From Rhizophagus irregularis (taxonomy: Eukaryota > Glomeromycota > Glomeromycetes > Glomerales > Glomeraceae), in assembly GCF_026210795.1 (NCBI RefSeq), contig NC_089435.1, positions 868,001 to 932,000 of the forward strand: a DNA stretch of 64,000 nucleotides, written 5' to 3'. This document shows, one piece after another, positions 1-64,000 of the stretch (positions are counted from its first letter, which is position 1; the number at the start of each line of letters is the position of its first letter). Under the pieces are notes generated by a model that saw only the letters and a list, made by a program, of their open reading frames with translations, did no database searches and was not told the DNA's origin. The translations under genes were made by a program, and so were the position numbers.

Positions 1-306
1 ATTTCATTGGTTAATATTGTTATAGCTCACCGCAGCAAGGTAAATACTAGTTAATAATAATACTATTAATTCATATCTTTTCATATCTTTGTTGATCTTT
101 TTTCTTATTAATATAACTATCGTGCTTATTCATTGAATCTATCAATGATGTTCTTAATATAAATATTCTCCGAGACTTATATTGCTTTGCAAATAAGTAT
201 GTAATATTATAAATATGTAAAAAGTTTATAAAAGTTTATAAGTCGAAATTACAACAAAAAAAACCCAAGTTCCTACAATGCGATCTATATAAAAAAATTG
301 AAAATC

Positions 307-2732
307 TCATTTTTTATCTGCTTTATCTACTTTATCTGCTTTATCTGAGTCTGTCGCCCTTGAAGTACCCGGTTTCTCTGGGAGTGAATGATGTCTGTAT
401 TCTTTTTTTGAACGTTTTTTAGGCTGATCAGAATTGTCTTCCTGTTCATCACCATCTGAACCACGTCTTTTTTCCTTACGCATGCGTTTCGAATTTTCAG
501 GAATATCTTTCCGTTCGTCAGCTAACCCTCGCCTATTTTTTGAATGTTCTTGATTAGCAATATAAATACGATTACGTTTTTTATTAGGCTCATGGTCACG
601 CTGTCTTTCTGGACTTCGTGCTCTCTTTGACTTTTTACGTTGTTCTCTTCGATCATACCCTTGACGTTTTTCTGTCGACGTGATTTTTGAAGACGTTTCC
701 TCTATTTTATTATGTTCTTTCTTCTCTTTTGGTTTATTACGCCGATTGTACTCATGACTTGACTCATATTGTGGTAAGCTGATAATAAAGATCACATTAG
801 AACACTATAATACTATACGAATATGGTTTGTAACTTACTCTTTAGGTTCTGCAGGTAAAGGATCTGTCCAGAGATAATCATGGTCCAATGCTTGAAATGC
901 ATTTAGCCGTTGTCTTGGATCAAGTACAAGTAATTTATCCATTAAATCAGCTGCTTGTTCACCATATCTTAAAAATCAACAACTTTAGATTATTAGTCTG
1001 ATCAAATAAATCAAAATTTGTTTTTTTTTAAAAAAAAAAAAGATTATTCTCTCAACCTTTCGTATTCAGCTATTACTTTTCGTGGAGATTCTTTTTCAGG
1101 CTCGACTTGCAGATCTGATATTCCCAAGTCTTTAAAGGTATCAGTTGTTGGTGTCCCGCACAATTTATAGATAATTTCTAACTGATGAATATCAGAATTA
1201 CCTATAATTATATTAAAGCAATAAACGACACTTAGTTATTGTTAATATCTCTGATATGGGCTACACTATATTTTATAATTTTGTTAAAATTGACAATAAC
1301 CCATCAGTATTGGTTGTCTTTTTAACATCTCGCCAAAAACGCAACTAGAAAAAAAATTTCATAAATGAGTATAATGTATAATAATTAAGAACAGTAAAAA
1401 TTTTATTATCTACTTACCCAATTGCCCACATATCAATCGCGGGTGTATATCGTTTTGCACCGAGTAATAGTTCTGGTGATCTATACCACCGCGTTACCAC
1501 GCAACCTGTTAATGATTTATCGTTTATTATCGGACGGGAAAGGCCAAAGTCTGCAATCTTAAGAATGCCGTTATTATCAATTAACAAATTGGCAGCTACA
1601 AGAAAAATTAATTGTACAATTGTGTGAGTGTGAATTAAAATTTAATTAAAATTCGATTTATTATTTTTTTTTTTCTATAGTTTTTATAGAGAAATACCTA
1701 CCTTTCAGATCACGATGTAATATTCGTTGCTAATTAAGAAAATTCAAATTAAATATAATATCTTCAAGATTATTTTACAAATTAAATTAAAACTACACAC
1801 TTGATGCAGATAAAAGGTCCCTTCTAATAATTGCCTTAGATAACATTTGATTTGTGGAGCAGCGAATTGGACATCTTTATTTTCTAGGAGCCCAGCTAGA
1901 TCGTGATCCATATAAGGAAAAACCATATATATTGAAGGTTGATCTTCCTTATCACCTTTAAAAATAAATTTCTTGGTTACGATTTGCGTTTTTTAATAAT
2001 TAAACTGAAGAAAATTTACCAAGAAAATTTACCATATTCAAATGCCATATCACTCAATGTGACCACATTTGGGTTACTAAGTTGCCGGAGGATCTTGATC
2101 TCTCTAATCGCAGTAATTGGAATGCCTTCTTTTTCATTATGCATCAAGATCCTTTTCAGAGCAACAACGTTCTTTGTCTTTTTATGAATGCCTTTGTGTA
2201 CCTCACTATTATGTAATTGTAATTAACGAATTACAGTGAATAGACGCAAATGTAACTTCGGAAACAAGTATTGGAGATCTAATTATAAACTTGTATATTT
2301 TCATACCCAAATGTTCCCTCACCAAGTTTATCCTTTATCTCATAGTCAGTTATTGAAGAACACCCTACAAATGTGTGATCACTAAAATAAAAATAAAATT
2401 AATATATTAAATAATTTAAAAAAATGAATAAATGAACTCTTGTAAAGATCAAAATATATTTCATACGGATAAAAGTTATGGGGAGGGCTATAAGATTGTA
2501 CATTTTTCGGTGTTTTAATTCTATAGGGGGAACCGGCGGGAGTAACAACACTACAGCCTCCATTTTCGTCACTGTATATTCCTTGAGCTTCATTGCCAGA
2601 ATCATTGAAAGAAAAATGTTCCTCTTGCGATGAAGGCCTTGAAGGTGCATCCGCAGGACTAATTGGATGCTCATTTGTTTTATAAGTAGATGAGGGAGAG
2701 GCTGATAGGTTTAAAGCATCGTCAGCTGTCAT
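307..2732 (-). CDS. Cdk9/Bur1-type cyclin-dependent kinase (P-TEFb-like catalytic subunit)
   Basis: Ten exons (minus): 2467-2732, 2307-2381, 2033-2205, 1801-1955, 1702-1729, 1418-1595, 1301-1344, 1057-1201, 839-967, 307-778. All borders are GT-AG and the sum is 1665 nt, giving 554 aa. Seen: a disordered Ser/Pro-rich N-terminus (1-100), then a complete kinase domain (about 101-395) with GEGTFG loop, VALK lysine, [11 protein letters not shown] cyclin-binding helix, HRDLKAAN catalytic loop, DFGLSR and the T-loop [15 protein letters not shown] very basic, charged tail (398-554, exon 10) opens with [10 protein letters not shown]. The [11 protein letters not shown]-loop, the PILMGNSD stretch and the basic tail are typical of fungal Cdk9/Bur1 rather than cell-cycle CDKs. 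Family role: with a cyclin T-type partner, it phosphorylates the RNA polymerase II CTD and Spt5 in the nucleus to release elongation. A Cdk12-like identity is the main alternative. All catalytic residues are present. Confidence 0.9.
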
Positions 2733-2855
2733 TATGTATTTTGAAGGTATAACTAAAAATTAGAGAGTTTTTGCTATTATGAAGGAAGGAAATATTTATT
2801 TTTTTTTTTATTTCAATAAATGGAGAATTGAACTGAAGATACTCTGAAGCTCAAA

Positions 2856-2863
2856 TATTTATA
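2856..2863 (-). promoter_or_regulatory. TATA-like box upstream of the Cdk9-like gene
   Basis: The minus strand reads TATAAATA about 124 nt upstream of the start codon at 2732. In such A+T-rich DNA this word also occurs by chance, so only its position supports it. Confidence 0.3.
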
Positions 2864-2991
2864 CAGAACATTATCAAACTATCATAAGTCACGTGCTTTG
2901 ATGTAATCTTAAATCAACATAATTACTAACTGGCTAAATTACTCATTAAAAATATCATTAAATATAGTATTATATGCATAAACTAATAAAC

Positions 2992-4031
2992 TTAGTACGG
3001 AGATTTTCCAATTCTTTCACATAAAGTTTTCCAATAAGTTTCATGATGATATTCAAAAGCGTTCGATCCGCCATACTCCGACTCTAATTGATTTTCGTTA
3101 ATAAAATCTAAACAATTAACCCATTGGGCGTTTTGAACCGTTTTACCAGGATTATGTATATCTACGAACTTAATTTTGTTTTTTGTAACGGGATCAATAA
3201 AGGGAGATAATAATTTAAAAAATCCCCAAAAATACCAAGGAGCTAAAAAAAAAAATGAATTTCATTTAATTTTTTTTAAAGAAAGAAATTAAATATAAAT
3301 ATATATATTTATATATTCACCATTAATAATCAAAGAATATCCTAATCGTTCAGGATAATGAGAACTCAAGGCATGCATAAATTCTTTAGCAACTCCCAAA
3401 CCGGGACTACTTCGAGCGGTACATTTATTAAAATCAATAATAATTACAATGTTTTCTACATTTTCCGGCATTATTGTAATTGCGCTTTCGAAATTAAATA
3501 TTACAAAGCGTAATTGATCAGGACCAGGTAAAGTATTCTCCAATCCAGGTCTCAAATAAAAAATTGGGCGACCATTATTATCAAATCCATTTAAATGTTG
3601 TTTACCTGTAACAGCCTTAATTAAATACATAAAAAATTCATCAGCAGTTAGCGTTTATAAATACTTTTTATATAGTAATCATTAATTAATACCTCTGCTT
3701 CAACCGTTTTAGGATCAATATCCGAAGGTTTATATTCTCTTCTCCATTCTAGACTATATTTTATTCTATTCTTTGCATCTGTTAAATTCCACTTAGCTGC
3801 TCGCAAATTACGTTTTAAGCAAGCATCAGATGCCCAATTTTTTTCTTCTTGATAACGATCATCTTCCTTTGGGAGTAAAATGCTATCTACGTATTCTCTG
3901 ACTTTACTAAATTTTTCTTCCTGTTCTGCAGTAAGTTCAGGAGGAACGGGTAAAGTTACATTATCAGGACAAGTTAAAATTGGAATTTTGGTATATAGGG
4001 ATTTAATATCTGTCTCTTTATTATTTGTCAT
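2992..4031 (-). CDS. Sec14-like CRAL-TRIO lipid-transfer protein
   Basis: Three exons (minus): 3693-4031, 3321-3615, 2992-3242; 885 nt, 294 aa. Residues about 20-110 form a CRAL-TRIO N-terminal helical region with the pattern CLKRNLRAAKWNLTDAKNRI followed by LEWRREYKP. The lipid-binding domain follows (about 115-270): TGKQHLNGFDNNGRPIFYLR, then an IVIIIDFNKC strand, a YPERLGYSLIINGAPWYFWG segment and FVDIHNP. This order matches Sec14/Pdr16-type phosphatidylinositol-transfer proteins, cytosolic or peripheral membrane proteins that exchange lipids. There is no signal peptide or membrane segment. The length is usual for the small fungal members. Lipid specificity cannot be read from the sequence. 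A TATA-like TATAAAAA lies at 4093-4100, about 62 nt upstream. Confidence 0.88.
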
Positions 4032-6940
4032 TTTAAATTTTTAAAAGTAAACATTAAAACAGTAGAAAATTTGAAAAAGAAATATTCGGACATTTTTATA
4101 CTTTCTTAAGAGATACGGAAAATAATAAATCCTTTTTTTTTTGATGCAGCTATAAATACCGTGCAAACATTACTGTAACACCTAAGCACCTAAGATTATA
4201 GGGGTCGTTGTCACACATTATTCCTCGTTTATAAGGTAAAGTTTTCTTTAAGATGCATAAGTTCCGTATCCAATTAATTTCCTTTGAGTTGTAATATAAT
4301 CCCTTTAATGTCGAAAATATACCAGCAACGAGATGAATAAATAGAATAAATAAGTATTTTTTTTATTATCATTTTATGATGGAGCTTGTCAACCTCACTT
4401 TTTTAAATATGAATTTCAAACTGAAGTTGATCAAGTCTTACGTAAGATGGTTCGAGATTCAAATTTTTTAATCACATTATTTGAAAAATTGTATTAAACG
4501 TGGGGATTTCCGATCCAGATTTCTTCCAGCATCTGAAAGTTCTTTACGAGCGAAACCAATAAAGAAATAAAATAAAACCTCCATAAATGCGTAGTAGGTG
4601 GACATTGTACAACGGAACTGCGCATTGAAGTATCTCGGAAAGTCTAGTTGTCTTTGTAAGTTTAAAAAGAACATCGAGAATCCCCCAACAAGGGGAGAAG
4701 ATTGTGACTTTTCCTGGAGAGTTGTATTCCCGTTAAAATTCCAGGAGTTGCAACGGTAGATATAATTGCGGGAAACTTAGATATATCGAGAATTTTATGA
4801 AATTCTTTGTAAATGCTTGATATTCTTATGCTTTTTATGCTTTTATATCTGTTTTAATTTAGCACATTAATGATTCATTGTTAATGCAACTTTGGAAATT
4901 CATGATAATAATATTAAACAAGAAAAAGTCTTATCAACCTTTTGGAAATAAAAAAAATACATCCGTAATTTATTACTTGTCAAAGTACAATCGGAATTCT
5001 TAATGTCTGAATCAAATATTTAAATATTTAGATAATGACTAATTTTCATAGGGGAGAAGACCTTTGTAGTTTGTGATTATAAAAGGTGATCGGGCAAGAA
5101 TTTATTTTTAGAACTAAAATGAAAAATAATAGAATTCATAAATCAACTTTTTTTTCTCCTTTGTTTTCTCAATTTTCTTAGCTTTCTTGACTTTTTGGAC
5201 TGACATCTTCAACGCCCAAACCGGTTTCTTCAAGTTCAAGGAAGTCGCATCATGCTTTCAACATTCCTCTTCAAAGAATTTCCAAAACATTTCAGACATC
5301 ATGTCAAGGTCAAACACGTGACTATAACAGTCTAATAAACGCCTTACAAATGATGATATATGATTGAACAAAATCATAAGAGAATGATGTTATAAAGATG
5401 TTATAAACTTTTCTTCATTCTGAAGTGAAAGGATTATTTTTTAAAAATCGTCCATCTGAGTCTTATTGGGTTTAAATCATGTTCTTTGGCACCTTTCTTA
5501 TTTCTTTATTGTTGCGCCTCATCATTGAGATTATTACTGAGACCATTGGCGGTCACTTCCAGTTGTCTCCATCATCTGAATCAATATAATCTTTAATAAA
5601 TTTAAGTTGGTTAAATATTCTCTGAGATCCTATTATCCGTTATCCTTGTTCGTGATATCGATTTTTACATAGGTGATATCCATTATTATTGGTAGTTTTA
5701 TGTTAAGCTGAAACATGAATGTCGTGAACTTGTTTGTTTTGTGTTGGATATGCAAAAATTATCAAATGTTGATAATATTCGATTTGCACAAAATTTCCAT
5801 AAGAAATGCTACCTGGATCTTAAATGTCCACAAGAGGCAATCATAAGAAATTGAATTATTTGACATTTTGACTGATTAAAGGTTTTTTTCATCGATTCCA
5901 ATTCTCTATTATTTTTTATAAATAAAATAAAAAATATAAAGAATGATAAGAAAAGAAAGAAAAAAATAAAGAATTTAATAAAAAATTAAAAAATAAAAGA
6001 AAATAAATAGTAGAAATATCAAGAATTAAAAGAAAAGATAAAAGATTTTAATATTTTGTATTAGTTATTTACGGGGCGCATGAAAAGTAGGTTTGAAGGA
6101 GGGAAAAGAAATAGGTAAGGATATTAAGGTGACAAATTGCGTGACGACCGTATAATGATTTTTTTTTTTAGAAATAAAAAATAATGTTTTATTACACAAG
6201 GTTGACATGTGATTCCTATATTTTAACCAATATTGTATATATTAAAAAATAAACGTGTTTCACAGAATTTTGCTAAGTTAAATAATCATTACATCATATT
6301 TTTTTGCGCCAATTTAAAAATAAGTAGTATGTTTTGTAAAATTTATGCCGCGCCATCATTACTTGGTAAGGTTATGTATTTTATTCTTTTATCCTTTAAT
6401 TTTTTAATAGCAAAAGAAAGATTGCAAGTGAAATTATAGTGAATGCAATCAATGGTCAAATGTTTTTATTTGTAAAAGCTATGCTACATATTATAAATTA
6501 AATAATCAGGTATTAATTATGTACTTTGTCCTAATAATAAATTACATATTCAATAATAAAATAAATATTAACAATTATATATATACATATGATAATATGA
6601 TGATTTTTTTTTTTTTAAAAAAAAAAATAAAAAAAATAAAAAATGTTTAAATTCTATATAACAAAGGAATTTTTTTTTAAAAAAAAATTATTGAATTATT
6701 TCGCGAATTTTTTTCGTATGTTAGTCCATCAAAAATATTATGACAATTTTTGTCCAAAACTTCCGGTATCTGTATGCTTTTCATACAGACTATACTCGTT
6801 TTTTCAACAGGGAAATGATTTTATCAACGATGTAGTCAAATGATTATTAGAGAGGAGGATCATCTAAAGAATTGCAGTTGTATCAGTAAGTGATGAAACA
6901 TGAATACAAATATATCTCCTGAATGATTTGGAAATAGAAA
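4032..6940. other. Gene-poor A+T-rich spacer with possible gene fragments
   Basis: No gene that I can support. A plus-strand stretch at about 5693-5854 stays open for some 50 codons (QKLSNVDNIRFAQNF... type composition), is preceded by an AG and ends in TGA. It looks like a decayed exon of unknown origin. A 65-codon open stretch on the minus strand at 4477-4674 is not recognisable. The rest is homopolymer-rich. Confidence 0.4.
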
Positions 6941-6945
6941 GAATA

Positions 6946-9741
6946 TTAAAGTTCTTTACCATCTGGAAATTCGCGGTTATCATCATCATCTGCTGCAAAG
7001 TTAATAGCATGAGTATCAGAATAGAACATTATCGAACAAGAAAAAAATTTTCTTACCATCCAGAATTTCATGGTCATCATCATCTGTTGCAAAGTTAAAA
7101 TTGGCGTGAGTATTAAAGATAGAACTTGAATAAATAAGAAAAAAAATGTTACCGTCTGGAATTTCATAACCATCGTCATCTTTATGTTAAAATGATAAAA
7201 TAGGGTAAGTATCAGGATAGAGTATGGACAAGTAAGAAAAAAAGAATTGTATAAGTTTCATACCATCCGAAAGTTCCTTACTATCATCCGGAAGTTCTTT
7301 GCTAATGCCTATAAAGTAAAGTGCGTGAATGTCAGAACAGAGCACGAACAAATAAGAAAAAAGTATATAAAAATTTCTTACCATCCGGAGGTTCTTTGTT
7401 GTCGTTCAGAAGTTCTCTGCTATCATCCGGAAGTTCTTTGCTAATGACTGTAAAGTAAAAATGCGTGAATGTCAGAACGGAGCACGAACAAATTAAAAAA
7501 GTATATAAAATTTCTTACCATCCGGAGATTCTTTGTTATCATTCAAAAGTTCTTTGCTATCATCCAGAAGTTCTTTGCTAATGTCTGTAAAGTAAAGGTG
7601 CGTGAGTATTAGGACTGAGATGAATAATTAAGATGAATACAAAAGTTCATACCATTTGGAAGTTCTTTGCTAATGTCTGTAAAGTAAAAGTGCGTGAATG
7701 TCAGAACAGAGCACGAACAAATAAAAAAGTATATAAAAATTTCTTACCATCCGGAGATTCTTTGTTATCATTCAAAAGTTCTTTGCTATCATCCAGAAGT
7801 TCTTTGCTAATGTCTGTAAAGTAAAGGTTCGTGAGTATTAGGACTGAGATGAATAATTAAGATGAATGTGAAAGTTCATACTATCTGGAAGTTCTTTGCT
7901 AATGCCTGTAAAGTAAAAGCGCGTGAGTGGATTGAGCATGAAAAATTATTAAAAGAATGCAAAAGTTGTTTACCATCCGGAAGTTCTTTACTATCATCTT
8001 GAGATTCTTTGCTAATGTCTATATATAGTAAAATGCATGTCAGCATAGGACATAAGCAAAATAAGAAAAAAAATTGTAAAGATTCCTTACCGTCGGGACT
8101 ATCGTTATTATCTACAAATTAAAAAGATGAATGAATATAAATATAGAATAAACAAATAAATAAAAAAGTAGATTTCCATTACCATCTAAAAGTTCATCAT
8201 CAATATCTGCAAAGCAAAAACACGTTAGGTGTTAAGATGAAAATGAGAAAATAAGAAATACTGTATGTAGTATAAATTTTCTTACCTGGAAGTTCACGAT
8301 CTTGATCATCATCAACTTCTGCAAAAGTTAAAATTGGATGAGTTTCAATATAGGGCACGAACAAATAAGATATGATTTAAGAATTTACCTGCAGATGGTT
8401 CTTGCGGTTTAGGAGGTGGATTATATATTTTTGCACGATATCTTCTGTCCTCTTTGCTTTTTTCATCATCAGCTTCCTCAAATTGTTTCGCTTCCTCATC
8501 ATTGCGGCTCACCTCAGTAGGAAACCAACCAAGAACGGATTGCCATTCCATTATTTTTTCTTTAATATCTAGCGCAGTTGGCCGTTTTTGTGGATCACTA
8601 TTCCAACAATTTCTTATCAAAGTTGCATAACATTCAGGCATTTCTTTGGGAATGTTAGGTCTTCGACCTCTCTTGATCTGATCGGCAAGTGCTTCATCAT
8701 CGGCGAGATCTGCATAAGGTTTTTCACCAGTTCCCACTTCCCATAAGATCATTGCAAAGCTATAAATATCAGATGCTTCAGAGTATGGATTTTTATTTAA
8801 TACTTCAGGAGCAATGTAAGGTGTGACACCAATAATTTTTTCCGTTTTTTCTTCACTGGCTTGTTTAGATAACCCCAAGTCGGTAATTCGTGAGGGATAC
8901 AGAAGATCTTTGAACTGCAAAATATTTCCAGTATGGAGATCACGATGTGTCATACCAGTCACATGAATTATTTCTAAGCCCGCGACTATGTTTCGAAGAA
9001 TATCAAGTTTCCGACGCCAATATAATTTAGCTTTGTTATTTTGAAGATATGTTCGTAAATCACCATTTTCAGCGAATTCCATTACTATTGCATAATCTTT
9101 TGTATCCGGATTTTGAGTGATACCGAGATAGCTAATAAGATGACGACTAGCACATTTAAAATATGCTTCAAGCTGCAAATTGAATTGTTTAATAAGTTAA
9201 TTAAAAAAATGGTGGCATAATACAATTAATGACATTAATAACGTTGAAATATGTATATGATTATATAATGATATAATACCTCAGTGATAAAATTATCACT
9301 AATATTGTCCTTCATAGTTTTTATAACAACTTGCATTTTTCCTTGTCTATGCCATTGTTTTTTATTATGATTCCATCGTACAACATAACCATTTATCCAA
9401 GTTGCCAGAGATATTGTTCCAAAACCACCTTCAGCAAAATCTTTTTTGTCTATTTCAAGATCTTCATAGGGAATCCATTCAAGAAAAAGGATAGTGTTAA
9501 TAAGGGAAGGCCTAACGTATTTAACTAATTTGTCAATTTTTTCGTTTCCGCATGACCAATTTTCATATTCTTTTTGATATCGCTCTTGAATACAAGGTTG
9601 GCAAGGGAGTTTGTCTATTTTACACTGATTACATTTTGAACAGTTGTGCGGCATTGGCCTACGTAGAAAATCAAGATATGAAAAACAAGAACGTGCTTTG
9701 ACTCCTTTCTTTCCTATTGTGAAAGGATTTGTAAAATACAT
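6946..9741 (-). CDS. TKL-type protein kinase with a C-terminal tail built from 13 phase-1 microexons
   Basis: Fifteen exons (minus): 9280-9741, 8389-9172, then 8286-8318, 8183-8206, 8091-8111, 7974-8018, 7882-7905, 7748-7813, 7653-7676, 7519-7584, 7382-7447, 7264-7308, 7153-7179, 7057-7083, 6946-6989. The sum is 1758 nt, 585 aa. The N-terminus carries a cysteine-rich knuckle (CSKCNQC...CQPC). The kinase domain has a GGFGT loop, VVIKT lysine, HRDLHTGNIL catalytic loop, DLG in place of DFG, and PYIAPEVL, so catalysis looks intact. Residues 416-585 are an acidic repeat tail (DISKELPDD type), each unit its own exon. The last exon could use either of two tandem CAG acceptors (6989 or 6992). The start is the first ATG; a second in-frame ATG at 9654 is possible. 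Substrate is unknown. Paralogs lie at 13362, 31507 and 41210. Confidence 0.8.
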
Positions 9742-10805
9742 GTTTTTAAAATTAAATAAGACAAGAAGAGAAACGAAGAATTATTTTATAGGTTACCCAA
9801 TTTATAAATTCATTAACATACACAATTTGATAACAAATTCTTATTGGAAGGAAGAAATTTCTGAACATGCTACAAATAGGAGATTCCTTTTTTGGAATGG
9901 CATGATTGGGATGAATTGATCAACAAAAACAAATAATTCTTTATAAAGTTTCTTTATTTCTCAATTTCATTTTTAAGCTGAATAAGCACAATTGCCACAA
10001 AAAGTTTATAATTAATCATTTTCATTCGAATAATAAATAATAAATTTAGTTATTTTTTTTAGGATAAGGTGATTTATTTAATTATTTACGGAATCCAAGG
10101 CCGCTCATATTGCTATTATGTGTCACACTGTGAAGTTATCCGTTGCACAATTTAATTACAATGAAAAAAATTTGGCGTTTTAAGGAGAGAACATTCTGGG
10201 CAAAACCACAGAAATATCCAAATTTGTCAAATTGGCTTAAATTCTTTAAATTTTTGTTTATTTTTTTATTTACATACACGGAGTGAGTTTATGCGAGTGT
10301 TACAGAATTGCATGCATTGTTGGATTTGTTTGTAAATTAAATTAAATTAATTAAAAATATTTAGTGTTTACATTTTTTTATATAAATAGAATATATAATA
10401 AAGCCAAATCTTAAAAGAGTATTATTGGTTATTTACCAGCAAAATAATTTTTATTATATTTTCGATCGTTGAAATTATAAAAGATTATATATTATAATAA
10501 AATCTTTTTCATCAATTCTTTTTATTTGGTATAATGAAGACAAATTTAACAAGCAAATGATTATTACTATAATTATAATTCTTTATTATATAAAAAAAGG
10601 AAAAAGTTTCAGAATTTGTAGAATTTGTTTGGAAATGGAGATCAGCTCATCAGCATGTGTAACAAATTTATTTTTTCTAGAGAGTGGAACGGTATGAATG
10701 GATGCCGTGTTCCATTTAATAGATATCATATAAATGACTGAATAGATTTTAAAAATTATTTAATTATTTTATTTAATTATTATATTGTAAAAGAAAACAA
10801 TTATC
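9742..10805. other. Divergent intergenic region between two kinase-family genes
   Basis: About 1.06 kb separates the start of the minus-strand TKL kinase from the plus-strand MLKL-like gene, so it must hold both promoters. A TATATAAAT-like stretch lies near 10380. No other feature was recognised. Confidence 0.4.
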
Positions 10806-13157
10806 ATGAAAGAAACATTTTCTAGTTTTACCGTTGATATGTCAGAGTGCGTTAAAGATCATGGAATAAATATTATACAAACAACCGCAGATATTATTCA
10901 AAATTTAGAACCACATTTTGATATAGCAATTAAAATAGCATCTTATATATTAGTTATTTATGATAAAGCTAAAACTAATAAAAAAATTTGTAGAGTATTT
11001 GCTGATAGAGTAGATTTAGCTTTAACATCAATAAAATATTTACAAAGGCATATTGATAAAAATATTGAAAAATTTCATGAAAAAAGTTATTTTGAAAGTT
11101 TTATGCATTTTATTGAAGTATTAGAACATATTAAAAATTTTGTTGAAGAAGTTTCTGAATTTAAAGGTTTTAAAAAATTTTTCGTTGCTAGTGTTGTTAA
11201 TCAACAACTTAATGAAATTAGAGATGATTTTGATAATTGTTATAAATCATTACAACTTGCTATTGCTATTGATGATGTTGTTAATCGTGAAAATGAAAAT
11301 GAAGAGATAAAAAGTGATTTAAGTCAATTAAAAGGTTTTTTTGAAGATATTAAACATAGTTTTAATATAACTGATCAAAAATTATCAATTATTACTGCAA
11401 AAATTGAAATGTTGGAAAAAAATTCTTCGATTTTGGATAAATCGAAACCGCCTACAATTGGTCCGGAAAATCTTATAGTACCAGAAGATATCATAGAACG
11501 TAATAGTGTTGTATTAAGAAAATATAGAAATTTGGATGTCGCTTGTAAGCCAACTAAATATTCAACTGACGATAATAATCCAGAATCAAAAAAAGCTGGT
11601 GCAACTTTAACGATTTGGAATGAATTAAGTGAATGTCCTTATATAATTAAATTTCTTGGAGTTTCAAATTTGGATATTTATAATGAAAATGTTACGGTTC
11701 TAGAATGGGCTGAATTTGGAGATTTAAAAAGTCTTTATGAGAGTAAGAATCTTAATTGGAAACTTAAATTAAGTATGGCGAGAGATGTTTTTCGTGGTCT
11801 TTGTTTCTTGAATCATATTCGTAAGTTCCATTTATTTTATTAATTGCCGGTATTTTACGTCCGTGAACTAATTTCATATGAATAATAGGTGTTTTACATC
11901 ATGATGTTAGATGTGAAAATATTTTGGTAAGTTCTTTGATTCATCAATATACTCTAATTACTCTATGTTGAATTTATATTTAATTTATATATTTTAAATA
12001 CTGTAGGTGGTTGAAGGATTTAAATGTAAAATAACAAATTTTACTTTAAGTCGTAAAACACAATATGTAACTTCCAAAGTACATGATGGTGAGAGTGTGA
12101 AACAAATGATGCGTTGGATGGCTCCTGAGAAACTTAAACCTTATCAAAAATCAAATCAAAATACGAAGATAGAACCATATACTTATGCATGTGAAATGTT
12201 TAGGTATGTCGAACGAATTGGCTAAAAAAGATTAAAAAAAATAAATCTTTTAAAATTCTTTCCTTTTTTTTTTTTTATAGTTTTGGAATGCTTCTTTGGG
12301 AACTTTCTTTTAATAGAGTACCATATAAAGATATGGAATATGAATATGATGAAATAGTTGAACATGTTATGAGTGGAAAACGAGAAACGTTAAACTTTGT
12401 AAATTGTCCACCTGATATAATTGATGGTTTCACCGAAATTATTACATCGGCATGGCAGCATGAAAATCGTAAACGTCCATCAACCCAAAAGGTCTCAAAA
12501 ATTCTTGAATCATTATATAAATCTCATGAAAATAATTTGTTAAATTTAAATGAAGAAACAAATTATGAACCTCAAAAATCTCAAGAAAGTTCTTTTACTA
12601 CCTCTACCATTTCTACCAATAATAACGCTATTGAAGTTGTTAATAAACATGTCATTGATCTTTTACCATTATCAGATGGTATTGAACATCATAATACAAA
12701 GGCTAAGAGAACAAAATCAAAACAAGATTATAAAATTTGTTGGGAATGTTTCAATGCACATGCAAATATTGGTAATAAAACGGCTATGTATTGGAAAGGT
12801 CTTTATTTATGGAAAGGTTTTGTTGAAAAGAATCAAATTGAAGCAAAAAAATTATTTAAAATTGCAGCTGACGCTGGAATGGCTGATGCTCAATTGGAAT
12901 ATGCTTTTGCTTATGATAGTAAGAATCTTAAAAATCCTGATTTACCTTTTGATAAAAAAGAATGTTGGAAATATTTAAATATGGCCGCTGAAAATAATAA
13001 TTCTATAGCATTATACCACGTAGGTATTACTTATTATAACGGAAAAATGGGAGTAAAACAAGATAAAGAAAAAGGTATTGGATATCTTAAACTTTCCGCT
13101 TTACAAGATAATCCTAAAGCAATTGAAACATTAGATAAACACGGAATTAATCTTTAA
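10806..13157 (+). CDS. MLKL-like helical domain + pseudokinase + Sel1 repeats
   Basis: Four exons: 10806-11820, 11889-11926, 12007-12203, 12281-13157; 2127 nt, 708 aa. Residues 1-150 are almost wholly helical and resemble the four-helix bundle of MLKL/HeLo-type proteins. A coiled-coil-like brace follows (about 155-208). The kinase-like domain (about 225-490) keeps a VACK lysine (K248) and HHD (342-344) with CEN, and WMAPE, but has no glycine-rich loop. The DFG site reads NFT (362-364), so the metal-binding Asp is Asn and weak or no catalysis is predicted. Two to three Sel1/TPR-like repeats close the protein (about 545-705; GLYLWKGFVEKNQIEAKKLF and YYNGKMGVKQDKEKGIGYL). Known: MLKL uses a pseudokinase to gate a membrane-permeabilising helical bundle in necroptosis, and fungal HeLo-type proteins execute cell death. 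Inferred: a similar switch is possible here, but a scaffold role is equally compatible. Confidence 0.75.
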
Positions 13158-13361
13158 TAGTTAGTTATCTGTTATCTAAATTTCTTTATTTTATTTTGTT
13201 TATATTTATTAAATTATAAATTATAATAGTCTTTATATGTTAACATTAAATAAAACAAATCATATCTTTATAAAAAAAAAAATTATTATCTAGTATTGTT
13301 TGTTTATAATTTATAATTTTACAAGTTGATGATAAATTTAAAGGTACTGGAAATTACAAAA

Positions 13362-14959
13362 TTATTGATTGTCCTTATCATCTTCGGGTTCTTCAAACTC
13401 TTTAGATTCTTCGAGTTCTTCAGGTTCCTCAGCTTCTTCAAGTTCTTCAAGTTCTTCAGATTCTTCTGGTTCTTCAGGTATAAAGAGACTAATACTTGCA
13501 GAGCCTAATAAAAAAGAAGAAAAAAACACGTTATCATCCATTAGATTCTTGAGTTTGAATAAAACAGACTAAACTATAAAGTTATTTACCTCCAGCAATT
13601 TCAGGTGTGATCTCATGACGTTTGAATTTCCGACTAGTATAAACAGGAGTCTGTGGAGTGATAGTTTGACTATATATAGCGCCGCTATAACTCTTGTCAT
13701 TCTTGTTTTTGGCGTCATCTGCTGCTTCAAATTGCGATGTTTCAGAATGTTCCCTACTACTAGAAGTTGGAAACCAACCAAGCACTAATAACCATTCATA
13801 GATCTTCTCTTTAATCTGACTGGCAGTTGGACGTTGTTTAGGATCATCATCCCAACACTGATTCACTAACGTGCTGAAACATTCTGGGATTTCACTAGCA
13901 GCTGTTTCTGGAATGATGGGACGCACACCATTATGAATATCCACGACAAGTGAAGTATCATGAGAACGATCAGCGAAAGGTCGACTACCACATGAAATTT
14001 CCCATAGAATCATGGCGAAACTGTATATGTCCGAAGCTTGGGTGTATGATTGACCTCGTAAAATTTCAGGCGCCATGTATGGTAAAGTACCTTGAATCTC
14101 ACCCGACGCGATATTTGGAGTATATAAACCAAGATCATTTATACGAGCATTTACAAAGACGTTTTTGACTTTGAGAATGTTGCCAGTGTGTAAATTGCGA
14201 TGAGTTATACCAGAATCATGAATGATTTCAAGGCCAGAAATTACATCTCTTATAAGTTCTAATTTGCGACGCCAGTAAAGCTTGAACTTGTTGGCTGCCA
14301 AAAATTGGCGGAGATCACCCGGGTCGGCATATTCCATTATAATTGAATAATCACTTGTAGCTGTTTCTTGTGAAATTCCATAGTAGGTTATATGATATTG
14401 ACTTGCACATTTGAAATATTCGTCAAGCTTTAAAATTGAAATATGTAATTTTTGTAATTAATTCATTTTCGGTTTGGTTCAAGTATAAATTGAAATAAAA
14501 AAATATTCTTACCCCGGCAACATAATCATCAAGTTTGCTCTGGGAATCTTTTAAAGTTTTGATAGCTACTCTTGTCTCACCAGTTCTTATCCAACGTTTT
14601 TCGTCATGACTCCATCTTACGTATTTTCCATCTAACCAAGTGGCTGTAGAAGTTGTTCCACCACCACCTTTTGTCAAATAAGTAACATCCTTCAAACGGT
14701 CAAAAGGTATCCATTGAAGAAAGGAAATATTATCATCTTCAGAATATCTGATATACTTAACGAGGTTGTCAAGTGTTTCATTCCCACTAGAAAAATCTTT
14801 TTGAGTTTTTTCATAATGATGCTCAAAGCATGACTTGCAAAATTTTTCGTTTAAACATTTATAACAAGTGTCACATTCATGGGGTGAAACCTTTATTCTC
14901 TTAGTTGTAGGTTCTTCACCCGAAAGTTTATGTTTGGAAGCAGAAGTAGTAGGTTCCAT
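13362..14959 (-). CDS. TKL-type kinase paralog with HRN catalytic loop (probable pseudokinase) and acidic tail
   Basis: Three exons (minus): 14513-14959, 13590-14427, 13362-13504; 1428 nt, 475 aa. The N-terminus has a basic patch (TTKRIKV) and a CDTCYKC...CKSC knuckle. The kinase domain has a GGGG loop, VAIKT lysine, HRNLHTGNIL, NDLGL and PYMAPEIL. The catalytic Asp of HRD is Asn (codon AAT); DLG keeps its Asp, so ATP binding may persist but phosphotransfer should be lost or weak. A YTSRKF motif follows the kinase domain. The last exon encodes a glutamate-rich tail of EE-x repeats (429-475). The paralog at 6946-9741 shares exon-intron phases (phase 0 inside the kinase N-lobe, phase 1 before the tail), which supports tandem duplication around the intervening gene. 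A sequencing or assembly error at the AAT codon is the main caveat. Confidence 0.8.
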
Positions 14960-17735
14960 GGTATAAAATTTGAGAATTGGGTAACTGAAAAAATTATGAT
15001 TTTATAATTTTGAAAATTTGGTTGAACAAATAGCTTTTTTTATAGGAATTGGAAGTATCGGAAATAACGGAAATAACGTACCGTAATTTTAATAAATTCG
15101 GAGATTTTGAAAGTGACCTAAATGAATATGTTAAACGAAACATGGAAGTTTTCAATGAAGCGTAGTTTTTTTTGGAAATATTTAAAAGAAAAAAAAAATT
15201 TTTTTTTCACTCTGTTTAAATTACCTTAATTAGACTTGAAGGAAATAAAAAAAGAAAAAGAAGAGAAAAAAGGAAAAAATGAGAAAGAAACCGTATATAT
15301 TCAAAAATTGCATGTTTATATGCTTCATTTTCCAGTGCATGAATTGAAACGTAACACGATGATCCAATGAAACCAATGAATTTAAGAAATTGATGTTCAA
15401 AATAACGACCTTATTTGGCTACTAGAGGGATTTTCCAATCAAAAGTGGAATATTTTCTTTTCCGGAATTTAGTTCCTTAATGATTTATACGCATGCAGTT
15501 TATTCTTGCATTATAACAAATTTGGTTTAATTGAAATAAAATAATGAAATAAATGATTGTTTCGCAATAATTAGTAAGGAAATAAATCAATGAAGTAAGA
15601 ATCGCTCAGATAAATGGCGCATAAAAATTAAAGAATCGTCTAAAAAGAAATATGAAAATAGAAGGCTCGCCTTAAAAAGAAAAAATAAAGATCGTCTGAA
15701 AAGAAAGAAAAGCTCTTGAGATGTTCTCAACAAAAATTAGCCGTCAAATTATCCGACCGAAAATTATATTTTATCATCATATTATAACAAAATATAATTA
15801 ATTACTTGGATATCTTTAGTTGAAAATATTTTTATTGATTATCTGATTATCTCTGTTATATCTGATTATCTCGTTATGAAGAACGCGTAAAACCGCGTAT
15901 AAATTATTACGCGAAAACAATTATTTATATATTTGGATAGATTGATCAATTGATCAGTAAGTACTGTAATGAGTCATTGATGTATTTTTTGTATATACTC
16001 ACTTTTACATGTCATGACTAATTTATGGAAAAGTTTGTATAACCGAAAAATATATAAAAATCCCTTATTTTTTTTTTGAAATTTCTTACTCTCTCTCTTT
16101 ATTAAAACCGAACTTTTTTTTTATAAACATATTTCAAAACAGGAGAAAGTAATACAAAAGGAGATGAAAATAGAATGGTTATCTTATTTTTTCGTCTTCT
16201 TTTTTAAATCTATCTTCTCTCTGTCTAGTTCTTCTCTTTATTAGGTCTTCTTTTAAGCTCTTTTTCCTTACATCTTCTTTTAGGTATGTAGGTTGGGAGT
16301 GTGGTTGGAAGTGCGGGTTTGTGTGTGAGTTGGGAGTGTGAAAGTGGGGTTTGTATGTGGGTTTGGGTGAGCGATGTTTTATCTTATTTTTTGTCTTCTT
16401 TTTTTAGGTCTATCTTCTCTGGTCAAGCCACAGGACATTAGATTGCGAAAAAAAGAAGCAATGAAATTTCATTAGATCTTACAGACAGACAAAAGCTCTT
16501 TACCAGTTTTCTAGATGTGTGTAAAATGGCTTAGGAGACTTTAAAAGAGGTGTGTATTTTTTTATTTGCAAAGTGAGTAACTTCCTAAGCTAAAATTAGA
16601 ACGGATAACTCATTGAGTCGGGGAGTTCACAAATTTTACTTAGGAGGGTACTGGATTTGTTTGTTTGGTTGGGTAAGGGTGAGCAAAGTGGGTAATTCCT
16701 ATGAAATTACCTGCTTTTTCTTTTTTATTTTATTTTTATTTTTATTTTTTTATTCCCTTTTTTTCTTCTTTTTTTATTTTTTTTATTTCTCTTGTTCACC
16801 TGATAATCAACTCAAGCAGACAACATCCTACTTTGTTATTGGTAAAGTCAGCTAATTCTAAAGGAGGAATTGGCTATGTCTTCTTTACCATTAAATAAAA
16901 ATTTAGCACATTATTAATAATTTCTTTTTTCTAATAACAGATAATAGGCAATGCAGAGATTTACAATCACTGGAGTGCAGTTTATTATATATTATAAATT
17001 GGATAACCAACTCTAACTGTAACTTTTCTACTACGAAATAAATAGAGGATAATGAAAAAAGTGCAGCATAACATTAACGATCACGTGAATATATATTTGT
17101 AGTTCAGGCCGGGAATTACAGGTTCGGCCTGAATTACCGCAACGCATTAAAATCATCATCTGCGTTAAATTAACAGTATGAGGAAATTGATGCTGTTCTT
17201 GCTATATGTTTTTGATTTTGTTTATTTTTTTCCATTTATATAAAAAGTAACTTCCGAATGATAGTAATAATGCCAAATGAAGATCCGGTTATAAAAATGG
17301 GGATGATGAATCCATAATATTATTAGGAATTGAAGGATCAAATATTCTTGTCCATATGTATTCATATAACCATATATTTTCCAATTACGTGTGCTTTATG
17401 AAAAATTCTGGATTTTGGGATTTTTCCAAAAATAATTGGAATAGACCATTCTCCTTTCCCTCCAAAAATTATTACTTTTTTACCATCTAATCCTATTAAA
17501 ATAATAAAAACGATTAAAAACTGAAAATCCAAAAAAAAATTATTTATTTGTTTTTATTTACAGTAATACATGTACATACCGAGTACAACAGATAAATCAT
17601 ATCTTTTCGAAGGTATTGAACCTGAAGTCTTCTTTAGTTAAATTATTAGTTGTTATAATTATTTATAGTAACAATAATGATATAATGATACTAATGATAA
17701 TGATAATACATTTTGACTTACTTTTATTCGGGTAG
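14960..17735. other. Gene-poor spacer
   Basis: No gene supported. Contains a duplicated pyrimidine-rich stretch (16180-16220 and 16375-16425, both around ATCTTATTTTTT and CTATCTTCTCT), a short hairpin GGTAAAG...CTTTACC at about 16840-16891, and a palindromic TTCAGGCCG/CGGCCTGAA pair at about 17103-17135. Apparent reading frames at 16613-16898 are T-rich and not credible as genes. Confidence 0.35.
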
Positions 17736-17739
17736 CTTC

Positions 17740-18145
17740 CGATCTTTGGAAAAAGTGGAACCAAGATTCGTAAGTAAGTACGAATCTTGGTTTTATTTTT
17801 TTTTATTTTTTTTTAAAAAAATACTATGAACGGTTACTAATAACCGTTCTTTTCTTTTTTATAGGTTCGGGTGGACTTCCGACGAATGGAGGAACTAAGA
17901 TTCGTAAGTACGAGTACGAATCTTGGTTTATTTTATTATTATTATTTTATTATTATGAACGGTTACTAACCGTTCTTTTCTTTTCTTTTTTATAGGTTTG
18001 GTGTCTCGGGTGGGCTTCCGAAGAACAGAAGTTTCGTAAGTAGAATCTTAGCTTGGTTTTTTTTTTTTTGCTTTTTTTTAATATTATGGAACGGTTACTA
18101 ACCGTTCTTTTCTTTTTTTATAGTTTCGGTGGGTTTCCAAAAGAT
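17740..18145. repeat. Tandem array with alternating hairpins and splice-like borders
   Basis: Three to four degenerate units of about 115-135 bp. Each unit holds (a) an inverted repeat around AAGATTCGTA / TACGAATCTT (13-bp stem with ACC/GGT in unit 1), (b) a poly-T stretch, (c) a GAACGGTTA / TAACCGTTC inverted repeat that contains TACTAAC (read TACTAAT in the first unit), then a pyrimidine tract and TATAG, and (d) a short segment ending before GTAAGT. The layout mimics branch point, acceptor, microexon and donor. The segments read SGGLP- or SGGFP-like in matching frames, but lengths 39 and 40 break the phase. It may be a decayed microexon array or a hairpin satellite. Confidence 0.6.
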
Positions 18146-19020
18146 CAAGATTCGTTAGCGTCGCCTCCAAAAAATGGTAGCCGGATCTAATTTGCCGGGT
18201 TACACGTGATTTCGGTTCATACCATTGTAAAAATAAAATAAAATAAAATATTATACACATCTCAATTGACAGAGTTTTATTAAAACACAACATACATATT
18301 TTATTTAAACATGTTTCTGAAAATTTAATACTATAATAAGAATACAAGGTATTGGGAATAGTAATCTTTCCAAATTTTTGGCCTAGTTCTACGATTTTCA
18401 AGTGCTATAATATCAATTATTCATTTTTTTTCCAATGAGTTAAGATTAGAACGAACATTTTTTAAATCATAAATGCCGTTTTGGCTTGTTACGAGATTCT
18501 TCTAATAACTCTTAATTAATATTTACATCAATAAAAAATTTAAAAATTAAATTTTTTATATCGTAATATTCGTGTATATCTTTTTTAGTATTTCCTGCAA
18601 GTAGTCTTTATATTATTTCAGTATTATTTCGGCAACGTAAACACTTTTTAAAGCAACACCTTTTATATTCAGAAACATTTAAAACATGACACCCTTTACA
18701 GACTTTTGTTTTGTTAACTTGACATAATCAAATAATAAACAGTTCATTAAAATGAAGAGAAAAAAAAACCTGATTCAAAATTGATCAAACGAAAAAGTTA
18801 TGCCACGTATCGACGATACGTCAAAGCGACGCTAGCCGTGATCAGAAGTAATGTGATCTAAAAAGTATTTACTTATAAATTAATGAAACAATTATATGAA
18901 AATAAGAGATCAAAAAAAAGATATATATTCAACTGAAATTAGGATGTATGAAGAATAAGTTTTTTATAATTGATAATTTTGAGATGAAAATAATTTACTT
19001 AAAAAACTACGTTTTTGATT
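18146..19020. other. Spacer with a possible minus-strand gene fragment
   Basis: Minus strand 18084-18300 has an open stretch with WYEPKSRVTRQIRSGYHF; its origin is not recognised. Otherwise A+T-rich DNA with no supported feature. Confidence 0.3.
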
Positions 19021-19028
19021 ATTAAAGT

Positions 19029-19262
19029 AGGACCCAGAAATATATATAAAAGGGTCAGGTTTGAGTTTGCGTATTTTGAACTAAAAAAATAATGAAAATC
19101 TTTCCTTTTTTAGATAATTTTTGATAATGCCAGTCAGGATTTTATTTCCTATTATAGTAACTGACTGGCATTATCATAATTCCGGCCCTGAAAAAATGCG
19201 TACAGCTTCATAGTAAAAAATTTTTTTCATCACCTGACCCTATATATATATTTCTGGGTCCT
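19029..19262. mobile_element. 234-bp TIR element (MITE) with an internal perfect palindrome
   Basis: Terminal inverted repeats of about 30 bp begin AGGACCCAGAAATATATATA and end in the complement. ATTAAAGT occurs directly on both sides (19021-19028 and 19263-19270), giving an 8-bp target duplication as in hAT elements. If the ends are read as TAGG...CCTA, the duplication would be 6 bp. Inside, GATAATGCCAGTCAG (19123-19137) and its exact complement (19161-19175) form a 15-bp stem. No coding capacity. Confidence 0.8.
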
Positions 19263-19270
19263 ATTAAAGT

Positions 19271-21624
19271 CCTCAAAATTGTAAAATACTTTTTATTTAT
19301 ATTTGGAATAACAACTTCAATAACAAATATATGAGATACTTCGTTTTTTTCTATGTTAGGCAATATTTGTTCATCTTTTATAATTTTATCTGAATAGGGT
19401 ACTTCCGAATAGTTGAGAATAAACATCGCGGTTAATCATTACAATTAAGAATCCATCAGAGTTGATCCATCAAAGTTTATCCCGAAAGAAAATAAAGACA
19501 ATGTCCAAGCGTTGAAATATTTGAGAAAAGGTTTGTTTGAGATATGATAAATTCATGCGTCTAATCATTAAATTATTTATTGTTTTAAAAACAATTTCAT
19601 TGTCTAAGTTGAAATTTAAGAATAAAGAATAGTTTGCTGTCTAAATTCAAATCGTTTTGTCTAAAGTATCTTGAATATTATAATCTGCTAATGCATATGC
19701 TCTATTATGTGCAGCAAAAACACTATGTCTTCTTGAATAAAAGTCATAATAAAAATATTATTTTTTATCAATTTTAAATAAGTGGAAAAAAAAATGAATT
19801 CGTTAAATAAATAAATCCTTAAAGAGCGAAGTATGCGTTTAATTGTACGACTTTTTTTTCTAAGTTAGGATAATTTCAATTGTAAAAATAAAATTTTCTG
19901 AGATTTGCTAGTGGTTTAATAATTGAATAAACCGAAAACAATTATTATATTTTAAGGTAAACTTCCCTTTTTTCAAAAAAAAAAAAAATAACAGATAATT
20001 TATCCATGTTGTATATTATTGGTCGCATGAAAAGACAAACTTCAAAATCGATATCATAATAAAGAATATTTTCAAATATTCTTTATGTACCATAACTTCT
20101 TGTAAATTTAGAAGTTTTTAGTATTTTAACTAATTCTCAAATTTGAAAAAAAAAATAACGAATGAAGCTCCGATAATATTTAAATCATACAAAATAAATA
20201 ACTTTGTCTTACGTAAAAATTTTTAATTCTCAGAAAAAAAAAATACTATTAATTAACTAATTTACTATAATAAATAATACTTCAAACTGAACATTAGGCA
20301 AAATAATATAAAAAATATTAAACCTAATTTTTTGTACTCTCTACCATCAGTTCCAATGGTAGGTATTCTAGGTAATATACTTGGTATTTCGATAATTTGT
20401 GGTATTTCAGTTTTTTTTCCACTTAAATCTAATAATTTAATTTAACGCCAATTTCTATTTTATATATGTTTCTTGTGATAAGCTATTTTTTTTTTGTTAT
20501 GATAGCATTTGTTAAAAGATGTTTTGAGTTTGCTTTAGAAGGTGATCCTGGTATCGATGTTATTTGTAATGAAAGTCCTGTAATTATATCAGTCACTAAA
20601 ATCAATAAAATCACAGCACTACATTTAAATAAATGAATTATTCGTTTATTTTTTTTTTTGAAAAAAACTAAAATATTGGATTTGAATAACTTACTTCTTT
20701 TGGGGAAATCCGCAATGTCATTTCTAACGAAGGTTTCTCAAAAGAATATAATTATATTCGGACTTAATCTATAAAATCTCCATTTTTTATTAACCACGAT
20801 TCTCTTCCCAAGACTTGTTGTGGAATTCATGGAACATTTGTAGTGTTTGCAACACGAACCCAACCTCCTGTTATTAAACAATTTAATACGTTGATTCTTT
20901 AAAAATTTATATGATTCCAAATACAGTACAATCTACTACGTAAATTCTTACGTTACGAATATATATATACAGTATATATATACATGTATTAGTATTTGTA
21001 TTAATTCAAAATCAAAATCATCTTAGATTTAAAAATTAAATTATTTACCTCATTGTCATCTAATTCTAATTCTTTATTTATAAACTTCCAACACAATATC
21101 TCTTTCAAATTCATATAATTGTTTTGTCGCTTCATCTCTTAATAAAAATTTTAATTGACTTCTCACTAAAGTTTAAAGCTTGATCCTTTAGGAAAGTCAC
21201 CAGCCTTGAGCCTTCCATTTCATTCCATAGTCTTGAAAAATGATTTGACAATTATATAATAAATCTTTTCAAATGTTAGCTTAATTCTTTCGATGTTAAG
21301 AAAATCAAGTTAGCTTGTTAGTCAATCATCTATGACAGCTTAATACGATCCATTAGGTTACATTTTAAAATCCTATTAACATTATTATTTATAAATTATT
21401 GGTATGCACGACTGCACAAGTTCGTACAAAAATGAAAATATATCTCTCTTTGCATTTATAGGAAAGATAAACGGCGAGAAGAAAAAAGAATAATATATAC
21501 ATATAATGTATAAAAACATACATGAAAAAATGTTTAAAATAAATGTCACCTAACAGTTTTTCAAAACGGAAAAATTTTCTTAATTAATTCATAAGTTTTT
21601 TATTTTTTATTTTTAATTCACAAA
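19271..21624. other. A+T-rich spacer without supported genes
   Basis: Scattered short open stretches on both strands (for example minus 19208-19426, which the MITE end overlaps, and minus 20738-20920) have no recognisable domain. The rest is low-complexity DNA. Confidence 0.35.
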
Positions 21625-21945
21625 ATGAACCGAGTTAGAGTACAAATTACCGGACCCTACATACTAGGGCCGAAAGCAATTTACAAAACTGAAAACCAAA
21701 CACGTCTGACCCTTACGGAGACAGTATAGGTGTCGTCGAAATTAATTACGGCATATGAAGCTTATACCGTAATACCATTCTACCACAATTATGCCGTAAT
21801 TATTTAATAAATTATTGAATGCCGATCTTGATATTTTAAGGCCAAATTCCCATTTTGCCGTAATGCCGTAATTATATATACGGCATTTCGACGACACCTA
21901 TAGGAGACAGGGTGTTGCCATCTTGATTGGAAAAAAATGTAAATG
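21625..21945 (+). pseudogene. Small open frame split by a MITE
   Basis: From ATG 21625 the frame runs RVQITGPYILGPKAIY... into the MITE at 21725. Joining the flanks across the element with a single 8-bp target copy keeps the same frame for some ten further codons (GCCHLDWKK) to a TAA. The product is unknown and would be only about 43 aa, so this may be an exon of something larger. Confidence 0.35.
21725..21902. mobile_element. 178-bp hAT-like MITE with perfect 8-bp target duplication
   Basis: TIRs begin TATAGGTGTCGTCGAAAT (18 bp, perfect inverted match at the other end). GGAGACAG flanks both sides exactly (21717-21724 and 21903-21910). The interior is rich in ACGGCAT / GCCGTAAT words, which may be subterminal protein-binding repeats. 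An 8-bp duplication is the hallmark of hAT transposition. Confidence 0.88.
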
Positions 21946-23084
21946 AACGGGAGTGAGGTGAACTCTCTTCCGGACAAAAAACCAAGGAACAAAACATTAA
22001 ACGAACCGTGAATAAAAAATAAAAAGTCTATACTATAAGATTACAAATAAAAGAAGTATTATAAAATGAGACTTTATTATGAGGTAAAAGAAAAATAGAA
22101 AATTCTCTATGAGTAGTCCAATCTCCTCCATGTAAAATACTACTCTAGATATCCAGCGTATATAGGCAGATTCGTTAATACGGTTTACGCTGTTATTGTA
22201 TCCTAAAACGTTGGATCGTGCGAGGTTGAGTACGATGTGTAATTATATTGTCTTCACGTAACATATCAGAATGTTCTATTTTCCCGAAGCGTTGATGATA
22301 AGTTTTTTTTTTGGGCATAGTAATACCCAGAGTTAATTCCCGTTCTTTAATGGCGTTGGCGTGATCTCGTCAAATATCATTATTGATGTCTTTCATAAGT
22401 GGAGTGATGAATTCTAATAAAGCACTATTAATTCATAAGTTTTCTATGCACAATTTTTTACTCCTATTGGATCATGTGACTTTTTTTGCCGCTCTTACCC
22501 ATTTTTAAATTCTGTTTTCCTACCAAAGAAATATTTTTATGGTACAGACTATTTCTTTGATTATTACTTTATTATTCGTAGACTATTACATGATTTATTA
22601 TTATTATTGTTGTTATTTTTTGTATGACATAAAGTGCATGTGATGAAAAAATTTCAATATTTTATTTCTTTTATTGTTAATCGGACTTTGAACTCAGAAT
22701 CTGGAATCAGTGTGATTAACTAATTTTGGCAAATTCCGACTTTTTATTTCTACTTTTTACTTTGAAATTTTGACTGTATTCCCAAAAAGTATACCCGATT
22801 TTAGACCATTATCTCAATTCCCAACAGATACAATCGTGACTCAACAGAAGATTAGAAAATATACTTCATTCTGCCATCTTTAATTTACATAAACGATCTT
22901 CTAGGGTGATTTATATATGATTTAAGGTTAACTTTATTAAGCTATATATACGCGTCTTAAATCTGATTAAACTTTTATTATGAGGACGCGTTTTGCAAGT
23001 CAGGAGTATGTACTGATCTTACTGATGATTATTATGTTAAATTAAATTAGTCAGGAGTTGCAGACCATCAGTTCTCTTCGCATT
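21946..23084. other. Spacer with a degenerate minus-strand coding remnant
   Basis: The minus strand of about 22250-22430 reads FITPLMKDINNDI, a stop, then RDHANAIKERELTLGITM, so it looks like decayed protein-coding DNA of unknown origin. Nothing else was identified. Confidence 0.35.
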
Positions 23085-25735
23085 ATGGACTTTTTTGATG
23101 AAACCGACATCCGCCAATGGACGTGCAACAACGTTATAAAACACTATAAAGAAAAAAATGTCGAATATGATATAACAAATTTTCGATACCATGAATAAAG
23201 ATATTAAACATGTGGTAAGGTCTAATAAAGATCCGTCGCGTAGAGAAAAGGCCCAAAGTATACTCAATAATTGGAAAGTATGTTAATATTGTTTTACTAG
23301 AAATATTGTGGTGAAAAGATATTTAAAGCATGGCCAAGCTGTACACTCTTAATCGATCAGTTATGAACTCTTAGTTCGTGCCTACTTTAACTTCCTTTGG
23401 CAGAAGCCGTGCACTCTTAGTCGATCAGTTATGAACTCTTAGTTCCCTGCCAAGAGCATCAAAGCCTTACACTCTTAGTCGATCGGTTATGAACTCTTAG
23501 TTCGATGCTCTAATGAATACCAATATTGTGCATTTAATTATTAACCTGTTGAACTTTGCTAATTATACTTCTTTTCACTTAGAGTTGGGTTAATGACTTC
23601 AAAAAATTCAATCGGGATAATAAAAAATTGCAAAAACTAATTTCAGAACGTAATAGTATTTTGATGGTAATAATCATTTAAACGTATTTATGTGAGAAAA
23701 TGTACTTAACTATGCGAGAATTAATTGTTTTCTTTCCTTTCTTATTTCATAGGCAGTACAAAAAAATGAAATTATTAAATTTACAGTAGTGAGAGATAAG
23801 GTAGCACGTACAATGCTTACGCGACAATTAGAAAACTTCAAGGATGAGAGGCCAAAAAAGTGCATGGTATTTTAATAACTGAGAAATATCTAGATATTGC
23901 TTCTATATATAATATATCTAACATTATCTTTGTATATAGCATATAGAACAAGATCCAACTATTCAATCTCATCAAACTCCACAACCCATTGAAATCATTG
24001 AGATTTCAAGCGATGATGACAATTCGGATATATATTCTGACTTTGATGACGAAAATAACAATAAGGACGATTTAGAAATTGTGATCGAAGTTGGTCCAGA
24101 TATTGCTCCCACCGAACTAAAGTCAAAGGGAACTATATCGGTATATCCGGCTGAAGATAGGCCAACAGACACTTGGGTGTTGCCCTCTGGAAAGTTTGTG
24201 GCTGATGCGATATGTGGTCCCCCTACCCTTCATAAATCCCAGTAAGTTCTATATCTTTATCTTTTTTTCATTGCTTAACATTCTAACTTATTTTTTATTT
24301 AACTTAGTCCATCTAATATGGGGATTGTACATCTTGGAGCAAAGGTCTAATGACCCGAGTGGATAGATAAGGAAGATTGGGAGTATCTACAAGAAAGTGT
24401 CGAATATCCCAATGATACTCTAAGCCCTGACATAGAAAAACTTTTCAGTGATTTATTAGAAACTGTAATTATTTAAGAAAACTTATTATAATAATGCACT
24501 AGTGTATATTTATTTTATTATTAACTAATTACAGAATTCCCTTGTGGAATATTCGGAATATCTCCACAATATAAGATTTGATACAAAAAATAAACAGATG
24601 GAATTCGCCATAAATATACTCTGGTGGTTGTAAGTATTTTTATATAATGGTACATTTAATGTTGTTAATACCTTAACCATTTGATTTATTTTAATTTTAA
24701 GCACGGACGTAGTGTTTAACCCATGTAGCGCATTCCATTGTCCTTGCGAACAAGAATCAATTTTAGGGTCACTTTTAATACATCCCATTTTGCAATATGT
24801 TTTAAAACATTCACAACAAATATGTATATATACCGTATGTTTCAGATTTCAATATAAAAATATATGTATATCTTTTTTTTTATTTGCTTGTAATAAATAA
24901 TTAAAAGCTTTCTTTTAAATAGAGGCGAATTCTACCTTCAAACAAGCGCAAATCAGCGCTTAATTCAGCGTAAACTTAAGCTGGAAGATGGCAATCCATT
25001 AGGTCTTAAGATTGATAGAGTTTTCCAGTCTGCTGATAACAAGCCATTCGAATTTGGGATGATAGAATTGTCTGGTGGATATAATACTAATGATTTTCCT
25101 CGATATCTAAAAGATCATGTTCGTGGTTGCTGGGGTATGCAAAATAACATTGCAACAAAGCTTGCATTTGGTGATTATAAGAATATGAGGCAGCTTCGTG
25201 CGTGGTTCCTTCATACGCATGGTGGTAAGTGAAGTGTGAAATTTTGAGGTTTAACTTCTAAATAACTATTAAATCAAGTGTCTTTGTTTACTAATAGGAC
25301 AAGACGTTCAAGTTTGGGGAATGGATATACCCGTCAGTTAAGAAAGTTTATTGTATGTTTCTCCTTGGCGCTTTTCGGTTCCCGATCAACTGGGAAGATC
25401 ATCATGAACTTTTGCACGCACTACCAATATTATGGAATTTCGGTGTAAGTTCATGATTTTTTTTGTAAAGTATCTGAAGTATCTCATTTCTGATCTTTTT
25501 TTTTATACAGAAAGGTTTAAATGACACTGTTGATGTACTTGAAAATTTAAAGAAGTCACACAATCGCAATTCAATTATATCTAAAAAATCGGAATTAAAA
25601 ACATATATTTATCATATTAAACAATCTCCAAAAAAACCTACTGGCAAAAAAGCGCATAATATCAATCCAATGAAGCGTGAAGAAATCAAGGATCCACCTT
25701 CACCTTCACCAATGCCAAAAAATGAATCTTTTTAA
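23085..25735 (+). pseudogene. Broken multi-exon gene with a possible PD-(D/E)XK-like nuclease domain
   Basis: Exons seen: 23085-23277 (frame slips near 23190), 23583-23666, 23753-23866, 23940-24241, 24308-24464, 24535-24629, 24702-24823, 24925-25224, 25298-25444, 25511-25735. Borders are GT-AG and phases agree except for three lesions: a frame slip in exon 1, in-frame TAA TGA near 24347, and a 1-nt shift after WGMDIPV in exon 9. The start (MDFFDETDIRQWTCNNVI) is SAM-like. IEIIEISSDDD in exon 4 looks like a SUMO-interacting motif. The C-terminal part has LKIDRVF...FEFGMIELSGG, reminiscent of the Asp and Glu core of PD-(D/E)XK nucleases, although the usual Lys is not obvious. The nuclease reading is an inference; the family is not firmly recognised. 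Intron 1 holds three copies of a 36-bp repeat. Confidence 0.65.
23339..23503. repeat. Three copies of a 36-bp repeat inside an intron
   Basis: Each copy reads ACTCTTAGTCGATCAGTTAT then GAACTCTTAGTTC with one or two changes (near 23345, 23409, 23470). The word ACTCTTAGT recurs at both ends of each copy. Spacing is about 60-70 bp. Confidence 0.75.
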
Positions 25736-28700
25736 TAGCCAGACAAAATAGACAGAATAATAATATATGAACATTAATTTGTTTAATTGCAAAGAAACAA
25801 ATCTTACAATGTATACAAAACTTTTAGCTAAAAAAATAATAAATATGCATATATACGGTGTATTTTATTTTTATCGTAATTGAAGTGATTGAAGAGGTTA
25901 GCTAACGTTTAATTTGAAGAAATAATTCTAAATTTTTATAGGTTGTCGAGCTCTTTATCCCGCCCTATTTGTTAACCGATTTTGGCACATACGCATTTCT
26001 TTATTAATAATTTAAATATAAAATAATACAAATTACGTTACATTAAAGGATATATTTAGCAGTTAAACCTTATTTTCGGAGCGTAACGGAAGTTAGTTTT
26101 TTGTACTAGTTCTCTGTAATGTCTAAACGGAATAGTCTAACCAAAAAATTCTATATAATTATAGTGTATATATTAATTTCCGCAAAGTCTAACCTAAAGT
26201 CTAACTCAAAAATTCTAATCGAAAATAAAAATCTGACCAGAATATCCATGTAAAAATTTCGTATAGTAATTAATGTGTTAGATTCTGAAATGTCTAACCT
26301 AAATTGTCTATCCAAAAATTTTTAACCAACAATTGTTTAGCAAAAGAAACATATCTAACCGAAAAATATCACCAAAAAATCGTATGAATATACAAAAAAA
26401 AAATAATTAAATTAAAAAATTCGGGTCAGAAAAAAAAGTAAAAGAAAAAGGAGGAAACTAAAAAAAAGTTTAAATATTATATGTATTGTATTGAATGAAG
26501 TTTTTTTTTATATATTTTTAATACTTTATTATAAAAAAATCATTTTTTCAAGTTACTACGCAACATTTATACTTTATAAATGTAATCAATTATTTGAAAA
26601 AAATAAATAAAATGAGTGGCTAACAAACAAATAAAAAGTAATTTTAGGTATTTTTTTTTTCATCAAATGAAGGTATGGTTAAAAAAAAATATACTGTAAT
26701 AACAAATTTTATGAACCCCTAAAATTTCTGCAAAGTGTTAAACCACATTTAGTTATAATTTGAACAAATTTGGTAATTGTAGATAAATCTAAACTTAAAA
26801 TTATGCGCGATTGGATTGTTATACGATAACTAATAGATCATGCTTATAAATATTTTATCATTAGTTAATTTATTAGATTTGGTTAACTTCTAATTTCTAA
26901 TTTTGATATTCCTATTTAACACAAAATTTGAGACGTCATAGCGAATTTAAGAAAATAAATATAAACTCTCAAGTTTATTACACAATTTATGATTTTGCAT
27001 AATAAAAAAAATATCACATTTTTTTGCAAATCTTTTTATATCAGAAAAAAAGTTTAATTTTGACGTACTGTACTTTTTTTATAAAAAAATAAAAAAAAAA
27101 AATTAGGAGAATTTTATAAGTATTAATCCTGCGACATGTCGAATTAGTAAATTCTATTTTTCTTCCAATTTATTTTGTAATATAGCAGAAACAATATAAA
27201 TCAAGTATGATAACGTTACTATAAAGAGTTATGGTGTAAAACGTACGACTTGTTTAACTTTAAACCATGGTTTCTTATTAGTCAACAGTGAATTTTTTTT
27301 TTAATTCTAATGTTATAATTGCTTAATTTAAAGCACAAACTACTATATTAAACAGAGGGTTATATTTAATGCACCAGATGATTTAATTCAAAATTAGTTA
27401 AACGTAATATAAATTCAATATAAATAATTATGCATGTTCATCATCAAGTGTTTGTAAAATTTTCAAATTACATAATCTCTTTTTACAGTTATCACGTGAT
27501 TCAGAAATTCTTTTTTATTTATGCACCTGCAGCCCCTGCAGCACAATTTCATCACATTAATCATCACTCTATTTATCACCTGTACCGTACAATATTTATT
27601 TATATTATGCATGAGCGTGACAATTAACTCGTTTGCTTTGTTTACGAAATTTTGTGAAACTCGCTCCGGAATTTGTTAATCCATAAATTTCATTTTTAAC
27701 AAAAAAAATTTAAAGTACGCTACTTAGACAAAAGTATTGGACCTTCTATTTTGTTAATTACTCAAACAATAATACTTGAAATTTTAATATGTTGACGTAG
27801 ACCCTACAAAACATATATTCAAAATTTCGTAGTTCTAGCCTTCATATAACTATGTTAATTAAAAAAGAATTTGGTAATTGTTACATTGGATCCTCTATTT
27901 TTGTTAATTACTTAAAATTACACATAATAAAAATGCTTGAAATTTTAATGTATTAATTAAAAAAATTTGAAAAATTTCTGATTGATCGTTAAATTAAAAA
28001 AAAAAAAGAATAATTTTTTTTATAGATACTTGTTAATTTCTAAAAAGACAAAAATATAAAAAATTCATATATTTTATCCTTTAAAACTTTGGCTTTCAAA
28101 CAATATAAAATTAAAGCATTTTATTATATAAAATTTTTGATAAATATAAGCGTACAGTACTGTTATTATTTTTAAAAATTAATTTTCTCCCAATTTTTTT
28201 TTATATTTTTAATTAATGAAAAAATTACATTTTATCTTTTTTTTTATTCATTTTATTAATTGTTTTTTTATTATTTAATAAAATTTGTGCAAAAAAATGC
28301 AATTATCATAAATAATTTTTTGGGTAAAAAAAAAACCAAATTCGGAAATTTTTTCATCTAAAAAAGCATTTTTTTAATGAAAAGATAAAAAAATCAAGAA
28401 TCAGAATCTAAAAAGTATTTTTTAATGTAACAAAAGAAATTTTAGTTCAAAAAAAAAAAAAGAAAAGAAAAAACTGACAATAAAACATTACCTACCAGCA
28501 GCTTCCATTATGATCGGTTCCTTCCATTTAAAACGCTAAGACCAAACCTAAGGTGAGAAAAACAATTCTTTCCGATGGGTCTCATTAAGAAAAAAAAATT
28601 ATTTATTAGAAATAATTGTCATTTTTTTTTTAGTGGAATAACCTACCGATCATCCGCAGCAAAGTAGTATCAGAACGTGGGTGCGACCTACTGAAAAAAA

Positions 28701-28985
28701 TTTTAAACAATTAATAATTAATAAATGTATTACTAATCAGTCAATAAATACCGATTATCTTGAATTTTAAGGTAATTAATTAACTAAAATAATAAAATAA
28801 GAAGTTAAATTATTGACTAGAATTATTTGAATAAATAATGATGAAAAAAATTAACTGCAGCAAGTACTTTGCATTAAATGAATGATTTTCATAATTTGCA
28901 TTTTCCATGTAATACCAAAAATCACCCGATAGTCTAATAAGTTGAATAAAAATCTACATTCGCGAAACTTAAATTATTCAACACG
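25736..28985. other. Long gene-poor A+T-rich stretch
   Basis: No gene supported over 3.2 kb. Contains diffuse GTCTAACC-type repeats (26115-26370) and two related stretches at 27730-27800 and 27875-27950 sharing TTGGA..CTCTATTTTTGTTAATTA and CTTGAAATTTTAAT. Likely old repeat debris. Confidence 0.4.
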
Positions 28986-28989
28986 AATA

Positions 28990-30535
28990 TATAGAAAGTA
29001 AGTAACGGAAATTGGCAAAGTAACGTAAAGTCACATGATCTATTACGTTACTTCTCTTATATAAGGTACGGAACGTAAATTTTTTTGGTAAATACTTAAC
29101 GCTACTCCTTATATTTGCCACATAATCACGTCATGTTTATTTGTTTATCAAATCTCGTTTTCAATATAGGTTCATTTCCTCGGTTCCTTCCGGTTCTGCA
29201 ATTAAGGTTCAGTTGTTTTTTTATTTCATTTCAGTTCTAAAATTAATAAAGGTATTTTTTTTATTTTTTTTATTTTTTTTTATTTCGTTTTTATCTTATA
29301 TTTCGTTTCTTACTAACTTCATTTTTTTTTACTTTATGGTTTATTTTTACTTGGTTTCCTATCATTACCCAACCTCCTATCATGATCATTTTTTTATTTT
29401 TTGTCTCTCATCATTTTCACCTCATATTACTTCTCATTATTCGTCTCCCATTATTTCTATTACATCTTTTTATTTTCCATTATTTCTTTTTCTCTCCTGT
29501 TTACTTCCTATCATTTCTTTTTGTTTCTCATCACTTCCTTTCGTCTTCCATCACTCCTCTTTGTCTCCAATCACTTCTTTTCGTCTCCCATCTCTCCTTT
29601 TCGTCTCTCATCACTTCTTTTCGTCTCCCATCACTCCTCTTTATCTCCCATCACTTCTTTTCGTCTCCCATCACTCCTATCACTTCTTTTCGTTTCCAAT
29701 CACTCCTTTTCGTCTCCCATCATTTCTTTTTGTCTCTCATCACTTCTTTTCGTCTCCCATCTCTCCTTTTCGTCTTCCATCTCTCCTTTTCGTCTTCCAT
29801 CTCTCCTTTTCGTCTCTCATCACTTCTTTTCGTCTCCCATCTCTCCTCTTTGTCACCCATCATTTCTTTTCGTCTCTCATTACTCATCTTCGTCTCCCAT
29901 CACTCCTTTTTATCTCTCATCATGTTCTATTTCTCCTTTTTGTTTCCTATCACTTCTCATTGCTCTTTTTTACTCCCTTTCATCTTCTATTACTTTCCAT
30001 TACTCCATTGTTATTTCATTTTTTTATTAGCATCTTTTTCCTTGATCATTATAATTTACTTATCTTTTTTATTTATTGTTATTGTTTTTTTTATTTTGTA
30101 TCACTTCATTAAAAATAATTAAATAAACATGGTGATTATTTCTTTAAAATCTAAAACGTGTGACTTAAATTTTAATATTTACGAATAAAATTTCATTAAA
30201 TAAGATTATTTTGAATTAAATATGTTTGCAAAAAAAATTTTTTAAAAATATCTTCGCAATAAAATTTTAAGTTTAACCGATCAAAATTAGCTAAGTTAAA
30301 ATGATCAGATCAGCTATCAGCCGATTCTCTATATATTGTGCATCATGTGACAATTGTGGACTTCAAAAAAAACCCAGACGATGATCGATGATCGCCCAGG
30401 CAACCCTATATTATTTTCTGTACCTTACTTATATAAGGGGAATATAATTGACTTTACGCTCCGTGAGGGAGTAACCTAAAATAGTAATATTACGTTACTT
30501 ACTTAGCCAATTTCCGTTACTCACTTACTACCTGC
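28990..30535. mobile_element. Non-coding TIR element with a pyrimidine minisatellite core (copy 1)
   Basis: The left end (28997-29030) AGTAAGTAACGGAAATTGGC is matched inversely at the right end (30488-30528, GCCAATTTCCGTTACT). Both ends also carry ATATAAGG and ACGTTACT words. The core (29520-29920) is a 20-bp tandem repeat of the type TTTTCGTCTCCCATCACTTC on a pyrimidine strand. All three plus frames stay open there because a pyrimidine-only strand can hardly form stop codons, so these are not genes. Related DNA occurs at 52975-53888 and 55890-56065. Exact ends and target duplication are unclear. Confidence 0.65.
29520..29925. repeat. 20-bp pyrimidine minisatellite
   Basis: About 20 degenerate copies of CGTCTCCCATCACTTCTTTT. 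Strong strand asymmetry (purine-poor plus strand) makes triplex formation conceivable. Confidence 0.85.
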
Positions 30536-31506
30536 CGATAAAACAACATCTATAATATTTTAAAAATATTTTAAAACTAATAATTTTTATAAAATTGTCT
30601 ATTTTTTACATTTTTCAAATAATATAACTAATTCACATTAATTTATTATACATATTATAGGAACTTTAAACTCAAACTGATTGTAAAACATATGTACTTT
30701 CAATTTTACAATAAAAATCCCAGAAATTATTGTGTAAAGTGGATCCACAACGGATATTATCAATATTATCAGAGTCATATTTAATATATTTTGGCTTAAA
30801 AGAAGACCAAATTATTGTATAGAAAAAATTTTTTAATGTTTGTCCCCAATCATATTGTGACTTATGTAATGCTTATGTAAATCAAAAAATTAAACATGTT
30901 GATTATATAAATTTTAGAGCGCAGTAAATTTGTGTCACATGAAGATCTTATGACACAGCTGAACAAAATGGATCACGTATTAATTAAGTAAAAACTTATG
31001 GCGTAGAATGTAGTTTTGCTAAGTGAAATTAATTTGCCATCTGAAATTTCAAGTTCAAAATAATATTATCTAACTATGATAGAAAAAGCGACTATTTATC
31101 TATTGATTTTAACAACTACCCCAGTCGCACCGACAAAAATTTAGCACTACGGCATTATGCATGAACACGTGAAATAAACAAATAAGATTTTACCTACTCA
31201 AAAAAAAAAAACCTAAGTCCCTCAGATGAATAGAAACCTGACGGGGCGACGCCGGCGACGGGGCGTGCTGTCTGTGATGATCGCTAAATTTTTATCGGTG
31301 CACTGGACTGGTTGATTTTTAACTCAATGCAGATCACTTACCGGAAAAAATATGACCCAAAAAAAATCAATTTTATTTATTTATTTTTATTATTACTTCT
31401 TCTTTTGGTAAAATATTCCTTTTTTGTAACTCATTCACGATGATTTAAAAATTTTGTCAAAAAAAAAAATAAATTCTTTCAATAAAATAAGTTTCTAAAT
31501 TATAAA
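30536..31506. other. Spacer holding a small GC-rich inverted-repeat element
   Basis: At 31121-31306 the words CAGTCGCACCGACAAAAATT and the near complement ending CGGTGCACTG face each other across about 140 bp, including a GC-rich island (about 31238-31272, GGGGCGACGCCGGCGACGGG). No clear target duplication. The remaining DNA is probably the promoter of the next gene. Confidence 0.45.
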
Positions 31507-34500
31507 ATGGAAACGAAATTTAGCAATTTAAATATCAAAAATTGTTTATATTGCAATAACCCTTTTACTAAAGAATTATGGTGTAAAGAATGCATTAATT
31601 CTTTAGAAAAATTAGCAGAAAATGGTAATAAAGAAGCAATGTTCAATTTAACCATACATTATGGAAATGGAATGGAAAAGAATTTAGAAAAAGCCTTTTA
31701 TTGGTATCAAAAAGCAGCAGAAAATGGTCTTAAAGATGCAATGCTTAATTTAGCCATACATTATGAAGGTGAAGAAGAAACAGAAATGAATTTTGAAAAA
31801 GCCTTTCATTGGCATCAAAAAGCAGCAGAAAAAGATCATATTAAAGCAATTATTAATTTGGCCATATTTTATAAAAATGGAAAACAAACAGAAAAGAATA
31901 GTGAAAAAGTCTTTTATTGTTATCTAAAAGTATTTACTTTAGCCCTACGTTATGAAAATGGAGAAGGAACAGTAAAGAATTTAGGAAAAGCCTATTATTG
32001 GTATCAAAAAGCAGTAGAAAATGGTAATGAAGAAACAATGCTTACTTTAGCCATGCGTTATGAAAATGGAGAAGGAACAGAAAAGAATTTAGATAAAGCC
32101 TTTTATTGGTATCAAAAAGCAGCAGAAAATAATTTTATTATTGCAATGGTGTATTTAGCCTTTTGTTATAAAAATGGAAAAGGAACAGAAAAGAATTTAG
32201 AAAAAACCTTTTATTGGTATCATAAAGTAGCAGAAAGGGGTATTAATGAAGTAATGCTTATTTTAGCTATACGTTATGAAAATGGAGAAGGAACAGAAAA
32301 AAATTTAGAAAAAGCCTTTTATTGGTATCAAAAAGCAGCAGAAAATGGTTGCACTGATACAATGTTTAATTTAGCCATATGTTATGAAAATGGAAAAGGA
32401 ACAGAAAAGAATTTAGAAAAAGCCTTCTATTGGTATCAAAAAGCAGCTGAAAATGGTATTAAAGAAGCAATGATCATTTTAGCCTTATTTTATGAAAATG
32501 GAGAAGGAACCGAAAAGAATTTTGAAAAAGCCTTTTATTGGTTTCAAAAAGCAGCAGAAAATGGCTTTATTATTGCAATGTCTATTTTAGCCATATATTA
32601 TATAATTGGAAAAGGAACAGAAAAAAATTTAGAAAAAGCCTTTTATTGGTATCAAAAAGCAGCAGAAAATGGTGTTAAAAAGGTAATGTTTAATGTGGTC
32701 AATAGATATTATAATGGAGAAGGAACAGAAACGAATTTCGAAAAAGCTTTTTATTGGTATCAAAAAGCAGCGGAAAATGGTGTTAAAGAAGCAATGATTA
32801 ATTTGGCCATATGTTATAAAAATGGAGAAGGAACTGAAAAAAATTTAGGAGAAGCCTTTTATTGGTATCAAAAAGCAGCAGAAAATGGTGTTAAAGAAGC
32901 AATGATTAATTTGGCCATATGTTATAAAAATGGAGAAGGAACTGAAAAGAATTTAGAAAAAGCCTTTCATTGGTTTCAAAAAGTAGCAGAAAATGGTATT
33001 AAAGAAGCAATGCTTATTTTAGCCTTATGTTATGAAAATGGAGAAGGAACAGAGAAGAATTTAGAAAAAGCCTTTTATTGGTTTCAAAAAGCAGCAGAAA
33101 ATGATTATACTGATGCAATGTTTAACTTAGCCATATGTTATGAAAATGGAGAAGGAACAGAAAAGAATTTAGAAAAAGCCTTTTATTGGTATCAAAAAGC
33201 AGCAGAAAATGGTATTAAAGAAGCAATGACTATTTTAGCCTTCTACTATGAAAATGGAAAAGGAACAGAAAAGAATTTAGAAAAAGCCTTTTATTGGTAC
33301 CAAAAAGCAGCAAAAAATGGTTTTAATATTGCAATGTCTATTTTAATTGTATATTATGAAATTGGAAAAGGAACAGAAAAGAATTTGGAAAAGGTCTTTT
33401 ATTGGTATCAAAAAGCAGCAGAATATGGTGATAGTGAAGCAATGTTTAATTTAGCCAATAGGTATTATAATATAGAAAGATCTGAAAAGAATTTAGAAAA
33501 AGCTTTTTATTGGTATCAAAAAGCGGCAGAAAATGGTGTTAAAGAAGCAATGTTTAGTTTGGCCATACGTTATAATAATGGAGAAGGAACAGAAGAGAAT
33601 TTAGATAAAGCCTTTTATTGGTATCAAAAAGCAGCAGAAAATGGTCACACTGATGCAATGTTTAGTTTGGCCATATGTTATAAAAATGGAAAAGGAACAG
33701 AAAAGAAATTAAATGAGGCTTTTTATTGGTATCTAAAAGCAGTGGAAAATGGTCACACTGTTGCAATGTTTAATTTAGCCATATGTTATAAAAATGGAAA
33801 TGGATCAGAAAAGAATATAGATAAAGCTTTTTATTGGTATCAAAAATCAGCAGAAAATAGTATTAAAGAAGCAATGTTTAGTTTAGCTATTTGTTATTAT
33901 AATGGAGAAGGAACAGAAAAGAATTTAGAAAAAGCCTTTTATTGGTATCAAAAAGCAGCAGAAAAAGATCATATTGAAGCAATGAATAATTTAGCCACAT
34001 GTTATGACAATGGAGAAGGAACAGAAAAGAATTTAGAAAAAGCTTTTTATTGGTATCAAAAAGTAGCAGAAAGTAATAAAGTGAACCCCAATACTAAAGT
34101 TGAATTATGTAATGAATGCAAACAACCATACACTGATTATCAGTGGTGTCAACAATGTAATGCTAAACAATTTCAACAAGATTTTTCAAAATGGACTAGT
34201 AAAAATAAGTTTATTGATAAATTTATTCGAGAAGCACAATCAAATGCTAAAAATAGTTATGAAATTTTGGAATGGATACCATATGATAAACTGTCAAGTA
34301 TTAATTATTATGATAAAGGAGGATTCAGTGAAATTCATAAAGCTATCTGGTTAGATGGACCTATTTTTAGTTGGAATTTTGACAAAAAACAATGGAATAG
34401 ATGTAATTTTCAAACAGGTTACGAGGTTATTCTTAAAACACTTAATAATTCATCAAATTTAAATAATAAATTTCTTGAGGAGGTATGTTATTTATATTAT

Positions 34501-35444
34501 TTAATATCAAATTTTATTTTCTCTTGCAAAAATTTAATAATTTATTATTATTTATATAGTGGAAATATCATTATAACTGTCAGAAAAAATCATTTTCAAA
34601 GTTTATTCAATTCTTTGGAATTACTCAAGATCCAAATAGTTTAAATTATATAGTAGTAATGAGTTATGCAAAAAAAGGAAGTTTGAGAAAATGCTTATCT
34701 GATATAATTAAGTTTAAGTGGCAAGACAAATTACAATTATTAAAAAAAATTATATTAGGACTTAAAGTAATCCATGAATCAAATTTAACTCATGGTGATT
34801 TTCATGATGGCAATATTTTAATGTCAGATAATCATAATGAATTATTTATTATTGATTTAGGATTATGTAAACCTATAAATGATTCACAGGATTCTGATAA
34901 TGAAATTTATGGAGTTTTACCTTATATGGCGCCTGAAATATTAAGATATAATCCCTATACTCCAGCAAGTGATATTTATAGTTTTTCAATGATAATGTGG
35001 GAATTTACATCAGGTATTCCCCCATTTAAATATGAAGCACATGATCATGATCTGATCTTGAGTATTTGTAAAGGAGAACGTCCTGAAATTATAAAAAATA
35101 CTCCAAAATGTTATGTGGATTTAATGAAAAAATGTTGGGATTCAAATCCTGCCAATAGACCAACTATAATAATGCTTGAGAATATTATATCTGAATGGAT
35201 TGAATGTATTAGTGATTATTATAGAATAAACAGGGATGGAAATTATATATTTGATGTACCTAATATTGATAATCAATTAAAAGATGTTATGTTGGAATTT
35301 GTTATAGCAAACAAATCTTTATCACAGGAACAAGTAAATCCTTCTATTACACAATCTCATCCACAAGCACATTATACAAGTCGCAAGCTTGCTGAAATTT
35401 TAGTTCAAGAGACTCAGGGTTTTGAATGTGTAATTGAAGATTAA
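31507..35444 (+). CDS. Sel1-repeat / TKL kinase fusion protein
   Basis: Two exons: 31507-34482 and 34560-35444; 1286 aa. An N-terminal CLYCNNPF...WCKEC knuckle precedes about 23 Sel1 units of 36 residues (consensus EKAFYWYQKAAENG then NGEGTEKNL), one of them truncated (unit 3). A second knuckle (CNECKQPY...WCQQC, about 865-885) leads into a kinase domain (about 895-1190) with KGGFSEI loop, VILKT lysine, THGDFHDGNIL (HGD keeps the Asp), IDLGL and PYMAPEIL, so activity is plausible. A conserved HYTSRKL motif lies near the C-terminus. Sel1 arrays are alpha-solenoid scaffolds; a role as a cytoplasmic signalling scaffold kinase is inferred. The repeats are highly alike at DNA level (108-bp units), so the copy number may vary between strains or be mis-assembled. 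A Sel1-only relative sits at 49571. Confidence 0.88.
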
Positions 35445-35542
35445 CATATCTGTTGTTTATTCTTTATTTATTTTTTATCAGTTAATAATTATTATATAGT
35501 AAATAATTGTGCTATTCTACCATTTTTACAATAAAGTAATCA

Positions 35543-36699
35543 TTGGCAAGATTTTTTACATTCTTCTAGTTATTTTATATTAATTTTAATTTTTAGTTAC
35601 AAAATTATGCAATTACATGAAATAAATAGATTGAATATACTGGTAAACCATAAACTCTATCTATTAATTAATATTCGCTAATATTAATGATGATATTGTA
35701 TTTAATTATTAATATACCTTATTTAAATCATTTATATTGATTATCCTAGCTTTAAAACTAATTTTTATATCTTCAGTTCTTCACTATTATAATTCCAAAA
35801 GTAATAATACGGTAATACTTTTTTAATATTCTATATTAGGTACTATAAAGTATAAGTAACTAATAGCAATGCTAGGTATCCATCATGACGAGAATTATTT
35901 GCTTGTAATATATTAAAATGGATATAAATTTGAAATGAATAAATAACTCGTAATGATAGAAATGTATTATATGGCTAATATTAAAACGGAAAACGATTTA
36001 ATATTAAAGATCTTGGATCTTGTAGAACAGCTATACTTCATATGGTTCCCAAAGTTATACACATATTAATATAAACTTTTAAATTAAATATAAATTTTTG
36101 TTGAACGACTATGCTTTAGTAATTTTTTTTAGAAATTTTAGTAGCTAAAAATTAAGAAAGCAGAGTTATTTTTGTTATTTGAAAAAAGTACGCGTTTAAA
36201 AAATACTTATATATATATTGAATTTTATTTTTCATAACTTGCTAGTTATATTTAGATTATTGGTAAGGTTAAACAATCATGAATAATTTCTTAATTTATA
36301 AAATTCTAAATTCGTATTTATTTTAAAAATATTTTAATGGTAAAAATTATAATAAGTAAGATTATATAATAATGTTATTTAAATATGATGATTTTATAAT
36401 TCATATCGATATTTTGAATATACTTGAATTAAATAAATCGATAAATATTTGCATATAATTAAGTTTTTATTTACCGAGATTATCTAATTTTTGAATCTTC
36501 GGATTTAAATCCAAGTTCCTCCGATCGGTTCGGATTTAGGTAAAAACTTTCCGCTTCTGTGTTTTATTTTTACAAAAGTAAAAATTGTTTTTTTTTCTTT
36601 CCGGCCATTAAACAACCAAAACTTCTGCGTAAATTATTACAGCAGTAATAGATTATATTTATTAGAGATATGGTATAATGAAAGGAATCATCGACTCAA
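35543..36699 (-). repeat. Inverted segmental duplication, copy A
   Basis: The minus strand of this block matches the plus strand of about 56078-57245 almost base for base, from GAGTCGATGATTCCTTTCAT to CTAGAAGAATGTAAAAAATC. It begins about 100 bp after the kinase stop codon. Confidence 0.85.
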
Positions 36700-36863
36700 T
36701 TTTCAAGTGGGCGGACAGATGTACATTTTTGTGTGACCGTCATTCACGACTAATAATTCTATTCTTAAGATTTTCATCTTTTGTAATTTCGTTTTATAAA
36801 TTCATCGTGGCCATTTTAGAAAAGGTTATGACGGCAAGAGCGAAAGAAAAATTTGAAAAGTAA
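36678..36863 (+). CDS. Possible small membrane protein (61 aa)
   Basis: An open frame starting ATG AAA GGA ATC and ending TAA encodes MKGIIDSIFKWADRC, then one hydrophobic segment (LIILFLRFSSFVISFYKFIV) and a basic end (ARAKEKFEK). The first seven codons lie inside the duplicated block and recur at 56078-56100, where the rest of the frame is absent. Hydrophobicity, a charged tail and one ATG are the only support. Confidence 0.25.
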   Translation: MKGIIDSIFKWADRCTFLCDRHSRLIILFLRFSSFVISFYKFIVAILEKVMTARAKEKFEK

Positions 36864-37366
36864 TTTGCAAGAAGTGCAGTATATAATAATTTCAGCGTCT
36901 AATCTGAAAAGGCGTGATAGCAAACATAAAATTCGAAGGAAATTTTGTTGAAAATTTAGGTAGTATCTTCATTATTATAATCTGTTAATCTTATCAATTG
37001 TAGTAAGAACTAAGTCTTCTCGAATAGTAATCATAATGTTTGAAATATAATTTTTTTTTGTTAAAAAATGAAATTTAAGTGTGAACTTGAATTAATTTTA
37101 AACATTTACCACGTCTCATTCGTCTCAGGCCAAATTTTATTAATAGATTATAATAATAATATTTAATATATTTATTTGATCAAACCATAATCCTATTTGA
37201 AAAAAATAAAAATATTTTTTTCTTTTTTTTTTATTCATGATATGGAAAAACTAAAAAGTACAAATAAATAAATAAATAAAATAAATATACAGTATTGTAT
37301 ATACATCATATATCAAAAAAAAAATATGTATAATAATTTTATTTTACAATTTTACATTGTAAAAAT
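36864..37366. other. A+T-rich 3' spacer of the FAD monooxygenase gene
   Basis: No gene seen. TAAATAAATAAATAAA-type tracts near 37263 could serve as poly(A) signals for the minus-strand gene. Confidence 0.35.
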
Positions 37367-38884
37367 TTAATTCTTCCTAGCAAGAAAATTATAATCAAAT
37401 AAATTCATGGTAAAATTTGAAATTTTAATAAAATTATTTCTAAAAATAGAACCAATATATCCAACTGGAGAAGTTTGTTTTAATTCTATAAATCTAGAAT
37501 TTAGAACGTCAGCAGAACTTCGTTTTAACATTTCAGTTTCATATTCTTTAATACAAGAAATATAATTTTCTGAAGAATAATTAAGTAATGCTTGAGAAAG
37601 AACTTCAGCATCTTGAATAGCATTATTTGCTCCTGATGCTAATACAGGACTCGTAGCATGAGCGGCATCTCCTAATAATGTAATTCTATTACTTGTCCAT
37701 GTATTGACAGATAATGGATCAATGTCTTGTAGCTTCCTTCTTCGTGTAGGATTGTAAGTTTTAGAAGTCGTTTTAGGAACCAAGTCCCATAATTCCAATA
37801 TAATATTAGTCAATTCACATTCTGGTCTTAATTTTCGAATCATATACTTAACATGATCAGCAACAGATGCGGGATCATTATCATCAACATTAATTTGATC
37901 ATCATCTAATTTAGTTGGATATTCAAAAAATATTGTTGTCCTATAATAAGATTCACTCTTATCCTCATCATTGTTTTGTTCTATTGGAATAAAACGAAGA
38001 ACAGTGGCCGTAACTTCTCCATTTAATCCAACAGTCCCCTGAAATGTATCATTTCCATTGAGTTTAATTAATCTGTCTATAAGATTTTTAGGTGCGGTCA
38101 CATCTGTAACAATTATGGTTACTCCATAATCAAAAATTTGTAATTCTGGTAATTTTTGTTTTCGAACTAAAAGAGAGAGAAAAAGAAATACGATTAATTA
38201 TTAATAAAAGATTAAATGTTTTAAGTATCTTTATTTTTATTTGACTTTTTTACCTGGAGAATTGATACCATCTGCACCAACTAAAATATCACAAAATTCT
38301 TTCGAATCATCTTCAAAAAGTACCCAAACACCATCATCAGTTTCTTCATAACCAATACATTTTTTACCCCATTGAACTGGTACATTTTCTAATAGAACAT
38401 GTCTAAGTTTATCACGGTAAGTTATAATTACTGATAAACCAACAGATGTATTTGCAACTTCGAAAACATCTTTAGCTTGTTTAGTTGGAGGTCTTAATAA
38501 CAGATTTCCTGTATGGTCGGAGAGTGAAAATCCATGATATTCTACATTAGGAACTGGATTTGGCATTGCTATTGGAAGGTTTAAAGCGATTGACGAAGGG
38601 ATACAGTTTATAAGAGATCGAGCTCCATAATTGTTTATGCATATATGATAACCTTGCCATCGATCTAGAAATTAGTGTTCGAGTTAGTCAAGTGATTCTT
38701 TAAAAAAATATTATGAAAAATGATTATACAATATATTTTTACGTATACCTTGAGGACTGGATTCTCGATCAAAGATTTTTACATTGAATTCTTTTTTATC
38801 TTTATTTTTTATCAAGGCGTGATAAAGGGTAAGACCTCCTAGACCTGCACCAACAATAATTACAGTCGGAAGTTTTTGTTGCAT
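37367..38884 (-). CDS. FAD-dependent monooxygenase (class A flavoprotein hydroxylase family)
   Basis: Three exons (minus): 38749-38884, 38254-38664, 37367-38166; 1347 nt, 448 aa. Seen: Rossmann GAGLGG at 12-17, an acidic end of the second strand (VKIFDRE), DRWQGYH (the usual R-x-Q-G region), the DG motif GADGINSP (175-182) and the GD motif LLGDAAHATSP (346-356) that binds the FAD ribityl and pyrophosphate. No N-terminal signal, so probably cytosolic. Family reaction: NAD(P)H- and O2-dependent hydroxylation or epoxidation of small, often aromatic molecules; the substrate cannot be inferred. The alternating TTTAG/GT borders and phases (1, 1) agree. It is the only clear metabolic enzyme in the window and sits between kinase-family genes. 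Confidence 0.9.
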
Positions 38885-41209
38885 TTTTTTTTAAAAAAAA
38901 AAAAATTATTTTTTGGACGAAATAAACGTAAAATTTGCCGAATTATTATAGGAGATTGAGGATTTACGTAATCACATGTCAGCCGCCGAACCATAACACA
39001 AATGACATATGATTACGCTAGATGTGTTGTGATGAGATCACGTGATTGTGCGTAAGCTTAGCCAAATAAGAATAAAACTTTCTTTTTTGATCATTTTAAC
39101 TACTCTTTTAGAAAAATATAAATGATACCAAAAAGGGTCGAACATATAATTTTACTTAATTGATCTTAGAAATTATATAAAAAAAAAATTGATGAGATCA
39201 CAATTTAAAATAGGATTTTAATAACATTTGAAACAAGGTTTTTGTAATCTTCTGCGGCGATTACGAACTTGCTTTCATATGATTGTAAAACATTCATTTG
39301 ATTATTAAAGTAACCAATAACCATAATAATAATTGTCCGAAGCGTAAATAATTTTTTTTTATTAAATATAGATATAGGTTTATTCTTATAGTTATTGGGC
39401 GTATAGATGGAAATCGGAGGCTTAGAGATAGGTGGCTAAGGTCAAAGAGGATTTAAACAGGCAAAATCGTCTGATCAGCGAATTTGACCGGAAGGAGGAT
39501 GGTAAATTTGTCCGATAAGCAAATTAGTACCGGATTTCAGACGATATATATACGACCGATTGTGAAGGTTTTGTCAATATAAGATAATGAACACTATAAT
39601 CAAATAAACGAATACAATATTACTGCCTCTGTCGGCGCTCTGTACGTATATGTCGGTCGATTTTTGGATACATTTCCATCAAGAGAGTAGATTTACGGAT
39701 TTATTTCTTAATGTTTTAATTTTTTTATTTTATTTTGTTTTTCTTTTTAGTTTACATCAATTTTTTTTTTAGAAAGTACAATTTTTTAGTGTTTGTTTTT
39801 ATTTTTTTCCTTGAAGTCAATAAATATTTCAACGCTTTAACTCAGAGAAAATTTTAGAAAATACAGAAAACAGGAAAAATTAAAAAAAAATTAAAAAAAA
39901 ATTTCAAAAAAATATTTTTAGATTAGTAGTGCTTTTTACACAAAGGATAGATTTTGGAAAGACTAACAATTGTTTTTTAGATTTATCTTAAGTATTTTTT
40001 TCTTTCTAGGTGTTATAATTTTTTATGTAATCAATGTTTTAAATAAATAACGCGCTACTATTCACCTTTTGTTACATATTGTTTAATTGTCTTCACTATT
40101 TGCGCACACATAATCCGATTTACTTCACCACTTGATATTTAACGTCATATTATCTTGCTAATTATTAACCGGTCCTTATTTATCTTTCTGTTACTACCTA
40201 ACCGCATGTTATAAACCGGTGGTAACACACACAATATTCAATAAATATCACTATATCAGTATGATCTTCGTATAACAAAGTTATATATAAAAAACTAAAC
40301 GTTATAATTAATTCATTATTAAGCACTATTTATTATTTGTTTCACATTTTGTTTATTTTCTGTTGTGAAGCTTTCTTATGAACTTGAAATACTTTTTGCT
40401 GTCCTTGTTACTTTGATCGTGATTGTTCCTATTACCTCAATGTAAGAGACCTCCTGCACTTGGCCGTATTTTAAAACTCATGTTATTAATATAGAATACG
40501 TTATATTTCTATATTCCAATAAATTATTAATAAAGGTTCATATATACATTTTATTAGTTTAAATCCATTCAAATACGAATTATTCCTTTTGTTTATATTT
40601 TATTTGACCTAATTGTAATTAATCAATTCATCTCTTTTTTTTTGTGATTTTGTTTACTATAACGATATTTTTAATTTTTCATCTTATATTAAGTAAATAG
40701 AATCCTATAAATTAATTAAAAATTTATTTAATAACAGTTACATAATTGTTTAACTTGATTAATAGACCAACTATAATTAAAAAAAATCCAGATTTATGAT
40801 ATACCCTTCCGACTTTTGTACGTTAGATAAATATACATTATCGTTGTGGAATATTTTTATTAGTCTATATTTTTTTGAACCTGTTCTATCGCGATATTCT
40901 TCAGATCTTTTATTAATCAATCAGAAATTTATTTCATGTTTTAGTTTAAATTTAAAAGTATTAATTTTAATTTTAAATTTATAATTACACGTTACATATT
41001 GAATTGAAGGCTATAAATATATATGTCGCTATAAATTTAGTATGTAATAATTTCGTGAACTTAAACCCATCGTTTCAATATCAACGCAAATACTCAAAAT
41101 TATTTACTTATGTTTTAAATCTTTAATCATGTATTCATCTAATAAAATGGTAAAAAAAATAAGAATTAATTTTAATCATTATTTTTTTTTTTGGATTACA
41201 ATATATTAC
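38885..41209. other. Spacer with LTR-like fragments
   Basis: GC-richer stretch at 39390-39660, ending ATTACTGCCTCTGTCGGCGC, a phrase that recurs with few changes at 43001-43028. CCGGTGGTAACAC at about 40217 is the complement of GTGTTACCACCG at 42725. These look like remnants of one LTR-retroelement family in both orientations. No coding region recognised. Confidence 0.4.
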
Positions 41210-42656
41210 TTATTTAGACATACCTAAATTTTCGCTAATAAATTCATTATCATGTATCAAACATTCATTTAATTTAGTTGAATAATTAATTTTTCTGCTT
41301 GTATAACAAGATTTTGGATGATATACAATTTCTGGTTCGTAATCTATAATTAATTAAGAATAATTAATAAGTAAATAATTAAATTTAAAATTCAAATTAT
41401 ATATTACCAGGAACAGGTATTCTTTTTTTATCATCATTTTCTTTTGGATATTCATCATCCCATTCATCAAAAATCATAAACAATTCTTTAGCAGTTGGTC
41501 TTTTTTTAGGGTCATTATCCCAACATCTTTTCATTAATTCTACATATTCCGGTAAAGTTCCTTCTATAATTTCTGGTCTAAACCCTTTACAAATATCTAA
41601 AGAAAGTTGAAAATCATGAGAAATATCATGAAATGCTGGAATTCCTGATGTCAACTCCCACATTATAATACCTAAACTATATACATCAGCAGCTTTTGTA
41701 TAAGGTTTACCACGTAAAACTTCTGGTGCAATATAAGGAAGGACACCAAATATTTCATCATTTGTATTTGATTGATTAACTGGTTTACATAATCCAAGAT
41801 CACTAATCACTGAAGTACCATAATATATATTAAGTATATTTCCACTATGAAAATCTCCATGAATTAAATTTAATTTATGAATTGCTTTAAGTTGTACTGT
41901 AATATTATATAAGATTCTAAATTTATCATTTGGATTATATTTTATTGTTAATAAATCATCTCTTAAATTACCCAATGCTACATGCATTACAATCATATAA
42001 TTTAATGTATCTGGATCCTGTGTTATTCCATATAATGAAATAATAAAAGAACCATATGCTCTTGCTTTATGCTGACATTTTAAATGTAATTTCCACTATA
42101 AATTTAAAAATATAAATAAGAATAATTATAATATTAACGAATTTTTATTAATTTAGACAATTATATTTACCTCATTTAAGAAATCCTCTTTAACGTTTGA
42201 TGAATCATTTAAACTTTTAAGAACTATTGGATAAGCATAATTTTCATTACTTTTAAGAGGATTTTTAATTTTAGGATCATTTACTTCATAATTTATTTCA
42301 TAAGTATCACGATTCCAATCTTGTTTCTCATAATCCCAATTAGTTATTAATCCATCTAACCAAATTCCTCTATAAACAGTACTAAAACCACCTTGTGCAA
42401 GAAACTTAATATTCCTTAATTTTGTATAAGGAATCCATTCAAGTAACTCATATCTATTCTTTGCTTCTAATTGTGCTTCTTGAATAAATTTATCAATACA
42501 CTCATTTCCGCTGGTCCAATTATCAAAATTTTTCTGAAATCTTTTAGAATTACATTCTTTGCACCAATTCACATGTGTATTTGGTTGATTACATTCAGGA
42601 CATAATCCAAATTTTTGATTAAATTCTTCTTGCTCATATAACAGGCTAATATTCAT
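41210..42656 (-). CDS. TKL-type protein kinase
   Basis: Three exons (minus): 42171-42656, 41408-42095, 41210-41343; 1308 nt, 435 aa. N-terminal knuckle CPECNQPN...WCKEC, then LLEWIPYTKL, and a kinase domain with AQGGFSTVYRG loop, PIVLKS lysine, IHGDFHSGNIL, ISDLGLC and PYIAPEVL; the key Asp residues are present. The last exon (392-435) carries CYTSRKI, the same C-terminal motif as two other paralogs. Compared with the fusion protein at 31507 it lacks Sel1 repeats but is closest to it in kinase sequence (THG/IHGDFH, DLGLCKP). Likely a cytosolic Ser/Thr or dual-specificity kinase; substrate unknown. Exon phases (0 then 1) match those of the 13362 paralog. Confidence 0.88.
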
Positions 42657-44519
42657 TTTTTTCGGATTCGGAATAGAAAAAAAAAAATTTTTTCCGTTTT
42701 GATTTACCTTTAATATATTGTTCGTGTTACCACCGATTTATGACTATTCGTAAGGTAGTAATAATCAAATAGGTAACGATTATATAACAAGCGATAACAA
42801 TTAACAATAAAATATATCAAATTAAATAAATAGTGTATATATGATTGAATCAAAAACAATCGTTAACAATAAGTCATATAAAGTCTATTAATAAATTAGA
42901 TAACAATCGGTAGTAAACTAACAATAAGAATAATAACAAAATGTATAAACGGAAACTGATCGGCGGGTTTCTTTATTAACGAACAAAAAGGAGTTTACAA
43001 TATTACTGCCTCCCTCGGCGCTCTGTAATATGAATACAATTCTATCTTTCAGTTAATAATCAAATTCCACATCTTTTACCCCAGCGCAAACTCATCCTAT
43101 ATATATATAGTTCGAAACTTGGTACGATTTCGTCCAAAGTCCAATACTGGTTGCCGGCCAATTTGGTTTCCCGGCCGATTTGTCCAAAAGCCAAGATCGT
43201 CTTCCGGTCAATTTTGTCCGAAGTATGAAATCGTCCATGTTTTACCACCCAGCCTTCCGAATCGGCCAAGCCTCAATTCCGGTTTAATGTCCCACTAACC
43301 ATAAAATATACTATATATATAAAAAAATAAACTAAAAAAATAAACAATATATTCAATTAATGTCTATATTTAAAATATTCCGTGATTTAACCGAGATTTA
43401 CACTCTAAACTTATTCTATTTGATCAACTACTAATTTACTGTAGTATAACATTCGATAATTGTAAAATCGTACATATTCGGAAATCGGAACTCGACATAA
43501 TGACTATATGATATAACGGTAAGTCTATCATTTTTTTTTTTTCGTTCAAAAATATCGATATTCATTAAAAATTAATTATATTAAAAGTTGTATGATACAG
43601 TAGTATTTTTGTTAATAACAATTAGAATATGACGATAATATTAATTAAATTTCAATCTTGTATTCATTCCTTTTATCTATGTTTATATATTATTTTGAAT
43701 TTGAGCAAAGCAAAAAATATGAAAAAATATTTTATTTTATTAATGAGAAATATCGCATACGTATTTTGATTATCTTGTTACTTTTTTGTGATGTTCATGA
43801 ATTTTTTTCTTTTTATATATCGAAACTGAATTGATATTGCAGCAAGGTCATAATTAAAATTTCATAGAATTAAAATAAACATAATAATTTCAGTAAAAGA
43901 ATAGAAATCATTTAAAAATAATTAACTGTTAATAAATGATTTATTTGAATAAAATAATATTTATATTAAATTATTAGTATTTAGTTATATTTATATATGT
44001 AAAATGTGAAATGTACAGAATTATGCGAAAAACAATTGGATGCGGTCATAAATTGATAAATGTCTAAATTAATGATCTACAAAGGATAAATTTAAACGGG
44101 ATCCGTACAAAATCCCGTTTATTCGTACCAGACCCGTTTCAGTTACCATTTTGTTCATCCCTATTGACCAATACAAACATGGAAAATGTCGTGATATATT
44201 ATAATTTTGCGGACAAATATGTAAAGAAGCGAATGTTCACCATATGAAAATAATCGTACACATAAGAATAGTCAATAATGCATGTTTTATTTATAAATTA
44301 AAATTATGTATGACCTTGTAAAAAAAATTTATTAATGAAAATTTCATAAAATTATAATTCGAAATAACAAAAACAAGTTTTACTATGATAAATTTCTAAT
44401 CTTACTAATATATTATGACTCTAAATTCTTTTTATTTTATTCATTCAAATTCTGCAAAAAAAAAAAAAATTCTCTCATATTAAAAGACATTCATGTTTCA
44501 ACAATAATGTAGTATAGTT
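42657..44519. other. Spacer with a solo-LTR-like fragment
   Basis: 42718-43030 begins TGTTCGTGTTACCACCG and ends CTCGGCGCTCTG; TAATAT occurs at both outer sides (42711 and 43029), a possible target duplication. GC-richer DNA continues to 43290 with CCGGCCAATTTGG-type words. The rest to 44519 has no supported feature. Confidence 0.4.
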
Positions 44520-44708
44520 TTTTTGGAATTATAATAGTAAAGATAATCTGCAATTTAAGTAATCAATATAAATGATTTAAATAAGGTTATATTAATTAAT
44601 CATTAATGTTAGCGAATATTAGTAGATAGATTTTATATAGTTTACCTATAATATTCAATCTATGTATCTTTATATATTTGTATAATTTTGTAACTAAAAT
44701 AAATTAAT

Positions 44709-45611
44709 TCGTGATCTGCTACACGATTTTCATTCCTTAAATAATGCTCACCCACGTATTTTAATACATAATATTTATCCAAAAATTTCAAATAGTTTGT
44801 TTTTTTACAATAAATTTTCACATGATTTTTCACTTTTATTTGACGTCACGACAGATTCCCATTTTCTGCAGATCGTTCGCAGGGGTGAGCGGACTGAGCG
44901 GTCAACTATGTAAATCAAAACTCTATATGGTATCATATAAAAATTTACTATTGAAGATTTTCACGTGTTAATTCCATTATATTTTCCTAATACGATTTTA
45001 TAAATACAATAATACTGCAACTATAATTAATAATAATCACTATTGCCTATGATACAATTAAGAAGGATTGACGCAATAACTTCCCCTGCCATGGGTAATT
45101 AATTGACTTGTTATTTCCTTGATAGTATTATTATGGTCATGTTTCTAGACTCTTTTGGGCTGCTTTCCGAGCTTGATACTTTCGTTTATATGATTTGTAA
45201 ATACTCATGCTAAATTTAGATGTCTAGCCTTAATTCTAACTCGTTTTGCGACCAAAAACATTTTAAAGTTCAGAATAACAGAGTTACGTTGCTAAATTTG
45301 AAATATTTTACCAATTAATGAAAAAATAACCTTCTTTTTACTCAATATTAATATAGAGAGAGGAATACAAAAATAACCAACGTAACTTTGTCAGAGATAT
45401 GTATGAGAATGGATATTTTAATATAAAAAAAAGTAATAAATAATAAGAAAGTTCACTCTAGACATTTAAAAATTCGTGAACTATTCTTTTATTATTGTGG
45501 TCTATGTAAAAGAGACTCTCTATTAAGTATCTGTTATGATTTAAAAAATCTTTTAATTAAGCTACCTGATTTACATAGTTGACCGATCACCCATTGACAC
45601 GTGGATCACGG
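44709..45611. mobile_element. 903-bp non-autonomous inverted-repeat element
   Basis: Ends read TCGTGATCTGCTACACG and, inverted, CCGTGATCCACGTGTCA. ATTAAT flanks both sides (44703-44708 and 45612-45617). A second, inner inverted repeat TCAACTATGTAAATCA faces its complement (about 44902 and 45567). The homologous position in copy C (57220) lacks it, so it is an insertion. No transposase frame. Confidence 0.6.
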
Positions 45612-46463
45612 ATTAATATATAATAACTAGAAGAAATATAAAAATCTCGAGAGAGTTCTTAGAATAAAGATTTGTTGCTTAATAGATGACATTGTTTATT
45701 GCAAACCAGTATCAAAAGAATTTTTAAATTATTCATCTATTTTACGAAATATTATGACTTGGCTTTTTTTTTTGAATCGTAGATTGATTTGATCCTTGGT
45801 TGATAAATTTAATCATTTTATCTAGTCTTTGAAATTCATCTCTTATATAATTTGCTAAAATGATTATAAAGAGCAAAAATTAATAACATTAATTTCAACG
45901 TTTTATAATTTTTTCATTATGATATTCTACATTTTTACAATAAATTAATTTTACTGAAATAATCAACTAAATTTTAATTGCTTACTAAAAAAAAATTGAT
46001 TAAGGTTTAGAAATTTTAAAAATATCAAGTATATAAAAATAAAATTTATGTTGTTTGTATTGCAAAATATTTTAGAAAAATATTATTGACTTCGATACCA
46101 GAAAAGGCCGGTACTTCTTGCTTGCACTACGAAGCAACAAAGACTTACCCTGTCGATCATTAACGATTTCAAAGTCTACACCATTAAAACATTTTGTAAC
46201 AATTTGTTTGGAAAATTGTCTATTTAGGGAGAAGAAGAACATGTGATACTGAGATAAGTCCCTAAAATGTGACTAAAACTGGGCTTGCTAGATGTAGATC
46301 GAAATGTGTGTTGATGTTCACATGAAAGTTCTATGTCATTGGTGTTGCGCCAACTTCTGCAAGAAAAACTTCTTATCATACCAATAATACCAGTAATAAG
46401 AATAGAAGGACTAAAACGTATATTCGTTTCAGTTCGTGATTCATTTAGGATTTTACCTCAGAT

Positions 46464-47830
46464 GTGGAACCGAATGTGAACAACCTACCGCTGTCGTCAT
46501 GTCTAAGAACCGTTGGCGTTGCAGAGCTCATATTTATTGAGGAACATCGGTACAGTTTACCAAAAGAGCCTAGATTTTATAAAGAACAAATGTCGAAGTT
46601 ACTGACTCCTAGCGCCCTCAAAAACAAATGCAACACCAAGATGGTACATTCGGAACGTCTTGGATTGAGCTACTATGCCCTATAAAAAAAGAAAATTCGG
46701 AATTTGTCCTGAAAAGTATGGAAAATGTCCGGAAATTTTCCGTGCGTCCGGAAAACATTCGGAAACGGTCACGTTTTGGAACATTTTCCGGACGCACAAA
46801 TTCCAGACATTTTCTTGACACTCCAGAATTTGTCCGGAATTTGTCCAGAATCGAGCGTCCGGAAAATGTTCCAAAACGTGACCGTTTCCGAATGTTTTCC
46901 GGACGCACGGAAAATTTCCGGACATTTTCCATACTTTTCAGGACAAATTCCGAATTTTCTTTTTTTATAGGGATGACGTCACTATACGAAAATATAAAGA
47001 TCTCCCAAGCAATTCTAAAGCAACGGAACGCCCGTACTACAAAGCGTACTCCCGTTTAGAATTTGACGTCGTTCGTTCGCCCCAACAAATCGCGCGTTGG
47101 AATGAATAGATTGACGAAAAGTGTTCTCAATTATGAATATCACTCGAGGTAGGCCAAATTATTTATTCTTAAGACGCCTACTACCACACCAAGACGTAAC
47201 AACCCTACTGTCTTCAAGCAACTTCAACATCTTCCTCGACGACCGCGTGCTGTCGGTCCACCGAATGGACTCCATACCGCTGCTAGGACAGCCGAATACT
47301 CGAAAGCAAGAAAACGTGAAAAAATTGGCTCCGACGTATTAAAAAGCGCAATAAGGCCAAGAAACCTTTACCTGCCTTACCACCTGGTACTCCTGGTGAC
47401 CCACGCATATTCTATCTCAAAACGTACTACAACATCAGCCTATTTGACTACAAGGTCCGACGTCGTTTTGACGTCAGTTCCATCCCTCAATACAACTACA
47501 GTTATCACAAAGCTACAATTTCGCTCCTCCGTGACGGAGGACGGAGGACCTCGCCATCAACTCCAACACCAACAACGTTCACTTCATTATTAGTGAGAAA
47601 GATCAAGCTATCATTAATGCACCGGAGGTCTACTTTAGACGCACTCCACCTCCGGATGACGCTTCAAACATTACAACGAGTGACGTCTCATATACTTCCG
47701 CTGCCGAAACCATGGCCTGACAGTGTTTACGTACAACAACACCGGGCGCGATCGACGATGTTGAAAGAAAAATACGTGTATCTATATCGAAGTGTAAGTA
47801 GCCTACCTGAACTCTTTTTTAGCTTTAATT
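46464..47830 (+). pseudogene. Decayed gene of unknown family, split by a foldback element
   Basis: Higher G+C than its surroundings. An open frame from ATG 46464 runs to the element at 46678; with the element and one ATG target copy removed it continues in the same frame to TAG 47107, 116 codons including the stop. Downstream pieces in shifted frames (47122-47160, MNITRGRP; 47340-47480, PLPALPPGTPGDPRIFYLK; 47630-47710) suggest the original was longer. The part YKAYSRLEFDV is matched by a second decayed copy at 59290-59760. I do not recognise the family. Confidence 0.5.
46678..46972. mobile_element. 295-bp foldback element with perfect 118-bp arms
   Basis: Arms 46678-46795 and 46855-46972 are exact complements separated by a 59-bp loop. 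The ends are CCCTATAAAAAAAG. ATG flanks both sides (46675-46677 and 46973-46975), a 3-bp target duplication. Arms are rich in TCCGGA words. Because of the palindrome, the same peptide-like frames appear on both strands; none is a gene. Confidence 0.92.
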
Positions 47831-49570
47831 AGTTTTCTTGCTCAACGATATAGGTATGAGACATAAGGTTACACCTATAATTTTTAATAACAGGCAGGAC
47901 AACTCCGTTAGGGGTTGGATGTTAACTTTCGTATAGTTTATTTTACTATTTGTAAAGGTGCTAACTTACATGGATTTCCTTAGTTGTTATCACCCCAGTG
48001 CCCAGTCCACGTCTATATTGAATAAAATAAAATAAAACAAATAAACCTTTTTGTCAATAGTAAAGAAACCTTACAAAATAGTTAATATTTCGTTATTAGT
48101 AACTTTAAATTTTTAAATTAAATAATAAATAATTCAATAATATCTCAATTGTATTGGGTTGAGAGTCAAACTATTAAGAAAAAGAAAAATTTTTTAGAAA
48201 TAAAATTTTAAAATATGGATTACTTAAGAGCATGGTTTAGGAAACGGAATCCCGTTATTATCGTTATTATCGCCTTTTTCAAATTAATGCGATCCTTACA
48301 TAACACCTCAATTTGCAATTTTATTGTACCATTATATAGAAATGGCTAATTATCAGCGATTTCTGGAAGAAATTTTAGTAATTTCTTGATTCTTAGGGTA
48401 ATTTCATTATAAACGAATTTTAAAATTTTGTACAACACTAACGTTTTTGGCAAGGAAACTACTCTAAGAATTGAGGAATTACCAAAATTTCTCTTTTCTA
48501 CATATAAATGATACAATAAAATTGCAGATAACTCACAAATTAAGGGGTATTTCGGGCGCACTAATTTGAAAAAGGAGACAAGTCCGAAATGCTATTTTAG
48601 GTCTTAATACTGTTTTATTATTGTATATCATCATGTGCTGGACGGCATATCACCTTGCGTAGAATTATGTTGCTTGCATTTCAGACAAATTCGTTGATTA
48701 TAGTCATGTGTATCCAGAAAATTTTCTATATTTCACTTCCTAATATTCCATTGATCTTTTCCTATGTAAAGAGTAAAGGGCTTTCAGATAATACCCTAAA
48801 AAAAATTTTTTTTTAATATTATTATATGTATTTCAGAATTTTTAATTTATAATAATCATTTATTATTATATGTATGTAACTATCATATTTTTCAAATGAA
48901 CAGAAATCCAAAGCGAAATAATTCAGTATAATGATTTTCGTGCTAAGTTTTATATATGAAAATATTCAATTTACTTATTTTTCCAACAATTTCATTGGTG
49001 AAAATGTTGATAAAAATGCTTCTTATAATCTTATAACTTTTTCAAAAATTAAACTTTTTTTATTTTTTTTTTACATCAACATTTTCTTAATTATGGAAAA
49101 AATGACTAACTTATTTTATCGATATGGTTTTGACGTAGATCGGTTGGTGATCTGGAACATCATTAACATTTTCTTAATTGTGGAAAAAGTGACTAACTTA
49201 TTTTATCGAAATGGTTTTGACGTAGATTAGTTGGTGATCTGGAAATTAATCTGCATTAGCTTTCTACTTTTGGCTAAAATACTATTTTTCTTAATAATTC
49301 ATTCATGACATTCTGCGTTCCGTCGGGCGGAATTCAAAAAATAGGAAATTTCAGCGATGCATTTATTATTAATTATTGTTGTAATATGGACTACATTTTG
49401 GTCTGAATTTTTTTATTGGTTCACTTTGCAGATCATAGTCGTTTGCAATAATAAAACTCATAAATCCCGACTTCTTTTCAACTGACGCCCTCCCATATTT
49501 TTTTTTTTGAATTCTGGCGGCATATATACATAACGCATACTTACAGTAAAATAAATTTCTAAAAAACTAA
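47831..49570. other. Spacer (end of duplication B) upstream of the Sel1 gene
   Basis: Mostly duplication B. A direct duplication of about 85 bp lies at 49078-49245 (CATTAACATTTTCTTAATTG, then GACTAACTTATTTTATCG, twice). The last 100 bp should carry the promoter of the Sel1 gene. Confidence 0.45.
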
Positions 49571-51025
49571 ATGGGAACTAAATATAGTAATTTTAATATT
49601 TCAGATAAAGATACTGATACAGCAAGCACTGCTAATTGTTTATATTGCAATAAACCTTTTATTGAAAAATTATGGTGCAAAGAATGTATTAACTCTCTAG
49701 AAAAATTAGCAGAAAATGGCGATAAAAAAGCAATGAATAATTTAGCCAATAGGTATTATAATGGAGAAGGAACAAAAAAGAATTTAGAAAAAGCCTTTTA
49801 TTGGTATCAAAAAGCAGCAGAAAATGGTGTTAAAGAAGGAATGCATAATTTAGCTATTTGTTATAATAATGGAAAAGGAACAGAAAAGAATTTAGAAAAA
49901 GCATTTCATTTGTATCAAAAAGCAGCAGAAAATGGTGTTATAAAATCAATGATGTATTTAGCTATTTGTTATTATAATGGAAAAGGAACAGTAAAGAATT
50001 TAGAAAAAGCCTTTCATTGGTTTCAAAAAGCAGCAGAAAATGGTATTAAAGAAGCAATGTTTATTTTAGCCGCATGTCATAAAATTGGAGAAGGAACAGA
50101 AAAGAATTTAGAAAAAGCCTTTTACTGGTATCAAAAAGCAGTGGAAAATGGTTATACTGATGCAATGTATAATTTGGCTGTTTGTTATGAAAATGGAGAA
50201 GGAATAGAAAAGAATTTAGAAAAGGCCTTTTACTGGTATCAAAAAGCATCAGAAAATGGTGTTAATAAAGAAGCTATGTTTAATTTAGCCACACTTTTTA
50301 AAAATGGAGAAGGAACAGTAAAGAATTTAGAAAAAGCCTTTTATTGGTATCAAAAAGCAGCAGAAAATGGTGATGAAAAAGCAATGTTTAATTTAGCCAT
50401 ATGTAATTATTATGGAGAAGGAACAGTAAAGAATTTAGAAAAAGCCTTTTACTGGTATCAAAAAGCAGCAGAAAATGGTATTAAGAAAGCAATGTCTATT
50501 TTAGCCATATGTTATAAAAATGGAGAAGGAACAGAAAAGAATTTAGAAAAAGCCTTTCATTGGTTTCAAAAAGCAGCAGAAAATGGTGTTAAAGAAGCCA
50601 TGTTTAATTTAGCCACACTTTTTAAAAATGGAGAAGGAACAGTAAAAAATTTAGAAAAAGCCTTTTATTGGTATCAAAAAGCTTCAGAAAATGGTGTTAA
50701 AGAAGCAATGTTTAATTTAGCCATTTGTTATGAAAATGAAAAGAATTTAGAAAAAGCCTTTTATTGGTATCAAAAGGCAGCAGAAAATGGTGTTAAAGAA
50801 GGAATGCATAATTTAGCTATCTGTTATTATAATGGGGAAGGAACAGAAAAGAATTTAGAAAAAGCCCTTTATTGGCATCAAAATGCAGTGAAAAATGGAA
50901 ATGGAAAAGCAATGTTTAATTTAGCTAGATATTATGAAGATGGCAAAGGAATAGAAAAGAATTCAGAAAAAGCCTTTTATTGGTATCAAAAAGCAGCAGA
51001 AAAGATTATATTTACACCATTATAA
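49571..51025 (+). CDS. Sel1-repeat protein without kinase domain
   Basis: Single exon, 484 aa. The start MGTKYSNFNI and the CLYCNKPF...WCKECINSLEKLAENG knuckle match the N-terminus of the 1286-aa fusion protein closely. About 12 Sel1 units follow (EKAFYWYQKAAENG consensus), unit 10 shortened by loss of NGEGT. The frame ends inside a repeat (QKAAEKIIFTPL, stop), exactly where the fusion protein would continue, so this looks like a truncated duplicate that lost the kinase half, or a natural scaffold-only paralog. Expected to be a soluble alpha-solenoid. Repeat sequences are so similar to the locus at 31507 that gene conversion is plausible. Confidence 0.85.
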   Translation: MGTKYSNFNISDKDTDTASTANCLYCNKPFIEKLWCKECINSLEKLAENGDKKAMNNLANRYYNGEGTKKNLEKAFYWYQKAAENGVKEGMHNLAICYNNGKGTEKNLEKAFHLYQKAAENGVIKSMMYLAICYYNGKGTVKNLEKAFHWFQKAAENGIKEAMFILAACHKIGEGTEKNLEKAFYWYQKAVENGYTDAMYNLAVCYENGEGIEKNLEKAFYWYQKASENGVNKEAMFNLATLFKNGEGTVKNLEKAFYWYQKAAENGDEKAMFNLAICNYYGEGTVKNLEKAFYWYQKAAENGIKKAMSILAICYKNGEGTEKNLEKAFHWFQKAAENGVKEAMFNLATLFKNGEGTVKNLEKAFYWYQKASENGVKEAMFNLAICYENEKNLEKAFYWYQKAAENGVKEGMHNLAICYYNGEGTEKNLEKALYWHQNAVKNGNGKAMFNLARYYEDGKGIEKNSEKAFYWYQKAAEKIIFTPL

Positions 51026-51474
51026 TGTTTACTGAAATTATAATTAACATATTTAGAAAATAATTTTGATCAATTGATTTGGAATATAACTTTGCCAATC
51101 CTTATTTTGATCTAGCAAATTGATCGACCAATGTTATGATCATAGTACTGTTATGATGTCAGTTCTTATACGCTTATAAAAATAAGCTATACATTAAAAA
51201 ATGTTTATATTTAATAAAGCAGAAGGTAATTTTAAGGATCAACGTATATGTTAAAATCAATCCAATCAGATGTGAATAGAGTATCGCTTCACACTGGCGC
51301 ATACAATCAGACACAAATAAGGGAAGGCAGATTAACCATATAAAACCAAACTTAAAATTAAGGTGTATACTAAAGGGTAAACATTTTATTAATTAAATTC
51401 TTCACACATGTTTCTTATATTAAAATTCAGGTCTAATTACAGGTCTATATATACATAAATTTCCAAACTAAAAA
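51026..51474. other. Spacer
   Basis: No feature recognised; A+T-rich. Confidence 0.3.
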
Positions 51475-51690
51475 TGTTTAACATATGCTACATATGCTAT
51501 ATATCCTATATGTGCTATATGTTCTATATATTCCATATATACTACATGTTCTATATATCCCATATATGCTACATGTTCTATATATCTCATATATGCTACA
51601 TGTTCCATATATTCTATATATTCTACATATCGGACATATGCAACATATCAAACATGTCAAACATATTCGACATTTGCTACATTGATCGGC
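51475..51690. repeat. TATA-rich minisatellite (about 27-bp period)
   Basis: Degenerate copies of CATATATGCTACATGTTCTA followed by TATATCC. All frames on both strands are open and Tyr/Ile/Cys-rich, an artefact of the repeat. Confidence 0.85.
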
Positions 51691-51750
51691 ATCACGGGTC
51701 CAGTTATATCACATGATTGCTGCGCAACATTTTACTGGGTAACAGTACTA

Positions 51751-52975
51751 CAGTTTACGACATAAATATTCGGAATTTTTATTTTTATGCATAAAGGAAT
51801 GCTGTCATACCAAGTCTTGTGCAACCAAAATAATAATTAAAATGGAAGTTGATCAGCCCTTTTTAAACATAAATATAGCGTGAAAAATTCTCACCTGATT
51901 GTTTATCAGCAGCAAAATAAAATCATGGCACCCACTTCGGTATTTGAAATGCAAAGGTTGACTGTTAAGGAGCTATGGGATAATAATATACGAAAACCCT
52001 CTGAAATAATTAAAATGACTGGTTTTCCAAAGTCTACAGTATATGACATTATCAATCGTCTAAAAAAACAGGAAGTGTTGAACACTTACCCGTTCCTGGT
52101 CGTCCTCTTGTTCTGACACCAAAAAAACGTCGATATCTTGGCCGTCTTCTTAAAAATGATAATGCAACAACTTCAGCTTTAATGACAACAAAGCTGAATA
52201 ATTTGTATCCAGATCTTAATGTATCAACCTGAACTGTACAACGTACTCTTAAAAATAAACTTAATTATATTGTTTGTAGACCATGGTCTGTTCCTCTTCT
52301 TAAAGAAAGTCATGTTGAAGCTCATCTTCAATGGGCCTTAAATCACATCCAAGATGACTGGACTCACACAATTTTTTCGGATGAAAGTACATTTCAGACG
52401 TTTCATAATACTCAAATTGTACGTTACAAGGCTGGAAACCCACATCCAGTACATCCTATGGTAAAACATCCATATAAGGTTCATGTTTGGGGTGCATTTT
52501 GCCGCCAAGGGCCAATTGGAGTTGCATTATTTACAGAAAACATGAATTCTGCTAAATACCGTGAAATCCTTCAATCTCAACTACTTCCTAATGCTTATCA
52601 TGCTGGTTATGGATGGAATTTTCAGCAGGACAATGCGCCAATGCATACCGCGAAGCTTACTCATCAATTTTTTGTGATTAATAATGTTCCGGTTATTGAT
52701 TGGCCTGCAAACTCACCTGACTTGAACCCCATCGAAAATTTATGGGCGATTCTTAAAGAAAATGTAGAAAGAAGGGTTAATAATTGGGTTATGAAAAAAA
52801 AATCACTTGGTGCTAATGATTTTCAAGGCATAATTCAGCAAGAATGGGATAATATTGATAAAAATCTCTTCTTTAGTTTAGCAGATAGCATGTCAGATCG
52901 GATTAACATGGTCATAGAAAATAATGGTTATACGATAAATTACTAACTTTTAAAGTATGTTTATCTGCACATCTT
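51751..52975 (+). pseudogene. Tc1-type (DD34E) transposase, broken
   Basis: A possible left end CAGTTTACGACATAAATATT follows a TA at 51749. Coding runs from about 51880 (or ATG 51925) to TAA 52944: an HTH (KPSEIIKMTGFPKSTVYDII), PVPGRPLVLTPKKR, then the DDE core FSDEST, NFQQDNAPMH and NSPDLNPIENLW, with 34 residues between the second Asp and the Glu. Two lesions: a frameshift near 52068 (LKK / GSVEHLP) and an in-frame TGA near 52230 (NVST, stop, TVQR). The right terminal repeat is missing; pyrimidine minisatellite begins about 30 bp after the stop codon. Tc1 elements move by cut-and-paste at TA sites; this copy should be inactive. Confidence 0.88.
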
Positions 52976-53888
52976 AAGCTATTTCGTCTCCCATCATTCC
53001 TTTTCGTCTCCCATCACTCCTCTTCGTCTTCCATCACTTCTCTTCGTCTCCAATTACTCCTCTTCGTCTCCCATCACTCCTTTTCATTTCCCATCACTCC
53101 TCTTCGTCTCTTACCATTTCTCTTTGTCTTACATTACTTCTCTTCGTTCCCAATCATTCCTCTTCGTCTCCCATCACTTCTTTTCGTCTCCCATTACTCC
53201 TCTTCGTCTCTAATCACTCCTTTTCATCTTTCCATCACCCCTTTTCGTCTCCCATCACCCCTCTTCCCATCACCCCCTTTTCATCTCTCATCACCCCTCT
53301 TCGTCTTCCCATCACTTCTTTTCGTCTATCATCACTCTTTTTCATCATCTATCATGTCCTATTTTTCCTTTTTGTTTCCTATCACTTCTCATTACTCTTT
53401 TTTACTCCCTTTCTTCTTCTATTATTTTCCATTACTCCATTGTTATTTCATTTTTTTATTAGCATCTTTCTCCTTGATCATTGTAATTTACTTATCTTTT
53501 TTATTTATTGTTATTGTTTTTTTATTTGTATCACTTCATTAAAAATAATACAGTGATTTTTTACTTTAAAATCAAAAATGTGGGACTTAAATTTTAATAT
53601 TTGCAAATAAAATTTCATTAAATAAGATTATTTTGAATAAATATATTTGCAAAAAAAATTTTTAAAAATATCTTTGCAATAAAATTTTAAGTTTAATGGA
53701 TCAAAAATTAGCCAAGAAAAAAATCAGCCATCAGTCGATTAATAAATTTACTTTATATATTGTACATCATGTGACATATTGAAAAAAACCCCAGATGATC
53801 CGTGCCTTATATAAGGGAGTAACGTAAATTGACCTAAAATAGTAATTTTACGTTACTTATTTAGCCAATTTCTGTTACTTACTTGCTA
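52976..53888. mobile_element. Pyrimidine-minisatellite TIR element, copy 2 (5' truncated)
   Basis: Minisatellite TTTTCGTCTCCCATCACTCC (52982-53340), then a unique part nearly identical to 29930-30290 of copy 1 (shared TCCTTGATCATT, TTTATTTATTGTTATTG), then the right end ACGTTACTTATTTAGCCAAT. The end continues after the nested 900-bp element as CCTACTG at 54797, equivalent to CCTGCC in copy 1. Confidence 0.75.
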
Positions 53889-54788
53889 TAGTGCTTTGAT
53901 CCGTGCATGGATAAAACCGCGGTATCTGGATATCCAGAAAAAAAATAGCTATCCAGATACCACGGTTTTTATCTGGATAAATATCTGGATAGAAAATATC
54001 CGGTTTGACCGTTATCCAGATATAAAAAATTTTTTTTGTCATTTAAATTACTTATTTATTGACATTATTATCTATTAAATTACCATTTATTAAAATCATA
54101 ATCTATCTTACTAAAATTACTAGTAGAACATTCGATGGTCAGTATAATTCAGGCCATTTATAATGCCAGCCCAAATTTTGCGAAATTGCTTGATATTTGT
54201 CAAGAGGCAGCAGTTTTCGGACCAGCTAAACAAAATTTGGGATTTTTGTAATTTTGGCCGCAATTATATGTTTGGCCCAAATTACTGTCGATACATTATT
54301 TAAAAAAAAAGATTTTTTTTTTCTAATAGATAGGTTGAATTGATTAATTTTAAGTACAAAATAGTAAAAGTATAATAAAAATAATTAGATCATGCCTAAT
54401 CTTCTATTATTTTACGATTTTACTGTATTTTTTATATTTGTGATAATGTATTTATTGCAAAATTTTACATTTTTCAAATTTTCAAAAAATTGTCATAATT
54501 CAGGCAAAATTCGTAGTGCTGGCCAAAATTAAAATTTATTTTATTTAAAATTAATAAAATATCACTAATTTAGTTAAAAATATTAAGTCAAAATTTAATT
54601 AAGTTAATGCAACTGATATTATTTGTTAAGATCGATTAATGAAAAATAATTTTATATATAATCTTATCCGGGTTTCGGTTTCTATCTGGATATATCCAGA
54701 TTTATATCAGAACTGGATAATCCGGATAAAAACCGGATAATTTTTTTAATTTATCCGGATAATGGTTTCTACCTGGATCAAAGCACTA
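53889..54788. mobile_element. 900-bp hAT-like non-autonomous element nested in the pyrimidine element
   Basis: Ends TAGTGCTTTGATCC and, inverted, GGATCAAAGCACTA. Perfect 8-bp target duplication ACTTGCTA (53881-53888 and 54789-54796). Subterminal regions are full of ATCCAGATA / TATCTGGAT words, typical transposase-binding repeats of hAT elements. The interior has TTCAGGCC-containing DNA related to a fragment at 17103. No transposase frame. Confidence 0.88.
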
Positions 54789-54796
54789 ACTTGCTA

Positions 54797-55190
54797 CCTA
54801 CTGATTTTATAGTTAGGTTATTAGCTTGCTTTACTCTGTTACGGATTTATAATTACATAGATTTGACAAATAAATTCATACAAACCTATATGTTTGCTGA
54901 TCAAATAAATGGCCTTAACTTTTAAGTTTAAATCAGGCACTAAATCATGCGGTACACAATTCAAAAATTATTTATACAGGCTAATCTAAACGTTAGAAGA
55001 TCAACATGAATTTTTTTATTATATAGATATAGATGATCATCATTTCGATAATTTTTTATTTTTATTTTTTAGTTCTAAAAAAAATATTATTATAAGGATT
55101 ATTTTCAAAAAAAAAAATTATAATTAATGTTATTATACCTATAGTCGAATTATAATAATTTTATTTGTAAGTAATTTTTTTCTATAGTTA
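54797..55190. other. Spacer
   Basis: End of the pyrimidine element, then A+T-rich DNA without a recognised feature. Confidence 0.3.
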
Positions 55191-55725
55191 GGGGATGACC
55201 AGAAATTAAGGGGGAGGCACATCTGAAATCTGTGCCAGGTTATGCCAAGTTTGGTGACAAATAACAGGTGACAAATAAGTTTTGGACCACAAAAAAAATC
55301 CATCCCTCAGATGCAAATGTATCGTTCTTATACGATCAGCTGCTATGTTTTTATACAACGTATATGTCACATAATATAGGTTGTATAAGATAGTATGTCA
55401 TACATGTATAAGAATGACACATTTGCCCCTCAGATAAATATTTGGAACTCGGGCTTGCACATGATCATGTGATGCTAAATGACGCTAAACATCACCCCTT
55501 ACTCTAAAGCTAATATATTCGGCATAGCCTGGCAAAGATTTCAGACCAGCCATGATGTTATACATCTTCTATTTTTAGACACTTGTAGTTAATATAATTC
55601 TATCCAGAATTATGTTTTAATTTTACATTTCCTAAAAATGAAAATAAGGAATTTGACAAGTCGATCTATATGAAGTATCACGTGATAGACTCTACCCTTA
55701 AATTTCGTCATTTCTGGCCATCCCC
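55191..55725. mobile_element. 535-bp Harbinger-like foldback MITE
   Basis: Ends GGGGATGACCAGAAAT and, inverted, GGGGATGGCCAGAAAT. TTA occurs on both sides (55188-55190 and 55726-55728), the TWA-type target duplication of PIF/Harbinger. Inner inverted pairs (TCTGAAATCTGTGCCAGG / CCTGGCAAAGATTTCAGA; CCTCAGATGCAAATGT / ACATTTGCCCCTCAGA) extend the foldback inwards. Non-coding. Confidence 0.7.
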
Positions 55726-55889
55726 TTACAAAAATTATTTTTACTTCATTGTAAATCATTTATATAATCAGTTTTTTTGTTGTCATTATTTTTTTATGTG
55801 AATTTTAATTAAGTTTTTTTTTATTAATTATTAGTAAAATCTTATAAGATGCTTTTATTAATTTTTATTAGGTCTTTGATCACGTAACA

Positions 55890-56065
55890 GATCTAATATT
55901 TTTGATTGGACATATGATCATGTCATCATTTTCAGTATAGGTTCATTTCCTCAGTTCTTTCAGTCTCAAGATATTTTTCTTTTCTTTTATTTTTATTTAT
56001 AACTTACATTCTGCTTACACTTTGTTTCTTATTAACTCTATTTCATTATTTTTAGGTCCTAATAG
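55890..56065 (+). repeat. Fragment of the pyrimidine TIR element (copy 3)
   Basis: ATATGATCATGTCATCATTT, then TATAGGTTCATTTCCTC, resembles 29118-29180 of copy 1. Only this left part is present, ending where duplication C starts. Confidence 0.5.
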
Positions 56066-56077
56066 TCCTTCTGGTTC

Positions 56078-57245
56078 TGAGTCGATGATTCCTTTCATTA
56101 TACCATATCTCTAATAAATATAATCTATTACTGCTGTAATAATTTACGCAGAAGTTTTGGTTGTTTAATGGCTGAAAAGAAAAAAAAATAATTTTTACTT
56201 TTGTAAAAATAAAACACAGAAGCCAAGATATAATGGAATTTAGGAAAGTTTTTACGTAAATCCGAACTGATCGGAGGAACTTGGATTTAAATCCGAAGAT
56301 TCAAAAATTAGATAATCTCGGTAAATAAAAACTTAATTATATGCAAATATTTATCGATTTATTTAATTCAAGTATATTCAAAATATCAATATGAATTATA
56401 AAATCATCATATTTAAATAACATTATTATATAATCTTACTTATTATAATTTTTACCATTAAAATATTTTTAAAATAAATACGAATTCAGAATTTTATAAA
56501 TTAAGAAATTATTCATGATTGTTTAACCTTACCAATAATCTAAACATAACTAGCAAGTTATGAAAAATAAAATTCAATATATATATAAGTATTTTTTAAA
56601 CGCATACTTTTTTCAAATAACAAAAATAACTCTGCTTTCTTAATTTCTAGCTACTAAAATTTCTAAAAAAAATTACTAAAGCTTAGTCGTTCAACAAAAA
56701 TTTATATTTAATTTAAAAGTTTATATTAATATGTGTATAACTTTGGGAACCATATGAAGTATAGCTGGTCTACATGATCCAAAATCTTTAATATTAAATC
56801 GTTTTCCATTTTAATATTAGCCATATAATACATTTCTATCATTACGAGTTATTTATTCATTTAAAATTTATATCCATTTTAATATATCACAAGCAAATAA
56901 TTCTCGTCATGATGGATACCTAGCATTGCTATTGGTTACTTATACTTTATAGTACCTAATATAGAATATTAAAAAAGTATTACCGTATTATTACTTTTGG
57001 AATTATAATAGTAAAGAACTGAAGATATAAAAATTAGTTTTAAAGCTAAAATAATCAATATAAATGATTTAAATAAGGTATATTAATAATTAAATACAAT
57101 ATCATCATTAATATTAGCGAATATTAATTAATAGATAGAGTTTATGGTTTACCAGTATATTCAATCTATTTATTTCATGTAATTGCATAATTTTGTAACT
57201 AAAAATTAAAATTAATATAAAATAACTAGAAGAATGTAAAAAATC
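56078..57245 (+). repeat. Inverted segmental duplication, copy C
   Basis: Near-identical complement of 35543-36699. Its right part (from about 56994) is also shared with copy B and continues with B to about 58380. Confidence 0.85.
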
Positions 57246-58890
57246 TTGAGAACTAGAATTTCTCCTTACAATAAAGATTTATTGCTTAATAGATGACATT
57301 AAAAATGGAAATTATTGCAAACCAGTATCAAAGAATTTTGAAACCATTCATCCATATTATCCATATTATGAAAGAGTAATGTATGACTTGAATCATAGAT
57401 TGATTTGATCACTGGTTGTAAATTTAATTATTTCACCTGGTCTTTGTTGTAAATAATTTGTTATGTTTGAAATGTTTGGCTATAAAGAGCAAAAATTGAA
57501 ACATTAAATAGCCAGCCAAATTTTAATTGCTTATTAAAGAAAAAAAATTTGTTTAAGAGTTTGAAATTTTAAAATATTAATATTTAAAATTTAAATATTC
57601 TATAAAAAAAGAAAGAAAATTTTATTGGCTTGATTTAGAATCATGTGATCGGTTGTTTTCTGACCGATTTTAAATTTTTGTAAAACCTTTGTCAATAGCA
57701 AAACAATTAACATTTCATTATTAGTATCTTTAATTTTTAAATTAAATTACCTCAATTGTATTGAATCAGAAACTTCTAAATCAAGTCATAAACTTTTCGA
57801 GAGAGGAAACTGTTATTAAGTCCAAAATCTCTTTATTGTTGTACATACATCATCACGTGCCGAACGACTGGACATCAGGTTCTTCTTAAACTTTGGACTA
57901 TCAAGAAATTCTGTTGATTATTATTTTCTGGCTATTTATTTTTCTATGCATTATGAACTTGTTTACGATATCAAATAACTACCGAACTATGACGTCCAGG
58001 AAATTTTCTTTATCTCACTTCCTAATATTCCTTTTATCTTTCTATGTACTAGTGTTAAGGGCTTTCAGGTAATACTCCAAAAAAAATTTTTTTTTTATAT
58101 TATGTGTATTTGTGAACATGACAGGATTTTTAATTTATAATAATCATTTATTATATATATATATTGTCAAATTCTTAAAAAATTACTATTGAATGTAACT
58201 ATCACATTTTCAATTATATTAGTATAATGACTTTCTATATATACTGTATTTAATAGTTTTATTGAGTATATTCAATTTATACTCATTTGTCTACCAAATT
58301 TTATTAGATAAAGATGCTTTTCTTATAATCTTAAAAATTTTTTTCCAAAAATTAATCTTTACTTTTTTACATTAACATCTTTTTATTATGGTCAACGCAG
58401 TGAATATTATAGAATTATAGAAACTATTATATATATTTCAAATTAATAGATAGCAGATTGGACTGATTGGATTTTATAATCAATCAAAAAATTTTGGAAA
58501 ACTCAAAGTAATACTTTAAAGTGCTAATAAAAGATGGGTTGAAGAGATAAATATTTGAAAACGTTATTAAAAAAAATTGTATGATGCGTTAATATATATT
58601 GTTGTTGAAAGAAATTTCCACGTTTAATCAAACATACAAGGGTTCTAACAGAAATCTTGCTGTCATATCTGATCCTAGGGAGGCATGATCTGAATGTTTG
58701 CTTCTATTTTTTCATCAATATTGTGAATTACGTGACCTGTAATATCGTAATATTGTTTCATTTTGCGTGTGGTAATATGGAGAGTTTCTCCAAGCTTTGA
58801 GAGCATCATTATGTGTCACCCAAGAAAGACGTCAAGAAATCAATCATTTTTAGTCTTGGGAAATTTTTTCGTATAATTGGAAGGCGGTCA
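57246..58890. other. Continuation of duplication C, then spacer
   Basis: To about 58380 collinear with 45600-49080 minus the B insertions. Beyond that, the minus strand at 58670-58810 has a 43-codon open frame (MLSKLGETLHITTRKMKQYY...) of unknown origin, probably debris. Confidence 0.4.
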
Positions 58891-58894
58891 GTAG

Positions 58895-59235
58895 CCCTAT
58901 AAAAAATATGCATACGGTTTTTACACTGTATACATGTATCTTTGATACGGTTCGTATTTTTATATACTGTATAACAGTATAATGTATACTGTTCGCAAAA
59001 TGTGTTTAGCAAAAAATACAATAAAGTATACGGTAAACATACTGTGTGATACGGTATCTAAATTCATACGTTTGAAACGTATACTATTTCTACTGTATAT
59101 CAGTATTTTGTATACTGTTCGCAAAAAATATTATAAATGAAGGATACGGTATATTTAATCCATACGTATATAATGTATTATTCTAAAGACTGTGTATACT
59201 ATATTAAATTCATACGTTTATAACGTATTTTCTAT
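58895..59235. repeat. TATAC/ATACGG-rich repeat with a 126-bp period
   Basis: TATACTGTTCGCAAAA occurs at 58985 and 59111. ATACGG and ATACGT words recur throughout. The left edge CCCTATAAAAAATATG resembles the CCCTATAAAAAAAG end of the foldback at 46678, so it may be a related element whose right end (near CTATAG at 59234) has diverged. Confidence 0.5.
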
Positions 59236-59239
59236 AGTT

Positions 59240-59760
59240 GTACTGGATATTGTATTTGTTTTTATTGTTTTTATTAACTTTACAACTTTATACTAGATAC
59301 GGCGTTGTCAACCCTACATACGGTAGACCCCATGCTCAACTTAAAAGAATACACTCCAGTAGGTTAGATGTCAGTTATAAAGTCACACTACGAAAATACC
59401 ATACAGAAAAAATGAAGGTTATGGAAAATCCTGCTAATATTGCTTACGATCACTCAGTGACACTCACCAAAATGGGTATATTATAAAGAATATTCCAAAT
59501 TGCGATTTGATATCGAACGAACGCCAAATCAAGTGAAACGATAGAATAGACTATCGCATAGTATTTTAAATCAGGAAGATTTTTCGAATCAACTTAAACC
59601 CTTCTTGTTACATGGACGCCAATATAAAAATGGTAAAAAATTCAATTCCATAATATTTAAACAGATACAATACGTCACCGAAAAATATTTTCTCGAAAAA
59701 ACACGCTCGGAAGGCATGAATATGATCTTTCATCATATACCACATCGCATTCATTAATAA
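59240..59760 (+). pseudogene. Second decayed copy of the unidentified gene
   Basis: Shifted frames read NPTYGRPHAQLKRIHSSRLD, then YKEYSKLRFDIERTPNQVKR, stop, NRLSHSILNQEDF. These align with the YKAYSRLEFDVVRSPQQIAR and RLTKSVLNYEY segments of 46464-47130. Stops and frame changes mark it as dead. The family is not recognised. Confidence 0.5.
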
Positions 59761-60830
59761 AAATTCGGGACAATTTCCTTAATAAATTTTTTTTAAAGTA
59801 CAAACCCTGATCAGTAAAATTTTCTTATTACTGCTTATTTTTAACGTCCAATTTAAATTACGATCATCAATAAAAATTCGCGTGAAATTTTCTTAATAGT
59901 ATTTAATCTTTAAAGCGCAAAATACTGCTTAATTTTAATGTTCAAAGTCCGATCTACATCTACTGCTTAATTTAAGAAAAATTCGCGAAAATTTTCCTTA
60001 ATACCGCTTATTTTTTAAGGTTCAACCGATCTACTGCTTAATTTAAGAAAATTCGCGAGTATTTTCCTTAATATCGTTGAATTTTTATTTTAAGTTCAAA
60101 CTATAAGAAATCTGTATATGGAAATGATACGTTTTATATATATTTGATATACGTTTTTATAAATTCCGTATTAAATTCCGTATACGGTAAAAAAAAAAAA
60201 ATAAAAATAAATTCCGTATACGGTAAACTAAAAATCACGATTTCTAGAAAAATTCTCGCGAATTTTTCTTGATACTGCTTATTTTAAAGTTTAAAGACCG
60301 ATTAGCAAACTGAAATCACGATTTCAAGAAAAATTCTCACGAATTTTTCTTGATACCGCTTATTTTTAAAGTTTAAATAAATTGAAATCACGATTTTTTA
60401 AGAAAAATTCTCGCAAATTTTTCTTGATGCTGCTTATTTTAAAGTTTAAAGACCGATTAGCAAACTGAAATCACGATTTCAAGAAAAATTCTCGCGAATT
60501 TTTCTTGATACCGCTTATTTTTAAAGTTTAAATAAATTGAAATCACGATTTTTTAAGAAAAATTCTCGTGAATTTTTCTTGATGCTGCTTATTTTAAAGT
60601 TTAAAGACCGATTAGCAAACTGAAATCACGATTTCAAGAAAAATTCTCGCGAATTTTTCTTGATACCGCTTATTTTTAAAGTTTAAATAAATTGAAATCA
60701 CGATTTTTTAAGAAAAATTCTTGCGAATTTTTCTTGATGCTGCTTATTTTAAAGTTTAAAGACCGATTAGTAAACTAAAATCACGATCACTAAGAAAAAT
60801 TCGCGAGAATTTCTTATTTATGTAAATTCA
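59761..60830. repeat. Higher-order satellite with palindromic core
   Basis: From 60236 to about 60815 a 155-bp unit repeats (GATACTGCTT or GATGCTGCTT at 60271, 60426, 60581, 60736: exact 155-bp steps). Each unit holds two sub-units, each with a hairpin AAGAAAAATTC-tcgc-GAATTTTTCTT followed by GATRCTGCTTATTTTAAAG or GATACCGCTTATTTTTAAAG. More decayed sub-units reach back to about 59760. Confidence 0.85.
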
Positions 60831-60907
60831 AAGAAAAAAAAATTTAAGCAAATATTTCTTATTTATTAGAGAATTAATAATATGAATTTTCAAGGTAAAG
60901 ATTTTTA

Positions 60908-63900
60908 TTACCAATTTTCATATTTATCTATTATATAATAATATTTTTTTTTTTCAAGGAGTACTTCAAAAAATCTGACATTTCTATCAATACCAATTAC
61001 TTCCACATATTGTAAAGAACCAAAACTATCAAAAAATTTTAAATTCACACTACTATTTTTCTCTAATTTTTTGATTTTTCGAATATATGCAAACATTCGC
61101 TCTTGATTTTGAAATTCATGAACCATAAAATATTCAATTTGTCCAAAAATTTCTTTTTCTCTCAAATTTAGAGAAGCACGGTAATTTCTTTCTTGTAAGT
61201 CAACAGTTAAATTAATCTATATAATAAAATTATCTTATTAATATTTTGAATTTTGAATATATAATGAAACAATAATAATAATTAATATATTTATTTCTTA
61301 CAGCGACGCAAAAATCATTTCGACTACTATCATTTTCTTTTTTCCACCACTTAGATGATATAATGTTACCATCCTTTGTACGAAGTTTTCCATACTTAGC
61401 ATAGTTTTCTTTAATGTTCTATATAAAAAAAATTATATATTATTTTTTTTAAAAAAGAATATTCTTATACATATTATTATGTGAGTTATAATATAAAATC
61501 ACCGTAATTTCGCTAGTATTCTTTTGAAATATAGCTGCATAACATTGCTTTAACTTTATGACTTCATTTTTTGTTAATACACAATTAACAAATGGTGAAT
61601 AAAATTCGTATTCGTGAACATATAATTCATTAGAATATACTCTATGCACCAGCCATGTTTTTTTTTCTTTTTCTTTAAAATTGGAAAAAACTTTTTCATT
61701 ATATATTGGTAAAAGTTGCAGATACTTAAATCTTTCTTGCATCAACACATTATTAAACAAATTCACATATGGTAGTTTTCGAGAGCTAACAAGTGGAATT
61801 AACATTCCACAAAACCTCTCCATCGGAAACTGCCAAAATCCACGACAAGGGCCAAAGTCTTCAATCAAATCTATTACATGTAATAAATAATGAAAAGAAA
61901 TTAAAAATGCCGGTAATCTTTCTCCTCCAATGCCATATAAACTATTGCACAAAAAAAATTCACGCGATCAATAAAAATATCGTTTTAAGAAAAAGGCATA
62001 TATAAATTTCATAAGAAAATTACTTTGCATAATGATTGTAAAATTCTATTAATAAATTTCGAATTAAATCTAGCTCTTCAAATTCTATTAGAGGTTGAAT
62101 GCATAACTTGACAGCTTCAACAAATCTTGACCATCCTAAGAGGTTACTATTATTTTAAGTTAAATAATGTTATCAGCAGACTTTTTATTATTTTATCTGC
62201 CAACAATTTGATTTTTTTTATTACCTTTGCGGCAATCGCCCTTTTAGTAATGGTAAAGAGAATAAAATGATCCAATTAGCCCACTCTACAGCTTTAAACC
62301 CAGCTGAATGTTTAACGATATTGCGTGGAGGACGTCCAATATCAGGTGGCATATGAGATCTACTTCGTTCCATGATTTCACCAATTTCAACCCATGTTTT
62401 AGAACTTATTGTATATTCATTTGAGTTCCATTCATTATTTTTTGGATAGAATTTTCCTATCCAATGTCGAAACATATGGGGTGCAACATTTTCGAAAAAA
62501 AGGTGCATTATACACAGGTCGAAAAGTGAAAAATCAGGCACCAATCGGTCACCAATCAGGTAGCTGATTGGTGACTGATTGGTGCCTGATTGGCATTTTC
62601 GCCAAATACCGTCACCAATCAGGCAGTTTACTAACTTTTGATCCAGTGATCAGAAAAGAATGAAATATAGCTCATTGGAATCGTCTCAACAAGACGAATC
62701 TAATGGTAGTAAAATTGCATTTCTAGGATTAATACTTGATGAGAAATTAAGTAAAATATAAAAATAAAAATGTATCATTTATATTTTATTTAATTTTTTA
62801 TTAACTTTTAATCCTAGAGATGCGATTTTACTACTATTAGATTCGTCTTGTTGAGACGATTCCAATGAGCTATATTTCATTCTTTTCTGATCACTGGATC
62901 AAAAGTTAGTAAACTGCCTGATTGGTGACGGTATTTGGCGAAAATGCCAATCAGGCACCAATCGGTCACCAATCAGGTACCTGATTGGTGACCGATTGGT
63001 GACTGATTGATGCCTGATTTTTCACTTTTTGACCTGTGATATCTACTGGAAATGAACGTGGAAAATTTATAGAAGATAACTCAAATAAAATACTCTTTCC
63101 TTTAATTCCTAATTTTTTTTATTAAACAAAAAATTTTTAAAATTGAGAAAATATATTAATATTAATTACTAAGAATTTATTTTTATTTTAAAATATTGGA
63201 CCAACCGCAGTCACGTATATAAGTTTCTCTACGATCTCCCTCCAGACGTTCTATTTGATTTGTGCTATTCAGTATTTCATCATGTGTTCGAATTGGTAAT
63301 CGTTTAGGATTAATATTTTGTTACAATGGATAATACACATGTCTATTCGTTTCATTTAAAGTCCCTCGAAGATTACAAAATCTGCAACCTGAGTATGAAT
63401 TATGTCCTGTTAAACATAGAACCTTTAAAAGGGCAGGGATATCGCCGGTCCAAGCCAGAATGTTAGCACGTAGAGTAAACTGTTCCTCTTTGTTACCATC
63501 GTAACAAGAGATTCCATCTGTAAATATTAAAAATATTATTAATAAATATTACATTTATTACGTACCATTTATTTAAAATATACCTTGTAAGAATTTCATT
63601 TCTTGAATTAATGGATAGAGAAATGAATTAAAATCTTGAGGTTGTTTTGGCCCCGGGATTATTAAAGTTACCATTAAATTTTCTTTCTTTACTCTTAATT
63701 CTTGAGGTAAATTATTATTTAGAAACAGGAACACCCAACAATCATCGGTCTTTTGACGAAATATTTGGTAGCCGTCGCAAGAAGCAGTAAATGCGATGTC
63801 TCTTGGATCGGGAAAATATTCGTCATTTAATAATTCTTGATAAATCTGTCTATCAAAGATGTCACCTATGTTATTATGAGCAAATTCTCCTTTATTACAA

Positions 63901-64000
63901 GTATAATTGTGCCTATATAATAGTTCTTTAGATCTTTCAGGGTTTTTAAATTGAAGCTTTAAACGCTCAATTATAGAAGTAAAAGGTAGATTTTTTCTCG
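60908..64000 (-). pseudogene. Tnp2-type transposase (CACTA/Plavaka-like), broken and 5'-incomplete
   Basis: Exons (minus): >63584-64000, about 63189-63517, about 63042-63109 joined across the foldback to 62225-62512, 62024-62146, 61503-61941, 61302-61418, 60908-61216. Landmarks: CDGYQIFRQKTDDCW, IIPGPKQPQDFNSFLYPLIQ, LTGHNSYSGCRFCNLRG, FPVDIMHLFFENV, then FHYLLHVIDLI...WQFPMERFCG (DUF4218-like) and the C-terminal RNYRASLNLREKEIFGQIEY region. Lesions: TAA at 63321-63323 after HVYYPL, no usable donor after NILK (about 63190), and a 526-bp foldback inserted at VDI/MHL. The N-terminus lies beyond the window. This superfamily moves by cut-and-paste; the copy is inactive. Confidence 0.85.
62513..63038. 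mobile_element. 526-bp foldback element inserted in the Tnp2 gene
   Basis: Arms of about 230 bp, near-perfect complements, begin CACAGGTC and are full of CACCAATCAGG / CCTGATTGGTG words. ATA flanks both sides (62510-62512 and 63039-63041), a 3-bp target duplication. Removing element plus one copy restores the Tnp2 frame. Confidence 0.9.

Follow-up and report, generated by a model that had tools for sequence, protein, structure and literature searches.

In the C-terminal tail of a kinase gene of Rhizophagus irregularis, exon duplication, which recurs in an expanded family of kinases, has reached an extreme. Our preferred reading, to which we give a probability of about 0.72, is that this tail consists of tandemly duplicated exon-intron units which are mostly joined into one fully spliced mRNA, with constitutive splicing and with exon birth and death in the DNA. 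The gene lies in a window of 64,000 nucleotides (C7:868001-932000), whose numbering is used below unless a contig is named.

A kinase gene with a tail of microexons

The spliced model spans 9741-6847 on the minus strand and encodes 586 residues, 171 of which form the tail. Kinase exon 1 (9281..9741, minus strand) is an open frame that ends at the donor GAG/GTATTA (the slash marks the exon border) and contains a cysteine-rich N-terminal part and the start of the kinase domain; its proposed ATG at 9741 is a guess among the in-frame ATGs. Kinase exon 2 (8389..9172, minus strand) closes the kinase part and ends in phase 1 (CCATCTGCAG/GTAAAT). Residues 100-360 of the spliced protein match the Pfam profile PF07714 (PK_Tyr_Ser-Thr) from position 5 to 257 of 258 with an E value of 2.7e-48, a match over the domain that assigns the protein to this family. 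VVIK, HRDLHTGN and DLG stand at what we take to be the expected positions of the lysine, HRD and DFG motifs, and the catalytic activity is putative.

Thirteen internal exons bounded by GT and AG follow from 8318 to 6960 (all on the minus strand), each with a length that is a multiple of 3 and each with phase-1 borders. They fall into two types. Those at either end are rich in D: e1 (8286..8318, 33 nt, EVDDDQDRELP), e2 (8183..8206, 24 nt, DIDDELLD) and e3 (8091..8111, 21 nt, DNNDSPD) at the start, and e11 (7153..7179, 27 nt, DDDGYEIPD; acceptor AAAG and a weak donor, GTAACA), e12 (7057..7083, 27 nt, DDDDHEILD) and e13 (6960..6989, 30 nt, DDDDNREFPD; a CAGCAG tandem acceptor) at the end. The ISKEL type is limited to e4-e10: e4 (7974..8018, 45 nt, DISKESQDDSKELPD), e5 (7882..7905, 24 nt, GISKELPD), e6 (7748..7813, 66 nt, NISKELLDDSKELLNDNKESPD), e7 (7653..7676, 24 nt, DISKELPN), e8 (7519..7584, 66 nt, DISKELLDDSKELLNDNKESPD), e9 (7382..7447, 66 nt, VISKELPDDSRELLNDNKEPPD) and e10 (7264..7308, 45 nt, GISKELPDDSKELSD; acceptor uncertain, 7308 or 7280). 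The terminal exon e14 (6847..6863, 17 nt) reads DDPPL before a stop, its acceptor having been picked by the splice-chain search described below. Together these exons give the tail 70 D and E against 17 K and R, a net charge of -53.

An earlier note on this DNA had described 13 microexons of 21-66 nt in a kinase tail, with phase-1 borders and lengths divisible by 3, and both the anatomy and the kinase context are right. It had counted twelve of them as internal; e13 carries a donor of its own (GATG/GTAAAG) and is therefore internal as well, which makes all 13 internal, and the terminal exon at 6863-6847 had been overlooked. The interval that it gave was too short for a gene that extends over 9741-6847, and its acidic units of the DISKELPDD type describe e4-e10, not the D-rich e1-e3 and e11-e13. 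Its proposal that any exon could be skipped without a frameshift holds on paper, given the lengths and phases of all 13.

To score the chain of exons, we derived splice matrices from 23 introns that do not belong to the array: 11 interrupt kinase domains at other loci, and the tails of the two loci L075 and L077 supplied 12. Starting from kinase exon 2, the search returned 14 introns and a score of 70.2. In 200 dinucleotide shuffles the scores had a median of 3.9 and a 95% point of 8.9 and peaked at 13.1, with no chain of more than three introns; a second set of shuffles (n=100) reached 12.4. These data confirm that the microexon array is real, beyond chance. The chain recovers e1-e9 and e11-e13 exactly and agrees with our model on e10's donor and e14's acceptor. 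As acceptor of e10 it selects the AG at 7280, which leaves an exon of 17 nt and puts the sequence downstream out of frame. The all-phase-1 model, with the acceptor at 7308, scores 69.1, practically equal to 70.2, and the choice of 7308 is for this reason a judgement; we prefer it because the resulting exon resembles its neighbours and because CTGAC stands 23 nt upstream. Under a stricter penalty (10), some exons were merged and the score fell to 45.1. Acceptor scores range from 1.2 to 8.7, and several of them are low, as is the score of one donor, that of e11, on matrices drawn from 23 introns only.

Introns measure 67-84 nt among e1-e13, 70 nt before e1 (i0) and 96 nt after e13 (i13). Their retention is predicted to bring a premature stop in 4-44 codons in 12 of the 14 cases, with i3 and i11 keeping the frame. 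Retaining the 96-nt last intron yields an end that reads GKEL before the stop, which is the end that the earlier note had taken; an ER-retention reading of this KEL end was dropped because the end arises solely in that way.

Growth of the array by duplication

Several features of the array bear on how it grew. The clearest is a 229-nt unit, e5-i5-e6-i6 (7677..7905, minus strand), which is directly followed by its copy e7-i7-e8-i8 (7448-7676, 229 nt): the two differ at 9 of 228 aligned bases and by 2 gaps on the scale of one base, e6 and e8 are identical in DNA, i5 and i7 differ at 4 of 68 positions, and i6 and i8 at 2 of 70 with 2 gaps. In this youngest duplicate, exons (3/90) and introns (6/138) differ at about equal rates. 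The pair thus has both sequence marks of tandem exon duplication, namely homologous neighbouring exons (e5-i6 versus e7-i8) and flanking introns copied along with them (i5/i7 and i6/i8), the second of which is weak for i1-i3. We also considered a mosaic origin, in which e6-i6 would be a hybrid of two units, and rejected it, since the gapped alignment of i6 and i8 leaves only those 2 differences in 70 and 2 gaps, and a plain 229-nt copy suffices.

In a joint alignment of the introns, i0 and i4-i12 are 60-94% alike, while i1-i3 are 46-69% like the rest of i0-i12 and the unrelated-looking i13 is 46-57% like any other. Because the values for i1-i3 come close to those for i13, support is weak for deriving e2 and e3 from the same duplication; the difference in intron similarity makes duplication clear for e4-e12 and weaker for e1-e3. 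A 49-nt stretch over e1 and its flank is 71% like one over e12. Since exons and introns are alike in register over most of the array, we conclude that it grew by tandem exon-intron duplication.

Within the ISKEL group, the first 20 exon bases of e4-e10 differ at 52 of 420 sites with no gaps over the 21 pairs, whereas the introns that follow these exons differ at 255 of 1427 with 93 gaps, a contrast that consists mostly of indels and comes from pooled pairs that are not independent. No frame-breaking indel is seen in the exons. ISKEL exons are 24, 45 or 66 nt long, that is 24 + 21k, which points to a step of 7 residues (21 nt) nested inside some of them.

A paralogue without the array

About 4.1 Mb away, at C7:4.957 Mb, lies a paralogous block with the same kinase and, as judged by eye, the same Sel1-like neighbour gene, 85% identical across 1718 aligned positions. 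A comparison of 261 codons in kinase exon 2 gives a dN of 0.055 and a dS of 0.219, and on these sequence-based estimates the kinase is under purifying selection. The paralogue's tail has two short exons and reads EVDQDCRELPDIVNK before a stop, behind which an ISK-like relic and an e14-like stretch can be read by eye, followed by a flank that matches window 6734-6846, just past e14, at 81%. The array is thus missing between parts that match, and about 1.1 kb must have been gained here or lost there.

The duplicated two-gene block corresponds to about 6734-13157 of the window, with kinase and Sel1-like gene in the same arrangement on one chromosome. Long single-exon Sel1-like repeat proteins were also read by eye at 31486-34644 and 49571-51025 (plus strand), the first of which runs into a kinase-like N-terminal part. 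Elsewhere in the window, at 29126-30122 and 52925-53556 (plus strand), two or three phases are open at once with low-complexity translations of the SLLFVSHH type; these are probably tandem repeats, not genes. The kinase next to the focal gene in tandem (15001 to about 13360, read downwards) carries an acidic EELEE tail encoded by a single exon, which one phase-1 intron precedes.

Tail exons in related kinases

Kinase and Sel1 genes are expanded in the 149.75-Mb assembly of R. irregularis, according to excerpts of PMC6123716 and PMC8647823. We searched a genome of 146.7 Mb in 32 contigs for tails of the same style. A pattern search for a second ISKEL array across this genome found none: it gave 62 matches as compared to 56 for the control, 7 of them in the array and 55 single. 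A protein search with the whole tail (E up to 10) returned 10 rows, five within the array and five at four other places with E values of 0.2-6.1, as taken from the match list alone. These searches turned up no ISKEL array in the assembly besides the focal one.

Tails of comparable style nevertheless recur. At least 141 kinase matches were obtained when 150 of 1432 candidates were scored, 138 of them besides the focal gene, its paralogue and its neighbour, and we examined the tails of 47 of these 138 (27 listed loci and 20 fetched). In 14 of the 47, a chain with two or more introns scored above the best of 50 shuffles (L040 barely), as against about one expected by chance; among these 14 tails, 11 open with a phase-1 intron and 3 with a phase-0 intron. 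Repeated homologous tail exons were recognised by eye in 3 of the 47: L054 (C14:1807287; tail exons of 105, 105 and 72 nt), L062 (C14:1767556; 102 and 102 nt) and L038 (C2:569003), which repeats exon pairs whose single exons are not frame-neutral. Copies of a YISxELEFDIN-like unit number about four in L054 and three in L062; L045, L050, L063 and L081 have a single one each, and unit number is thus seen to vary among related kinases. Of 33 stretches that follow kinase domains, 13 (that of the focal gene included) contain DNA self-repeats, many of which lie outside predicted exons.

A further group of tails is built on a 12-nt exon. L075 (C6:1543900-1545500), taken together with L078, matches PF07714 (E 1.9e-28) and is thereby a kinase; its tail has seven phase-1 introns and includes a 12-nt phase-1 exon coding for EEQE that was also read by eye in L076 and L077, two presumed kinase tails. 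This exon with its borders matches 184 places in the genome as compared to 1 for the reversed pattern, and the tail end E-x-P-D-G/GTA matches 124 as compared to 3 for its control, both counts being pattern matches alone. Of the 62 listed non-focal places of the second pattern on contigs C1-C7, 42 are preceded on the same strand by the 12-nt exon at a distance of no more than 2.5 kb. The EEQE places are apparently tails of a large kinase subfamily.

L038, L054, L062 and L075-L077 resemble the focal gene in entering the tail in phase 1 and in their small tail exons, repeated in L038, L054 and L062; they differ from it in having other unit sequences, 3-4 units or exon pairs, and tails that are not dominated by acidic ISKEL units. 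The earlier note had called the exon repetition unusual for a kinase tail. That is fair for the number of exons and for the ISKEL repeat, but other kinases related to it in this genome also have small or repeated tail exons.

Discussion

Together, these findings suggest a simple route. Short exon-intron units would have been duplicated in tandem, repeatedly, behind a phase-1 junction, with finer growth in 21-nt (7-residue) steps inside some exons. Because every exon is a multiple of 3 between phase-1 introns, units can be added or removed without disturbing the frame, and tail length and negative charge could change at the DNA level without damage. The product would be one main mRNA with all exons included, giving the long acidic tail, which is probably disordered. 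We infer that the gene is expressed and constitutively spliced, and that the tail may act in binding or self-regulation through its length and charge.

Alternatively, as the earlier note had proposed, the exons could form a cassette array, skipped and included in many combinations to yield many tail lengths and charges from one gene. Every combination would be in frame, acceptor strengths vary widely, and the tandem acceptor of e13 would suit such a scheme. Frame neutrality, however, is expected of any surviving duplicated phase-1 unit whether skipping is regulated or not, and the exon pairs of L038 are repeated although neither exon is frame-neutral alone. The introns are short (67-96 nt), and exon skipping is described as comparatively low in fungi in an excerpt of PMC6142364. 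We rank constitutive splicing above this alternative because frame-neutral units explain tolerated growth with no need of regulated skipping, and because of that comparatively low level of skipping in fungi; a cassette array appears unlikely.

Less likely still is a decaying tail, either partially read through or consisting of non-coding tandem repeats past the true end of a shorter gene, with exon-like borders inherited from an older state. The paralogue, whose tail stops after two exons and which keeps relics of the array alone, speaks for it, as do the weak or ambiguous splice sites of e10 and e11. Against it, all 13 exons are open and multiples of 3, gaps fall in introns, and kinase exon 2 is under purifying selection. 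The least plausible explanation, that the mutually similar introns are introner-like mobile insertions into an older intronless heptad repeat, would fit the unit junctions (GATGAT) that lack an intron inside some exons, but we place it last because positions 6900-8400, compared as DNA with the whole genome, hit only the array itself and the paralogue (a lower bound, as very common words were skipped) where an introner would put one intron sequence in many unrelated genes, and because exons and introns were copied jointly in the 229-nt unit.

For the expanded kinase family of this fungal lineage, we tentatively suggest a wider reading: tails may evolve by birth and death of small, frame-neutral units whose sequences (ISKELPD, YISxELEFDIN, SKLISxSL) differ between subfamilies and whose number varies between paralogues, some arrays perhaps being sampled by splicing to give many tail lengths and charges per gene. 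If transcribed as read, the gene offers a small natural model for changing the length and charge of a kinase tail one whole exon at a time with the frame intact, and relatives that carry one, three, four or more units can be set directly beside it. If true, this would connect the expansion known for AM fungal kinases with a specific, testable route by which their non-catalytic parts diverge, and would raise the question of animal-style exon skipping in a fungus. No description of tail exon arrays in this fungus turned up in the literature searched.

Comparable architectures exist in other systems. Titin PEVK and tropoelastin also encode a repetitive, disordered stretch in many small symmetric exons; these, by contrast, are animal structural proteins with known alternative splicing. 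The micro-exon genes (MEGs) of Schistosoma share with the tail an abundance of very short, symmetric exons that can each be skipped in frame. As described in an excerpt of PMC5825161, their exons of 6-36 bp make up about 80% of the coding region and the products are nearly always secreted or membrane-anchored; here, the protein is mostly kinase, the tail accounts for 171 of 586 residues, and exons reach 66 nt, with 5 of the 13 internal tail exons longer than 36 nt. SP7-like effectors come from the same kind of fungus and carry hydrophilic repeats, 6-11 of them and imperfect, behind a signal peptide and with a conserved intron before the first repeat (PMC11333574, in part); in our gene an intron splits nearly every unit and the repeats sit on a kinase, and membership in that group was set aside on account of the kinase domain in place of the SP7 layout. 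Tandem exon duplication is also comparable, as treated in part of PMC9741552, where neighbouring exons likewise arise by duplication of an exon with its intron: there, the choice is a mutually exclusive one between few exons of human genes, whereas here 13 microexons follow one another.
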